Positions 1 to 64,000 of a DNA stretch of 64,000 nucleotides are shown one piece after another. A program made the position numbers and the translations under genes. This stretch comes from Pyropia yezoensis (lineage: Eukaryota > Rhodophyta > Bangiophyceae > Bangiales > Bangiaceae), in contig CM020619.1 of NCBI GenBank assembly GCA_009829735.1, positions 3,788,590 through 3,852,589 of the forward strand, read 5' to 3'. The notes beneath the pieces were generated by a model that saw only the letters and a program-made list of their open reading frames with translations, was not told where the DNA came from and ran no database searches. Numbering within the stretch: the first letter of the stretch is position 1; each line of letters starts with the position of its first letter.

Positions 1-553
1 AGAACAGCCAATGTATCTTGAATCGTCAAGCAAAGTGGCAAGGCACATTTCCTCTGCAGCAGCGAGCAAGGCATCGTCGGCCTCTGCTTCGGCCTCCTCC
101 GCTGCTGCTTCCTTGTCCTTTCGCTCTCATGTCCGGATCAGACCGTGGGCTCTGGCAGGAGCGGGTGGGGCCGTTCGATTTGCGCTGTGGATCAGACGGA
201 TTCCCGGGAGAATTGTAAAACTTATATACAAGTGCGAGAGCCCCTGAAAGTTGCATTCGCGCGCGGACTAATTGCCGAACCACTTTGAACCATTGACTTT
301 TTATGCATGGAAAAAATGGCTCTCTTTACGGGGCATTTTTCTGTGCTACGGAAAAGATACGGCTGTACCTTTTTTTTCTCTTGTTATTTCTTTTGTGTTC
401 TTGCTTCTTTTTTTCTTGCTGCGTATGGTCGTATATCTTTTCTCTCGTCCAACCAGGAAGCCGTATCGAGAGAGAAGTCGCCCGACCGTGGCACGTGTTG
501 GATGTAATGCAATATTCCCTCTGAACTCTAATGTCCGCCCTTAACTGGGGGTG
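1..553 (-). mobile_element. CMC/Chapaev-like DNA transposon, one end only
   Basis: Read on the minus strand from 553, the sequence begins CACCCCCAGTTAAGGGCGGAC. The same terminus bounds both ends of the 451-bp element at 36100-36550, and about 75 bp of the subterminal region also align (shared blocks GAATAT-GC, TTACATC, GACTTC, CTCGATACG and TTGGAC). The other end lies outside the window, so this is the edge of a longer copy. A TATA-like box is at 221-230. Below about 125, one minus-strand frame reads as an acidic, Ala/Glu-rich coding-like stretch that runs off the window, possibly the transposase start. That frame has a stop just upstream and no good ATG, so the copy may be degenerate or spliced. 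Termini starting CAC and a 4-bp target duplication (seen at the other copy) fit the CMC superfamily. The family assignment is inference. Confidence 0.6.
221..230 (-). promoter_or_regulatory. TATA-like box inside the left-edge transposon
   Basis: The minus strand reads TGTATATAAG in an otherwise GC-rich stretch. It lies about 90 bp upstream of the first minus-strand ATG (130) and of the coding-like stretch that runs off the window. This is a sequence match only. Confidence 0.3.
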
Positions 554-3500
554 ACTCACGCAGCAGCCGCGGCGCCACGACCAACGCCTTGGGCCAAGCC
601 ACAGCGGGCGGGTGCCTCTGGCGTCCGCCCCTCCCCCTCCCCCCCCCCCCTCCCCTCCCCCCCCCCCCCCTCCACAACCCCCACCCCCCCACTGCTGGCC
701 CCCCCACCCCCCCCACGCGCTCCACGCACGTCGCCCGCCCACCTCCACCGCCCTCGCTGTCGGGGAGCCGTCACGCGTACCCCCCCCCCACAGGCCGTAG
801 GGTGCCCCCCCCCCCCCCCCGCGGGGAAGCCTCGACCCGCAGCGCCGCGCTGCTGGTGCCTGCCGCGCGCGCGCGCGGCGCGGCCACGCGGATGGATACC
901 TATTTACGAGCCGCGGCGGCGGCGGTGGCGGCTGTGGCGGCAGCCGGGCCGGCCTGTGGGAGCGGGCGGGAGGGGGGGGGGGGGGAGGTCTGCCGTGCCG
1001 TCCGCGACCCGCCCCTCCCCCCCGATATGCTCTGCCCTGCGTCAGGGCCCCTGACCTCATTGGCAGCGTGTCGGTTGTGCCAAGGCCGAGCGGCAGACCG
1101 CAGCGGTGCGCAGCGCCGACGCGGCGGAGCAGTGGTGGCGGCGGTACCCTACACCCCACTGCCGTGGCGGTGGGTCTTGGGGGCACCGCCCCGCCCACCG
1201 CCCCTACTACCTGGTGGTCGACGGGGGGGGGGTGGGGAGTGGGCGGCCGCGCTCGTGGTGCGACCCCCCCCACCGCCAGCGGCGCTGCCCGCGCGTGCAC
1301 GGCGAGCGGCTCGCCCCCCGCCACCACCCCCCGCGCGTTGCGGGTCCCTCCAGCGGGGGTACAGGACCCGCCGTTGGGGGAGGGGGTGGGGGGCGCCACG
1401 CGGCGGGCGGGCGGGCGGGCGGGCGGGCGGGCGGTGGGGGGGTGGGGGGGTGGGGGGCGGCCCTGCACGGCCGCCCCCCCCGCCGCCGCCGCCGCCGCGC
1501 GCCGTGCCGCCGCGCGCACGCCGCGGCGCGCGGGGGGGGGGGAGGGGGTGGCATTGTACCCCGCGCCCTGCTCTGCGTCGACGCACGCACGGCGCCCGGG
1601 GGGCGGCCGTGCGTGGCGGCCGCGCCGGTGGGCGGGGGGGGGGGGGGGGTGGGGGGGGGGGGGGGGGGAAGTGCCGCCGCGGCCAAGGGCGACGCGGGGG
1701 AGTGAGGGGGAGGTGGTGGGGGGGGTGGGGGGGGTTGGGGGGGGGGGGGGGGACGTTAGGGGGCGGCGGCCATCCCGCCGCGCCCCCACCCCGGCGACGG
1801 CGCCGCTGCGGAGCGCGTGTGTCAGTCGTGACCGTCTGCGGCGGTGGCCGCCACGTCGGCCGCCTGCCACCGCCCAGGCGTGACGCCCGGGAGCAGGGGG
1901 GGAGCGGCGGGACGCCCCACCCATGCCGCGCTGGCCGCGGCGGCTGGCGGCGCCCCCCCGCCCCCCCCCACCCCAACCACCGCCCGCAGCCCGTCAGCCA
2001 GCCCGGCCGCCCGCCCGCGTGGCAGCCCGGCCGCCCACAAGCCCACACGTAGGCGCCGCCAGGCCCACCTTCCCACCCCCCCCCCCCCCCCGCTCTGCGA
2101 ATGACCCACCCCCCCACCCCCCCCCCCCCCCCTCAGCCAGGCCGGCCGCACTCCCCCGCATGCCAGTCTCTCAAGGACCCAGTCAGGCAAAAAAAAAAAG
2201 AAAGAAGGGGGGATACCCGGGTAGGACTGTGGAGCCGGTGGGGGGAGGGGCGCCAGGAGGTGACGGCCACGCGGCGGCGCGCACCACCACGCAGACGCCC
2301 GTCGCCGACAAGGACGGTCTCCACCCCCTGGACCTCCCTGCCACCGGCGGCGGCGAGCGCACAGCGCTCTCGCACGGGCAGGGCGATGGACGGCGGCGGC
2401 CGCGGGGCGGGCACGGCCGCCCTGTCGTGGTCTGGGCTGCCGCCGCGGGTGCGGTCGCCGGGCCTAGCCGACCCGGCGGCCGCCGCCGCCGTCGCCGTCG
2501 ACCGCCACCCCACTGGCGGGGTGGCCTTGCGGATGGCGCCGCCGCGTGGGGCGGCCTCGACGGCGTCAGACCACGAGGTATCGGCAGACGTTGTCGCGGT
2601 GGTGGTAGCGGCAGCGGCGGCGGCGGCGGCGGATGAGGCGGCAGAGGTGGCGGCTGTGGGGGCTGGGGACGGTGAGGGGGCGACGGGCGGGGCGGCGGTC
2701 CCCCACCCCGCCTGCGGCTGGGCAAGCCCGCTGGGCCCCCCGCCGTCCCTGCCGTCTGCCCTGGACGGCGACACCTGGCCGCCGTCGTCGCCCGTGCCCG
2801 CCGCGTGGAGCCCGCCGCCGCGGCGGCCGGCCGCCGCCGCGCCGTTTAGCGGCACGGCCAGCACGGACGGTGGCAGACGGGACGGCGACCACCGCGGCGG
2901 CAGCGGCAGCGGCGGTGGCGGCGGCCGCCGCCCGCGACGGGGGGCGGCCCTCGACGCCGACGCGCGGCCGCCCCCGGTCGTTCCCCGCCTGGCGTTGGCG
3001 CCGTCGGCGCCCCGCGCCGACGCCGCCCTCCCGTGTGGCTGCCCGTGTGCGTGTGGGGCGGCCGGCACGGGGGCGGCCGCCGCCGGCCCTGCTGGGCCGC
3101 TGGCCGTGGTGGCGGCGGCGGCGGCGGCGGCGACGCCGGCGGCGGTGACGGCTGCCGCGGGGGCGCCACCGCCGGCCGCCACCGGCGTCCCCGCAGATGG
3201 GCGAGGCGCCCCACGCGACGGGGGGCCCGGAACCTCCCCGGGTGGTGGGCGTGGCGGCCCGCATGGAGACGAACGCCCCCGCGGGAGCCGCAGCGCCGGC
3301 GACAGCAACCCGACGCGCAGCCGGGGGCGCCCACCCGGCGGTGCGATGGTGGGGAATGGTGCAGCGGCGGCGGTCGGCCGTCGGGGTGGCCGCAGCGGCA
3401 GCAGCACCGCCGGCGGTCGCACAGGCGGTGACGGTGGTGACAGTGGAGGTGGGCGCCGTGGAGGAGGGGCAGCGGCCGCGGCCGCGGCGGGGCAGACTGG

Positions 3501-4020
3501 CGGGTGGGGCGGCGGCGGCTGCGGGGGCGGCGGCCCCGCTGGCAGCGCCGCCAGAGGTGGGCGCGGTGAGAGGGCGGGTGCGTCCATGGACATAGGCGGG
3601 ACCGTGGCGAGCCACCGCCCCCCCGTGGCGGCCACGCCACCTTTCCAGTTGGCAGCCGCCGCAACGGGGGGGAGGTGGCGTCGCACCGCCCCGCACGTGG
3701 CGGCAGACGCGCTGCCGCGTCGCCACCACCGCCACCCCCACCGCCGCCACCACGGACACGGCCGGCCGGCGGCGTGCGGCGGGCGGCTCGCGGCGGCGGT
3801 CGCGGCGCTCCCGCCAGCGGGGCGGGGGCGGGTGGCGGCGGGCGCTGGTGGTGCCGCCGCGCGGTGAGCCGGTGGGAATCGGGGCGGAGGCGGCATGAGC
3901 TGTGGTAGGCGGAGGGGGGCGCGTGCGTGCGTGCGTCTGCCGGGCGCAGCCCCCACCGAGGCGCTCCCTGCGGGGTCACTCAACACGCGGCGCGGGTGCC
4001 CCAAGATACTAAATAGCTAG
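554..4020. other. Low-complexity GC-rich region, no gene recognised
   Basis: About 3.5 kb of C and G runs, GCC/GGC triplet tracts and CG-rich repeats. The part around 550-2200 has many homopolymers of 10 or more. Long Pro/Gly/Ala/Arg-rich frames are open on both strands at once (for example 2101-3867 plus and 2133-4004 minus), as expected from composition alone. None shows a domain, signal peptide or NLS that I trust. A real low-complexity protein cannot be excluded for 2.2-3.9 kb. The last 100 bp before 4124 are probably the 3' flank of the GDI gene. Confidence 0.6.
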
Positions 4021-4123
4021 CACGCTCGGCATGGCGCCGTCAAAAAAAGAAAGCACGGTCGTTTTACACGCACCGCTCACGGCGGCGGCGCCTCCCCTAT
4101 CCCCACGCGTCGTGACCTACGGT

Positions 4124-5638
4124 CTACGAGCCGCTCCCCCCCCCCCCATCCCCTCCCGCGCCAGACGCTGCCGCCGCGGTGGCCGACAGGTCCAGCTCCT
4201 TGCCAAACATCCGCTTGTACATGTCGAGCACGTCCACCACCGTCGACTCAAAGTGGGTGGACGCGTCGTAGGAGCGCGACACAAACACCCCGTCGGCCGT
4301 GCCGTCCGCCTTGGGCGCGAGCGCGTCGTCAACCACCACAAACGAGTCGAGCACCTCGCCCAGGAGGTCCACCCCAGGCTGCAGCTGCGCGGCCGCCGCC
4401 TCTGCGTCCGCCGCGCCGCCCTCCACGGTAGTGGAGACGAGCGCAAGGTACTTGCCAGGCGGGCACACCTTGTGTGCGTCGGACAGGACGAGCACGTAAA
4501 TGTCCGTGGCGCGCGGCGGCGTCACGGACCGCGCCGGCAGAATGACCTGGCAGCTGGTCGCGCCTCGCGTATTGGGCGGCGGGCCCCCCAGCAGGCAGTA
4601 CCGCCGGACGGTACGGCCGACGACCGACACCTTGTCTGGGAAATAGCTCGGGTCCCCGACCACAAACCGTGCAGTAGCGGCCGCATCGCCAGAGCGGATG
4701 CCCACTGCCCGGCCCGTCGCTGGGTCCGTCAGCACCTCGTCCACTGGGGTGGCGAGCATGTACGTGCCCCCGTGGACGGCGGACAGGCGCGCAAACGCCT
4801 GCGGGAGCTCGCCCAGACCGTAGAGAGGGTACAGGTAGGGGGAGCGACCGTGGCGGGCCAAGCTGGTCGCGTACAGCTGCACCTTGACCACCGTCTCTAC
4901 GGCGGGCCGGGACAAGTAGCTCTCGTCACGGTACAGCGCGAGGGCGTGGCCCACAAACGCAATCGTGTCGGGCTGGAGGCCAAAGTGAGAGTAGAGACCC
5001 GACATGGGGAGGGTCGTCAGGTCGAGCCCCCCGTGGGTGGACGGGTCCTCCGGCTCGTAGGCGTGGACGTAGGAAAAGAACTGGCGGCAGCGGTTCTTCT
5101 CAAAGAGGCTCATCAGGCCCGACGTCATGGCCTCCTTGGGCGTCGCTGGCACCTTGTGCGGCCGCCCCGACGCAAACACAAACGACCCGTCGACCAGCTT
5201 GAAGTCCAGGTACTTGGCCACGCCCGTGTGCACGAGGACGCGGACAAACTCGCCACCGGCAAGGATGAACTTGGGCACCCGGTCCACCATGTAGTCGCGG
5301 GAGCGGCCGAGGTCGAGCGCCCCCGGCGGCGTCGCTGGCGTGCCATCGCCAGCAGCCGGCTTGGTCTGCGCATACAGCTGGTCGAGGTTGAGGCTCGCGC
5401 ACGCGCCGCCATAGTAGTCGTTGCGGTCGGCGTGGAGCACCTTTAGGCCCCCGACCGACAGGATGCCGCTAATCACACACTCAGTCAGGCCCGTGCCAAG
5501 GACAATGGCGTCATAGGTGCCGTCCGCCAGCGGCTTGTAGGCCTTGCCATTGACGGTGAGCGCGGAGGCCAGGTCATCCGCCAAGGCGTCGGCCACGTCG
5601 GGGGCCGCCGCAGCGGGGGGGTCCCCAGCTTCACCCAT
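4124..5638 (-). CDS. GDI: Rab GDP-dissociation inhibitor
   Basis: 504 residues, single exon, ending in TAG. Rab GDI extracts GDP-bound, prenylated Rab GTPases from membranes and recycles them through the cytosol. The FAD-like Rossmann start AIVLGTGLTECVISGIL (about residues 44-60) followed by HADRNDYYGG (about 69-78) is the hallmark of the GDI/REP family. The Rab-binding platform is recognisable in VDRVPKFILAGGEFV (about 118-132), and the mobile effector-loop region in MTSGLMSLFEKNRCRQFF. The family is usually about 445 residues. The surplus is a 40-residue acidic N-terminus and a Gly/Ser tail. The start is the ATG at 5638; an in-frame ATG 48 bp upstream would only add a Pro-rich stretch. REP is the alternative, but length and motif order favour GDI. 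Upstream lies about 680 bp of uncharacterised DNA, then the retrotransposon. Confidence 0.93.
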   Translation of the reverse strand: MGEAGDPPAAAAPDVADALADDLASALTVNGKAYKPLADGTYDAIVLGTGLTECVISGILSVGGLKVLHADRNDYYGGACASLNLDQLYAQTKPAAGDGTPATPPGALDLGRSRDYMVDRVPKFILAGGEFVRVLVHTGVAKYLDFKLVDGSFVFASGRPHKVPATPKEAMTSGLMSLFEKNRCRQFFSYVHAYEPEDPSTHGGLDLTTLPMSGLYSHFGLQPDTIAFVGHALALYRDESYLSRPAVETVVKVQLYATSLARHGRSPYLYPLYGLGELPQAFARLSAVHGGTYMLATPVDEVLTDPATGRAVGIRSGDAAATARFVVGDPSYFPDKVSVVGRTVRRYCLLGGPPPNTRGATSCQVILPARSVTPPRATDIYVLVLSDAHKVCPPGKYLALVSTTVEGGAADAEAAAAQLQPGVDLLGEVLDSFVVVDDALAPKADGTADGVFVSRSYDASTHFESTVVDVLDMYKRMFGKELDLSATAAAASGAGGDGGGGSGS

Positions 5639-6321
5639 CACACCTGGGCAGCAGGGGGGGAAGGGGGGAAAGGGGATGGGGAGCACAGGCCAGAGGGAGG
5701 GCCGCAGCGGGATGGGGTACCCGGCGGCTCACGAGGCAGTCGCCAGCCACACCGGGGGGGGAGCGAAGCGGCCGACGTGCAGGGGCAGAGAAGTAGGTGG
5801 GGGCAACTGGGATCGGCACGCGCCTGCCGGCAGCGGAACGCGGCCCCAACACCGATCCAGACACGCTACCGGCTGGACGAGTACCGCCTGAGGGAGGGGC
5901 GTGGGCGGAACGCCAAGGCTGGCCGCTGCAGGGGAGGTGTTGGTCGAGAGAGGCGGGGCAGAGGGCGAGCCGCCACGCCCGCCTGCTGCCAGTGCTTGCA
6001 AATGGGGTTGCCAAAGTCGTGTTTTTTCCTGTCCAGATTCACATTTTGTACGCGAGGGCTTCCTTTGCAGGGTTGTTATATTTCATGAAACCATCGATCG
6101 TTAGTAAACTTTTGCGATAATGATAAGTTACAGTATAATAGTTATCACTGTGTCTTGACACGTGTTCCGATTCGAAGCCCTGGCAGACTCAAGAAGGCTG
6201 ACCTGGGGTGGTGACGAGGATGAGCCGCCTGATGGTGTCTGCGAACGCCCTCCCGACATTCGCACCGACATACATACCGCCCTCTTTTCCAACCGACGAC
6301 GGGCGAATCGCCTTCAGGGAG
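5639..6321. other. GDI upstream region and 3' flank of the retrotransposon
   Basis: About 680 bp between the GDI start and the end of the DIRS-like element. It is GC-rich to about 5990, then a short AT-rich island (about 6010-6170). The divided location suggests the GDI promoter is here, but I see no convincing TATA box and no gene. Confidence 0.4.
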
Positions 6322-6354
6322 TAACCACCTCTGCGGACCGGGCCGGGGATGCCA
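6322..6354 (-). repeat. DIRS-like element repeat B2 (3' end)
   Basis: Exact 33-bp copy of B1, taken as the 3' terminus because similarity stops at its outer edge. It is separated from A2 by 237 bp of unique sequence (6355-6591). Confidence 0.8.
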
Positions 6355-6591
6355 GTGACGCATGTTTTATTGCATCCGCGGACTCACGCTATCAACGCTT
6401 CGCAAAGGCAAAGAAAAACAAAGACACGACCCGCTCATAGCTCGGGTACACAGCCCCAGGCAGGCTGCCCGGGCAGAGAAGCGGTGTCAATCAGCAAAGA
6501 AGGCAATCCGCAGGGGAAGCAAAAGAAGGGAAGGACGGCAGAAACGGCAAGGACGCAGAGACAGATAGAGAAAGAAGGGCGAGGTGGGTGG

Positions 6592-6952
6592 GCCACCGCG
6601 GAGAAGGGGCGGACGTGCCGGGCGCGCACGAGCGCCCGGGGCCGCTGCGACTCACGCGTTCAAGGGTCCTGCCACACCGTCTGGCCAACCCCCCCCCCTC
6701 AGGCGCCCCCGCCACCGGCGTCCAGCGCCGCCGCGGGCGAGCGAGCCAAGGCCCCCCCCCCCGTCGCCTGCCCCGTTCGCCCTCTGCGGCTGGGACGGCA
6801 GGCCAACGCGGCGCGGAAGGGCGGGCCAACGCACACCCGCCCGCTACACCATCCGCCGGCGGGGGCGCCCCGGAGTCGGGGAACAAGACCGGCGTAGAAG
6901 GGATGTAGACATCAGTCCAGTAGTTACCCACATGTGGTTGCCAAATTAGGCA
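6592..6952 (-). repeat. DIRS-like element repeat A2
   Basis: 361-bp direct copy of A1, directly abutting B1. The tyrosine recombinase stop codon (TAA, 6946-6948) lies within its first bases. Confidence 0.9.
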
Positions 6953-8199
6953 TAACCACCTCTGCGGACCGGGCCGGGGATGCCATTCCAGTCGGAGATG
7001 TAGCGGCCAAAAAAGGCCCAGGCCGCCGCCGTGGGCAACGTCCGCGCGTCGACGTAGTGACGCGCCGTGGTCGCCGTCTCCTTGTGCTCCATGTAGGCGG
7101 CGACAACGGGGAGCGGGACGCCAATGGAGTTGGCCGCTGAGGCCGCCCCGCTCCGGATGCTCTTGCCTCGCCACTTGATGCCGACGGGTGGAGCGACCTG
7201 TAGCCAGGTCAACACTTGCTGCAGCCAGCGCGAGGTAACGCGCGGGCCGAGGGTCGCGCCTGGTGGCGCAAACAAGGGGGAAAACAGGCGGCCCCCGGCG
7301 GCCAGAAAGTCAGCTCGGTACGAGCGCAGGAAGCACAAGACAGGGTCGTTCTGGTACCCCAAAGGGTGCACCGGGATGGTAAAGGCCACGCGGCTCCCGG
7401 TGCGTAGCTCGCTCTTGTGGAAGGCCTGCTGTACATGCAGGCCCTCCGGCCCAAAGACGCAGTCCACCGCCCGCATCGCGGCCGCGGCCCCCGGCCGGTT
7501 GAACATCAAGTAGGCCGTCAGCAGCCCGGCACAGGTGCGGCGCTGGGCCGCGGTGGGGCTGGCTATGGCCAGCGTCAGGGCCCGGTCCATAACTACTGCG
7601 GGCAAAGGTCCAATGACTGAGGGCATGCTGCCCACGCTGGCTGCCTCCAGGCGCTGGTAACCCTTGCGCAAACGCTGGAAAATGGGGTTGCGCGTAGGTG
7701 GCTCGTAGCCGGCCAGCTCGTGCAGGGTGTCGAGCGGCGCGAGGTAGCCGCTGAGGGAGCCGTGTGCCACGGTGCCTTTAGCGTGCAGCCAGCCCACGTA
7801 GCCCGCCACCGTCGTGTAATCTGCCGGGAGTGCGCGCAGGTGACGATCTGCGCAATACGTGGCAAATCTGTCCCACGCGCCCATATAATTGCGCTTGGTA
7901 TTCGCCGTGTAAGCAGCCTGGAGAAGCGCTCGGGCACGTGTCGCCCCGTCGTGCCAGCCTAGGTGCGCGCCGGCGTACCGGGAAACGAGGCGCTCCCAGC
8001 GTACGGCTGGGGGTGGGCGGCCCGGCTGCCGCCGAACCGGAAGATGTCCACCCCCCACGACGGTGCTTGTGCCGGTGACGTCTGGTTGCCATGGATGGAG
8101 CGGCTGGCATTCTCCTCCAGGTGCAGGTGCTCCGTGCACGCCTCGGCCGCCCGCCAGTACCAGGGTTGTGCTGGCCACCGCGGCGCCACGAGCGTGAGC
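6946..8199 (-). CDS. Tyrosine recombinase of the DIRS-like element
   Basis: Third ORF, in a different frame from the RT-RNase H whose stop it meets. It would integrate the circular DNA intermediate by site-specific recombination. The N-terminal SAM-like core-binding part includes AYTANTKRNYMGAWDRF. The catalytic part has LMFNRPGAAAAMRAVD, GKSIRSGAASAANSIG (conserved Arg), AYMEHKETATTARHYVDA (His and nucleophile Tyr). No ATG precedes the domain in this frame: the first is at 7884, inside the core-binding part, so translation probably depends on frameshift or overlap with the upstream ORF. The final codons lie in B1 and the stop in A2. Confidence 0.88.
   Translation of the reverse strand, partial: AHARGAAVASTTLVLAGGRGVHGAPAPGGECQPLHPWQPDVTGTSTVVGGGHLPVRRQPGRPPPAVRWERLVSRYAGAHLGWHDGATRARALLQAAYTANTKRNYMGAWDRFATYCADRHLRALPADYTTVAGYVGWLHAKGTVAHGSLSGYLAPLDTLHELAGYEPPTRNPIFQRLRKGYQRLEAASVGSMPSVIGPLPAVVMDRALTLAIASPTAAQRRTCAGLLTAYLMFNRPGAAAAMRAVDCVFGPEGLHVQQAFHKSELRTGSRVAFTIPVHPLGYQNDPVLCFLRSYRADFLAAGGRLFSPLFAPPGATLGPRVTSRWLQQVLTWLQVAPPVGIKWRGKSIRSGAASAANSIGVPLPVVAAYMEHKETATTARHYVDARTLPTAAAWAFFGRYISDWNGIPGPVRRGGYA
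6953..6985 (-). repeat. DIRS-like element repeat B1
   Basis: 33-bp sequence overlapping the last codons of the recombinase and repeated at 6322-6354. It abuts A2, as required for split direct repeats. Confidence 0.85.
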
Positions 8200-10001
8200 T
8201 AGCACCCCGACCGGATCGCTTTGTCCACAACCGCGCCGACGAGGTGGAATGGTGGGTTGGCCCAACAGTTCTCGCTGCGCCAGTCGTGCTGGAGCGCCCG
8301 GATGCCCGCGCATCCTGGCGACCAGACGCAGGAGTAGAAGCGCCCGCACCGGGTGTTGAGTTGGCTGGCGAATAGGTCGACCGTGTGGGGACCAAAACGC
8401 CTTTCCATCTCCTCGAAGGTACAGACGGGAAGGCTCCAATCCGTCGAGTCGTTCTGCCTGGACAGCTTGTCCGCGTAGGCGTTGACCGCGCTGGGCAAGT
8501 GCTCTGCGCGCAGGGATAGGCCCCACTGCTCGCACAGCTCGTGTAGGCGCCTGAGCTTCCTCATCAGAGCCCTCGACTTGGACGACAGGGAGTTGATCAC
8601 GCCGACGGTTACAGTCGAATCCGACTTGATGAGCAGCCACGTGTCTCGCTCCGTAAGGAATTGACGGAAGCTCTCCAACGCCATTCGGACCGTCACCAGC
8701 TCGAGCTCGTTGATGCGGGAACTCCGCCGCACGGGGGAGTGGAACCCCCGAGCTGGGAGGGCGCCGTCCAGTACCGCCCCCCACCCCGACAGGCTTGCGT
8801 CCGTGTGGAGGACGTGCTTGGGGTGGGGCGGCCAGAGGGACCGGCCCAGGCCAGCGTGCTTGGTGAGGGTCGCCCACCACTGCAGGTCCTTCAAGCACTG
8901 ATGCGTCAGGCGGACGTCGCCCGTCAACGTGCCGCCCAGGGTGTTGTACAATGACCGCAAGTGGTAGCGCGCCGTCGTGACGGAGAGGGTGGTGGAAACT
9001 GCCATACCGCAAAAGCATCGCAGCGCCTTCGCCCTGACCCACCGGCGGTGGGATACCGCCCGCCGACACAGGGAGCTGGCGAGCCCCATAACCTTGGCTG
9101 CCCTCTCCGGACGGAGGATGAACAGGCCCCGTTGCGTGTTGACGAGATGCCCCAAGAGGGGCAGGGAGGTCGGCCCCGTCCACACCCCCTTCTTGGGGTG
9201 CAGCATCAACCCCAGTTCGTCCAGCAGGCCTCGGACCATTCCGCCCCCCTGTAGGGCGTCCAGGACCGTGGCGGGCTCCCCCTCCTGGGACGGAGGGGCT
9301 CCACCAAAGTCGTCCACGTAGGAAACGATGCGGAACCCCATGCGGCGGAGCTCCGCGACTACAGGGCGACACACTTTGGCCCAAAAGTACGGGGCAAGCC
9401 GTAGGCCGAAGTGCATGACCACCGGCTCGCAGACGCGCCCCAGGACCGTGAAACACAGGAAGGTACGGTCCCGGGGCTGCAGCTCCAGGTGGAAAAACGC
9501 ATCCTTGATGTCCCAGGACAAGAGGGCGTCGCCTGGGCGCAGCTGCGGGGCCAGATCGTACAAGGACTCGTACTCGAACTTGCGCTCCGATAAGTACTTG
9601 TTGGGGTGGCGATAGTCGATCACCATTCGCGGCTTGCCGGCCGACCAGGTGACGAATGCCCCAACCACGCAGCGGGCTCTGGCTGCCTCGCCACGGGAAA
9701 GCTCCCGGTAAAAGCCGTTGGCCAAGCCCCGCTCCAGCTCCCCTTCCAGAAACTCCCTGTCCCGCGGCGCGAGGAGGTAACCCTTGGCGTGCTGCCGCGG
9801 TGGAGGTGAAACCCACGGCAGGTGGATGCCATGGGCCAGGGTGTCCAGCACCCAAGGGGAGGCCCCGATGCGGCGCCACGCACCCAGGCAGCGCCGCACC
9901 TTCTCGGAAGGCGGACCCGTGGGGCCGGGGTCCGCCTGGGCAGTCGGCGAGCGTGGCGGCGGGTTGCCCCGATCCGTCGCCACGGCGCGAAAATCCGCGC
10001 T
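8199..10001 (-). CDS. Reverse transcriptase-RNase H of the DIRS-like element
   Basis: About 600 residues ending in TAG. The reverse transcriptase has the conserved KPRMVIDYRHPNKYL block, LSWDIKDAFFHLEL (first catalytic Asp), HFGLRLAPYFWAKV and the active-site box YVDDFGG. RNase H follows, with HTDASLSGWGAVLDG (Asp), ELELVTVRMALESF (Glu), KSDSTVTVGVINSLSSKSRA (Asp) and NAYADKLSRQ (Asp). A C-terminal VDLFASQLNTRC...WANPPF segment is typical of DIRS polyproteins. The frame is also open upstream through the Gag region, so the true start is unclear. The frame differs from both Gag and recombinase, so expression probably needs frameshifting or reinitiation. Confidence 0.9.
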   Translation of the reverse strand, partial: SADFRAVATDRGNPPPRSPTAQADPGPTGPPSEKVRRCLGAWRRIGASPWVLDTLAHGIHLPWVSPPPRQHAKGYLLAPRDREFLEGELERGLANGFYRELSRGEAARARCVVGAFVTWSAGKPRMVIDYRHPNKYLSERKFEYESLYDLAPQLRPGDALLSWDIKDAFFHLELQPRDRTFLCFTVLGRVCEPVVMHFGLRLAPYFWAKVCRPVVAELRRMGFRIVSYVDDFGGAPPSQEGEPATVLDALQGGGMVRGLLDELGLMLHPKKGVWTGPTSLPLLGHLVNTQRGLFILRPERAAKVMGLASSLCRRAVSHRRWVRAKALRCFCGMAVSTTLSVTTARYHLRSLYNTLGGTLTGDVRLTHQCLKDLQWWATLTKHAGLGRSLWPPHPKHVLHTDASLSGWGAVLDGALPARGFHSPVRRSSRINELELVTVRMALESFRQFLTERDTWLLIKSDSTVTVGVINSLSSKSRALMRKLRRLHELCEQWGLSLRAEHLPSAVNAYADKLSRQNDSTDWSLPVCTFEEMERRFGPHTVDLFASQLNTRCGRFYSCVWSPGCAGIRALQHDWRSENCWANPPFHLVGAVVDKAIRSGC

Positions 10002-11075
10002 AGGCGCGAGCGCCTGCCCGTGCAGCAGAGCCGCCCGCGCCACCGTCTCGCTTTTTCCCGCCGCCGCGCTTGCTTCCGCCACCGCTGCCTCCGCCTCCGC
10101 CTCCGCCACCGCCGCCCCCACCAGAGCCGCTGCCACCTCGGCCGCCGCCACCGCTCGGGTTGGGCGTGGTCTTCTTGGCACCGCGCTTGCACGGCGGGAC
10201 GTGGGTGAGGTCCCCGCCAGGCTGTCGGGCCACGACCTTGGCGGCGTTTTTGATGCGGTAGCCGTCGCGCTGGGCGCGGAATTGGCGCATCCCAAACCCG
10301 CGGTGCTGGTTAATTGCGGGGATGTCGGCATGTTCGTACTCCCGCGCAAGCAATTGGTCGGACTGCTTGGTCTCGAGGTAGTCGTACCGCTTGACCGCGA
10401 TGCGGTGCAGGCGCTTGAGGTACACGACAAGGGATCCGAAGCACGACTCGAGGTCGACGGCTGTGTAGGTGCCGTGGGCGTAGTAGGAGTCGGTGGCCTC
10501 GTTGATGGCCTCCTGGAGCCAGTAGCAGACTTGGTAGAGAGAGGTGGCCTCCATTCTGTCTCGGACGTTGTCGTGGAAGGCGGATAGAAAAGTGACATCT
10601 GTCGGGTCAAACGGGACGGGGAGGCCGTCCGGCTTGACCGCCCGCGCGGGAATCTCAAAGTCCTTGAGGTAGTCGCCGGGTTTGCCAATCTTGGTGTTGC
10701 TAAGCCCTCCAAAGGGGGAGGACCCGGCGTCGTTCCCGTCAGAGGAGGACGACGAGGGCGGACCGGGGCTCGATGCCCCACCGCCTGCGCCGGCGTCGCC
10801 CGTGTCGGAGGAGTCGGTGACAGAGCCACCCCCGCCTCGCGGGGCCCACCGGCACGGCCTGCCCCCCCCTCGCCGCCCGCAGGCGGCGCTCCGTCGCCTG
10901 TCCCGCCGGCGTGAACGGCACTCGTGGCCGCCGCTGCCGGCGGGTCCGGCGAGGGGTCTGCATCAGCCACCCCCTCGAGCGCGCGGATCTGGTCCAACGT
11001 GGTCGAGAGCTTACTCTGGAGGTCAGCAATGACCTCCGCTTGGGTCGTAGAGTGTGACCCGTCGCGTGAGCCCAT
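10000..11075 (-). CDS. Gag-like protein of the DIRS-like element, frame break inside
   Basis: First ORF of the element. From the ATG at 11075 the frame encodes a Gln/Leu/Lys-rich, coiled-coil-like start (ADLQSKLSTTLDQIRALEG), then runs into low complexity. The convincing protein continues in another frame, from SDGNDAGSSPFGG through DYLKDFEIPARAVKPDGLPV and MEATSLYQVCYWLQEA to a Gly/Lys/Arg-rich tail ending at 10000. The switch must fall near the C/G tract around 10860-10870. The basic, Gly-rich tail suits nucleic-acid binding in a capsid precursor. There is no CCHC knuckle. The break may be a sequencing indel in a homopolymer or real decay. Assignment as Gag rests on position and composition. 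Confidence 0.55.
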
Positions 11076-11155
11076 CCCGGACGTAGGCACCCGGGAGCAA
11101 CAGCGTCAAGCCACAGGCGCGCGGCCTGGGAAGCCCCTTCGGAGAGGCGGTTGAA

Positions 11156-11516
11156 GCCGCCGCGGAGAAGGGGCGGACGTGCCGGGCGCGCACGAGCGCC
11201 CGGGGCCGCTGCGACTCACGCGTTCAAGGGCCCTGCCACACCGTTTGGCCAACCCCCCCCCCTCAGGCGCCCCCGCCACCGGCGTCCAGCGCCGCCGCGG
11301 GCGAGCGGGCCAAGGCCCCCCCCCCCGTCGCCTGCCCCGTTCGCCCTCTGCGGCTGGGACGGCAGGCCAACGCGGCGCGGAAGGGCGGGCCAACGCACAC
11401 CCGCCCGCTACATCATCCGCCGGCGGGGGCGCCCCGGAGTCGGGGAACAAGACCGGCGTAGAAGGGATGTAGACATCAGTCCAGTAGTTACCCACATGTG
11501 GTTCCCAAATTAGGCA
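11156..11516 (-). repeat. DIRS-like element repeat A1 (5' end)
   Basis: 361-bp direct copy of 6592-6952. It forms the 5' terminus of the element and ends about 80 bp before the gag-like ATG. The scattered substitutions are mostly transitions. Confidence 0.9.
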
Positions 11517-12486
11517 GTTGCCACGCGCACGCCGTCGGGTCTCGTCGCCCTCTGTCAATGTTGTAGGAAGGGCGGTATAATCGTTGCCCTATTGGCGGTG
11601 CATCACGGCATCCCCGCGTCGCCCCTCTTGCCGCCTGTGGCGATGGGATGACACGTAGTCGCCACGTGTAGGAGACCTGGGTAGACACCCTCGCGCCGTG
11701 TGCAGCTTGTCCGCCCATGTGGCCGGCGTAGCCCAGGACAACGTCGGCGAAGGAAGGGCCGCCTACGGTGGTGACCACGCAGCTGAGAATCACCTCCTCG
11801 CCTTCGCCACGAAAAGCCTTCGAGTGGGAGGCAGGCTGCCTGTCACATGTGGATGTTGCCGCCGCGGTGGTCGCGTTCATGGTCATCGTGCCCTCGTCGA
11901 GCTCGATTGCTCAACGGAGGGCTCACACGCACCTGGGGACACCTAAAGTGTTTAGTGGACCGTTCGATAATTATGAATAGGCAGCCTCGTGATCGATTCT
12001 TTTCGCAATAATTTACTCGATAATTTTGAAATGATAATTATCACCTCTCAACCCTGATCCTTTGGAACTCCCACAAGAGAAGAAGACGTTGAAGGAATAG
12101 ATTAGAACTTCACACGAAATGAACGCCACGTGTCGTTGCTGTCTCGTCCGGGCGCCTTCCGACGTGCGCGCCTTCGCACTCGAACAGAGAACATGGCTCT
12201 CTGGGAGGGCGGCCACAGAAATTATATACAACGATCACCTTGTCTGGAGTGGTCCACAGCACAAGTACGCCTCAGAACAACCCAGAACCGGTGGTACGTT
12301 TTCGCGACGATGAGGAGGAGGAATGGTTGAAGACGGAATAGTGGAAAGGTGGGAGGAGGAGGAAGGGGCGAGAGAGGGATTGTCGATAGAAGAGACGCAC
12401 ATGACGCACATGCAGTTTACAGCTAACGACTCGAATCATGCCCACCCCCAACTTCCCCTATCCCCTCCCCGCTCACTTGCTCCCCA
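11517..12486. other. Flank of the retrotransposon with AT-rich island
   Basis: The stretch 11520-11886 has a minus-strand frame that reads like ordinary protein in part (EEVILSCVVTTVGG and VVLGYAGHMGGQAAHG) and runs into the retrotransposon end, so it may be the remnant of a gene or older element cut by the insertion. I cannot name it. 11940-12130 is an AT-rich island. Nothing else is recognisable. Confidence 0.3.
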
Positions 12487-12933
12487 CTACAGACACGCAG
12501 GCACCGGATACACAGCAAGCCCAGCGCCGGGTACGATGGATCCCATCCCCATGCCGCTCCCAATCTTGCACGCAATCCACGCCATCCGCCGGCTCGTAGG
12601 GGGAGCCACCGCTACCCAGCAACCCGCGTCAACCTCCTTCGAGCTGGCATCGGCCGTTGCGACCCGGTCTCGCACAGTCGTCAGTGCTGACGTGGAGGTG
12701 GCCGCCCACCCCTCCTGCGCCTTTCGCTGCTTGCAAGCCTCGCTCTGGGCCACCGCCTTGCGCTTGGCGGTCTTGGCGTCTTCCATGACCCGCCGCACCA
12801 ACCGCAGGCCCAGAGACCAGGCGGTCAGGAGGAAGATCGTCCACAGCCGCGAGCTGACAGAGACCGTGATGGAGCTGCAATACAGTTGGGGGGGGACGGC
12901 AGCTGCAACAGAAAAGGGGTAGAGGCTCGCCAT
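12487..12933 (-). CDS. Possible small membrane protein, unknown
   Basis: 148 codons from the ATG at 12933. Visible features are a hydrophobic segment (about residues 30-50, RLWTIFLLTAWSLGLRLV) followed by a basic, Lys/Arg/Gln/Glu-rich helix-forming stretch (VRRVMEDAKTAKRKAVAQSE). The sequence is less biased than the surrounding low-complexity frames, which is the main reason to list it. There is no family match that I know. A 2x30-bp tandem repeat sits just upstream. It could be spurious. Confidence 0.25.
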   Translation of the reverse strand: MASLYPFSVAAAVPPQLYCSSITVSVSSRLWTIFLLTAWSLGLRLVRRVMEDAKTAKRKAVAQSEACKQRKAQEGWAATSTSALTTVRDRVATADASSKEVDAGCWVAVAPPTSRRMAWIACKIGSGMGMGSIVPGAGLAVYPVPACL

Positions 12934-12940
12934 AGAGAGG

Positions 12941-13000
12941 GGCCTTGTTCCGTGGACGCGGTGGGCGCAAGGCCTTGTTCCGTGGACGCGGTGGGCGCGA
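12941..13000. repeat. Two tandem 30-bp repeats
   Basis: Two head-to-tail 30-bp units beginning GGCCTTGTTCCGTGGACGCG, differing only at the last base. Confidence 0.9.
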
Positions 13001-15035
13001 GGGTACAGGGACAGGAAGAAACCAGATGGGAGTGGGTGAAGCGAGTGACGGCGGAGGGTGTGCGTTCTGGAGGGTCGCAGGCCACAGAGCTGTTGGGTGG
13101 GCATGGACGTGCGCGCTGTGCGGATTAAATCCAGAGAGCGTGCAATCCGCTCTCAACAAGTGCATGTCCACTAGTGCTGGTCTTTCCCCGGTAATCTACA
13201 ACTATCAAAATTCTAGCGGGAATGCCCAACTATGTACAGTAGATCAAATACAGTACATTGCCTCTGTCCCTCGCCTCACGAGACAGAGCGTCCATGAACG
13301 ACAGAGCGTCCCCGTGCGCCGCCGTCCCCCCCTGAAGTCGGATCTCCTTCCGTCTCTTTCGTCGGTTCCTTCAGGAGGTCGGGAACAAGGAAGCGCCAGG
13401 TATGCTCCTCGATGGGCGGGTGAGCGTACCACCGGCAATCCCCGATGTGTGCATCAGAGAAGAAGAGAGAACAGTACCAACCAAAAGGCCGGCTCCGACT
13501 CTATGTGCACTGCGTCCATGAAGAATCAAAAGATGCCGTGGTGGGGCACCGCGCGGTCCCGCTCCGTGCTGCGTGCCATGACACCATCCCGCGGGAGGTG
13601 ATGATGGAGTGAAACACCTGTGGGGGGGACGCTGCCTTTGCAAGCGGTGAGCTGGCACCCGATGCCCATGCTACCTACAACTGCGCCCAGTGTGGGACGT
13701 TGGACACCCGGCACCCGCTGAGCTCTGGTCAAGGAATGACACTGAGACGCCCCAGATCCCGCAGCGGCCGGGGCGCACCCGGGACGCACCGCGTCCCCGC
13801 CCCCACCCCATTCGTGGACCAGCACTACAGCCGTACGCGTGCGCACCCGGCTTGCCGTCGCTGCACCACGCACGCGCGCGCCACAGCGGACGAGGCGGCG
13901 GCCACGGGAGCCTGCCCCAGCTATATCCCTCACGACCCGGGAGGGTTGTCGCTGCGGGTGGGCCCCTGATCTGCCGTCAGTCGGGCACCCTCCGTCCCCT
14001 GAATCCGTACGACACACTCTACGAACAACCCCGCTGGAATTCTAATCCAGATTCAACCTAAATCCATTTACTGTATCTGGCGCCAAGCATCGATCTGGTC
14101 GCACCCCCCTTTGCTGGCCTTCCGACGCAAAGAGCGTGCCATGCGTAAAGTTGGCGCCAAAAAAGGGGATAGTCCACCACCTTGGCGCTGGCGCGCGGCG
14201 CATTACCGCGCGAGGCCCCCGTCGCTCGTGCGCGACTGCGCGTGGCCCGCCTCGCACCCCCGATACCGCCCAGTCCCCCCGCTTGCGGGGCCCCCCCCGC
14301 CTGGCCCCCCCACTGTGGGCGCTCCGCCCACGGCGAGGACCCTCGTGCATGGCACAGCTGCTGCCGCCGCAGCTGCCGCTGTCCCGCCGCCGCTGCCGCG
14401 GCCGACATCCCGCCATTCTCTCCCATCCACCACACCCCCAACGCGTCACCCGCCGCGGCAGAGGTGGGGGGCGGGGTGGTGTGGTGGCGGCGCCTCTGCC
14501 CACCCGCCACCCACCGCCGCTGCTGCTGCTGCCCGCCTATCGTCGCATGGACGCATCGGCCGGAGGGGATGGCGGGCACCACCCTCCCTCGACTCCCCGC
14601 CTTTTTTTCCGCGCGCGCGTCCCTGCGGGTGAGGGGGGGGGCGGGGGCGGGGGGGATGTGGATGGTGTGGGTCTAGGTGTGTGGGCGGGGCGCCGGCGAG
14701 TACGACGCCGCGCCATCGGCGGTAGGAGGTTGGCGTCAGGGAGCGGGGGCGGTGGGGGGCGGGTAGGGTGGGGGAGGGATGTGGGGTGGGGGTGGGTGAG
14801 GGGGGGGAGGGCGCGACGGCGGCGGCGGCGCGCGGCGGCCTGCCGCCCGCCTCTGCGGCTGCCGACCCGCCGCCCGCTGCGCGGCGGCGGCGGGGCGTGA
14901 CGCCGCGCCGGCGGGGCGCATATATCATGGCCGCCGCCCAGCGGGGGGGTGAAGACGCCCGCGCGCGCGCGCGAGTACGCGCCCGCCGCCGCGGTCCCGC
15001 CCTTCGCCCCCCCCGCTCTTCCCATCTCCCCTCCC

Positions 15036-15037
<2 letters not shown>

Positions 15038-15066
<29 letters not shown>
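15038..15066. repeat. 29-nt C homopolymer
   Basis: Uninterrupted run of 29 C, about 400 bp upstream of the DP start. Confidence 0.95.
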
Positions 15067-15067
<1 letters not shown>

Positions 15068-15389
15068 CCCGCGCGCGCGCGCTCCCGTGCCGGCAGTGCA
15101 CCCGCGCGGTGACGGCAGGCACTCCCCACTGGTGACGTCCAACCCCTGCGGACACCCCCCCTCCCCCCCGCCCCTCCCCTCGACGGCCGCATCCCCCACC
15201 CCCACTCTCCCTTTGCCTCCCCTCCCCGGCCTTTGCGACCTGCCTGATTGCCAAGGTTCGTGGGCTTTTTTTCTGTCCCACCTGCTACCCACCATCCCCC
15301 CCCGCTCTTGGTGTTCCCGCCAACCAACGGCGGCAACGGCGGCGGCGGCGGCCACGACGGCAGAGGCGACGGCATCGTCGTCGTCGTCG

Positions 15390-15420
<31 letters not shown>

Positions 15421-15467
15421 TGGTGGTGGCGGTGGCGCCGACGGCGGTCCCCCCCGGCAGCGCGGCG

Positions 15468-17952
15468 ATGAGCCACACCAAGCGCGTCCGCGCGCTCGAC
15501 GCCGACGGCGTGCGCGTCGTCACTGCGGGCGGTGGCGTCGGCGGGGGCGTTGGCGACGGCGGCGACAGCCATGAAGACGACGCCGCGGGGGTCTTGTCCG
15601 CCGCCGGCTGGTGCGGCCGCCGCCCGCCGCTGCCCGGCGGCGGCTGCGAGCCGCTGCTGCGGGCGGCCAAGGTAGCGGCGCCGCCGCCGCCCGTTGGGAC
15701 GAGCACCGCCCCCCGGTCGGTGGTGGACGTGACGGACGGCCCGCCCGGGGGGGAGGGGGCCACCCGCTCGGCGGCGGCAGTGCACGCGGCGTCGGCCAAC
15801 AGCGGCGGCAGCGGCGGCCGTGACCCCCGCGCGGCAATGACGACGGCGACTGCGCCGCCGGCGCGGGCCGAGGGCACCCCGGCCGTCACGCCGGCGGCGG
15901 TGGGGGCGGCGGCAGCGGCGGCGGCACTGGCGGCGGCGGCGGCGGCCGCCGCCGCCGCCCCGCCGTCGCCGCGCACGCCGCCCGGCGGCGGCGCCGCGGG
16001 GGCGCCCGCACCCAAACGCCGCAAGCTCCGCGCCCCCGACGCGGCCGCCACCGCCGCCGCCGCCGCCGCCGCGGGCGCAGGATCTCCCCGGGCGGCGGTG
16101 ACGCCGGCGGCGGCGACAGGCGCCGTGGCGGTGCCGTCCCCGTACAGGGGGGCGGCCAAGCCGCCACGACCGGCAGCGGCCGCGGCGGCGGCGGCGGCGG
16201 CGGGGAGTCCCCCCAGGCGTCCGTCCCGGGCGGGATCCCCTCTAGGGGTGGCGGCGGCGGCGGCGCACCCCCCCCCCCCCCGTCGGTGCTCGCCCCCCCG
16301 CCCCCCCCCCTCCCCGCGCCGGCCGAGCCCCTCTGGGTGCCCGGCCCCGAGCAACCCCTCCACAACCTCCGGGCGATTGCGGGCGCGCTCGTCGCGCGCC
16401 TCCGGGCGGTGGGCGTTGCCAACAGCCTGGCCATTGCCGACGGCATTGCGACCGCCGCGGCGGCCGCGTCCGTTTCGGCCGCCGCCGCGGCGGGCGGGGG
16501 GGAGTACACCAAGCGCAGCGCCCGGCGGCGGGTGTACGACGCGATTAGCGTGCTGTCGGCGGTGGGGGTGCTCGCCCGGGGGGACGGCAAGACCCTCCGC
16601 TGGGCGGGCGACGACGCCGTGCCCTGCCTGTCGGCGGGCCCCGTCCGGGGGGGGGGGGGGGCGGCGGCGGCCGCCCGCCGGGCGCCGCGTCGTCACCGGG
16701 CAGCGGCAACGCCCAGGACGAGCGGGCCACCGCGGGGGATGGCGACGGGGGTGGCGGCGGCGGCGGCGACGACGCGGCGGCGCTCGCCGCCGACCGCCCC
16801 GGCGCGGCGGCCGAGGTGATGGCCCGCCTGCCGCCCGCGTCGGCCCCCCCGCCGTCTGCCATTGCCGCAACCAGCAGCGGCGGCGGTGGCGGCGGCGGAC
16901 CCGCCCGCCGCCCCCGGCGAGACCGGGCGCTCGCGTCGGCGGCGGCGGCGGTGGCGGCCGCCCGGCGGCGGGTGGAGGCCAAGGCTGGGGTGGCGGCGCA
17001 CCTGGCCGCCGCCCGCGCGCGGCTGGTGTGCCTCCTCGACCGCAACCGGGCGGTGGCGGCGGCGGCCGCGTCGGCTGCCGCCGCCGCCGCCGATGCCGCC
17101 GCTGCCCTCCCGACCGACGGGCCCGCCGCGGCCGACGCGCGGCGACGGTCGGCGGCGGCGGCGGCGGCGGCGGCGGCCGCGGCGGCGGCCGGCCACGACC
17201 GGCGGCTGCCCTTCCCGCTGGTGCTCGTCCACGCCCCCCGCCACACCAACGTGTCGATTGCCGTGTCGTCGGGCCCCCCGCCGCCCTCTCCCCCCTCCCC
17301 GGCGTCGGCGACGGCGACAAGGACGCCGGCGGCGGCGGCGGCAGCGTGCGTCGCGTCGGCAACGGTCACGCTCGGGTGCCCGTTTACGGTGCTCGCCGAG
17401 GTGGACCTGGTCCACCTGCTGCGGCTGCCCGCCGCGGGCGTCGCCGCCGCCGCCGCGTCGGCAGACCCGGGGGAGGGGGAGCCCCCGCCGCCACGACCCC
17501 CTTCACCGCCGCTGGCGCGCAAGCCGGCGCCGGCGCGGCCACGCGCGGCACTCCGCCGCCGACGAGCCCGCGGGGGTGGCGGCAGTGACGCCGCCGCCGC
17601 CACCGCCGCCGCCACCGCCGCCGCCGCCACTGCCGCCGCCACGACCGCCGCCGCCGCCGAGGACGATGTGGACAGCGAGCGCACGCTCACCGACACGGAC
17701 TGTGTGGGCGGCTCGGCCTATGGTGCGGCCCCCGGCAGGGGTATCGACCAGTGGATGGGTGGCGGCGGCGCGCCTGGCCTTGCCGACGCCGACGCCGACG
17801 CCGACACTGACGCCGACGCCGACACCGACCCAGACGCCGACCCGGCCGCGCGCGCCGCGTCGGCCGCCGCGTTTGCAAACGCGTCGGCGGCGGCGGCGTC
17901 GTTCTTGGTGTTTGACGATGATGAGCCACCGCCGCTGCTGCGGGGGGTTTGA
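15468..17952 (+). CDS. DP: DP (E2F dimerisation partner) transcription factor, frame broken twice
   Basis: DP proteins pair with E2F to bind promoters of cell-cycle genes. The protein is spread over three frames. Frame A starts at the ATG at 15468, is Ala/Gly-rich and contains a nuclear localisation-like PAPKRRKLRAPD. Frame B carries the winged-helix DNA-binding domain: LHNLRAIAGALVARLRAVGV, then KRSARRRVYDAISVLSAVGV and GKTLRWAG, matching the DP signature RRRVYDALNVL. Frame C carries the coiled-coil and marked-box-like part, RLPFPLVLVHAPRHTNVSIA and GCPFTVLAEVDLVHLLRL, as in DP C-terminal domains. It then ends in an Asp-Ala repeat tail and FDDDEPPPLLRGV. The A-to-B switch lies at C14 (16268-16281) and the B-to-C switch at G15 (16647-16661). 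Sequencing indels are the simplest explanation. The gene converges with UDG. Confidence 0.85.
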
Positions 17953-18411
17953 CGTCCGTGGGCGGGAGCGGGCGGGGGGAAGGGGTGGGGGGGCGGGTGC
18001 GGAGGGGGAGGCGATGAGGGGGGGGCGGCGGGGGCAAGGGGATTCATCGGGAGGGGGTGGGGAGAGGGGGTCGGTGGAGGGGCGGGGGCCAGCCGGGGGG
18101 CTCGGCGGCCAGACGGGGCGGCGCGGACAAAACAAACACGGGCGTTGCACTTAACAAGAAGAGCGTCAAGAGGGTAGACCACAGTGACGACACAGGGCGT
18201 GCGTGTGGTCAACACTGTGACGGGGGCAAGTGCGGAGCGGACGCCCCGCTCACCACCCCCTGACGTCGTGGCTCACGGCGCGGCATCCACGAACGGCCGA
18301 ACTGTCCCCCCAAGCGGCGACCGCGGTCGCCCCCCACACTCGCTCGCCGCACAGGCTACTCGCCGCACTACCAGTTCGCGGCACCTCCCCACCCCTGCCC
18401 CGCCCCCTTCC
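17953..18411. other. Convergent 3' region between DP and UDG genes
   Basis: About 460 bp shared by the 3' ends of two convergent genes. It is G-rich to about 18120, and no terminator-like structure or gene is evident. Confidence 0.5.
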
Positions 18412-19498
18412 TCACGGCACACCGGGCCCCTGGTAGGTGCGGCCCTCCTCCACATGCCCCCCCTTCAGCACCCGCACCACCTCCCGGATGTCATCCCACA
18501 TGAGCGCCTTGGGCCCCCCCACCGCCGCCGACGGGTTGCGCAGCAGGTAGGACGGGTGAAATGCCGGCAACACCCACACCCCCCCCGCCCCATCACCTTC
18601 CTCCCACCGCCGCCACACCCCCCGCACCGTGCCCAGCGGGCGGGTGTCCCCCGTCACGGCCCGGGCGGCGACGCGGCCGAGGACCATCACGACGGTCGGA
18701 GCCACGAGGCGCACCTCCTCCACCAGCCACGGGCGATACCAGGCCACCTCGGCGGCAGACGGGTCCCGGTTGCCCGGCGGCCGCCGCTTCACCACGTTGG
18801 TCACGTACACGTCCGCCGCGGGGTTGAGGCCCGCGGCGGCAAGGATGGCGTCGAGCAGCTGCCCGCTGGGGCCCACAAAGGGTGCCCCCGCCGCGTCCTC
18901 GGCCGCGCCGGGAGCCTCGCCCACAATCATGAGGCGCGCGTCGGGGGGGCCCCGGGCCGGCACCAGCCGCGTGCCCGTCGCCGCCAACGGGTCGTCGGAT
19001 AGGGACAGGAGCGCCGCGGTAAACGCCTCGTGGTCGGCAAAGGCCAAGTGGGGGTAGGGACGGGCGGCCACCGCCGCCGGCGGGTCGGCCGCCGCCACAG
19101 CCGGCGGGTCTGCGTCGGCCGCCGCTGCCGCTGGCGGGTCGGCTGCCGCCACTGCCGGCGGCTCGGCAGCCGCCCCCACCAGCGGGTCGGCCACCGCCAC
19201 CGGCAGCGGGTCGGCCACCGCCACCGGCAGCGGGTCGGCCACCGCCACTGCCGCAGGCGGGTCGGCCACCGTCGCGGGCTCATCGGCCGCCGCCACCGCC
19301 GGCTCGGCCGCCGCCGCTGTCGGATCGGCCACCTCAGGCGAGGCCGCCGCCGTAACCGGCACACAGTCCGCAGCAGCAGCGCCCACACCCCCGCCGCTAC
19401 CCGTACCGGTCGGCGTCGACGGCGATGGCGGCGGCGAGGTGCCACCGCCTCCTGCTGGCCCGTCCGATGACGGCGGGGGCAGCGACGCCGACGACGAC

Positions 19499-19555
<57 letters not shown>

Positions 19556-19926
19556 GGCGGCATCGGTGTCGACACTGCCGCCGCCGGCGCGTCTAGCGGT
19601 GCATCCCACCCCGGCGGCGGCGCCGGCGCCGGCGCGTCCCACCCGGCAGGGGCATCCCAGCCCGGTGGCGGCCCGCCACCGCCACTGGCGGCAGCGGCGG
19701 TCGCAGCGGCGGCCTGCCAGCGGCGCCGCCGCGGCGCCGCCGCGGGGGCGGGGCGGCCAGCCGATGGGAAGGGCGGCGGCAGCGTCGGCGTCGGCGGCGG
19801 CAGCGTCAGCGCCCGCCGGCGGGCAGCGGACGCGGCAGCGGTGGCGGCGGCGGTGGCGGCGGCGGCGGTGGGGCCCTGCCAGCGGCGGCAGGGCGACACG
19901 GCTGGCAAAAACGCCGCCGCCCGCAT
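18412..19926 (-). CDS. Family-4-like uracil-DNA glycosylase with organelle-type leader
   Basis: 504 residues. Uracil-DNA glycosylases excise uracil from DNA and start base-excision repair. The core (about residue 285 to the end) has motif A VGEAPGAAEDAAGAPFVGPS, then QLLDAILAAAGL, YVTNVVKRRPPGNRDPS, PTVVMVLGRVAARAVTG and motif B HPSYLLRNP, the pattern of families 4/5 and UdgX. Family 4 normally binds a 4Fe-4S cluster through four Cys, yet this core has no Cys at all. The start is the ATG at 19926. It gives an Arg/Ala/Ser-rich N-terminus resembling a plastid or mitochondrial transit peptide, followed by Gly/Pro/Ala low complexity and an 8-residue DPLPVAVA repeat. An upstream in-frame extension would run into a transposon and is rejected. 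Confidence 0.85.
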
Positions 19927-20149
19927 GAGGGAGAAGTAGGGCGGCAGGGGGAAGGGTGGACGGGAGACGGGGGCGGCACGCGGGCGCAGGGGGGGGAGGG
20001 GGGTGGCGGTGGGTGTGGAGGGCGCCTCGCGGTGACCAACCGATCCGTAGTCGCGTCGCGCCACGTCGTCTGCCCTGTGCTTGTGGTGGAGCCCCCTGGA
20101 TTGGCTCCCACGTGCCGCCGCGAAAACGCCTGGCAGGCTGTTCCTTGTA
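19927..20149. other. UDG upstream region
   Basis: About 220 bp between the UDG ATG and the first transposon. It is GC-rich near the gene, presumably the promoter. No motif is evident. Confidence 0.4.
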
Positions 20150-20600
20150 TTGCAGTTCTCCCAATTTCGTCCCATGTGGACAAGAGCAAGAGCAAACTGT
20201 GTTTGACCAATGATATGATTCAGATGCTGCCTCTCTGGCCAATGACTGCTCTGCATCAGGGTCCGTTGTTGTACGAACAGTGTGATCGGGGGTTCTCTCG
20301 GGATTTCTGACCACTTCGAGGGCAGAACAAGCACCGACTGAGCGCTTCGGACTGTTCTTGACAGAGATGACCTGAGATAAAGGGCCAACCGGCGAGATCC
20401 GCTGAAAAAACAAGAGTGTTTTGACCAACCAGCGTTCGTTGCGAGAGCAGTTGTGGCCATAGCCAATCATCAGGTTCTTTCGACAGACGTGTTGCAGCAC
20501 GCCATTGGTAAGCCCTCTGCTGCGAGCATGCGATTGGCCCTTGCTCTTGTACACTTGCTCTTGCTCTTGTCCACATGGGACAAAATTCGGAAAACTGCAA
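20150..20600. mobile_element. Miniature inverted-repeat transposon, TA target site
   Basis: 451 bp with about 47-bp terminal inverted repeats. The left end starts TTGCAGTTCTCCCAATTT and includes GTCCCATGTGGACAAGAGCA. The right end on the other strand starts TTGCAGTTTTCCGAATTT and includes the same block, with three mismatches overall. TA dinucleotides flank both ends (20148-20149 and 20601-20602). The interior is AT-richer than the genome average and non-coding. TA duplication and short size fit a Tc1/mariner-type or similar non-autonomous element. The family is inference. Confidence 0.85.
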
Positions 20601-20606
20601 TATATA

Positions 20607-22012
20607 GGCTTGGTATGGGCTTGGGTATCACGCCCCCAAAACCAGGGCGTTACTTGCGATCACGCCCGATCACGCCCGATTACGTCGTAATCACGCCCTT
20701 TCGTCCGCGTGTCACGTATAAAGTAGCCTACCTCGTTATAAGCGAGTCCCAAGTATATAGCTTCGCGGAGTCAACGCCGAACGTAAGCAAGAACACTCGC
20801 AGCCTGACCCGACTCCCACCGATGCCCTCCGCCTCACCTCTGCCAATGTCCTTCTCTCCTCGTCGTAGGTCATCAGGGAGGCAAACCACAACGCAACCGG
20901 TAAACTTCAGCGAGCGGCGGAGGCCCGCTGTGGCTCATGCCACCTCACGCAGACCCTCCCCGACGAGACGTAGCCGTCCATACGTGGGGCCGGTGGTCGC
21001 GGCGGTGATGGTCAGCGCGGGTGGAGGCGACAGCATCCAAAGCTGTTGGAGTCAGTAGTAGTATTAGCATCAGCTGAAGCGGGACTAGAGGAGCACGCCG
21101 CGGTGGTGATAGTGGCAAGGCGGGACTTTCCAAGCGCTTACCGGCGCCATAGCGACCGCGAGGCCCACGCAGAGGCCTACGCACTCATCCCCCCGTCTGA
21201 GATTCTCCGCTGCTCTCTGGCGCTCAACGAACTGCATGTGCAGCCATTGATTGGCGGGGGGGGTAGAGGCAAGTCCGGGAACCCGCGTAAGGAGGTGGGG
21301 GTAGCCTCCCTCTCTGCTCCCTCCCCACGCAGCACCACCAGTATGGCACTCCCCTACTGCGCTCCTGAGACTGTCAACCCTCCCCCCCCCCTTTTCCCTG
21401 CTTCCGCGCTAGGAAGGTCTATGCAAGCGCCACATGTGGCACCGGAGTGGCGGTCGTGGCCGTCTTTGTGAGAGTAGTCGAGGACGCTGCCAAGACGGCC
21501 AGCGGAGGAATGCCAGCGGAAGGTTCAGGGACTAAAAAAGAGGGGGCCAAGATGTGGCCCAGTTTTTGTTCTTTTCCTGTGTGTTCTGACGGTGGCGGCA
21601 TCAGCGTCGGCGGCAGCGGCGCTGGCGGCGCCACCTGGGCTGGACGCCGCCGCCCTCCGCTTCGCGGCCGCCGCGGCCGCTGGGGAGACTACCGAGGCTG
21701 GCGGCTGCGGTGCCCACTCGTGGGTGCTCCCGGCGCAGGCCAAACGCACCTGCGCAACGCTCGTCATGGGGACCAGTTCCCTCATCAACGGGGCATCCTG
21801 TGACTGTGGACTTCGTCATGCACATAAGTAACCCGTCGCGCTTGTAACCCACTCCTGCTGTCATGTATTTGCTATACTGTTTGACTATTCAGTTTGCTGT
21901 CAGATCACGCCCCCAATCACACCCGCGTGACGTGTGATCACGTGCTAAATCACGCATGAGATCACGCAAAATACGTGATCTTACATCGCGTGCGGGGCGT
22001 GATACCCAAGCC
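20607..22012. mobile_element. Non-autonomous transposon with GGCTTGG termini, TA target site
   Basis: 1406 bp. The left end reads GGCTTGGTATGGGCTTGGGTATCACGCCCC (the GGCTTGG motif is doubled), and the right end on the other strand reads GGCTTGGGTATCACGCCCC. TA flanks each end (20605-20606 and 22013-22014). Both subterminal regions carry many ATCACG copies, a pattern typical of transposase-binding arrays. The interior has no recognisable transposase; one stretch (about 21590-21780) is GCG/GCC-rich like host coding DNA. Its left flank sits only 6 bp from the preceding miniature element. Confidence 0.8.
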
Positions 22013-22014
22013 TA

Positions 22015-23133
22015 CTGTACTCCACACAGACATTAAATATCGCGGATAGCCGCGCCGTGCACACCATAACTCGTTCGTGCCAGAAACGTGCTGTAGCACA
22101 GCAGCGCCAATTCTCTCGTTCGTGCCAGAAACGTGCTGTAGCATCAGCGCCAATTCTCATACCCCTGTGCTACGGATCACTGGGCGGTGAGTCTTTGGAA
22201 ATGCGCTGGACGCCCTCTGAGGGGGGGGGGCACGTCGGCACGTACGCCTGTGCGACGAAATCGATCGCGCAGCACGGGAGAGTTGCACAAACCCTGCACA
22301 GCACGTGTTCAAATGTGCAAAAAATAGAGCTCCGTTGCACGTGCAAGCGCGAGTGGAGTGCACGGGACCCTGCAAACAAGCGCAATTCTCGTGAAAAGGG
22401 GCCTGCAACAGCCTGCAAAAAAGAGGCGATCTCGGCCGGTCCGGAACGGATTTGAACGTTCTTTACATGAGATGGTATGTCTCATCGTCCTGGTGACGGT
22501 TGTCGAGGAGAATAAAGTGCACGAGTAGCCAGTCTGGACCTGATGTCGACCATTCTCGATGAGATCCTTGGTCTCTGTGTACTGCATGAGATGCACGACA
22601 TACCACTTTGTAGAGGAGACTGAGGGGAGCCAGATGGTATTTTTTATTTTCTGAGTGCTCTTGTTCTCTCTGAGCTATGAGGAGAGAAGGCAAAAGTAGT
22701 GTCAGTTATCTGCTCACTAATGTCGACCACGTCTTGGGGCCAATGGGGGCACCCGATCTGCTCACCGGCGCGGGCTGCGGTGCGCTGCAAGCGAATCATT
22801 CTTGCTGAGTGTGGCTCGACCACCCCTTTGTTGCCACAAGGGTGCCGAATGTCTCCGAGAATAATACACTCTGTAGCAGAGAAAAAAGCACAGCAAAAAG
22901 ATAATTGAGGCTCAGGTCTTGATGCATGACAAGAAAAACAATAACGGCTATGTGTATCCATTTTTGGAAGGCCTGATGCCCAGGCCATGTGTGCTTCTCT
23001 TGTTCTTGACTTGGAAGTAGCAGACAAAAAGAAAAGAAAATACTTCGGTCACGAGTCTGCCTCCTGGGGGCCTCCAGGAGACCCTGGTGTGGTCAACATT
23101 TTGGACAGTGGTCGACATTGCAAACAGACTGGC
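22015..23133. other. AT-richer region between transposons, no gene recognised
   Basis: About 1.1 kb of lower GC than the surroundings, with a short tandem repeat near its start. A 127-codon minus-strand frame (22644-23027) shows no domain. It is probably old transposon DNA. Confidence 0.4.
22071..22158. repeat. Two tandem copies of a 43-45-bp repeat
   Basis: Head-to-tail units starting TCGTTCGTGCCAGAAACGTG and ending GCGCCAATTCTC. The first is 45 bp, and the second lacks 2 bp. Confidence 0.9.
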
Positions 23134-23738
23134 TATGGTACGTTGCAGAAAAAAGATACACGGAGCGTTCTTTTCTCTTTCCACCGAGAACCTTCGGGCC
23201 ACAGACCTGAGCCAATCACGTGCCTTGATGGTATGCCCCGGTGTAATGCGCCCCACATGAGCGGTGGTGGGTCCGTTTCCGGAAACCATATGCCAGGACG
23301 CTCATCAACTGGAGAGCGAGTACAGCACGTGGGGAGGTCCACGACACGGCGGGGGGGAGGGGGCGGTGCCGCCGCCGGCGTCGACGACGGCAGCATCGTC
23401 GGCAGCATCGACGGCAGCATCGACGGCAGCATCGACGGCGGCGGCGACAGCGACAGCGGCGCGACGGCGGCGGCAACGGCGGCGGCAACTGCAGCGGCAA
23501 CGGCAGCGGAAACAGCAGCGGCGGCGGCAACGGCAGCGGCAACGGCAGCGGCAACGGCGGTAGCAACGGCGGCGGCGACGGCGGCGACCCCGGCGGCGTC
23601 AATGGCGGCGGCGACGGCGGCGACACCGGCGGCGTCAACGGCAACGACGGCGGAAACGACAGCGACGGCGACGTGGACGGCGATGGCGGCGACAACGTTG
23701 CGTTTGGGGGGGGGGAGGGCGGGGGGGGGGGGGGGGGG

Positions 23739-23865
23739 CGGCGCCCGTGACGGCGACGGCGACGGCGCAAGTGGCGTCGGCTCCTGTGGCTGCGGGGGGG
23801 GGGGGGGGGCGGCGCCGGTGACGGCGACGGCGACGGCGCAAGTGGCGTCGGCTCCTGTGGCTGCG
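23739..23865. repeat. Duplicated 56-bp block at 71-bp period
   Basis: CGGCGCC(C/G)GTGACGGCGACGG through GTCGGCTCCTGTGGCTGCG occurs at about 23739 and again at about 23810, the two copies joined by G runs of 18 and 16 nt. Confidence 0.85.
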
Positions 23866-24964
23866 ACCGGCGCGGCAGTCAAGAGTGTGGGGGTGGACAC
23901 CCCGCCTGTGCCGGTGCCCACGGTGGCGGCCACCTCGCCTGCCGCGGTGTCCGTGGTGACGGCTGCTGCATCCGATGTGGCGGCAGTGGTGACCGCGGCG
24001 GCGGCGGTGGCGACGTCGGTCACGGCGGCGGCCGTCGACGCGGAGGCGGCGGTGGCAATCGACGAGGCGGCGGCCACGGCGGCCGCCGCGGCAGCCATCG
24101 AGGCGGTCGCAAAGACGGGCAGCCCACAGGCGGCTGTGGTAATGTGTTTGGGGGAGGGAGGAGGGGGGGACTGTGTTTGAGGGGGGGGGGGAGGGGGCGG
24201 CGGGCAGACGGCCGTGTGGACTGGTTTTTTTGGTGAGCGTGAGGAACGCCACAGAGAGCCGTGGCTACGTCTTTTGGGGGGGCGGTGGTGCCGCCGCCGT
24301 TATGGGGAAGGGGGAGGCGGGCGGCAGGCGACCGCGGGGACGGTGCGCAGGGGGAGGGTGGGGGGACGGTGGGGGCGCTCTGTGAGGGGGTCCGGCAGGT
24401 CGCTGGGGATGGCGGGGTCGGTGTTTTGGCTGGGGGGCGTGGTGCCGGTGGCATCACTAGGGGGTGGCGGGGGAGGGTTCCAAGGGCTGGTAGTTTCCCT
24501 TTTTTGGAGGGGGAGGGGAGGGGATGTTGATGGCTTCTGCGTTGGGGGCATTTAGGTGACGCATGGCGGCGGGGTTCTTGTTTGAGCGAGGGCAGCTACG
24601 GCGATGGCGGGGGGTTTGATAGCTGCATGGGGGGGCGGGGGGAGGGTCCGTCGGCGCAAGGTGAAACGGGCAGGGTAAAGTCACTGTTTGAATTGGAGTG
24701 GAGTGGGTGACGGCGACACAGTGGCGATGGTGTTAGCCGCCGACGCCGGCGCCCGCGTCAGCGCCGGCGTTCTTCTTTCCGTTGCCGGCGCAGGGGGGCT
24801 GGTGCGGTGGCTCCGCTGGGCAGAAGGGATAAGAGGGACTGGGTGGGTAAATTCTGGTGCAGCGGAAGAGGGAGGAAGGTGGTGTCGGGATGGTGCAGGG
24901 CGTCGAGAGGGCCGAATTTTGGGGGGGCCTTGGGAAGGTCTGCCCGATAGGCCAAACAGCAACG

Positions 24965-24995
24965 AGGCACTTCGTGCACTAAGCACGAAGTGCCT
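24965..24995. repeat. Perfect 13-bp hairpin
   Basis: AGGCACTTCGTGC, a 5-nt spacer ACTAA, then the exact reverse complement. It lies inside the putative 2.6-kb transposon. Confidence 0.85.
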
Positions 24996-25761
24996 TGATG
25001 CGATGTCGTGCACTTCCGCCCCTTCTTGAGGCATGACCCCCCCCCACGCCACGCACACAGGAGACGCCTTCCCCCTTGCTTCCTGGGTTCGCGCACCGTC
25101 GGCGCCTGTGGAGAACCCACTCCACCTGGGCACGCCCCCCCGCACTGCACTCCACCTGCCAAAGGTAGAACCGCCAGAGGGAAGCTGGCTTGGGGGGGGT
25201 TGCCTCCCTGATGTGCCTGGTCAAGAAGAGGGGTCCACGAGGGGAAGGGGGAGGAGACGCCGCTTCGTCAGGAGCATGAGGGGCACCTGCCCGAGATGCC
25301 TCAATGAGCACTGGACACATGAGGACCAGGCTTCTTCGTGGACCAACCTGGCGACCCCATTACATGGAACATTTACCTCAAGAACGGCCATCTAAGAAAC
25401 GGTGACCCGCACACGGAAAAAGGTCCTCAAAACAATGGCCTCCAGCCGTCCCTTGGCTGCTCTCTAAAATCGACTACCCCTCTTCCAAGCCTCAGTTAGC
25501 ACATGGGCCGGGACCCACCCCCGAGCCGGGCAAATCAATGCGAAAAGGATGGCCCCATTTCAGGTTCGACAGCAGCCGGTCCACCCAGGGTGTCCCTGAA
25601 AGCGGTACACCGTCCAGGGGACCCAAGGACCTCATGAGTTCGCATGGGGCTATGTGATCCTTCTGTCAGCATGGCCACCGTGGACCCCGCCGCGGCCGGT
25701 GCGGAGCCCGGGCCCGAGCCGAGAAAAACATCCATGTATCTTTTTTGTGCAACGTACCATA

Positions 25762-26619
25762 GGAAGCACGGTCATGACGCCGCCCCTGCAATCCCGTGCA
25801 CACTTGTTCGGGCCCGATGCACGGAAAATGAGATACACGGTTTTAGATACGCTGCGCCGCGTGACCCGCCCTCCCCCCGCCCCACCCAACCCCCCACCAC
25901 CCCACCCGGCTCCCCCCACCCCACCCTCTCCCCCTCTCTCGTCCCTCCCAGGGCCTTGAGCGCGGCGTGGCGGCGGCGGGAAATAGTCCCTCGCTCGGCA
26001 CCCGCGCAGGTCGGAGCTCCCCACAGCCCCCGCCCGCGGCGTGGCGGACGCCTGCGCACGCCGGCGGCGTCGCTGGGCAGCGGCTGCCCCCCAGCGCAGT
26101 GTCCGTCCTCGCTCCCTCCCCCCCTGGCCGCCGCTGGGGAGGCGGCGCTTGTGTTGGTGACCAAACCCAGGCGCTGCTGCTGCTGGCGTGGGGGGGGACG
26201 GCTGCGGCGGCGGCGGCGGGTCATGTTTTTGCCTCCCTTCTGGCTGTCCCAAAGCGGTCTGGTGCAGGCGTCACCAGCAACCGCCGCGGTCAATCCATGC
26301 CTGAGGGGTCGTGACCTCGGAGGGAACGACCTTCAGACTCCCTCTCATTCAAACTGCCCGACCCCATCACAACCCGCTCCCCCCCGACATGAAGTCAGGT
26401 CATCACATCAAAAAAAAAACATGCGAACACCAACCATCCCACACCAGCCCAGACTGACGACCCCACCCGTTCTTCGCCGCTGCCCCATGAACAAGAAAGT
26501 TGACAAAGGAACGCCCAACCCTGCCGCCGACCCCCAGAAGAACAAACGATGGTATACTGATGTGAACTCACCCCCTCCCTTTCACCTCTAGTCCCCCGCT
26601 CACGAGCCAGGCTCTGGCT
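25762..26619. other. TPP2 downstream region
   Basis: About 860 bp downstream of the TPP2 stop. It has C-rich runs around 25870-25950, then mixed sequence. No gene is recognised. Confidence 0.4.
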
Positions 26620-29600
26620 CTAGTACCGCTCCCCAAACTTGGGAAATGCCACGGCCGCGGCCGCCCGCGCGTCCGCCTCCACGTCGGCCCAGCCGAGCGC
26701 GGCCAGAAGTGCAAACCGCTCCACGGTCGTCGCAGCCAGCGACCGCCCGCCCACAGCGGGAGGGGCCAGCCCGGACAACGCCCGCAGCGCCGTCGCAGGG
26801 CACCCGCGGAGGCGCTCGCGGGCGGAGACTAGAAGAGCCACGTCCGCAACTGTGGCGCCCGACACGGACGCGTGCGCCTTGTCGCCCGCCACCCCGCCGC
26901 TGGCGGCAGGGGCCGTCGACGTGGGTGCCGAGCCTGCCGCGGGGGCAGACACGTCGGCCCAGGCAGCCAGGGCCGTAAATGCCTCCTCAAACGCCGCCAC
27001 CTCCGCGGCCGCACCACTACCAGCGGCAGCGTCACCACCGCCACAAAGCAGCGGGGGGGCGACGGTGCTGCCACTGGCGGCCACCATTGCCGTGGTCGCC
27101 ACCGCCGCAGTCGCACGAGCCTTGCGGAAAAGGGCCTCGATGAGAGTGGAACGCGTCGTGTCTTGCCGCTTCCGCTCCGCCACAGCCGCCTCGTCGTCGG
27201 CATTGACGCGGGTACCGAAGTGCGCGGCAAGCGCCGTTGCATCGACGGCTCCAACCACCCCGTCGGCGGCGGCAACCACAGCCGCCCAATCAGGCGGATC
27301 ACTGCCCATCGCTGCCCCAATCGACGGGGGCGACACAATGACGTTAGCACCAGCGCTGTCGCCAAGGTCTTCACCACCAGCAATGGGCGCTAAAGCGGCC
27401 GCGTCGGGAGACGACACGCCCAGCGTCGCTGCCGCTGCAGCTGCCACCCGTCGCTGAGCGACGGAGTCGACCAGCTGAAGTCGCATCAGCAATACGACCG
27501 TGTCGTTGGCCTTTTCAGCCAAGTGCGAGTCGGCCAGCGCGGTAAAGCGCGCCAGGTGGGTGGGCGCATCGGACAGATTCGCCCCGTTTGCTTCCTTGAC
27601 CACCTTTTTCATGACACCCACGCGGGCGTCTGACAGCTGCGATGTCACCCAGCTAGCCACGTCCTGGTTCTTTCCTTCGTCCTTTGCGTCAGCCGCCGCA
27701 GCCACCTTGGGCGCGTCTGCTGCCGACGTAGAGTCAGAGGTCGACGGTCCGTCAACAGCGGCGGCGGTAGCGGCGGCGCTGGCCTGGCCAGCCACCTTTT
27801 CACCACTTTCACCCGATTTGGTAGTGGCCGCGGACTTGGCGCCCGCGGGCCCGCTCGATGCGCGCTCCGTCTTGGGCGTTTTCTCTCCTGACATTGTAGG
27901 AGACACGACCCACGTCAGCCCATATTTGGCCAGCCCCGACGAGATCGTGCCCGCCCGCACGGCGCCATCGGGCGCCAATACCCGGTCCACAACCAAGTTG
28001 CCCACCAGCTTGTCGCCCGTAGCCACCCACTTCGGTAGCGAAGCCTTTTTGGGCGGTGCCAGCCAAAAGGCCAGTGATGCACCAGGCGCGAGCGTGGTGC
28101 GCCCCGAAGAGCTGATGGCCAGCTTGCTCCCAACGCCTCCGTCTGCACCCGCCGCCAGCGCGGCAGCGTGTGCTGATCCGTAGGGGTCAAGCGAGATCGC
28201 TGAGGCAAGCTTCATGCTTACCGTCGCGCACAGGTCGGTTAGTGCCTCTAGCAGCCCCATCCGCTCATGCCGAACAAATGCGCGAATGGTGTAAGTGCCC
28301 TTGACCGACAGGGAGGCAAACGACGGGTAAATGTCGCTGGTGTGCACAAGTTTGCCGTTGGAGTCGTACACCATCACGTACGGACCACCCTCCACCTCGG
28401 AATTGTACACAGCGTGGTTGAGACCTGGGAAGACAACCGCCACATCCACCCCATTGTTGGAGCCGCTGCTCTCGGAAGCGGACAGGGAGAGCGTGTACTC
28501 CAGCTCCAGTTGGTAGATGCAACGCGCGTCGGGTAGCAAGTCCCGGTCGCGAGGCAGCGCAGTTATCATTGCCAGCCTCGGTGGCAGCACACGGCTGGCA
28601 TGCATCATCGACGCCTTGACGCCCACACCAGCGAGGACTGGCGGGGCCTCGGACGCCAATGAAAGCCCCGTGGTGCCCCGCTCCGCCGCCTCGGCCGCTG
28701 CAGCGTACGCAACCTCATCAGATGCATCGACGGTGAGGCGACGAGCAGACCCACCCTGCGGCAGCTGGTTGGTCAACAGCACGCTCGGGGAGGAGGCCGC
28801 ACCGGCACCCACCGACAACATTGATGGGTTGACCGACAAGCCCGAGAAGGTCACCTCCAGGCGTCGCACCGTGCACGCGCCGGCCGACGACCACAGCTGC
28901 GCGAGGGCCAGTTCCATCGTGACCCCCCCGCTGACGGGGATGATGACAGATCCCACCCCGTCAGGAGAGAGAGTGAAAACGTGACGCGGCCCACCGGGTG
29001 CACTCCCGGGCACTATCTGCACCGCGTGAAGCTGAACTGTGCGAGCGGAAATGACGCTGTCGGCAGCCGCCACGCCGGCAGGCCCCAGGAACTCGTCCGC
29101 AGTCCCCGCCACCAGCGCGACGCGCGCAAAGGTAGCCGCCGCGGGCGGGAGCACAAACGTGCGTACGACACCGCCGGGAGTCAATGGAAGGTTCTCAACG
29201 ACGAGTGAGCCGACACCGCCATCGCCGCCCGCCAGCAGCAGCGGCTTCACCACAGTCACGGGCACGCGAAAAAGCGGGCCTCGAGGCTCGGCCCAGTCCC
29301 CGGAATTGGCAGCCGCGGTTGGTCGCGCCGCGCCCGCAGACGGAGCCATGTAGCCCGCCACCTCACCATAGTGCATGCGCCCGGGCGCCAGACCTGTGGG
29401 GTCCACCGCAATGGGAAATTGGCGACCCCCACCATAGAGGCGCACGCCGGCGGGCGCCGATATCCACGGCGCTGACGGAACAAGAGAGATGTCGAGCTCA
29501 AGCTCCGACACCATCTCAGCAGCCGCCGCCGAACGATCGGGCAGTGCGTCGTTGGCCACGTCCAAGTGCACAAGCCACTTGGAAACGGAGCGGCACTCAT

Positions 29601-32426
29601 GGCCGCCAGCCCGAAGGTACACGCCCCGCCCACGACCATACTCGCGTGAAGAGCCTCTAGCGCGGATAATCGCACGCTGAGACGAATCCGTCACCGAGAC
29701 GGCAAATCGCCAGTCCTCCTCAACACACTTCGCGTAAGCGTCAAGGTAGGCGATCGTGCGAGGTACGCTGATACTGCCACGCCCAGCGCTAAACGCCATC
29801 TCGCATGCCGTCAGCGCGTCGTCGCTCTTGCTATCCGCGTCAGTTGCAGCGGTGGTAGACACCGCGGGTGCCTTGGCCATCCTCCCTGTCCCATTGCCGA
29901 CGCGAGCACCATTCCCGATGCCGGCGGCAGCCACAGGCGACGACGACGCCTCTGGCGCGGGCGCAGACGCGCCGGCTGCCGCCCAAAAAAAGGCTGGACG
30001 CAATCCAGCCGCGGCCCCATTCTCAATCGCCCGTCGCAACCGCGCCACCGACGTGCTCGGCCGCGCCGACAGCACCACCGCCGCCGCACCAGCCGCTGAC
30101 GGGCAGGACATAGACGTGCCATTCAGCAGCAGCTTCTTGCGCAGCATCCATGAAGAGGAAGCCGCTACAGCACCCCCAGGAGCAGAGATGGACACCCCAA
30201 GCGACCCATCCGCACACGGCCCACGCGAGGTAAAGGTGTACGGGACTCCCAGAGGAAGCTCATCGTCCACCTCTTCCCCGGCAGCGTTAGTCGCAGTGGT
30301 GGTGGCGGTGGCGGTGGCGGTGGCGCCGGAACCCGTCGGCGCCTTAACACCAGTCAATTCCGACTTGACGCGCATCCCCGAGGTTGGGCTGGCCGCCCCT
30401 CCCCCCGTCAAGCCTCCTGTCAGCCCTTCTGGCGCAGGGGGGTAGCCATCAGCAGACAGAGCACCCGGAGAGGGGTACACCAGCCCGTCTGGCAGGAGAG
30501 AGTAGGCCTGCGTGGCGAGCCCTGGCGTCACGTAAGCGCCCACCCCAATCACTGCGTCGGTCGTGCCCCCAGGGGCACCGACGGTGGACAGCCCCGGCCC
30601 CGCGTTGCCCGCTGAAGAAAGAAAGAGGACCCCCGCCTCCCGCGCCAGCGCCGTCAGCAGCTGAACGACACGGCCCGTGTTGGCGAGCGGCGTTGCTTCG
30701 CCATACGACATGTTTGCAACCTGTGCCACAACTTTGTGCTGCGCCGCGTGCGGCGGGGTGGACGGGTCCTCAAGCGAGGCCGGGAGCAAGTGGGCGAGCG
30801 CGCGGACTAGGCCTTGGTGCGTTTCCATCCCGTCGATGCGCGAGTCCCCAATCTTGAGCGACACAATCTGCGCGCCCGGCGCGACACCGTTGCGCTCGGG
30901 CGCGTCGGGGTAGTTGCCTGCGACAATCCCCGCCACGTGGGTGCCGTGGTAGCCCGACTCAACAACCACCGACACAACCGCGCCATCGTCGTACACATTG
31001 ACGCCAAAGTGCACGCGCTCGCGGTCGCCAAACGACCCGTACCGCTGGGCCACCCGGTAGTCTTCTAGCACCGGGCAGGAAGACAGGTCACCCGCCTCGG
31101 AGGTGTCCACTACCACCCGCCAGCGGGTGCCGTCCCAGAACGCCACCACATCATAAACAGCGGCGGAGGAAGGAGCGTTCGCCTGAACAAGCAGCGCCTC
31201 GGCGGCAACGAGTTCCTCCTTGAGCACCTTGTACGCCTTGGCAGCGGCACCCCCACCGGTCGGCGGCGCCACCGCCGCGTGCGCCGCCTTGCGCCGACGA
31301 ATGTCGGAGAGCTTGTCGCGGTGGGCGGCCTCCCAAGCCACCCGCCGCTCTGCCGAGATGCGCGACGCGAGGCCGCCAGGGAAGAGCCGTGCCGCCGACG
31401 CCACTCCCAGCCGCCACTCGCCCGCGGCGGGGTGCGGTGCGTCGCCGCCGTCGGCAGCGGGCACCGCGCCGCGGGCGGCCAACGCGCGCATCTCGTTAGT
31501 CAGCCGCAGCGTACGGCCCGTGATGCCCGTTAGCGACCGGCCGTCGGCGGAAACGACGCCACGGCCAGAGAGCGCCACGTCCCCCGACGCCGTGCAGTCA
31601 ATGATGTCCACCACCTTGACACGCCCGTCAGAGGTGCGGCGGAGGCCCGCCGCGCCCGGGTCCACCCCGGTGTCCAGCACGGCCACCGTGACACCGCGGC
31701 CATCATGTTCGGCGTGGGCGGTCAGATACTCGGACACGCCCGTCGCATCCTTTGGCAGTAGCCTGCACGCATACGGGCAGGGGTGCACACGGACAGGGGG
31801 AAGTGATGACAAACGAAGAAGGAAATACATAGTCAGACGCTGCTGGCGGCTGCGCAAGGGCCCACGGCACATCCACCACCGCCGGCTCCCCCGGTGGCTT
31901 GCGCCTCATGCGTCCCCACCCCCCCCCCCCCCCCTTCACCACATGGAAGAACAGCTGGCCACCACCGCTGGGCCCCCCCACCGCCTCGCCCCTCCCCACC
32001 GACCCCTCCCTCTTGAAAACCCCTATACCCCCCCGCCCCACATCCATACCCATTCGTCGGTAGCGGCAGCGGCTCGCGCGCCCCGCCGCCCGCGGTGGAG
32101 GCGACCATGGCTCCGGCCGTCGCGCCGCGGCGCCGCCCCCCTCCCCCGCCGGCCACCGCGGATCGGGATCCCAGCCGCCGCGCCGCTGCCGCCGCCCCTG
32201 CCGCCACGGCGGGCGGCACAAACGTGCTGCCGCGGCCGACGCTGCCGCGCGCAACGGCGGCGCCGACAAACGCCGTCGCGGGGCGGGGTGGCCCGGCGGT
32301 GGTGGCGGCGGCGGCGGAGGCGGCGGGGGAGGCTGTGGGGGGCACGGCGGCGGCGGCGGCGGTGGTGGCAGCGGCGGCAGCGGCGGCCGTGGGTGCAGCG
32401 GCAGCAGCGACAGCGGGGCGGCTCAT
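26620..32426 (-). CDS. TPP2: Tripeptidyl peptidase II, two exons
   Basis: Giant subtilisin-type peptidase that removes tripeptides from peptide N-termini downstream of the proteasome. Exon 1 is 32426-32050 and exon 2 is 31762-26620; the 287-nt intron starts GTATGG and ends TGCAG. Splicing gives EPLPLPTNG+LLPKDATG, matching the family pattern HGLLPKKETG, whereas the unspliced exon 2 frame does not. The protein is 1839 residues (animal TPP2 is about 1250). The triad is Asp156 (TVAVLDTGVDPG), His398 (GYHGTHVAGIVAG) and Ser676 (NGTSMSCPSA), with the oxyanion Asn in SSAGNAGPG. The C-terminal half has the TPP2-specific beta and helical regions plus low-complexity inserts. The first 100 residues are Ala/Ser/Arg/Thr-rich and resemble a transit peptide. 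If translation starts at the ATG at 32108 this leader is absent. Confidence 0.95.
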
Positions 32427-33276
32427 CGTCAGCGACGCGAAAAGGCGAGGAGGGGTTGTGGCCAGCGCGGAGGGCCAGCCACGAGCACACCAAACGCGGG
32501 CGGGGTGGTGGGGGCACTGTCGCGCGGGGGCGGTCGCTGCGGCGGATCCCGCCACAAGCCCCGCGTGGAGGCGCCGCGTGGAGAGGCTCAAGGGGAAAAA
32601 GGAAGAACGAGAAAAGAAAAAACGGTGCAGCCAGCGCAGAGCCAGCTCGCCAAAGAGCAGCTTTGGCTGGCCAATTGTAAGGGCAAAAGACGGCGCATTC
32701 CATGAAACCTTGATTTTCAGAAGATGTTTCGCCACGCATAGTGCTACGCGTGCATTGCGGGAGCACCTTCGTGGCGCCAGGGCACAGCCCCGTTTGTCCT
32801 GGTCCCAGGCGCTGGGGCTTCGTCCCTCTCCCTGGCCGCTCCTGGGCTAGAGCTCCTCCACGCCCACCGGCTGGGCCTACTGATGAGGTGCATTTCGCCA
32901 GAGAGCCTGTGGTCATCGAAAAGGAGGGAGAGGCGGAGAGCTGAATACCCAGGTTGGTGGTGCTCCCTGGCGGCCCAGGGTGGAGGGCCACTGACTTGCT
33001 TTTGCCCAGAGCCGTCGCTGACGGGCCCTTCTCCTTACCTCATCAGCTGCACACGCTCTTTTCCTCCACTTCCTCTACTTGGCGCCCCATGGTAAGAGAC
33101 CTATACCTTACAACTCCCCCCGTCCTTGGTCTTCCGGCAGGCAAGAATTCTTTTGGCCCCCGCCGCCGCCACCACAGTTACGCCCGACCCCTCCCCTCCA
33201 GCACCCCAGCCCTCAATAGTTACACCCACTGCTCCCCCTCACCTTACCCCTCCAAAACCGGCAACGCCTGAGCGCT
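32427..33276. other. Region between TPP2 start and malectin-kelch 3' end
   Basis: About 850 bp, probably the TPP2 promoter plus the 3' flank of the next gene. Composition is balanced. No domain or RNA gene is recognised. Confidence 0.4.
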
Positions 33277-34923
33277 CTACACACACGCCGCGGGGGGCTG
33301 GGTGAAGGAAAACACCTCCATCGAGGACAGCTCAGGACCCCCCCCCTGGCGCCCCGACCCCGCCGCCGCGTACAGCACCCCGTTGCAGACGGCGCCGGTG
33401 GTGGCGTGGCGGCCTTGGGTGCCCTGCACGCCCTTGAGCATCGGCGCGTCGACAGTCAGCATCTTATCGGCGGCCACGTCGAGCACCTCGGTGCTGGGCG
33501 ACACCTTGCCGTCGCCCTCGCCGCCCGCCACCACCACCCGGCCGCCAATCGCCCCCACCACCGGTGCGCCCCGCCCAGTAGCCAGCCGCGAGCGGAGGGT
33601 GCGCCACCGCCGGGTGGCAAGGTTGTACACGTCAATCTGCTGCCTGGTGGCGGCGAACGTGTCGGCCGCCCCGCCGTCGCGGCCGCCGGCGAGGACGATC
33701 TCGCCCCCAACCACCACCGCCGACACGTGGTCACGCGAGCGGGGCGCCGACGGGAGCGCCTCCCACCGCCCATTTGGCCCGCCGCCTGCGGGCGGGGTAA
33801 AGCGGGACAGCGTGCGCTTGCTGGTGCTCCCGATGCCGTGGCCGCCCACGTTGCCGCCAGCCACATAGATGGAGCCACCCACCGCCACCGCCGCGGCGGC
33901 ACCGCGGCGATGGGCGGCTGGAATGACCGAAGAGCCCGTCGACCAGCGGTTGGTGGCGGGCGTGTACACGAGCACCCGCGGGACGGTCTGTTCCCTCGGA
34001 TAAAAGCCCGTGAACGCAGACAGGATGTAGATGTGGTCGCCCAACGACACACACTGCATGTGGTGGATGCCACCGGCGGTGTACGGGGGGGCTGCACGCC
34101 AGCTCCACGACCGCTGCCGCGGGTTGTACCGGAGGGTGGCCTTGCCGGGCGCCTTTGGGGAGCGCCCGCCAATGAGGAAGAACTCGCCCTTGTGGGCCAC
34201 AAAGCAGTTCTCATGGCGCCGCTGGCCATCCGGAAAGCTGGGCGCCGCCGACCAGGCGGGCGCCCACGCCGACGACGTCGGCGTCTTTGGCGGCGGCGTG
34301 GGGGCGGGCGTGGCGGTGGGCTTGGCCTTTGGCTTGGCTGCCGGCGTGGGCGCCTTGCCCACCCGGATGGTGCGGATCATGTTGATGGACGGGTGGTTCT
34401 TGCCCGGCAGCCGCGCCAGCCGCACCCGCACCCCCGACGCGTCGACGGCGAGGCCCTTGGCCTGCACCGTTGTTGCGCGGTTCTTCGTGCGGCGGGCGGC
34501 GACAAAGATGTCATACTTCTGCCGCAGCGGCCGCAGCGCCGCCGCCCCCGCCGCCGCGTTGCCCGACACGAGGATATCAAACACGCGGCGGCCGGGGGCG
34601 TCAAAGTAGAGCTCCGCAAAGCCCAGCATCAGGTCGTAGGTGCCCGCCGCAGGGACGGGGATGACAAACTCCACGTCCCCGCCCCAGCGGAAGGCCGACG
34701 ACGCGTACACCGCGTCGATGATGGTGTTGGCCATGGACCGGCGGGGCTCGGGGGCGTACGACCTGACGGGGCTGACCGCGTAGGTGGCGGCGGGCCGCGT
34801 CCACGACACCGCCCCGCCCGCATCGTAGGTGGCCAGTTTGGCGCCGCCGGCGGGGGTGGCCCCCGCCGCCGCCACCGCCACCGCGGCGGCGACGGCGGCC
34901 GCCAGCAGCCGCCGGGGAGCCAT
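33277..34923 (-). CDS. Secreted malectin-kelch protein
   Basis: 548 residues from the ATG at 34923. The order is: signal peptide (1-27, hydrophobic Ala/Val core after MAPRRLL); a malectin-type carbohydrate-binding domain (about 30-190) with WGGDVEFVIPVPAAGTYDLM, LGFAELYFDAPGRRVFDILV and the closing HPSINMIRTIRVG; a Pro/Thr/Ala linker; and kelch repeats to the end, each with a Gly-Gly pair and downstream Tyr/Trp (FFLIGGRSPKAPG, IYVAGGNVGGHG, IVLAGGRDGG, VVVAGGEGDG, LYAAAGSGRQGG). Malectin domains bind glycans and kelch propellers bind proteins or sugars, so a cell-wall or ER-lumen role is likely. No transmembrane segment follows. The longer upstream frame is C-rich noise. Confidence 0.88.
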   Translation of the reverse strand: MAPRRLLAAAVAAAVAVAAAGATPAGGAKLATYDAGGAVSWTRPAATYAVSPVRSYAPEPRRSMANTIIDAVYASSAFRWGGDVEFVIPVPAAGTYDLMLGFAELYFDAPGRRVFDILVSGNAAAGAAALRPLRQKYDIFVAARRTKNRATTVQAKGLAVDASGVRVRLARLPGKNHPSINMIRTIRVGKAPTPAAKPKAKPTATPAPTPPPKTPTSSAWAPAWSAAPSFPDGQRRHENCFVAHKGEFFLIGGRSPKAPGKATLRYNPRQRSWSWRAAPPYTAGGIHHMQCVSLGDHIYILSAFTGFYPREQTVPRVLVYTPATNRWSTGSSVIPAAHRRGAAAAVAVGGSIYVAGGNVGGHGIGSTSKRTLSRFTPPAGGGPNGRWEALPSAPRSRDHVSAVVVGGEIVLAGGRDGGAADTFAATRQQIDVYNLATRRWRTLRSRLATGRGAPVVGAIGGRVVVAGGEGDGKVSPSTEVLDVAADKMLTVDAPMLKGVQGTQGRHATTGAVCNGVLYAAAGSGRQGGGPELSSMEVFSFTQPPAACV

Positions 34924-36095
34924 CCGTTGCGCGGCGGAGGAGGGGGGGAGGGGGGAGGTGGCGGGGCGTGCAGCGGAGAAGGACAGATCCGGGGAGTGGG
35001 GGGGAGGATGGGGGGTGAGGAGGAGGAGCAGCCACGCGCCCACCGAGCTGCAATGGTGAGGGACGTCACCGCATGCGGGCCGAGAGAGACTGGCGGGGAG
35101 GCAAGAGCGCTCTTGTGGACGCCCCACCACCACCCCCCCCCCCCGGCGCCCCCTTGTCTGGTCGCGCACCCAGCGGGCGGTCGATGCACGGGGGGCGGGG
35201 GCGGTGGCCACGCGGCCGCCAGCGCCCCGCCCGACGGTGATGCTCCCAGGGGGTGGGCGGCTGGAAACGGGCGCCGCGCAGCAGCGGCGTAAACACAAGG
35301 CACGGACGGGCGGCGTGTGGTGGACGCGCACAACGGTCGCGTCGCGGTGAGACCGACGGGCGTGGCGTAAATGCCGCACGGTGGAAGGCGGGGGGGGGGG
35401 GGGGGGGGGGGGGGTGCAAAGATGGGCCCCCCCCCGTGCCCGCGGTGCGCGCGTCTGTTCCCGCAGCGATGCGGCGAGACGCGGGATGCGGATGTCAACG
35501 GCTGGCCCTGTCACTCCAGCAATGGCAGTGACGCCCCTTTACCAACCCCCCCCCCCCCCTCGCCTCCTCCTCCCCGCACACACACAACAACGGACACTGC
35601 ATATCGTTCCGTCGGGGTGTTTCGTCGACGCGCATGCGGCGAGAGGCGGTCACGGCGCGAGGACGGCGGCAGTCGTCAGCATGACGACCCCCTACCCGCC
35701 CCCTCCCAAGCGGAAAAACTGGGTGGGGGCTGGACGATGTACTCTGGGTGTACACGCTGCTGCCAGTGCGCGATGGGAAGTGATGGACGACGACGGCGTC
35801 ACCAGTGTGTACATAGGATAAGGCCAGGCAGTGGGGGTGGCAGTGTCGGTAGCGGCGGCGGTGGCGGCGGCGTCGGCGGGGGTGGCGGTGGCGAGCGCCA
35901 CCGGGGCGTGACAGCGCGGGCCACGGGCGGCAGTCGGGTAGTGCATTTCTAGCCACGGCCCACGTAGTGCAGCGCTGACACGTAGGCTACAGGGGTGCCC
36001 ACCGCCGCTCGTTCGCCAGGTCGCCCCAGGCTGGCGGAGAGGGCACGCGCATGGCGTGCGGAGCGTGCGGCACAGGTCGTGCCCCCGCTGTCCTC
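34924..36095. other. Malectin-kelch upstream region
   Basis: About 1.2 kb with GC-rich flanks. A run of 25 G lies at 35390-35414 and GGC/GGT tracts around 35840-35900. No gene is recognised. Confidence 0.4.
35390..35414. repeat. 25-nt G homopolymer
   Basis: Uninterrupted run of 25 G. Confidence 0.95.
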
Positions 36096-36099
36096 CTGA

Positions 36100-36550
36100 C
36101 ACCCCCAGTTAAGCCGGCCTGAGAGCGGACAGCAGGGTTCAGAGCGATTTCGCGTCAGCCATTGGCCCATAGCTCAGAGTCAGGAGCAAACTTACCATAT
36201 ACTGATAATATATGAACTATTCCAGGCTTCGGAGCACGTGTCGCAAGGAAATCGAGCATGGTCGCGAAGAGCCTCTGAACCAACGCTGAACCAACGAGAA
36301 CCATCAACGTGTCTTATATGCATAAAACAGCTCTCGTCATGGTGTAGTTTATGGTACTCGCAAAGAACGCGAACAGGCGCTTCCTCATCTGGCATGTGAG
36401 AGTCTGTACTCGTTGTTCCATATTGATTGCCCTGGGGATGTTTCGTTGTCCAATGGGAATATCGTATCGAGCCGGAAGTCATTTGAATGCTGTAGGTGTC
36501 TGATGTAAGCCATATTCGCCGCGACTGGAGTCCACCCTTAACTGGGGGTG
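36100..36550. mobile_element. 451-bp miniature transposon, CACCCCCAG termini, 4-bp target duplication
   Basis: Both ends read inward CACCCCCAGTTAAG. A direct CTGA flanks the element (36096-36099 and 36551-36554). The right subterminal region on the minus strand (GGGTGGACTCC, GAATATGGCTTACATC, CTCGATACG) matches the larger element at the left edge of the window. The left subterminal region shares GCGGACA-AG-GTTCAGAG with it. The interior is AT-richer and has no credible ORF. Termini starting CAC and a 4-bp duplication fit Chapaev-type CMC elements. Confidence 0.9.
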
Positions 36551-36554
36551 CTGA

Positions 36555-37027
36555 GCCGGCCGGCCCGTGCTGAAAAGCAGACGACTTGTGTGTTGGCAGG
36601 AATTTCTCTGTGAGATTCACTGTCACGGCGGCTTGTGCTCACGGGTGGGTTGAACGACGGCGGCCGTGCTGGCAAATCCCGCCATCCTTCAGTGGCAGCA
36701 TCTGTGCACTTGCTGACAGTACTGTAGGTACATACATAATCCAGATCTGTGGACATTTCGCTGATGATGCGACACTCAACATTCGACAGTCTGCCCTCAG
36801 TAATTACCACGGACGCAAGAGACTGTAAGTACTTCGACTAGTCTGTCTCGACGGCGTCGTGGCGATCCGACGCCTTCGCCTTGACGCCGATGCACAGCGC
36901 TTGACGTGTCCCCCACTGTCCTGTTTGAAAGCAGATGTCCCTGCCCTACCTGCGTTGACCCTAGCCCCCCTCCCCTGTTCCTTTTCGTCTTCATTCCCTT
37001 CATATTCCCCTCTTTGACTTCACCACC
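36555..37027. other. Ankyrin gene upstream region
   Basis: About 470 bp with a pyrimidine-rich stretch just before the ankyrin ATG (about 36960-37020). Presumed promoter and leader. No gene is seen. Confidence 0.4.
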
Positions 37028-37663
37028 ATGGCGCCCACGACCGCTCCTTCCATTGACGCCCTCGCGGAGGCGATCGCCGACGCGGCCCGCTCGGGCGACC
37101 TGCCCGCTCTGTCGGCTGCGCTGGCCGCGGCAGGCTCCCCTCCAGCCGGCGCTGAGGCCGCTGCTGGGGCTGCCGTCGCCGCCGGGGTGCCCGCCTCCTC
37201 TGCCGCTCCCACCGCGCCTGCCGGTGCGGGCGGCCCCCCCCTGGCGGCGCTGCTTGGCCACCCCTCCCCCCCCTCGGGCAACACGGCGCTGCACCTGGCG
37301 GCGGCCAACGGGCACGCGGCGGCGGTGGCGGCGCTGCTTGCCGCGGGCGCGCCCGTTGACGCTCGCAACGACGCGGGCAACACGGCGCTGCACTACGCGG
37401 CGCTGGTCGGCGCCGCGCCGGCGGTGGCCGCCCTCCTTGCCGCGGGTGCCGACGCGGTGGCGGAGAATGGGTGGGGGCGCACCGCGCTGGACGAGGCGAC
37501 GGGGGGGGGGCACGACACGGTGGTGCGGGCGCTGTGGGCGCACGTGGGGGGGGGGGGGGGGGGGGGGGCGGGAGCAGAGGGGGGGGGGGAGGGGGGTGGC
37601 GCCCCTGACGACGGCAACGCCATGGGTGGAGGGGAGTCGGCGGGTGCGGGGATGGATGAATGA
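37028..37663 (+). CDS. Small ankyrin-repeat protein
   Basis: 211 residues, ATG in context ACCATGG. After an Ala-rich N-terminal helix region (LAEAIADAARSGDLPALSAAL) come ankyrin repeats: NTALHLAAANGHAAAVAALL, NTALHYAALVGAAPAVAALL, then a partial GRTALDEATGGGHDTVVRAL. The N-terminal RSGDLPALSAAL is itself a degenerate repeat split by a Pro/Ala insert. The tail is a poly-Gly/Glu stretch encoded partly by G homopolymers, so its exact frame is uncertain. Ankyrin repeats are generic protein-binding modules. Single-domain members include proteasome chaperones of the gankyrin type, but nothing here proves that role. No signal peptide. Confidence 0.85.
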   Translation: MAPTTAPSIDALAEAIADAARSGDLPALSAALAAAGSPPAGAEAAAGAAVAAGVPASSAAPTAPAGAGGPPLAALLGHPSPPSGNTALHLAAANGHAAAVAALLAAGAPVDARNDAGNTALHYAALVGAAPAVAALLAAGADAVAENGWGRTALDEATGGGHDTVVRALWAHVGGGGGGGAGAEGGGEGGGAPDDGNAMGGGESAGAGMDE

Positions 37664-39330
37664 GCTTGCTGTGTGTGGTGGCTGTGCCGATTGGGCGCAG
37701 TGGTGCCTTGGTGGCCGGGGGGTGGGGAGGAGGGGGGATCATCCTGAGTGCGCCCCGAGGAGCGGCGTGGGGTGGTCGAGCCGCGACGATGCGGCGCGTC
37801 CTGCCTGGCATGGTGGCAGCTGGTGGTAGTGACGGCAGCCACAGCCGGAACTGGCGGTGGTGGCTGGCGGTGGCGGCGATAGCGGCTGGCTGCGGCGGCT
37901 GCGGTGGCCGGCGGCGGCGGCTGCAGCGGTTGCGTTGCGGCTGCAGCGGTGGCGTGGCTGCTGCGGCTGCAGCGGTGGCGTTGCTGTGGCTGGTGGTGGT
38001 GGCGGCGGTGGCGGTGGCGGTGGCGGTGGCGGTGGCAGTGGCAGTAGCGGTGGCGGTGGCGGTGACGGTGGCGGTGGCGGTCGTGGTGGCGGTGGGTACG
38101 GCGACGATTGTGGGTGGCGGTGGCGATTGCGGCGGGGACGGCGTCGATTGCTGGCGGTGTTTGTGGCAACGCCTGTGTTGTGCACCACTCTCCGTTGCCC
38201 GTTGTCTGGGACGCGGGCGGCAAGTTTGGGTGCGCTGGCTGTTGCGAAGAGGCGTGCTGCTCCCCGCGGCCCGTCGGGGATGGCGAACCCTCCGCGGTGG
38301 GCGCAGGTGACGTGCACAGTGGGGGTTGGGTAGGCGTCGTCAACGACTGTCTTTGGCCTGTCGTTCCCGCCGCCGCCTTTAATGGGGCAGGCGCGCCCTC
38401 CTCACCCGCCCCGTGGGCTGCTCGTGGGTGGCAGGGCATGATGGGAGAGTGCATTCCGTTTGTCACGCGGGCGGGAGAGTCGCCGCCCCGGCCCCGCGGG
38501 GCTGGGGCCTCTCCCTCTCCGTTGGGGTGGCGCTCATTAGTGGCCGCCGCCCACTGCCGACAGTCCCCACTACTTCGGCGACGGTGGTGGTGACGGCAGC
38601 AGACGGTTGGGGTGATACAAAGAGAAAAAAAAACAGGACTTGGACATGAGACATGGGAGGCAGTGCCGCTCCCGCTGTATCGCCGGCGAGGCCCTCCCGC
38701 CACCGCGCTGCCGTCAGGCGATACCTTGGCTGCCGCTGCCGCTCGATGACCGGCGGCGGCGCTGAGCGCGCCCTCTGCCAGGACGCCGCGTCCGCCGCTC
38801 ACTCGCTGGGGGAGCGAGGCGGTCGAGAGGTGTCGGACGCGTGGCGCCCCAACGGCGAGTTGCCATGGTCAAGTCCAAGAATTCATGGCGTTGCCGATCA
38901 AGTAGTGGGCCGCCCCTCGTGCCTTTCTCGGTGGCGGTGCCGCCGCGCCACCGTGGCCACGACACCCGTCATCCGTGATGCATTCTTTTACGGTGGCGAC
39001 TGGCATGCCCAGACCCCCGCGGCTGCGGCCGCCCGTAGACCGACCGCCCGTCTGGAGGATTGTGCTGCCTAGTGGTCGTCGCGGCCTATTTTTGTGTCTC
39101 CTCCGTGCCCGCGCCGCCATCCCATCGGCTGGCGCGTGCGCAAACGGCTAGTGGGGCCGAGGCCCCGCCACGTCGCCGTGGCAGCTGGACGTCATCGCTC
39201 GCCGACTGTCGTGGCGCAGGCGGCAGCCCCCGCCAGCATCTCCACCTCCGAGGGTCTCCTACCTGACGACTCGCTCACCCCGCCTCTGCTCTTCCCTCCA
39301 CAGCCCCCCCACCCCTCACGCTCGGTGGCC
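37664..39330. other. Low-complexity intergenic region
   Basis: About 1.7 kb with GGT/GGC/GCT tracts at 37.85-38.1 kb and mixed sequence from 38.3 kb. Long frames on both strands reflect the repeats. No gene is recognised. The last few hundred bp should hold the phosphotransacetylase promoter. Confidence 0.45.
37989..38096. repeat. (GGTGGC)n-type microsatellite
   Basis: Mostly GGTGGC hexamers with a few interruptions (CAGTGG, TAGCGG, GACGGT). Confidence 0.85.
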
Positions 39331-42300
39331 ATGCTGGCGGTATGGCGGGCGGGCTGGCGCCCTCCCATGGCGGCATGGGGTTGTGGGCGGGTGTCGCCTT
39401 TGTTGCCCATATCTCGGTGCTTGTCCGTGACAGCCGCGGCGGCGCAGCGGTCGGCAGCCAGCCCCCTTTCGCCCCCACCCCGTTCCGTCGCGTCGCCCGC
39501 GTCGGCCGTTTATGTGCACCCCACCTCACGTGATGCCGCCACCGCCCCCGTGCTGGTGGGCCTCCTCAGCGCCCTCGAGGGGGCCCACACGCACCTCGGC
39601 TTTTTCCGCCCGGTCGGCGGCCTGTCCAAGTTGGCCTCCTCCCCCGCCGCGCCCGTGGCCGCCGCCGCCGCTGACGCCGACGGGTCGGCCGACCCGCACG
39701 TACGGCTCATGGCCGCGGTGTGCCCTACGGTGGTGGCTCTGCCCGACCGCGCCGCGGCGGTGGGGGTGTCCCCGCGGGAGGCCATGGCGGGCCTGGCGGG
39801 GGGCGTCAAGGGGCCTGACGCGGACCGGCTGCTCGACGTCATCGCCTCCCGCTACGAGGCTTACCGGGAAGCCTCACCGGAGGCGGCGCTGGTGGTGGCC
39901 GAAGGGGGGCACCTCCGGTCGGTGGCGGTTGCTGACGCCACCGCCTTCCACGCCGCCGCCGCCCGCTCCATGGGCGCCCCCATGCTCCTTGTGGCCGACG
40001 GCCGGTCTGGCGATGTGGACGAGATTGTGTCCATGGCCGCGGGGGCAGTGCGGCAGGTGCGGGGCGTGTCGGCCGAGGTGCTGTCCGTGTTGGTCAATCG
40101 GCTTCCCCCAGACGGGGCTCACGGCAGCGGTGGCGGCCTGGCCGACCGCCTGGCAGCCCGTTTTGCCGCGGCAGGTATTCCGTACGCGGGCGCCCTGCCG
40201 TACGACCGTACCCTAGGGTCCTTACGGATGAATGAGGTAGCTGCCTGGCTCGGCGCCGATGTCTTGGGTGGCGCCACCCAGCTGGACGACTCTGCTGTGG
40301 ATATGGAGGGGGTGTTCGTCGCCACGTTGCAGCTGCCTGCGCTTCTGGCCACCCTGGCAACCCAGCCGGGGGTATTGTTGCGACGACGTCACGGAGCGGT
40401 CCTGCACGCCCTACGGGCGGCGGTGCGGGCGGCGCCGGGGGGGTCGCTGTCGCTGGTGGACGCGGCGGCGGTCATGCGGCGGGCGGACGCGGCGCTCGAC
40501 GACGCGGCTGTTGCATCGATCCTGCGCTTCTTATCCAGCGGCGGCGGCGGTGCCGCTTCTGCCGCTGCCACCACTGGGAACGGCCTGACCGTCGCCGATA
40601 TGGAGACCGAGCTCCGCCCCGGTGCACTCCTCATCACTGCCGCCGATCGGCTGGACGTCCTCGCCGGCGCCTTGCTGTCGGGGCTGGACGTGCGGGGGCA
40701 GGGGAGCGTGGCGGGTGTTTTGCTGACGGGGCCGGGCGACCGGCAAGCGGTACGGGACCTGCTTGCCGCCATGGGCGACCCTACCGCCACGTCGGCGACG
40801 GTGGCGGCGATAGGGGAGGAGGATGGTGCAGGCAGTGCCGATGAGCAGGGCGCCAGTGATGGCAGGGACGGTCGCCGTGCTTCTTTGCCGTCCCCTATCC
40901 TCGCTGTTCCGCCCGTCCTGTCCGTGACGGCGGATACCTTTAACACTGTTCGTGCGCTAACGGGCGTGCAGACAGACATCCTTCCTTCCAGTTCACGCAA
41001 AGTGGAACGTTCCCGGCTGCTGTGGGAGGCCCACATCGACACCCCTCGGCTGGTCGAATCGCTGACTACTCCTCGGGAGCGAGTGCTGACACCCCGCATG
41101 TTCCAGCGCTCCTACTTTGCCGCCGCCACTTCCTCGGGTGCGCACATTGTGCTGCCCGAGGGCACCGAGCCCCGCATTCTTCGCGCTGCTGCGGAGATCC
41201 TCCGTCGCGGAGTGCTTCGCTCAACTCCGTCGGGGGAGGGTGTGGCTGCCTGCGTGGGTGGCGTGACCCTCCTCGGCGTCCCCAATGAGGTGTACGCCGC
41301 CGCTGAGGCGGCACGCGTCTCTCTTGACGGCGCGGTGGTGATGGACCCTACCGACACGAGCTCCCCCGCGTTTCGACGCTACGCCGACCGTCTTGCCGAG
41401 CTTCGCGCGCACAAGGTAAGTGCCGTTTTTGGTTGAGGATGTTTTCTCACTTTCCCTGCATGGAGCCTTTCCCGGCGCTTCAAGATGGAGCGGAGTGAGC
41501 GCTTGCATGTGGGCTTGTGGACTTATGGCGTTTTTTTCCCCATGTATGACTCCGGCTGACGCAGAGCGATGTGGAAGCGATACTCGTCTCGATTTTGGAC
41601 TGCTTATCTTTCCTGCACTGCTTGGAGCTACACAGGGCGTTACAGTTGCCCAGGCGGTTGAGGCGATGCGGTTTGACGTTAACCTTTTTGGGACTCTCAT
41701 GGTGGAGGCTGGGGACGCGTCGGGGATGGTGTCTGGCGCCGCGCATACGACGGCCAGCACTATTCGTCCTGCGCTGCAGCTGATCAAGGCCGCCACCCCC
41801 GGCGGCGTCGTGTCTTCTGTCTTCCTGATGCTCCTTCCGTCGGGGGTGCTAGTGTATGGTGACTGTGCGATCGTGGCCGAGCCGACGGTGGCAGAGCTGG
41901 CTGACATTGCCGTCACATCGGCAGCGACAGCGGCAGCGTTTGGCCTCGACCCTCGGGTGGCGCTCATCTCCTATGCGACAGGCGACTCGACGTCGGGGCC
42001 AGCGGTGGACAAGGTTCGCGACGCCGTAGCCGTCGCCCGCGCTCGCGCCCCCAAGCTCCCTCTCCTTGGGCCCGTGCAGTACGACGCCGCGGTCGACGCG
42101 GGGGTGGCTGCGAAGAAAATCGGCCCTGACGACGACCCCGACGGCGTTGGTGGTCGAGCCAACGTGCTGGTCTTCCCTTCGCTAGAGAGTGGCAACAGCA
42201 TCTACAAGGCAGTTCAGCGGAGCTCAGGCGCCGTCGCCGTGGGGCCCATCCTGCAGGGTCTCCGTATCCCGGGGGCTGTGAATGACCTCAGCCGGGGGGC

Positions 42301-42409
42301 GCGGGTGGAGGATATTGTCAACACCATTGCCGTTACAGCGGTGGTAGCTGCGGCGGGTCGCAAGGCGGGGGGCGCGGAGGGTGCGCCGGCGGCTGTGGCA
42401 GGGTCGTAG
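39331..42409 (+). CDS. PTA: Phosphate acetyltransferase (long bacterial type), two exons
   Basis: Converts acetyl-CoA and phosphate to acetyl phosphate and CoA, working with acetate kinase. Exons are 39331-41415 and 41636-42409. The 220-nt intron begins GTAAGT and ends CTACACAG; joining gives ELRAHK+GVTVAQAVEAM, which restores the family motif. The spliced protein has 952 residues (the E. coli enzyme has 714). Order: Arg-rich, acid-free N-terminus (MLAVWRAGWRPPMAAWGCGR), probably a mitochondrial or plastid leader; an N-terminal BioD/DRTGG-type regulatory part; then the catalytic PTA_PTB domain with HIVLPEGTEPRILRAAA, DASGMVSGAAHTTASTIRPA, SSVFLMLLPSGVLVYGDCAI and SGAVAVGPILQGLRIPGAVN. The Walker A-like segment of the N-terminal domain is not conserved. 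No acetate kinase gene is in the window. Confidence 0.95.
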
Positions 42410-43684
42410 AGCGGGCAGCCAGTGTGGGGCAGCAGTGGCCTCACCAGTGGCGTCCATGTACAGTACAGTCCGTGACCAAAAATCTTTCCCCACCCCCCTA
42501 GAAGGTGTGTGCGTAACACATATGTGTTCTTCGTGTTTTGCGCGCGTTGTTTGTAGGAGATATAAAACGTTCTTTCCAAGTGATCACCTCGTCTCCTGAA
42601 CGGCCTGGGGCCGTGCGGGACATGCGGCATCGGTACTGGTCGCCAGGTTGCCCGGCAGGTCCCGCACACCGGGTGACGGTCGTCATGTTTGAAATGGACA
42701 TTGAAAACCTGCAGTTCCGCCCTCGTCTTCCCGTAGCAGGCGGAAAACAATAAGAGTTCTGGATGTGTAAGACAATTGATAGAAAGAGTGCGCACCTCCT
42801 AAAATCGCCACAGGCACAACACAAAGAGTAGATGAGCAGGTGTTGCGCACCCTTCCATCGGCCTGTAGAGGCCGCAACGTTTTCACTTTCTTGCTGCCAA
42901 CTCTGTACAAGACGGCAGTCTTCGACCCTAAACACTGAGGAAGCGGCACTGTGACGGGTCAGAAAGGAAGCAGACGTTTTCGGGAGGACAACGAGCTTAA
43001 GAAACCCCATGGATGTCGCTTTCTAGCCCAGTATCGTCAGTATGTACCGTACACTGTAGTGTCGCGCGCGGGCGACGGTGGACGTGGCGACGGGCCACGG
43101 CAGACTCCAGGTCCGGCTGAGGTCGTCGAAATACGGCGAATGAATATCGTCGTCCCTTTGCACTTTCGTGTAATTTCAAGTGTGGCTTCTCTGCAACGGA
43201 CACACGTCACGAGTACTGTATCTCCCGAGAGAAGGCTGAGAGAGGAAGCTCCGGCAAGCTCGGGTCGAGCAAGGCGGGAGGACGGCAAAAGCTACCGATC
43301 TAAATCTCCGAGGGCGCCCTCATTGGACGGGGGCGTCTGTGGCTGCAAGGGCACGAAGATCACATTGGTGTGCGTGCCGCAGGCACACCTGTGGGAGTCA
43401 GCAGGCGCGGGTCACGATCATCGTCGAAGAATTAGCGTCCATGATGGACGCTAATTCTCAGTGTCGCCGTTCGGACCTCTCTACCTATGTACCTGGGCGC
43501 CTCTGCTGACACCACCGGGCACTCCTCACCACCACGGCCCCAGCGAGCAGGGTCCGTCATCGCCCACTGGTTCATCACCACCGCCACGTCTCCCCACCCG
43601 GGCTGGTTCTCCCCAACAACAGCTAGTCCTCGCAGAGACAAACACTCGAGTGTGCCGTTCTTCCCAACTCTCCTGCCAGCATCT
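42410..43684. other. Region between PTA and the methyltransferase-like gene
   Basis: About 1.3 kb of moderate GC. It contains a perfect palindrome at 43428-43458. No ORF with a recognisable domain. Confidence 0.45.
43428..43458. repeat. Perfect 14-bp inverted repeat with 3-nt loop
   Basis: AGAATTAGCGTCCA, TGA, then its exact reverse complement, about 230 bp upstream of the next start codon. It could be a regulatory site or a transposon footprint; nothing decides between them. Confidence 0.8.
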
Positions 43685-44836
43685 ATGGCGACCCAGGCTG
43701 CAGCTGCAGCACGCTCGCCTCTGGCGACCGCCCAAGCGGCATGGCCACCCTGGATGCGCCGTCGCGGGTCGGTATTGTTGCTACTGCCGGCTGTGCTGCT
43801 GGTCGGTGCTCTGCTACACGCGGTGGCTCCCAAGGTGCCCCACCTCCTCGCCGGCCATGGCGCGGAGGTGAGGGCGGTTGACGCCTTTGGCTTTGTCACC
43901 ACCCGCGCCTCGGATGATGCAGGTGCCCTCGCAGAGGGCATTGCCGCCCATGACTGCGCCGCGCTGGGCCGCCGCGTCGAGCCCGCCTGGGTGGACCGCG
44001 AGGCGGCGGTGGCGTCCATCCCCGAGTTTCTCTCCCTCTACGCAGGTCGACAGGTTAAGGAGAATGCGGGGGGCATGAGGGCAGACCATTCATTTGGGCT
44101 CTTCACCGTCGTCCGGGCTCTTCAGCCCAAGGTGTTTATCGAGTCGGGCGTCTTCAAAGCGCATGCATCGTGGCTGGTATCGGCTGCGCTGCCAGGCACC
44201 AAGATTGTGAGCATCGACCCTAACCCTCAGTCGTGTGAGTCTGCGCGGCGGGGCATTGCCGCCGCAGGTGGCGACCCCACGCTGCTGCTGACGTGCATGA
44301 CTGGGGAGCAGTTCGTGGACTTTGCGGCAATCGATTGGGACAGCGTCCTGCCCGGGGAGGACGTGGCGGCGGCGCGAGACTCAACCCTTGTCCTCATTGA
44401 TGACCACAACTCGGGACCCAAACGGCTGATGGAGGCGTCACTGCGCGGATTCACGCACACCATTTTCGATGACAACTACAGCCCTACCATGAAAGGCGAC
44501 ATCTACAGCGTGAAGCAAGCTTGTGCGCGCAGCGATGCAGTGCGGGCGGCGTGGTCGGGCGATATGACGGATCGCTTTGCCACCGTGCGGTCGCGGGGAA
44601 TTCCATGGTCGCGCCACATTGCTGCGGGCGACGCCATGGCCTCCCTCATCGATGAGTATTACGAGCTGCCTCCCCTGGCCACCTTCAACCTCTCCCAGCA
44701 GACACGGGTGTCTGAGTCCGAGACGGCACCACCGCTCGTGTCGACGTTGAACATGTGGCAGTCCACGGGGCTGTCTGCGTTGCCTTTGGAGGAGTACTCG
44801 GCCCACACCCACATTGCGTACGTCAAGCTGCGGTGA
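43685..44836 (+). CDS. Type II membrane protein with methyltransferase-like domain
   Basis: 383 residues. A short N-terminal region ending WMRRRG precedes one transmembrane segment (about 34-55, SVLLLLPAVLLVGALLHAV), the arrangement of a Golgi or ER type II protein. The luminal part includes KVFIESGVFKAHASWLVSAA, then GTKIVSIDPNPQSCESARRG, the glycine motif and acidic strand of a class I SAM-dependent methyltransferase fold. DSTLVLIDDHNSGPKRLMEA and FTHTIFDDNYSPTMKGDIYS follow, resembling the methyltransferase/cephalosporin hydroxylase-like families. The usual GxGxxxG loop is weak (ESGVFKAHAS), so SAM binding is unproven. It may modify glycans or secondary metabolites. An upstream in-frame extension to 43487 lacks coding character. 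Confidence 0.75.
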   Translation: MATQAAAAARSPLATAQAAWPPWMRRRGSVLLLLPAVLLVGALLHAVAPKVPHLLAGHGAEVRAVDAFGFVTTRASDDAGALAEGIAAHDCAALGRRVEPAWVDREAAVASIPEFLSLYAGRQVKENAGGMRADHSFGLFTVVRALQPKVFIESGVFKAHASWLVSAALPGTKIVSIDPNPQSCESARRGIAAAGGDPTLLLTCMTGEQFVDFAAIDWDSVLPGEDVAAARDSTLVLIDDHNSGPKRLMEASLRGFTHTIFDDNYSPTMKGDIYSVKQACARSDAVRAAWSGDMTDRFATVRSRGIPWSRHIAAGDAMASLIDEYYELPPLATFNLSQQTRVSESETAPPLVSTLNMWQSTGLSALPLEEYSAHTHIAYVKLR

Positions 44837-45669
44837 TGGCCGAAGCGGGCGGTGGACGTTGGGGCTCGGCAGTTGCAGATACATGGCAGAGGTTGGAGGG
44901 GACCATTGGGTGGAGTGGGGGGCGGTGGGTTTGGGAGGAAGGAGTGACAAGGCAAACCGCCTTGGGGGTGACTTGCCTCGGTGGTGTAGGGGTTGCGTGC
45001 TACCGGCAGAGCGGCTGTACTGCAGCTGCGCTGATGTCCAACTCGTGGCGACGTCGAGCGTACGCTCTCTGATCGGGAGGGTGTTGATGGCCATACGGCC
45101 GAGCTCCGTTCGTTGTCTTTGCAATCACGACAAGGAACACACTGAACTACTTTTTACTCCCGCTCTCTGCGTCTCTCGCAGTATATGCCGAATGGCCATG
45201 CTAGCGGCAATGACATGCGAGCGGGCAGCACCCCCGCGTGAGACGCTGAGTGCGATTCCGTAGGTATCCCCCGACCCTGGCAGAGAGGTGAGGCAAGGGC
45301 GTCGAGCTACTTGAGAGTTGGCGTCTCGGGGCTCTGCACCGGCGTGTGCGGCCCACCGATGTGGCTGCCAGAGTTTGGGCCACGCGCACGCGGCGATGCC
45401 CGCGGCAACCCCCTCCCCACACATCGAGCGACACACACAGAAGAACACCACCGGGGACGCGACAAGACAGGACTACCAAGAAAGTGTTTGGAGGGTCCCA
45501 GCCCGCGTCACCCGACTCAACGCCCTCCGACACTCGCCCACACCAGCACAATGCTTTAGCACCTCTCTCCGCTGCTAAGCCCCCCCCCACTCCCAGCCCC
45601 CCGCCCCCCTCTCCCGAGCCCCCTATGCTCCCCCTCATGCCGAGAACGGCTCCTCTCAGCCGCCACCCC
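44837..45669. other. Convergent 3' region
   Basis: About 830 bp between the 3' ends of the methyltransferase-like and trypsin-like genes. No gene is recognised. Confidence 0.4.
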
Positions 45670-46680
45670 TTACGCGCCCAGCACCTTCTCCACCCACCAG
45701 TTGAACGCGCGCACCTTGGTGAACAGCGTCGGCTCGGCCAACGGGCACGCGTCGTCGTTGCCCTCCGCCAACGCCCAGTAGCTCGCCACCCCGTAGACCA
45801 CGCTTGACCGCGTCGTCTCCCCAGCGGCTGCCGCGCGGCGCCCCCACAGGGCCCCTCCCGTATCGAGGCGGCACAGGGCAGTATCTTCGAGGCTCTCAAA
45901 GTTGGCACACACCTGGCCGTCCACGTCGAGGGGCGTCTGGCCGGCCAACACTGCCTCGCACACCTCCCAGGGCGTCACCGGCATGAGGCCCGTGTGGAGG
46001 GTGCGGACGGCGCCGCCCCAGGTGGTGCCACTCCCGTTGGCGGCGTTGCCCCCCCAGCCCGACACACGGAGCGTCGGCGGGACCCACCCGTTGGGCGGCA
46101 GCGACGCTGGCACGACGCCCCGCGACGCCCACAAGGCGGCGGTCGGTGCGTCGGCAAGGGTGACGACCGCCAGGTCACCCAGCCGCCCCGCCGGGTCGTA
46201 CCAGGGGAAGGGGGTGACCGCCGCTACGGTGAGGACGTACCCCCCGTACAGGCTGAGGCCCCCCACTCGTGCGGTCGACCCGGCGGTGACGCCACAGCTC
46301 GCGGCGGTGAGGACGTGGCGGTCCGACAAGAGGGAGCCCGTACACCGCAACGTTGCGCCATTGTCAGAAAAAAGGCGGACGAGGAAGGGCGCGCCGCTGA
46401 CGTCAGACAGGGACGTGACCGCCCGGCCGCCACGGATGCGCGACTTGCGCCGGGCGGTGCGGCCGGGCGGAGCGTCCCCCCCTCGACTGGGGGGCGTCCA
46501 GGGGATAGCCCTGGCAGTGGTTGTCGTGGTAGCGGGGGGTGTGCGGGGGGGGGGGGGGACGCCGGCAGCAGCGGCGACGCCCCCAGCAGGCGCCGCTGCC
46601 ACAAAAGCAGGCACCGACACGACCGCAGCGGTGGTGACGGCGGCGGCGACAAGCGCCGCCGTCCACCGACAGAAAACCAT
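45670..46680 (-). CDS. Secreted trypsin-fold protein with two catalytic residues replaced
   Basis: 336 residues from the ATG at 46680. Signal peptide (about 1-30), Thr/Pro/Ala linker, a basic cleavage-like site (RRKSRIRGGRAV, standing where trypsins have R-IVGG), then an S1 peptidase fold. The three catalytic positions can be read. The His position is Ser128 (LTAASC for LTAAHC). The Asp is kept as Asp169 (GDLAVVTL). The Ser position is Thr274 (CRLDTGGAL for CxGDSGGPL). Two of three triad residues are therefore changed, and normal serine protease activity is unlikely. Known inactive S1 homologues act as ligands, regulators or adhesion proteins. Supporting fold motifs are RVSGWGG and YGVASYW. 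Thr might act as nucleophile in principle, but without His this is improbable. Confidence 0.88.
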   Translation of the reverse strand: MVFCRWTAALVAAAVTTAAVVSVPAFVAAAPAGGVAAAAGVPPPPRTPPATTTTTARAIPWTPPSRGGDAPPGRTARRKSRIRGGRAVTSLSDVSGAPFLVRLFSDNGATLRCTGSLLSDRHVLTAASCGVTAGSTARVGGLSLYGGYVLTVAAVTPFPWYDPAGRLGDLAVVTLADAPTAALWASRGVVPASLPPNGWVPPTLRVSGWGGNAANGSGTTWGGAVRTLHTGLMPVTPWEVCEAVLAGQTPLDVDGQVCANFESLEDTALCRLDTGGALWGRRAAAAGETTRSSVVYGVASYWALAEGNDDACPLAEPTLFTKVRAFNWWVEKVLGA

Positions 46681-49491
46681 GATGGGGAAGGGGGGAGGGG
46701 GGGATGGCGAGTCGGCCGCCTGGGGGAGAGATACAAAACAAAAAGTCAGGGATGAACAGGTCCCGGGCAGGGAGAAACCGACTAGGTCAACGGATGAACA
46801 GACCGGCGTGGTCTAATTTGCCCGTCCGCGTCGGTCGCGCAGCAAGGAGGAAGCAAGAGTCGCTCTTGGGGTGTCGGCACCGGCGGTAGAGCGGCAGTGC
46901 CGTGGTGGTGGCAACCGCGGCAACGGCGGCAGGCGGCAGGCGGCCGGGGGCAGAAGGGAGGCGGCAGGCGGTGGTAGCGCGGTGAGCTCTGAACACGGTA
47001 CAGCCACCGACCCATGGTGCCACACCCCGGCTCCTCCCGCGGCGGATAAATAGGCGGCAATCGCGCGCGGTGCTCCGCTGCCCACATGCTGCCGACGGCA
47101 CAGTCAGCGAAACAAGCACTCATGGACACGGCGCAGGGGGCCGCCACGGCGGCCGCGGGCGCGGCCACCCACACAACGCATGCCCCGCGCGTACGCACCC
47201 ACCCCAACCCTGGCGTCCCCCGCCCGGCACTGCCGAGCACTGCACGGGGTCCCCCCCACACAGGGCGGCACCCGGCCACCGACGGGGCTTGCCGCAGCAC
47301 AGGCTAGACACACCGCAAGCCGCCACCCGCGTACCACTGCTGCTGCCGCTGCCATTGCCGCCGCCGCCGCCGCCGGCACTGGCGCCCAGTGAAACGCCGT
47401 TGGGGCCCGCCGCAGCGCGCCACCCCCCGCCCCCCCTCCCTGCCCTCCCACGGCCCACCACCGCCCCGCTGGCCGTCGTCTCCCCCCCCCCGTTGCCCGC
47501 GTGGATCGACAGGGGGTAGTGGGTGAGCACACCCACAAACAGGCGCACCAGCCACGGGCACACTCCCTCCCCCTCTTGAGAAAGAGCAAACAAAAAACGC
47601 GGCTGTCACGCACACGACCGACAGAACCCTCTGCACCCCCCCCCCCCCCAACCCGCAAGCACGTGCCATGACGTGGTATGTAGTGCCGACCGCCGGTCCC
47701 TGCGGCCGGCTGGAGACGGCAGAGAGGGGGGGCGGGGAGGCACGGCGCGCTGCCCTGCCACCGCCCTCCTCGCACGTGGGTGGGGGGTGGCGGTGCCGGT
47801 CGCCCCCTCCCCCTCCTCCCACCCGCCCCGATGACGACCGCACGGGGTGGGAGGACCACTGGGGGGGAGCGCCGTCACACCGTGTCCTTGTGCCGCCCGG
47901 CGTGCAGCCGCAGCCGCACGGCCAGGCAGCCCGGCGGGCCGCGTCACCGCCGGTGGCCGCGCCGCCGGCAGCAGGGCGCCGATATCCATGCATCCACGGG
48001 GGGAGGGTTGAGAGGGGGGGGGGCTGCGGTGGATCATGAGGATGTGATCCTCTCCAGTCGTGCCGCCACTGGGAGTGGAGAGTGCCGCCACCAGTGCGGC
48101 AGCAGCGCCTGTTGGACAAACCGACTGCGGGCCAGAGGGCCAGCAGGTCGCGCAGACGGCAACCGCCGTGTGCAAGGCCGCCGTGGTGGCCCCCCGCCGC
48201 GAGGGGAGCCGAGATCCTGTCCATGTATATCTACTGCTATGTAAATGAAAAACAAAAAAATTGAGAATTGCCTGGGCCAACGCTGCCAAAACAACGGCCG
48301 ACGAAGGCTTGCGGGGTCTGCCAAGCAAAGAGAAAGCTTTTTTTTTATTTAGACGGATTAGCAGGCACTGCGCTGGACCGCGCCAGAGCGCACGCACCCT
48401 TTGCACGGCCGAGCGTGGCCCCGCTCAGCCATCATGTCTGTGCGGGGCCTGCATATGATGCTCTGCCGGCTAGCAGCGCGGCCGCATAAGTGAGCGGGAG
48501 AAAGATGTGTGAGGGGTCGCGCGGAGCACACGACCCTGGACCTTGTGCTTCAATTGGTTAATACGTCCATCCTTTTGCCGCGGCAGTCGGCCAACCACTC
48601 GTCGTGCCGCTGTCCCTGCTGGAACGCCAGTTAGAACCTCACGGGGGTATGAGCGCCACCCGCAACGCTCTGCTTGTCTACGCTGCTCCGCCGCAGGCTG
48701 TGGCCACAGACATCAGGCCTTCGTTTCTGCATGGCAGCTCCCTTTTCCGTCCGTCGCCCGTGTTTATCACCGTGGGCAGCATGGCCAGCTGCGGTAACAC
48801 GACCGTACTCGACCGCCGCGCCGCCAGTACCGTCAGCCGTCCCTTCGCGGCATCCACACTGCAGCCGCCGCCTGGTCACCGCGCCCACAAACCCTACCAC
48901 ACACCCATGATCTTCCTTTTTGTGCTTCCCGCTCTCCCCTGCCCCCGCTTTTCCCCCCCCACCTCCCCCGCCGTCGAACGCGCCGCCGGCCGCGACACCC
49001 GCCGCTTGGCGCTTGAGTATTGCCTTGGCTCCTACTCTCTACCCCTGCTTAACCTGTCCTTGTCCCTCCGCAGACACTGTGAGAGAACGGCCCAGAACGG
49101 GCAGGCAACGGGATGAGCCAGCGCAACTGAGTGACCGAGCACTTCTCTTTATGTCGTTCAGTCAAGGACGTCCTATCCCTCCGCGCCTCTGACATCCAAT
49201 TGCTGAGGCTCATGCGCTCAGCCCCCTACGTATCTGCCGCGGCGGAGCGGCCTCGCATTGGGAGGACCTCCACCGTGTTATACCACAGCGGACTGCAGGC
49301 GTGTGTGCCACGGGCAGTCCCAGCGAGTAGGGGGGGGCTCAGCAAAAATCGTGCGCAGGACGGACGCTATGCGAGATATGACAGAGTGAAGATAGAATTG
49401 TGATGTCTACTGTGGATCGCAAGTGAAGAGCAAAGGATGCCAGCGTCTGGGGGCTATGCTGGCGCTTGATAGGCATGAGGGAGATGTCGCG
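46681..49491. other. Long intergenic region, no gene recognised
   Basis: About 2.8 kb. 46.7-48.0 kb is GC-rich with long competing frames on both strands. 48.2-49.5 kb is of balanced composition. Frames such as 47606-48406 (minus) lack any domain. I see no second tRNA, 5S rRNA or spliceosomal RNA. Confidence 0.4.
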
Positions 49492-49496
49492 AAAAA
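49492..49496 (-). terminator. Pol III terminator of the tRNA gene
   Basis: TTTTT on the minus strand, 20 nt after the discriminator base of the tRNA gene, as expected for RNA polymerase III. Confidence 0.6.
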
Positions 49497-49516
49497 GTAG
49501 TCGCCTTCATAGGATC

Positions 49517-49620
49517 CTCTCCTGGCGAGGAAATCGGGACAAACTCGAACTCGCGATTTCCAGCTTTCATGCTCCGACGAGACATAAGGCTGGCGCCTTA
49601 ACCGACTAGGCTACAGGAGA
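49517..49620 (-). tRNA. tRNA gene with two introns, anticodon probably UAU (Ile)
   Basis: A complete cloverleaf folds on the minus strand. Acceptor TCTCCTG/CAGGAGA (7 bp), linker TA, D stem GCCT/AGGC with loop AGTCGGTTA, base 26 G, anticodon stem CCAGC/GCTGG, variable loop AAATC, T stem GCGAG/CTCGC, discriminator G. The anticodon loop has 24 nt instead of 7 (17-nt intron) and the T loop has 20 nt instead of 7 (13-nt intron after TTCGA). Removing both leaves 74 nt. With the first intron after position 36 the loop is CTTATAA, anticodon UAU, as in isoleucine tRNAs. The U1 and G73 are unusual for Ile, so the amino acid is less sure than the gene. An A box (TAGCCTAGTCGG) is intact, and the B box is interrupted by the second intron. 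Confidence 0.8.
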
Positions 49621-51557
49621 AAATTTTGGACGACAGGCTTGCCGATGTCAATCCCCGGGTACTATATATTTGGTGTGCTTTAATTACAGGTTGTGCACCT
49701 CAGGACTCCCTGCCACCACGAGTGAAACAAAGGGTGCGCACACCCACGACCAGCCAGAGTGGAAGCCGCGCTCACTGCTACACAAGTAAGCACCAGCAAC
49801 GAGCAACTCTCTCGTGGTCATTGGTGTTGCCCAGAGAGCACAGAGTGTCAGCACGCAGAGGCTCGCTTGTCTCGAAGCGGCAAGCACCTGCGCTATGCGC
49901 TATGCGTACTCGTCCGCAGTGGCTCCCGCACGTCTTTTTCCTTGCCACAATTGCATCCCCGCACGAATGCAGTGGGCGTTGCCGTTCCTCAACAGAGACT
50001 GCCGCGAGAGCTGATGCTGGGCAAAGCCCAGCAGAGTGATACGTGCCGGCGAGCGGTCCCTCTGCTGCGGTTTTCACCCATTGACGACGCGAAGGCCAAA
50101 ACGGTCATCGCCACATCTCGTGTCATTCGATGTCCTGCCGGATGGTGACACGCGGGCGCTACTGCGGCTTGCGGGTGACGTGCAACAAGAGAAAAGGTAC
50201 GTTGTTGGCCGGCCTGCACTCCGTTCTGCTGTACTGCTCGCATGGTTTCGTTTTTTTTAAGTGTCTGCTCCGCCCCACATGAAGCGGCGGGAGGGCGCCG
50301 ACACCTCGGGCCTGTCGGGGTGGTGCGCCTTGCCAATCTATCGATTGCGAGGCGTAAGTCTCAAGAGTTACGTTCGTACCAAACTTAATGCTCCTATAAT
50401 GCAATATACTTATATAGATTTAATAAAGCCTTTCTAATGAGACAAGTGGCACAGCAGACTTCACTCCCTCGCCCCCCATGTGAAGATGCCGCCTGTTACC
50501 GCACGAGGCCCATCAGCAAGGACACGGCGGCTGCTGACGGGACAACGTTGTGGTTGTCTCTGCCGCGGATGGTCGAAGTGACCTCAGCGCTGTGATCGGC
50601 CACGACTGGTGGATTATCCATGATTTTGGGTTCGGAGGGCATGGGTGGCTGGCCCAGGCACACGGGGGGATATGTGTGATGAAGGGTGGGGAGACCGGGG
50701 AGGAAAAGGGACACCGTCAGCCATCAGGCATCAAGCGGCTGTCCCCTACAGTACAGAGTGGGGGGGCCACTACGAGCGTTGGATATCGGCCACCCGCCAT
50801 TGGAGGTCCATGATCGCCCCCATTGGGAAAAAACGTATGGAGTCTGCCCACCCACCTCACCCCGTCGGCGTCGGGCGCGCCGTCCCGGGATGGCATCCCA
50901 CGAGCCCCCGCTTTTCTTCCGCCCCGCCCGACGATGAGGCGGGCGGGTCCTGTACATACGTGTACCCAAACGTCCACTCCCACTGCTCAGGTGCGTGAAC
51001 GTACAGTACAGTACAGTACGTAGGTGCCCCGCAGCTCGCGGACTCGCGGCCCCTCGCAACGTTGTTGCGTGCCGACGGTCACCGTCACGGTCGTCCCACC
51101 ATCGCGCCCCGGGGGCCGCACCGTGGGGTTGCACGGCGCCACCTCGTCGGGTGTCGTGGGGGGGGGGCACCCGCCGTTGGGGTCGCGTTGTCCTTTCCGC
51201 TCGTGGCCGGGTCGCCGCACGCCACACCCATCCACGGCGCACGGCGCGTGGCAGCGACCAGAGCGTCGGGGTGGGGTGGCACCGAGCCCCTCCCAGCGGT
51301 GCGCGCACGCCCCTCCACCCAGCTTCCCCAATGGAGGGGGTGCTGTGGCGGTGCTCCTCAGCCTCGAGGAAAGCCACATATTCACAGCCGTACCGGGTCG
51401 TGAAAGCAGTCGACCTGCTGGTGGGCTGCGTGCCAGGCCGTCGAGTATCACCGTACAGAGGTGGTGGCCTCCGTCGTGGTCGCGACGGCTCTTGTTGGGG
51501 GCTCCACCGCGGCCTCTCCGCCGCCTTGTCGCACCCTTCCCCTCTGATTACCCGGCC
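49621..51557. other. Region between tRNA and M13 peptidase gene
   Basis: About 1.9 kb. It is AT-richer around 50.2-50.5 kb, with an AATAAA at about 50420 that I cannot tie to a gene. A short GTACA microsatellite lies at 51001-51019. The last 500 bp are GC-rich and open in the M13 frame but lack coding character. No gene is recognised. Confidence 0.4.
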
Positions 51558-53699
51558 ATGGCGCCCCTGCACCGCACCGTCGGTGGGGTCCTGCTGCTCG
51601 CCGTCACCGCGGCGGCCGCGGCGGGGGCCCCAGCGGCGGCTGATGAGCTGCTGGACCTGACCCCCGACGCGCTGGCCGACTCCATCCTGGCGGACATGAA
51701 CATGACCGCCGACCCCTGCGATGACGCGTACGAGTACGCGTGTGGGGGTTGGATTGCCAAGCACACCATCCCCGCCCATGAGAAGGGTGTTGGCCGCGCC
51801 TACCGGACGATCAGAGGGCGGGTGCGGGTGGCCCTGGACGCCATGTTCCGTGGCGAGATGGCGACGACCAAGCCGGGCATCCTCTACGCCGACTGCATGG
51901 CCGACCGCCCCGATGACCTATCCACACTCGGGCGCTTTGGCCCCGCCCTCCACCCGCTGGTGGCCGACGGCACGTACGAGTCCGTGGTGACAGCGGTGGC
52001 CACCCTTCACAGCAATTATGGGGGCATGCCGCTCGTGGAGCCAAGCGCCACCAACAACCGGATGGTTGCGGACCAGATGACGCTGTGGATGGATCGGCCG
52101 TCGGTGGGCATGTCGTCGGAAGGCTACAAGCCAAAGACGCCCGAGGACGAGGCGCTGCAGTCGGCGTACAAAAAGTTCCTGAAGGTCATGATGACCACCG
52201 CCGCTGAGGCCGGGCTCCTCGGCACCACCCCCGCCGCGGGCCTGGAAGGCTCTGGCTTTGCCACCGTCGACGAGGCGGCCGACGCGGTGTACGCGTTTGA
52301 GGAGAAGATCCGCGCGTTCCGGACGATCGGCTACAAGGCGTGGAAGGAGCTGCAGAACCCGCCACGGTACATCTTTACGCCGCTGGCGGGGACGCCCGAC
52401 CTCGAGTTCCCGGCCGCCCTGATGAAGCTGCTCGGCGTCAAGCTGCCGGCGGACGGTCAGGTGGTGTGCAAGTACCCCAAGTACCACGCGGCGCTCAACG
52501 ACTGGCTCAAGGCCGAGGTGGTGGGCAACGTTGGTTCTGCAAGGGCTACCCTGCAGGCCTACCTTGCGATGAAGGCCACCCGGTCGTTTTCCTCTCGGGG
52601 GTTGACAGGCCCCACCGCGGCCGCGGCGTTCGATCAGTACAAGACGGTGGTCAAGGGCTCCAAGGCGCCCCCCCCCAAGCTGAATTTGTGCGTTAGCCAC
52701 GTAGCCGACTTGTTCCCCGCGGAGGTCGGTGCCGCCTTTACTGCCAAGTTTTTTTCGGCGGAGAAGGTCCAGTTTGCAACGGACATGGTGTCTGACATCC
52801 GCGCCGCGTACAAGGGCATCATCCAGCGCGCGGAGTGGATGGACACCCCGACGCGGACGGCGGCGCTACAGAAGCTGTCGCAGATGGGCCAAGTCGTCGC
52901 TGACGTGACCCCCAACGCCGGCGACGACACGTCGGCGGTGGTGGTGACCAAGGGCAAGTACGCCGAGTCCTTCCTGTCAGCCGCCCTCCACCACTGGCGC
53001 ATCCAGTGGGTGCGGCTGTCGCAGCCTCGGGCGGCCAAGGAGGTCAGCCTGCGTCCGTGGGAGACCAACGCGCGGTACAGCTCGGGCCGCAACGAGTTCA
53101 CCATCCCCGTGGGCATCCTACAGGTGCCCTTCTTCGCCCCCAACATGCCCCACGCACTGACGTTTGGCGCCGTTGGGCGGACCATGGGACATGAAATCAC
53201 GCATGGATTCGACAACCGCGGCCGCCGCTTTGACGGCCGGGGCGTGTACGTCAACTGGTGGTCCGAGTCGACCAACGCGGCGTTTGAGAAGAAGGCCCAG
53301 TGCTTTATCGACCTCTTCAACACCTACGTGCCGCCCGACCTGCCGGGCATGCACGTGGATGGGGAGAATACGCTGCCCGAAAACCTGGCCGACGCGGGGG
53401 GCGTCAAGGCGTCGTGGGAGGCCTTCCAGGCGCGCGTGGCGGGCCGCAAGACGGGCCCGCGCAACGCCAAGCTCCACGCCCTCTTCAACGACGACCAGCT
53501 GTTTGCGCTCGGCTTTGCGCAGACGTGGTGCCGCAAGTACACGGTGGAGGCCCAGCGCAAGCGCCTGGCCGACGACGTGCACTCGCCAGGCCGCTTCCGC
53601 GCAGAGGGCACCCTCTCCCAGTTCCCGCCGTTTGCCGCGGCCTTCAAGTGCAAGTCGGGCGCCCGGTACAACCCGCCCAAGCGGTGTTCGCTGTGGTGA
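51558..53699 (+). CDS. M13 (neprilysin-type) zinc metallopeptidase, secreted
   Basis: 713 residues from the ATG at 51558. M13 enzymes are zinc endopeptidases that cut short extracellular peptides. Signal peptide (about 1-25, VGGVLLLAVTAAAAAGA), then the family start DPCDDAYEYACGGWIAKHTIP. The catalytic domain shows NARYSSGRNEFTIPVGILQV, FGAVGRTMGHEITHGFDNRG with zinc ligands His545 and His549 and catalytic Glu546, and DGENTLPENLADAGGVK with the third ligand Glu608. DQLFALGFAQTWCRK, DVHSPGRFRAEGTLSQFPPF and the closing CSLW complete the pattern. No membrane anchor remains, so it is predicted to be secreted rather than type II like neprilysin. Length fits the family. No intron is needed. Confidence 0.95.
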   Translation: MAPLHRTVGGVLLLAVTAAAAAGAPAAADELLDLTPDALADSILADMNMTADPCDDAYEYACGGWIAKHTIPAHEKGVGRAYRTIRGRVRVALDAMFRGEMATTKPGILYADCMADRPDDLSTLGRFGPALHPLVADGTYESVVTAVATLHSNYGGMPLVEPSATNNRMVADQMTLWMDRPSVGMSSEGYKPKTPEDEALQSAYKKFLKVMMTTAAEAGLLGTTPAAGLEGSGFATVDEAADAVYAFEEKIRAFRTIGYKAWKELQNPPRYIFTPLAGTPDLEFPAALMKLLGVKLPADGQVVCKYPKYHAALNDWLKAEVVGNVGSARATLQAYLAMKATRSFSSRGLTGPTAAAAFDQYKTVVKGSKAPPPKLNLCVSHVADLFPAEVGAAFTAKFFSAEKVQFATDMVSDIRAAYKGIIQRAEWMDTPTRTAALQKLSQMGQVVADVTPNAGDDTSAVVVTKGKYAESFLSAALHHWRIQWVRLSQPRAAKEVSLRPWETNARYSSGRNEFTIPVGILQVPFFAPNMPHALTFGAVGRTMGHEITHGFDNRGRRFDGRGVYVNWWSESTNAAFEKKAQCFIDLFNTYVPPDLPGMHVDGENTLPENLADAGGVKASWEAFQARVAGRKTGPRNAKLHALFNDDQLFALGFAQTWCRKYTVEAQRKRLADDVHSPGRFRAEGTLSQFPPFAAAFKCKSGARYNPPKRCSLW

Positions 53700-54985
53700 G
53701 GCGCCGGTGGGTGGACGGGGTGGGGGTGGGGGCGGGGTAGCCGCCGCCGTGGCACTCGCAGAGGGGTCGAGCACGATGGTGGGGTAACGGCCGACGACGT
53801 GATGGTCGCCCGCTGCGGGTCGCGTCGCGCCCCCTCGCGTTGGTTTTTTTTTTTTCGACCGACCGACGGCCGCTACGGTAGGGAACACGGGGGCTTGCGC
53901 GGCCGAGCGCGGCGATGCGCACCGCGCCTTTTACACTTGTCCTCTTGTTGACGGGCGCCCCCCCCCTCTGCGGGGATGAGGGCTGGCGAGGGAGGGAGTA
54001 CAGGGGGGGGGCGGATGGGGCGCGACGCTCGGACAGCGTCGACACGCGCCCCGCCTGGCGGCCTCGTTCATCACAGCGCGGCGCGCGCGCCGCGTCAGCC
54101 CTGCTTGACCAGTGGGCCTCAAATCCCCCCGACCTGTCTGGCGGGCGGGGGGGCGACTGGCGGAGCGGAGCCCCTCCCCATGCACGCTGCTTTGCAGCGA
54201 CACAGATCCTGTGCGTCCGAATGCGTGCAAACAAAAGAGAGCCTCGGGCGGGGCCGTCGGCGTCGCCCTTGGCCCACCCACCCCCCCGCCACAACAGTCG
54301 TGCCCGACGCACGTCGATGCTGCCGTTTTGTCGTCCCAAGTCACGCGAGTAGGAGGGGGGGCGCACCGCCTGCCGGCAACCCCCCGGCCCCTCTGTGCGC
54401 TCACTTGCATGCACATGAAGTTGCACGGCCGCCCCCCCCACGAATGAATGCGGCCGCCGTTTGCAAAGGGCCGCCGCGCCCCGCCCTCCCTGGGCTACGA
54501 AGAGGAGGGACGCCCGATGCGCCTGGCCTGGACACACCCCCCACGGGCGCTTTGCATGATGGAGTGCGCGAGTGTGTCACGCACCCCCACTCCCCCCCCC
54601 CTCCACGCCCAAAGAGACAGTGGGGGGGGGGGGGGCAATGGCCGCCGCTCTACCCCAGACGGCGGTGGCTGCCCGGCGGGTTTACCCCTTTTTGTACGCT
54701 CCCATCCCCACCCTCCCCCCGCCCCTTCCATAACCTTCTTGAATCACCGTACGGTCTACGCGCTTTCCCCTCCGTCCCGCCCCACCATCGCCGCCATCCC
54801 TCTTAAGACTGGTGGGTGTCCACTTTCCTCTGCCCCCCCAACCGTGACCACCTCGTCCGTCTCCCGCTTGCCGCCCTTCTCATCTCTCCGCCGCCCCATT
54901 CCCTCCCCCCCCCCCCTACCCCATCTCCCTCCTCCCCCCCCCTCCCCCCCCCTCCCCCCCCCCCCCCGCCTTCTTTTGTCCCACG
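53700..54985. other. Intergenic region upstream of the thioredoxin-domain gene
   Basis: About 1.3 kb, GC-rich. C runs and pyrimidine tracts at 54.8-54.97 kb immediately precede the next ATG and probably lie in its leader. No gene is recognised. Confidence 0.4.
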
Positions 54986-56820
54986 ATGGCCGCCGCAGCC
55001 CCCCCCCCCCCCGGCGGCAGCGGCCGTCTCGTGCGGTCACGGCGCTGGCGGGCCTGGCCGTCGCTGCGGCGACCGCCACCACCGCCGGCCGCCCCGTCGC
55101 TGGAGCTGTGGCCACCACCGGGGAGCCCGTGGAGCTGACCTCCGACAACTTTGGGGCGCTCGTCCGCAACGCGGACGCCCCCGCCCTGGTCGCCTTTACC
55201 GCCCCCTGGTGCCACAGCGCCGCGTGTGGGGCGCTGCGGACGACGCTCGGGGCGGTGGCGGCGGTGGCGCCCGCCGTGACGGTCGGCCTCGTGGACGCAG
55301 ACGCCCACCGGTCGCTGGGCGCCGCGTACGGCGTGCGGTCCTTCCCCACCCTCAAGTGGTTCCCGGCGGGCGCGTCGGCGACCGCCGAGGACGTGCCCGC
55401 GGCGGTGGCCGCCGCGGGGGCCACCGCCCCGCTGGACGCCGCCACCCTGGGCGACTATGTCAGCGGCCGTGCCGCCGACGCGGCGGCGGCGGCGGCGCTG
55501 CCGCCGGCCACCCTCCTCGACGTGCTCCTCACCGACACGCGGGCCGGGGCGTGGCTCCTCGCCGAGCGGGTGCGGCTGGTGGCGGCCAACACGGTTGGCG
55601 ACGGTGGCAGCAGCAGCAGCGCCGTCGCGGGGGGGGGGGACGCCGGCGCGTCGTTGACGTCGTCGTCGACGGCGGGCCGCCTGGCAGTGGTGGACGCGCT
55701 GCTCGCCGAGCGGGCGCGACGGGTGGGGGACCACCCCTACCTGTCCTCGGCGGCGGACTTTGTGGGCACCGTCAAGGACGCGGCGGTGGCCAAGGCGGCG
55801 TCGCTTGCCGCCGCCGTGCGCGGCGCGGTTGGCGGGGGGGCGCCCGCACAGCCGGCCGCCGCCGCCGCAGACGCTGCGCGTGACGGCGTTGACGCGGCGT
55901 CGCGGGCGGCGGCCGACGCTGCCGGTCGCGTGCGCGGGGCGGCCTCTGATGCGGCCGACGCGGCGGCTGACGCCGCGTCGCGGGGCGGCCGTGTGGCGGG
56001 GGCGGCGGGCGACCGGGCGGCCGACGCGGCGGGCACCGCCGCCGACGCTGCGGCGGGGGCGGCGGCCGACGCGGCCGACGCGGCCTACGCGACGGGCGCG
56101 TCGGCGGCCGACAGCGTCGCCGACGCGGCGGGCCGCGTCGCCGACGCGGCCTACGTGGGCGGCTCCCACGCGGCGGGCTTTGCGTCCCGCGTCGCCGGCC
56201 GGGCGGGCGACCGCGCCGCCGCGGCGGCGGCGTACGCGCGGGACAGTGAGGCGGCGACGGCGGCGGCGGCGGCGGCAGCGCGGGCGGAAGCGGCCGTCAC
56301 GGCCGCGGGCGCGTCGGCGTCTGAGTCGCTGCGCGCCACCGCGGCGACGGCGCGGGAGCGGTCGCTGGCCGCCGCTGAGGCGGCCTATGAGCGGGCGCTG
56401 GAGCTGGGCGCCGTCGCGTCGGCGCGGGCGGCCGACGCCGGGGGGGCGGTGGCCGACGCGGCGCGGGGGGCGGCGGACGGGGCGGCGGACCGCGGCGCCG
56501 CCGCCGCGGACGCGGTGGTGGACGCGGCGGGGGTGGCGGCGGAGCGGGGCGCCGCCGCGGGAGGGGTGGTGGTGGACGCGGCGGGGGCGGCGGCGGATGT
56601 GGCGGTCGCGCGGGGGGGGCAGGCGCTGGACGCGGCCGCCGACGTGGCGGGAGCGGCGCGGGTTAAGGCTGGCGAGGCGGCCGCCGCCGCGCGGGTCAAG
56701 GCGGCAGACGCGGCGGCGGCGGCGGCGCGGGGGGCCGAGGCGGCCAAGAATGTGGCGGCGGATAAGGTGATTGACGCGGCGCAGGGGGCCAAGGCGGTGA
56801 ACTTGGAAAAGGAGCTCTGA
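54986..56820 (+). CDS. Thioredoxin-domain protein with LEA-like helical tail, frame break at start
   Basis: The ATG at 54986 opens MAAAAPPPP, then a run of 14 C (54999-55012) must gain or lose a base to join the main frame, which continues RRQRPSRAVTALAGLAVAAA, a likely signal or transit peptide. The thioredoxin/PDI-type domain (55130-55460) has PVELTSDNFGALV, LVAFTAPWCHSAACGALRTT and YGVRSFPTLKWFPAG (cis-Pro). The active site is CHSAAC, two residues longer than the usual CxxC. From about 55740 to the stop the protein is a long amphipathic Ala/Asp/Arg repeat (AADAAGRV, ASDAADAAADAAS and so on) resembling LEA group 3 or apolipoprotein-like helices. A role in the secretory pathway or plastid and in stress protection is inference. 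Redox activity is uncertain. Confidence 0.75.
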
Positions 56821-57434
56821 GGGTTGGGAGGGGGGGGGGATGGCTGTTTGTAGGTGGTAGAGTGTTGGGGGGGGGGGGCAGGGGGGGGGGATGACAGCAG
56901 GTTGTAGAGACGGAAAGAGCCGGTGCTGTATGGGGTGACTGGAGGGGGCAGCGCGTTATGTCGGGCCGCCAGCGCTGTGGGGTGTGCATTGTGCGTACAG
57001 CGGCGAGGCCGGCCGCGAGGTACGCGGGGCTTGTTGCATGCACCTGGACATACATCAGGCGGTCGCCTCTGCGGCCGAGTGAGCTTGACAATGACAGGGA
57101 GGAATAGCTCGCCCTCCGATGGGGCGGGAAATAGAGAAAGCAGAAACAGACAAGAAGGACCACAAGTCAAGGTCGCGGGCCCCGCCACGGTGGCGCGCGC
57201 AAGCAACAGATGGAAGGCGGCTGCCGGCAAAAGAAAAAATGGCCGCGCCTCTACCCTGCATGCAAAGAGTGCAATGAGGTTTGCAGGGCGCGGCTGGCGA
57301 GGCCACCCACCCCACCCCCCTCCCCCCCCCCCTCCCTCCCCCCCTACGAACCCTGTCAGACGCATCGCCGGCCCCTACCAACACCCCTCCGCGGGGTGGG
57401 TGGGGGACCTCCCTAGAGGGCCTCAGGTGGGTAT
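56821..57434. other. Convergent 3' region
   Basis: About 610 bp between the 3' ends of the thioredoxin-domain and zinc-finger genes, with several G runs. No gene is recognised. Confidence 0.45.
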
Positions 57435-59021
57435 TTATACCAACAGCGTGTCGGGCGGCACCACCTCCCACTCCCCTTCATCTGCCGCCGCCGCCGCCGC
57501 GGCGGCGGCAGCCAGCGCCGCCGCCGCCGCACGCCGCGCCGTCGCCACGGCCGGCGGCGCCCCCGCGCCGCCACCACCGCCACCGCCGCCGCCGCCGTCG
57601 GCAGTGGCGGTCGTCACGGGGGCGGGCGGCGAGAGCAGGGGCCACTCCGGCGCCGCCGCCCCCCCCAATGAGGACGAGGGTGCACCAAAGCCGAGCGACC
57701 ACCACCCCTCCCGCGCCACCGTGGGCGGGGTGGCGGCCACCGGCGCCTGCGCCGCCGCCTCAGCCGGCGCCGGCGCCGGCGCCGGCGCCGGCAGCGGCGG
57801 CGATGGCAGCTGGGACGCCCACCCGCCAGTGGCCCCGTCGCCGCCAGTGGGGAGACGCCAACCCGGCGCCCACGCCGCCGCGGCGGCCGTGGTGGTGCCG
57901 CCGCCGCCGCCGCCGCGGGCGGGGGGGGCGGGGCGGGGGGGGGGGGCGCCCACCGCCGCCGCCGCGGTGAGGAGGGTGCCCCACCCCGTGAGCGGCGTGG
58001 CGTACCACGCCGCCGCGGGAGCGGCAGGCGCGGCGGTTGCGGTGGCGGTGGCACCCCCCCAGGCCCAGACGGCCGGCGGCGTCACTCCCGCCGCCGCCGC
58101 CGTGTCCCGCGGCGGCGGCGTGGCCACCGCCGCGGCGAGCGCGGCGGGCGGGGCGGGCGGCGCGCCGCCGCCGCCGCCGCCGACGGCGCTGGTGCCCTGG
58201 CAGCGGCGGCGGACGTGGTGGGTGCGGAGGCCAGAGTGCCACAGGAAGCGCGCCGCGCAGGCGGGGCACGCCCACTTGAGCTCCCCCGTGTGCTTGCGCT
58301 TGTGGTTGTCCAGGTTGTACTGTGGGGGGGGGAGGGGGGGGGGGGGCCCCGTCGGGGGGCAGAGACGTGGACGGGGCGTGAGTGTGGACGTTAGACCATG
58401 CCACGGGGGGGGGGGGGGAGCAGGGGGCGGCAGCGCTCTGGAGCCGCCGCATGGGGCGCCGCCGCCGCCGTCGGGGGCCCTACCCAGCAGGGCCATGCGT
58501 GCCGTCTGCGCGGCGGCGCCGCCTCCCTAGACACCCACGCCTATGGTCATCCACTGTGGTCATTCCCGCGTCTCCCCGTCAGCACACCCCCGCCAGGGTT
58601 TCCCGTCACGCCCCCACTGTGGATCCCCCCCGGCTGGCGAGCCCTCCCCGTTTTTTCTTCCTGGTCTTCCCCCCCCCACCCTGTGCTCTCGCTACGGCCG
58701 TACCTTCTTGGCGCACACCTGCGTGCAGCCGGGGTGGTCACACCGCCACACCCGGCGTCGCGACGCTCGCCGCGGTCGCGACAGGCGGCCGCCGCCGCGG
58801 CGGCCGCCGCCGCCGCCGCCGCCACCGCCACGGCCCGACGTTGTCGCCGTCGTTGCCGTCGCCGCCATCGTCATCGTCTCAGTGCCTACCGCACGGTGGC
58901 CGCCCCGGCCGGTGGTGGCCGCCGCGGCGGCCACCGCCGCCGCTGCCGTCGCGGCCAGCGGCGTCATCGAGTGCATCGTCGGCAGCACGGGGAGGGGCGC
59001 CACACACGCGGTGGCGACCAT
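57435..59021 (-). CDS. C2H2 zinc-finger protein, intron inside the first finger
   Basis: Two exons, 59021-58704 and 58319-57435. The 384-nt intron starts GTACGG and ends CCCACAG. Splicing joins CDHPGCTQVCAKK to YNLDNHKRKHTGE and completes a classic finger (Cys94, Cys99, His112, His116). A second finger follows the TGE linker: CPACAARFLWHSGLRTHHVRRRC (Cys124, Cys127, His140, with Cys146 as probable fourth ligand). The protein has 400 residues, the rest being Ala/Gly/Pro/Thr low complexity apart from a basic RPRRASRRRVWR before finger 1 that could serve as NLS. Two tandem fingers suggest sequence-specific nucleic-acid binding, probably transcriptional control. The C-terminus (EGEWEVVPPDTLLV) is not repetitive and may be conserved. 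A further 5' exon cannot be excluded. Confidence 0.87.
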
Positions 59022-61165
59022 GGGGACTGGCCTTGGTGGACCCGCCGGGGCTGCAAGCCTTGGCTTGAAGGGTGAGGTGGGGTGAAGGGGAGGACGGAGG
59101 GGCAGGGAGGGGTGGTGGTTGGGTTTGGGGGAAGAGGAGAGAGGGGGAGGGTTTGGCGGGTAGCTACCGGCACGGGGGTGATGGGGGTGGGGGGAAGTGG
59201 GCCGTCTGAGAGTGGTCGCCGTCGCGCAGAGGACGGGGAGCTGGGGTGCTGCCGTTGGTGTGGCGCGCGCCGCGGGCTCTCTTTATTCTCTCTCTTTTTG
59301 CGCGCCCCCACCGTTGCTCCCCTCCTCCCCCCCTTCCCCCCTCTCCTCTCGATACTCCTACCCACAGGAGGCAGCGCGCGTTGCAGGCGGCCGCTGCGGC
59401 GCGACGCGCCGCGGGTGGGCGCACAGGCGGGCGGGCGGATGGGCGGGCGGGCGGGCGGTCCGGGGGGCGGTCGGGTGGGCAGGTGGCGGGCACAGGGTGA
59501 GGAACGCCCTGAGATGATGTCGCGCCGCCGGCTTCGACCGCCGTCCAGCGGCGGCGGGGGTGCCGCTGGCGCGCTAGCGCACTGGCGCGCGGCCGGCCGT
59601 CCGGCGGCGTCGGCGACCGCGACCGCATCCCCCCCCCTTTGGTTGGGCGGTGGTGTGCCCCGCGCCCGCGGGCGCAGGCTGGGGGCGGGAACGGGTGGGG
59701 TGAGGTGTGGAGGGGCCGGCGCAGGGCGCGCATCCAGCGCCCCCCGCCCCGCCCCCCCCCCCCCCTCTCACCGCCGCACCCCCCTTTTCCCACCGACGGA
59801 CGACGGGGGGGGTCGTGGGGGGGGTGGCGGGGGAACATCCCCCCGCCGAAACCGCCCACGCTGCTGCCCCGGGGGCCGCTGGCTGGCCTGACACTTGGGG
59901 GGGGGGGCGTCCAGCCAAATCGGGATGGACGGGGCGGCAGGGGGGGGGTGCCGAGGGGGACTGTTGGGGCCGTCTTTCCCAGGGGTATGACCAGGATGCG
60001 CTGGACGGGGGGGGGGGCGCTCCCCACGCGTTGTTGTGTCCCCTTTCTTTTCTTGCGTGTGCATCGCTGCAGACGGGCAGGCAGAGGGTTGGTGCCGTCG
60101 ATGGCGATGCTCTGCAGACCCGCCCGCCCCCGCCCGCCCCCCCCCAACCGGCTGTGCTTATCACAGCTGGTGATGGTGGAGGTGGGGGTGGTGGTGTGGG
60201 GGGGGTTGCGGCGGGGGCAGCGAGGTTGGGGGGGAGGTTCGGGCGGTCGAGATGGGGGGCGGCGGGGTTGGCGCGGACCGTCGGGATTGGCCGCCGCCGC
60301 ATGCATTGTTGCATCGCCGGTCCACCCAGTGACGCCCACCAGGACGGGCGGGATCCAGACCGAGCCGAGTGGCTGCGGCCGCCGCCGCTGGCGGCGCGCG
60401 CTGGCGCGCGCCACGACAAACCCACCTCCTTCCTCCTCTCCCAACCCCCGCCTCCCTCGAGCGGGGGGGGGGGGGTGCGCCCCTCCGAACAGAATGTTTG
60501 TAGTTGTCACCCGTCCAAAGTGCCGCGGCCGGACCCCGTGGCCAGGCGATGACAGTGTCGTCCGCCGCCACTGTGCGCTGTGCGCCCGCGCGCCACGCGG
60601 CCAGGGGATTATATCAGGGCTGGGGGGGGGGGGATAGGAGAGAGGCGTGGCAAAGGGGGCCGAGAGGATGAGCCGGGGCGCTTGGCCTTGCGGTCGCTTG
60701 GATCCAGGGGGGAGCGGCCCGCGCACCTCACCCGCCCGCACACCTCACCCGTCACGGTTGTTGTGGCGACGGTTGGGGGAAGGGGGGCAGGGGGGGTTGA
60801 TGCAGAGTGGATTTGGGGGGGTGGGGGCGGGGGGGGCGGGTGGGGCGGGGGGGGCGGGGGGGGAAGGGGTGACCGGTGGCCGTGGGCCACGGCGATCGCT
60901 CGCACCACGCCGCGGCCGCCCCGCCCGGGGGGTACCGTACGGTACTGCACACGCCGCCTCTCCCCACACCCCCACCTCTTCGGAAAAGCACCCCCACGCC
61001 TCTCCCTGCTCCTCCCGGTCCTCCTTTCACAGAGGAGGTGGCGCGCAAGGGCGGGAAGGGGGGGGGGCGTCGTGTGTGCGGAGCGGGCAGCGCGGAAGGG
61101 GGAAGAGGCGTGCCGGCCGTTGCAAGGCCGTGCCTGGCGGAGGACCGGCTTTCACGACCCCTCCA

Positions 61166-61202
<37 letters not shown>

Positions 61203-62458
61203 GAATGGGGGTGCTCGTCCGACGTGGGGGGCACAGCGACGTCGTCTTCGGTGAATCGATGGGGCGTGCGGGGGATAGGATTGGACGACCAAGTCGGTGT
61301 CGGCCACACTGGAGACGACGCTAGGCGGGAGGGGCAGGGGCTGGGTCACCACAGCGCAGTGCTGGGCGTGGCGGGGGCTGCGGCTGGTGGACTTTGGCGT
61401 GGGAGGCCAGGGGCAATGGGACGGACGGAAGCAAAGAAAGGGGGCGTGCCCCCTGGACCCCCACCCACGGTCTACCAGCGGCAGGGATCACTTCGGGGAC
61501 CGCCGGCACGGAGGCCCCACTGCGGGGGCTCAAAAAAGGATCGGCTGTGCACTGTGGGCGATCGTCCCTGGCAGCTGCAATACTGCTCAATGGCGGGGGG
61601 AACGTTCACGACATTGGCACGCCCTTCGATCCCTACGGCAAAGGGGGGCAATGCAAAGGCGGAAGGGACCCCCAGCGCCGTGGCCACGCGCTTGGCACAC
61701 GCGCCGAGGGGGAGGCGCGTGCGGTCGGCCACTACTATCAATACCACGGCGTGCCGCCGATTGGACCGTGGACGTCACTGTCATGGCCCTGTTTGACGGG
61801 GGGGGGGGAGGTGCACGCTTTGACTCCCTGCGCGTCGTGCACGGGGACCGCCGTTGCCACGACGATTGGGACGACGGCCTCCAAGACGCGAGGGACGCGG
61901 CGGCGCGACGGCCACCACGACGGTCGCGGGGACGACGGCCGCCACGACGGCGGCACGGGCGGTTTTCGCGGCGGGCTTGCGCGAGCACACCAAGCGTCGT
62001 CAGAGGCTGTAAGCGCACGCCGCCGCTGCACACTGTCAGGCCAGCAGGGATGATGACACAGCCCTCGCCCGGGGGCCGTCCCTTTCTTGGTGGAGCTATC
62101 GTAATGTGATTGTAAGTATCTGACTTTCTCTCTTTCGAGTCAAGACATAGGATACTTTCCGTGCCGGCGGTACTTTGATGAACGGGGCGCCACACCAGAG
62201 CATAGTGCGCATGCCATTGGTGGACTGCGGCTGGACTGACACAGTCTTGAGCAGAGACCTCGACCACTGGGAGCGCCACACTAAAGTTTAGTTGGGTCGA
62301 CGCTGCCACTTCCCCCGGGAACGCGCCGCGTCTCACGGCAGCGGGCTGGCTCGGTCACGGTGTCTAGCCAGCCCCCGCCCTCCCCCACCTCCTCTGTCCC
62401 CCGCCCTCTCCATCCACCACTCCCCACGCCCTACCCCCTCCCATTCCCATCACCCACC
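59022..62458. other. Long low-complexity intergenic region
   Basis: About 3.4 kb of G/C tracts with overlapping Pro/Gly/Arg frames on both strands, including a run of 35 G at 61167-61201. 62.1-62.3 kb is AT-richer and probably contains the promoter of the mucin-like gene. No gene is recognised. Confidence 0.45.
61167..61201. repeat. 35-nt G homopolymer
   Basis: Uninterrupted run of 35 G, the longest homopolymer in the window. Confidence 0.95.
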
Positions 62459-62500
62459 ATGGCTCCTGCTTCCCGTCGGCGGCTTCGGGCGGCGGTGCTC

Positions 62501-62538
<38 letters not shown>

Positions 62539-62686
62539 TGCCGGCACCCACGGCGGTGGCGGCGGCGGCGGCGGGGGGTGGGGGGTGGCCGCCGCCGCCG
62601 TGGGAGCCCCCCTCCGGGATGCCTCGGCGCGCGATGCGGAGGGGGCGACGGCATCGGCGTTATGGGCGGGGGTTGCGATGGAGGTG

Positions 62687-62718
<32 letters not shown>

Positions 62719-64000
62719 GGGGGTCGATGGCGACCCCCCCCGCCGCCAGCTGGCGCCGCGCCCCGGGGTGGGGATGGCGATCCCCTCGTCGGGGCAGCGC
62801 GGCAGCGGCGGCGACCGCAGCGGCCGCGGCACTGAGCCCAGCGGTGGCGGCGACGGTCGCCGCCTCGCTGAGGCGGTCGCTGCCGCCCCCACCCACACCG
62901 CCCTCCCACGGCGACGAGAAAGGCGGGCTCGGGGCTCGCGGGAGCCGTCGCCGACGGCTGTGGAGCCGACGCCGACGGCTGGAGAGCCCATGCCGACGGC
63001 GGGAGCACCAACGCCGATGGCGGCGGAGCCGACGCCTACGGTGGGGGATATGCCACCGGCGGCCGGAAAGGCCACGCCTCTGGCGAGGGAGCCAACGACA
63101 GTGGCGGGGGTGCCGACGGAAGGGACGGGTGAGGCGACGCCGGCGGCGGGGGAACCGACGCCGGTGGCGGGGGAGCCGACGCCTGCAGCGAGGGAGCCGA
63201 CGCCGGCTGCGGGAGAGCCGACGCCTGCAGCGGGTGAGCCGACGCCGACCGCGGAAGCCGCCACACCGGCGGTCACCCCAGCCGCGACGCCCACCACTGA
63301 GCAGCCTGTCGTTGGTAATCCTGAAGCGGAATCCACCCCCGTCCCGACGCCCGTTGCGTCGGTGGCCCCCGCGGCGCCCGCCGACGGTTTACCGCCGGCC
63401 GCTACCGACGGGGGTGACCCCCCCCCCACTGGTGCGACACCGACCACGGCCGTCAACCCGTCGGGCGTCGACACCAGCACCAGCGGTGTGCCGCCCCCCC
63501 TGCGCCATGCATCCGGCCTCCGCCACCGGCTGGGCAGTGCCCCCCACCTGCTGGGCACCGCGGTGGTGGCGGTGGCGCTGGTGGTGGTGGGCCTTTGCCT
63601 CGCCGCACCGTCGCTGGTCGCCCGCCTCCCGCGGCCGCTGGCGGCGGTGGTGAGCGCACTTGTGGGGGCTGTCGGCAGCGCCAGCAGTGGTAGCGGGAGC
63701 GGTGGTGGTGGTGGTGGTGGCGGCGCTCCGCACCCTCGTGATGGTTCGTACGCGGCGGTGAGTGAGGGGGAGGAGGAGGAGGGGGAGGCGGCCGAGGCGG
63801 CGCCCCTCTTTCCCGTCCCCGACCCAGGCGGGGCGGGAGGGGGGGGGGTGCCCCCCCCCGGGGGTGGCGGTGTTGGTGGCGGCGGTGGCGGCGGTGGCGG
63901 CGCGCCCTCGTCTGCGTGGGAGCTGTCGTGGGACGAGGAAGAGGATGAGGCCCCCGCCGAGCGACTGCCGGTGGGGGGGGGGGGTGGCACGTCTCGTGGG
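62459..64000 (+). CDS. Mucin-like type I membrane protein, 3' end outside the window
   Basis: 514 codons open to the window edge. ATG in context ACCATGG, then a signal peptide (MAPASRRRLRAAVLLAAAAA). The extracellular part is Pro/Thr/Ala/Glu-rich with an irregular repeat of 8 residues (EPTPTAGE, EPTPVAGE, EPTPAARE, EPTPAAGE and variants) over about residues 160-280, a likely site for dense O-glycosylation. One transmembrane segment follows (about 365-385, GTAVVAVALVVVGLCLAA) with basic residues after it. The cytoplasmic part has poly-Gly, an acidic run (SEGEEEEGEAAEAAPL) and WELSWDEEEDEAPAERLP. This is the layout of a cell-surface mucin or matrix receptor. No family is recognised. Codon choice makes this the coding strand: the minus frame has no signal peptide or anchor. 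Confidence 0.7.

Follow-up and report, generated by a model that had tools for sequence, protein, structure and literature searches.

The window analysed here, a stretch of 64,000 nucleotides from the red alga Pyropia yezoensis, very probably contains a nuclear tRNA gene with the anticodon UAU, single-copy as far as searched, whose two introns would be spliced out by proteins. The gene lies on the minus strand at 49517..49620 and is 104 nt long, with a predicted mature length of 74 nt. The most likely reading is a spliced tRNA gene whose introns lie at positions 37/38 and 59/60. Excision of 17 nt at 37/38 (49566..49582) and of 13 nt from the T loop at 59/60 (49531..49543) leaves 74 nt in which all four stems pair without mismatch. 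The 5′ acceptor strand TCTCCTG (positions 1-7; 49614..49620) pairs with 49518-49524, and N73 is a G (49517). The D arm, containing the A box, has no insert and reads GCCT AGTCGGTTA AGGC (49595..49611); the anticodon TAT (34-36; 49584..49586) is followed by G37 (49583). A run of TTTTT on the same strand, 20 nt 3′ of the gene (49492..49496), is probably the stop signal for RNA polymerase III.

ARAGORN recognised the 74-nt form, from which both inserts are removed, as tRNA-Ile(tat) with every stem paired. It made no call for the unspliced sequence or for the form lacking the anticodon-loop insert alone, and the form lacking the T-loop insert alone was called Ser(tga); this call uses one of the anticodon-loop cuts, yielding Leu(UAA) or Ser(UGA), that we rejected by hand. 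The gene was absent from the ARAGORN results on the whole window, the Rfam tRNA model gave it 25.9 bits, below the threshold of 29, and the genome-wide search with RF00005 did not list it even at E 10. A cloverleaf script that allows inserts found it with a score of 53.1 as the sole match of at least 42 on both strands of the window; among 313 dinucleotide-shuffled single strands, scanned for scores of 36 and above, the best was 44.5. A covariance model made without the gene, from 16 further tRNAs of P. yezoensis, and allowing a T-loop insert of any sequence gave it 68.3 bits (E about 1.6e-20, roughly calibrated), and the gene was the only match within the 64-kb window up to E 10. An earlier model that included the gene gave 71.3 bits, which is circular. 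A tRNA gene with an intron in the canonical loop and another in the T loop, folding into a 74-nt cloverleaf once 17 and 13 nt are taken out, had been proposed in a preliminary description of this DNA; both proposals are borne out by ARAGORN and the covariance model, and the strand, which had not been named, is the minus strand. ARAGORN also called two tRNAs inside long reading frames of the window, Ala(cgc) at 27466-27560 (-) and Gly(gcc) at 56109-56200 (+). We regard these as false, the cloverleaf script and the Rfam search giving them no support. Overlapping long reading frames at 6946-11105 (-) resemble, on inspection by eye, a tyrosine recombinase and a reverse transcriptase with RNase H, a combination known from DIRS-type retroelements.

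The position of the T-loop cut is indicated by a pairing that the inserts of this genome have in common. With the cut at 59/60, pairs form between T-loop bases 54-57 and the sixth- to third-last bases of the insert at 66 of 84 positions in 21 distinct inserts (23 T-insert places minus the two identical copies L071 and L079); 5000 shuffles of the inserts averaged 35.1 and reached 52 at most. Bases 55 and 56 are paired in all 21 inserts, base 54 in 10 and base 57 in 14. Cuts at 57/58, 58/59 and 60/61 gave 39, 31 and 10 pairs, not above their own shuffles, and were rejected. The three tRNA-Met inserts end alike (CGAT, CGAT, GGAT), and some others preserve the pairing through G-U (TGGA, CGGT), so it is apparently the pairing and not only a sequence motif that is kept. 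In the UAU gene, bases 54-57 (TTCG, 49546..49549) would form the 5′ strand of the central helix of a bulge-helix-bulge (BHB) and the intron bases CGAT (49533..49536) its 3′ strand, with three of four pairs and a U-U mismatch at U54. A cut at 53/54 was rejected by hand; it would leave the T loop without TTC.

Similar pairing is found at the other two sites. For seven D-loop inserts cut at 20a/21 (20/21 for Lys), L032 and L072 of them added by hand from unparsed genes, 26 of 28 pairs are formed against a null mean of 14.2, a number reached in none of 20000 shuffles; these cut points were picked with paralogs and pairing in view, which makes the test less independent than that of the T loop. Of the 19 anticodon-loop inserts at 37/38, the UAU gene counted, 17 have a third-last base that pairs with C32 (a G in the UAU gene). 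The exceptions are the Val(AAC) gene L090 and the place L107, the latter of doubtful identity. L107 (C1:27480394) is tRNA-like; its loop reads ATTTCGG, and its 16-nt insert does not form the usual C32-G pair. At both cuts of the UAU gene the BHB is present in a relaxed form only.

A different helix had been proposed in the preliminary description, in which CGATTT of the second intron pairs with AAATCG of the variable region as the BHB. The complementarity exists and is even longer: GGAAATCG (49554..49561) is an 8-bp complement of CGATTTCC (49529-49536), an event seen in only 4 of 2000 shuffles. As a splice motif it has to be rejected, being peculiar to the UAU gene; at the other 22 T-insert places such a complement reaches at most 5 bp, and the feature in common is the pairing of 54-57 with the insert end. 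The lowest-energy fold of the UAU precursor (-38.6 kcal/mol) uses the 8-bp helix and not the cloverleaf, which with its stems enforced is weaker by 1 kcal/mol (-37.6 kcal/mol), and this alternative helix may slow folding or splicing of the precursor. Even with the stems enforced, energy folding of this precursor does not favour the proposed helix of 54-57 with the intron end; the best T-loop helix then joins the stretch from 57 to intron base 2 with intron bases 9 to 13. Folding of the UAU precursor alone thus fails to predict the splice helix, and the evidence for it comes from the 21 inserts taken together. The mature 74-nt sequence folds as a cloverleaf.

With the cut at 37/38 the anticodon is UAU, which means isoleucine in the standard code, and by its anticodon the gene is a tRNA-Ile. 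We file it by anticodon and leave charging aside, because G37 and G73 differ from the A37 and A73 of the genome's tRNA-Ile(AAU); isoleucine is thus a prediction from the anticodon. G37, an unusual base that had escaped the preliminary description, is abnormal after U36. That description had called U1 and G73 odd, which is true for an isoleucine tRNA, but U1-A72 together with G73 is not odd for this genome, as its tRNA-Asp and tRNA-Glu(UUC) genes have the same. Both features would suit a tRNA that is spliced but charged with an amino acid other than isoleucine, or one cut at 36/37, which would give A37. This alternative, which overlaps with the main explanation, is unlikely in our view: among the anticodon-loop cuts compared by hand, that at 36/37 forfeits the C32-G pair present in 17 of the 19 inserts, and a UAU anticodon speaks for isoleucine.

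No second intact gene for this anticodon was found. A pattern of the Ile(UAU) D arm and anticodon, which is blind to genes interrupted in the D arm, matched 12 places with up to three mismatches; only the UAU gene matched without mismatch, and the remaining 11 are Lys, Val and Ile(AAU) genes. A DNA search with the gene against its own genome returned only itself. Another intact gene for the same anticodon, which together with absence of transcription here had been named beforehand as a finding that would speak against the proposal, is therefore absent within the reach of this pattern. This bears on the possibility that the sequence is a tRNA pseudogene, in which two chance insertions sit in a dead copy that is never spliced. 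G37 and G73 are unusual for a tRNA-Ile, the codon AUA is seldom used (6 of the 101 Ile codons in five long window reading frames, chosen by eye as likely genes), and insertions in the D or T arm of eukaryotic tRNA genes are mostly taken for pseudogenes according to a review (PMC4090602). A dead copy would hardly be expected, however, to keep all four stems paired without mismatch, to have a T run on its 3′ side, to follow with its insert the cut rule of 20 other distinct T inserts and to be the one gene found for its anticodon, and we consider a pseudogene quite improbable.

Introns in the T loop are uncommon apart from archaea and a few algae, but interrupted tRNA genes are common in this genome. 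The preliminary description had held T-loop introns to be very rare in eukaryotes beyond Cyanidioschyzon and had suggested looking for similar insertions; in P. yezoensis they were found in 23 of 63 parsed tRNA places with 13 anticodons, which does not agree with rarity here. D-loop inserts occur in 10 and anticodon-loop inserts in 19 of the 63 places, in what is, for all three counts, an incomplete and biased sample. Twenty places have no insert, 12 an anticodon-loop insert only, 8 a D-loop insert only and 14 a T-loop insert only; double inserts are found in the anticodon and T loops (7) or the D and T loops (2). The introns of the UAU gene thus belong to a genome-wide set of putative short introns at 20 or 20a/21, 37/38 and 59/60. 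TTTT lies within 45 nt downstream in 56 of the 63 places, compared with 12 of 63 in the 40 nt upstream, with only about 20 nt visible on each side of genes with short flanks.

The places were collected from strong and weak Rfam matches and from searches with D-arm patterns. From the genome search with RF00005, 58 of 63 matches were read (42 of 43 strong ones, C2:31159928 being omitted, and 16 of 20 weak ones). The patterns and one further search added 20 places to give 78, of which 63 were parsed and 15 were not: two Ala, five Gly, two Trp (one with a D insert), an Arg(ACG) with a D insert, a degenerate Thr copy, three Asp-like places without a paired 5′ acceptor strand and one unclear case. 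Eight pattern matches without a cloverleaf (L119, L123-L125, L127, L129, L130, L136) stand outside the 78. Of the 29 matches of one pattern search, 13 were covered, 7 of them known and 6 newly fetched; its backward control gave 60, so that most of the matches are probably due to chance. L065, L073 and L074 are Asp-like with a T-loop insert and an unpaired 5′ acceptor strand, and are either truncated copies or genes with an additional interruption of the acceptor stem.

Genes with the same exons and unlike inserts are particularly informative. The two Asn genes do not differ in any of 74 exon bases, and one has an 11-nt T insert whereas the other has none. Three Met genes (0 of 73 exon differences) have unlike inserts at the two sites that are interrupted in the UAU gene, 37/38 and 59/60. 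Of four Val(CAC) genes with the same exons, one is without insert and three have unlike inserts at 37/38. Two Ser(CGA) genes (0 of 82 differences) have unlike T inserts, and two more differ at 1 to 3 exon bases. Two Glu(CUC) genes with identical exons have inserts at 37/38 that differ from each other; a third gene, whose exons look the same by eye, has its insert in the D loop. The Ile(AAU) copy with a T insert differs from an intact copy at 2 of 74 exon bases, a compensating change of a T-stem pair from A-T to C-G. Unlike introns or different sites on identical or nearly identical exons were seen in L121, L122 and L128, in L133-L135, and in L034, L076, L117 and L118. Inserts that vary freely between fixed exons are what is expected of introns, and the pattern suggests rapid intron turnover at fixed sites. 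Because genes with identical exons have no intron, unlike introns or introns at different sites, a continuing insertion process would be a plausible reading. New introns might perhaps arise by the splicing endonuclease (SEN) and ligase acting in reverse, followed by reverse transcription. It is tempting to speculate, and we do so tentatively, that red seaweeds gain and lose tRNA introns fast at 20 or 20a/21, 37/38 and 59/60, that insertion is still going on and that the red-algal ancestor already had the trait.

Domain matches, as opposed to full gene models, indicate that genes for the splicing endonuclease are present in the genome: SEN2, SEN34, SEN54 and, weakly, SEN15. PF01974 matches two places, one resembling Sen34 structures (best E 5.7e-15) and the other Sen2 structures (5e-10). 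SEN54 was found with PF12928 (50.1 bits); the SEN15 match with PF09631 at C2:10189081-10189524 is weak (25.7 bits at a cut-off of 22, E 7.2e-4). PF02778 had no match in the P. yezoensis genome. In the model that we prefer, that of a spliced tRNA gene with two introns, RNA polymerase III would transcribe the 104-nt gene, and in the precursor T-loop bases 54-57 would pair with the end of the 13-nt intron and so place the cut at 59/60, while at 37/38 C32 would pair with the third base from the end of the 17-nt intron. The SEN endonuclease would then cut out both introns and a tRNA ligase would join the exons. The product would be a 74-nt tRNA that, once charged, reads the rare codon AUA. All of these steps, from transcription to decoding, are predicted from the DNA.

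The closest relative of the UAU gene is the tRNA-Ile(UAU) of Cyanidioschyzon merolae (PMC9602550), and the parallel drawn in the preliminary description is strengthened by the host itself being a red alga. Both genes have the anticodon UAU, an intron at 37/38, one in the T arm, and BHB motifs. The C. merolae gene has three introns, at 12/13, 37/38 and 53/54, and its precursor with all introns and an intermediate were seen by RT-PCR (PMC9602550); the gene described here has two and none in the D arm, and the T-arm site, 53/54 in the one and 59/60 in the other, is not shared. Many nuclear tRNA genes with BHB introns are a feature of both algae: in C. merolae 23 of 43 contain introns and 4 more are both permuted and intron-containing, and a permuted Gly gene has a T-loop intron at 55/56 (PMC3978253). 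While 11 of the 43 are permuted there (PMC3978253), no permuted gene was seen incidentally in P. yezoensis. Junctions of the permuted genes are at 20/21, 37/38, 50/51 and 59/60 (PMC3978253), three of which (20/21, 37/38 and 59/60) match P. yezoensis intron sites, but a circularly permuted or split arrangement of the UAU gene is refuted, as near to certainty as such data go, because its halves stand in normal 5′ to 3′ order within one 104-nt stretch and its acceptor strands pair. Sen15 is described as not found in C. merolae (PMC4090602, PMC3978253), in contrast to the weak match in P. yezoensis. D- and T-arm introns also occur in the nucleomorph of Guillardia theta, some of whose genes have two or three (PMC4090602). 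It differs in being a reduced endosymbiont genome, with non-canonical inserts of 3-24 nt (PMC4090602), many of them without a defined BHB (PMC3978253). Archaeal non-canonical tRNA introns are alike in BHB, in their D- and T-loop sites and in numbers of up to three per gene (PMC8450103, PMC6379350); archaea use EndA, whereas P. yezoensis has a set of eukaryote type.

The kind of gene is therefore already known; new, as far as seen, are the host, the extent, the set of three intron sites and the paralogs with the same exons and unlike introns. The eukaryotic cases of introns in the D and T arms are, according to a review, C. merolae and nucleomorphs (PMC4090602), and the paper on tRNAscan-SE 2.0 describes eukaryotic tRNA genes as limited to one intron (PMC8450103). 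In the titles and abstract openings listed, we saw no report of D- or T-loop tRNA introns in Pyropia or other seaweeds. Two P. yezoensis genome papers do not mention tRNA in their main text, among them PMC7423979, in which the scaffolds measure 43.6, 34.3 and 29.4 Mbp and the GC content is 65%. Pum, the one red alga in a survey of 50 plant species, is listed there with 56 tRNA genes (PMC12652284).

The known kind is now extended to a seaweed, P. yezoensis, which is cultivated, edible (nori) and multicellular and has a 107-Mb genome. That such an alga has many genes of this kind argues that neither genome shrinkage nor a hot acid habitat is their sole cause. The UAU gene was missed by a generic model, and the tRNA sets of such algae may be incomplete in standard annotation. 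The SEN endonuclease of P. yezoensis should be a eukaryotic enzyme that cuts outside the anticodon loop, and its weak SEN15 match is of interest given the reported lack of a Sen15 homolog in C. merolae. Finally, the sets of paralogs with the same exons allow the study of intron gain.
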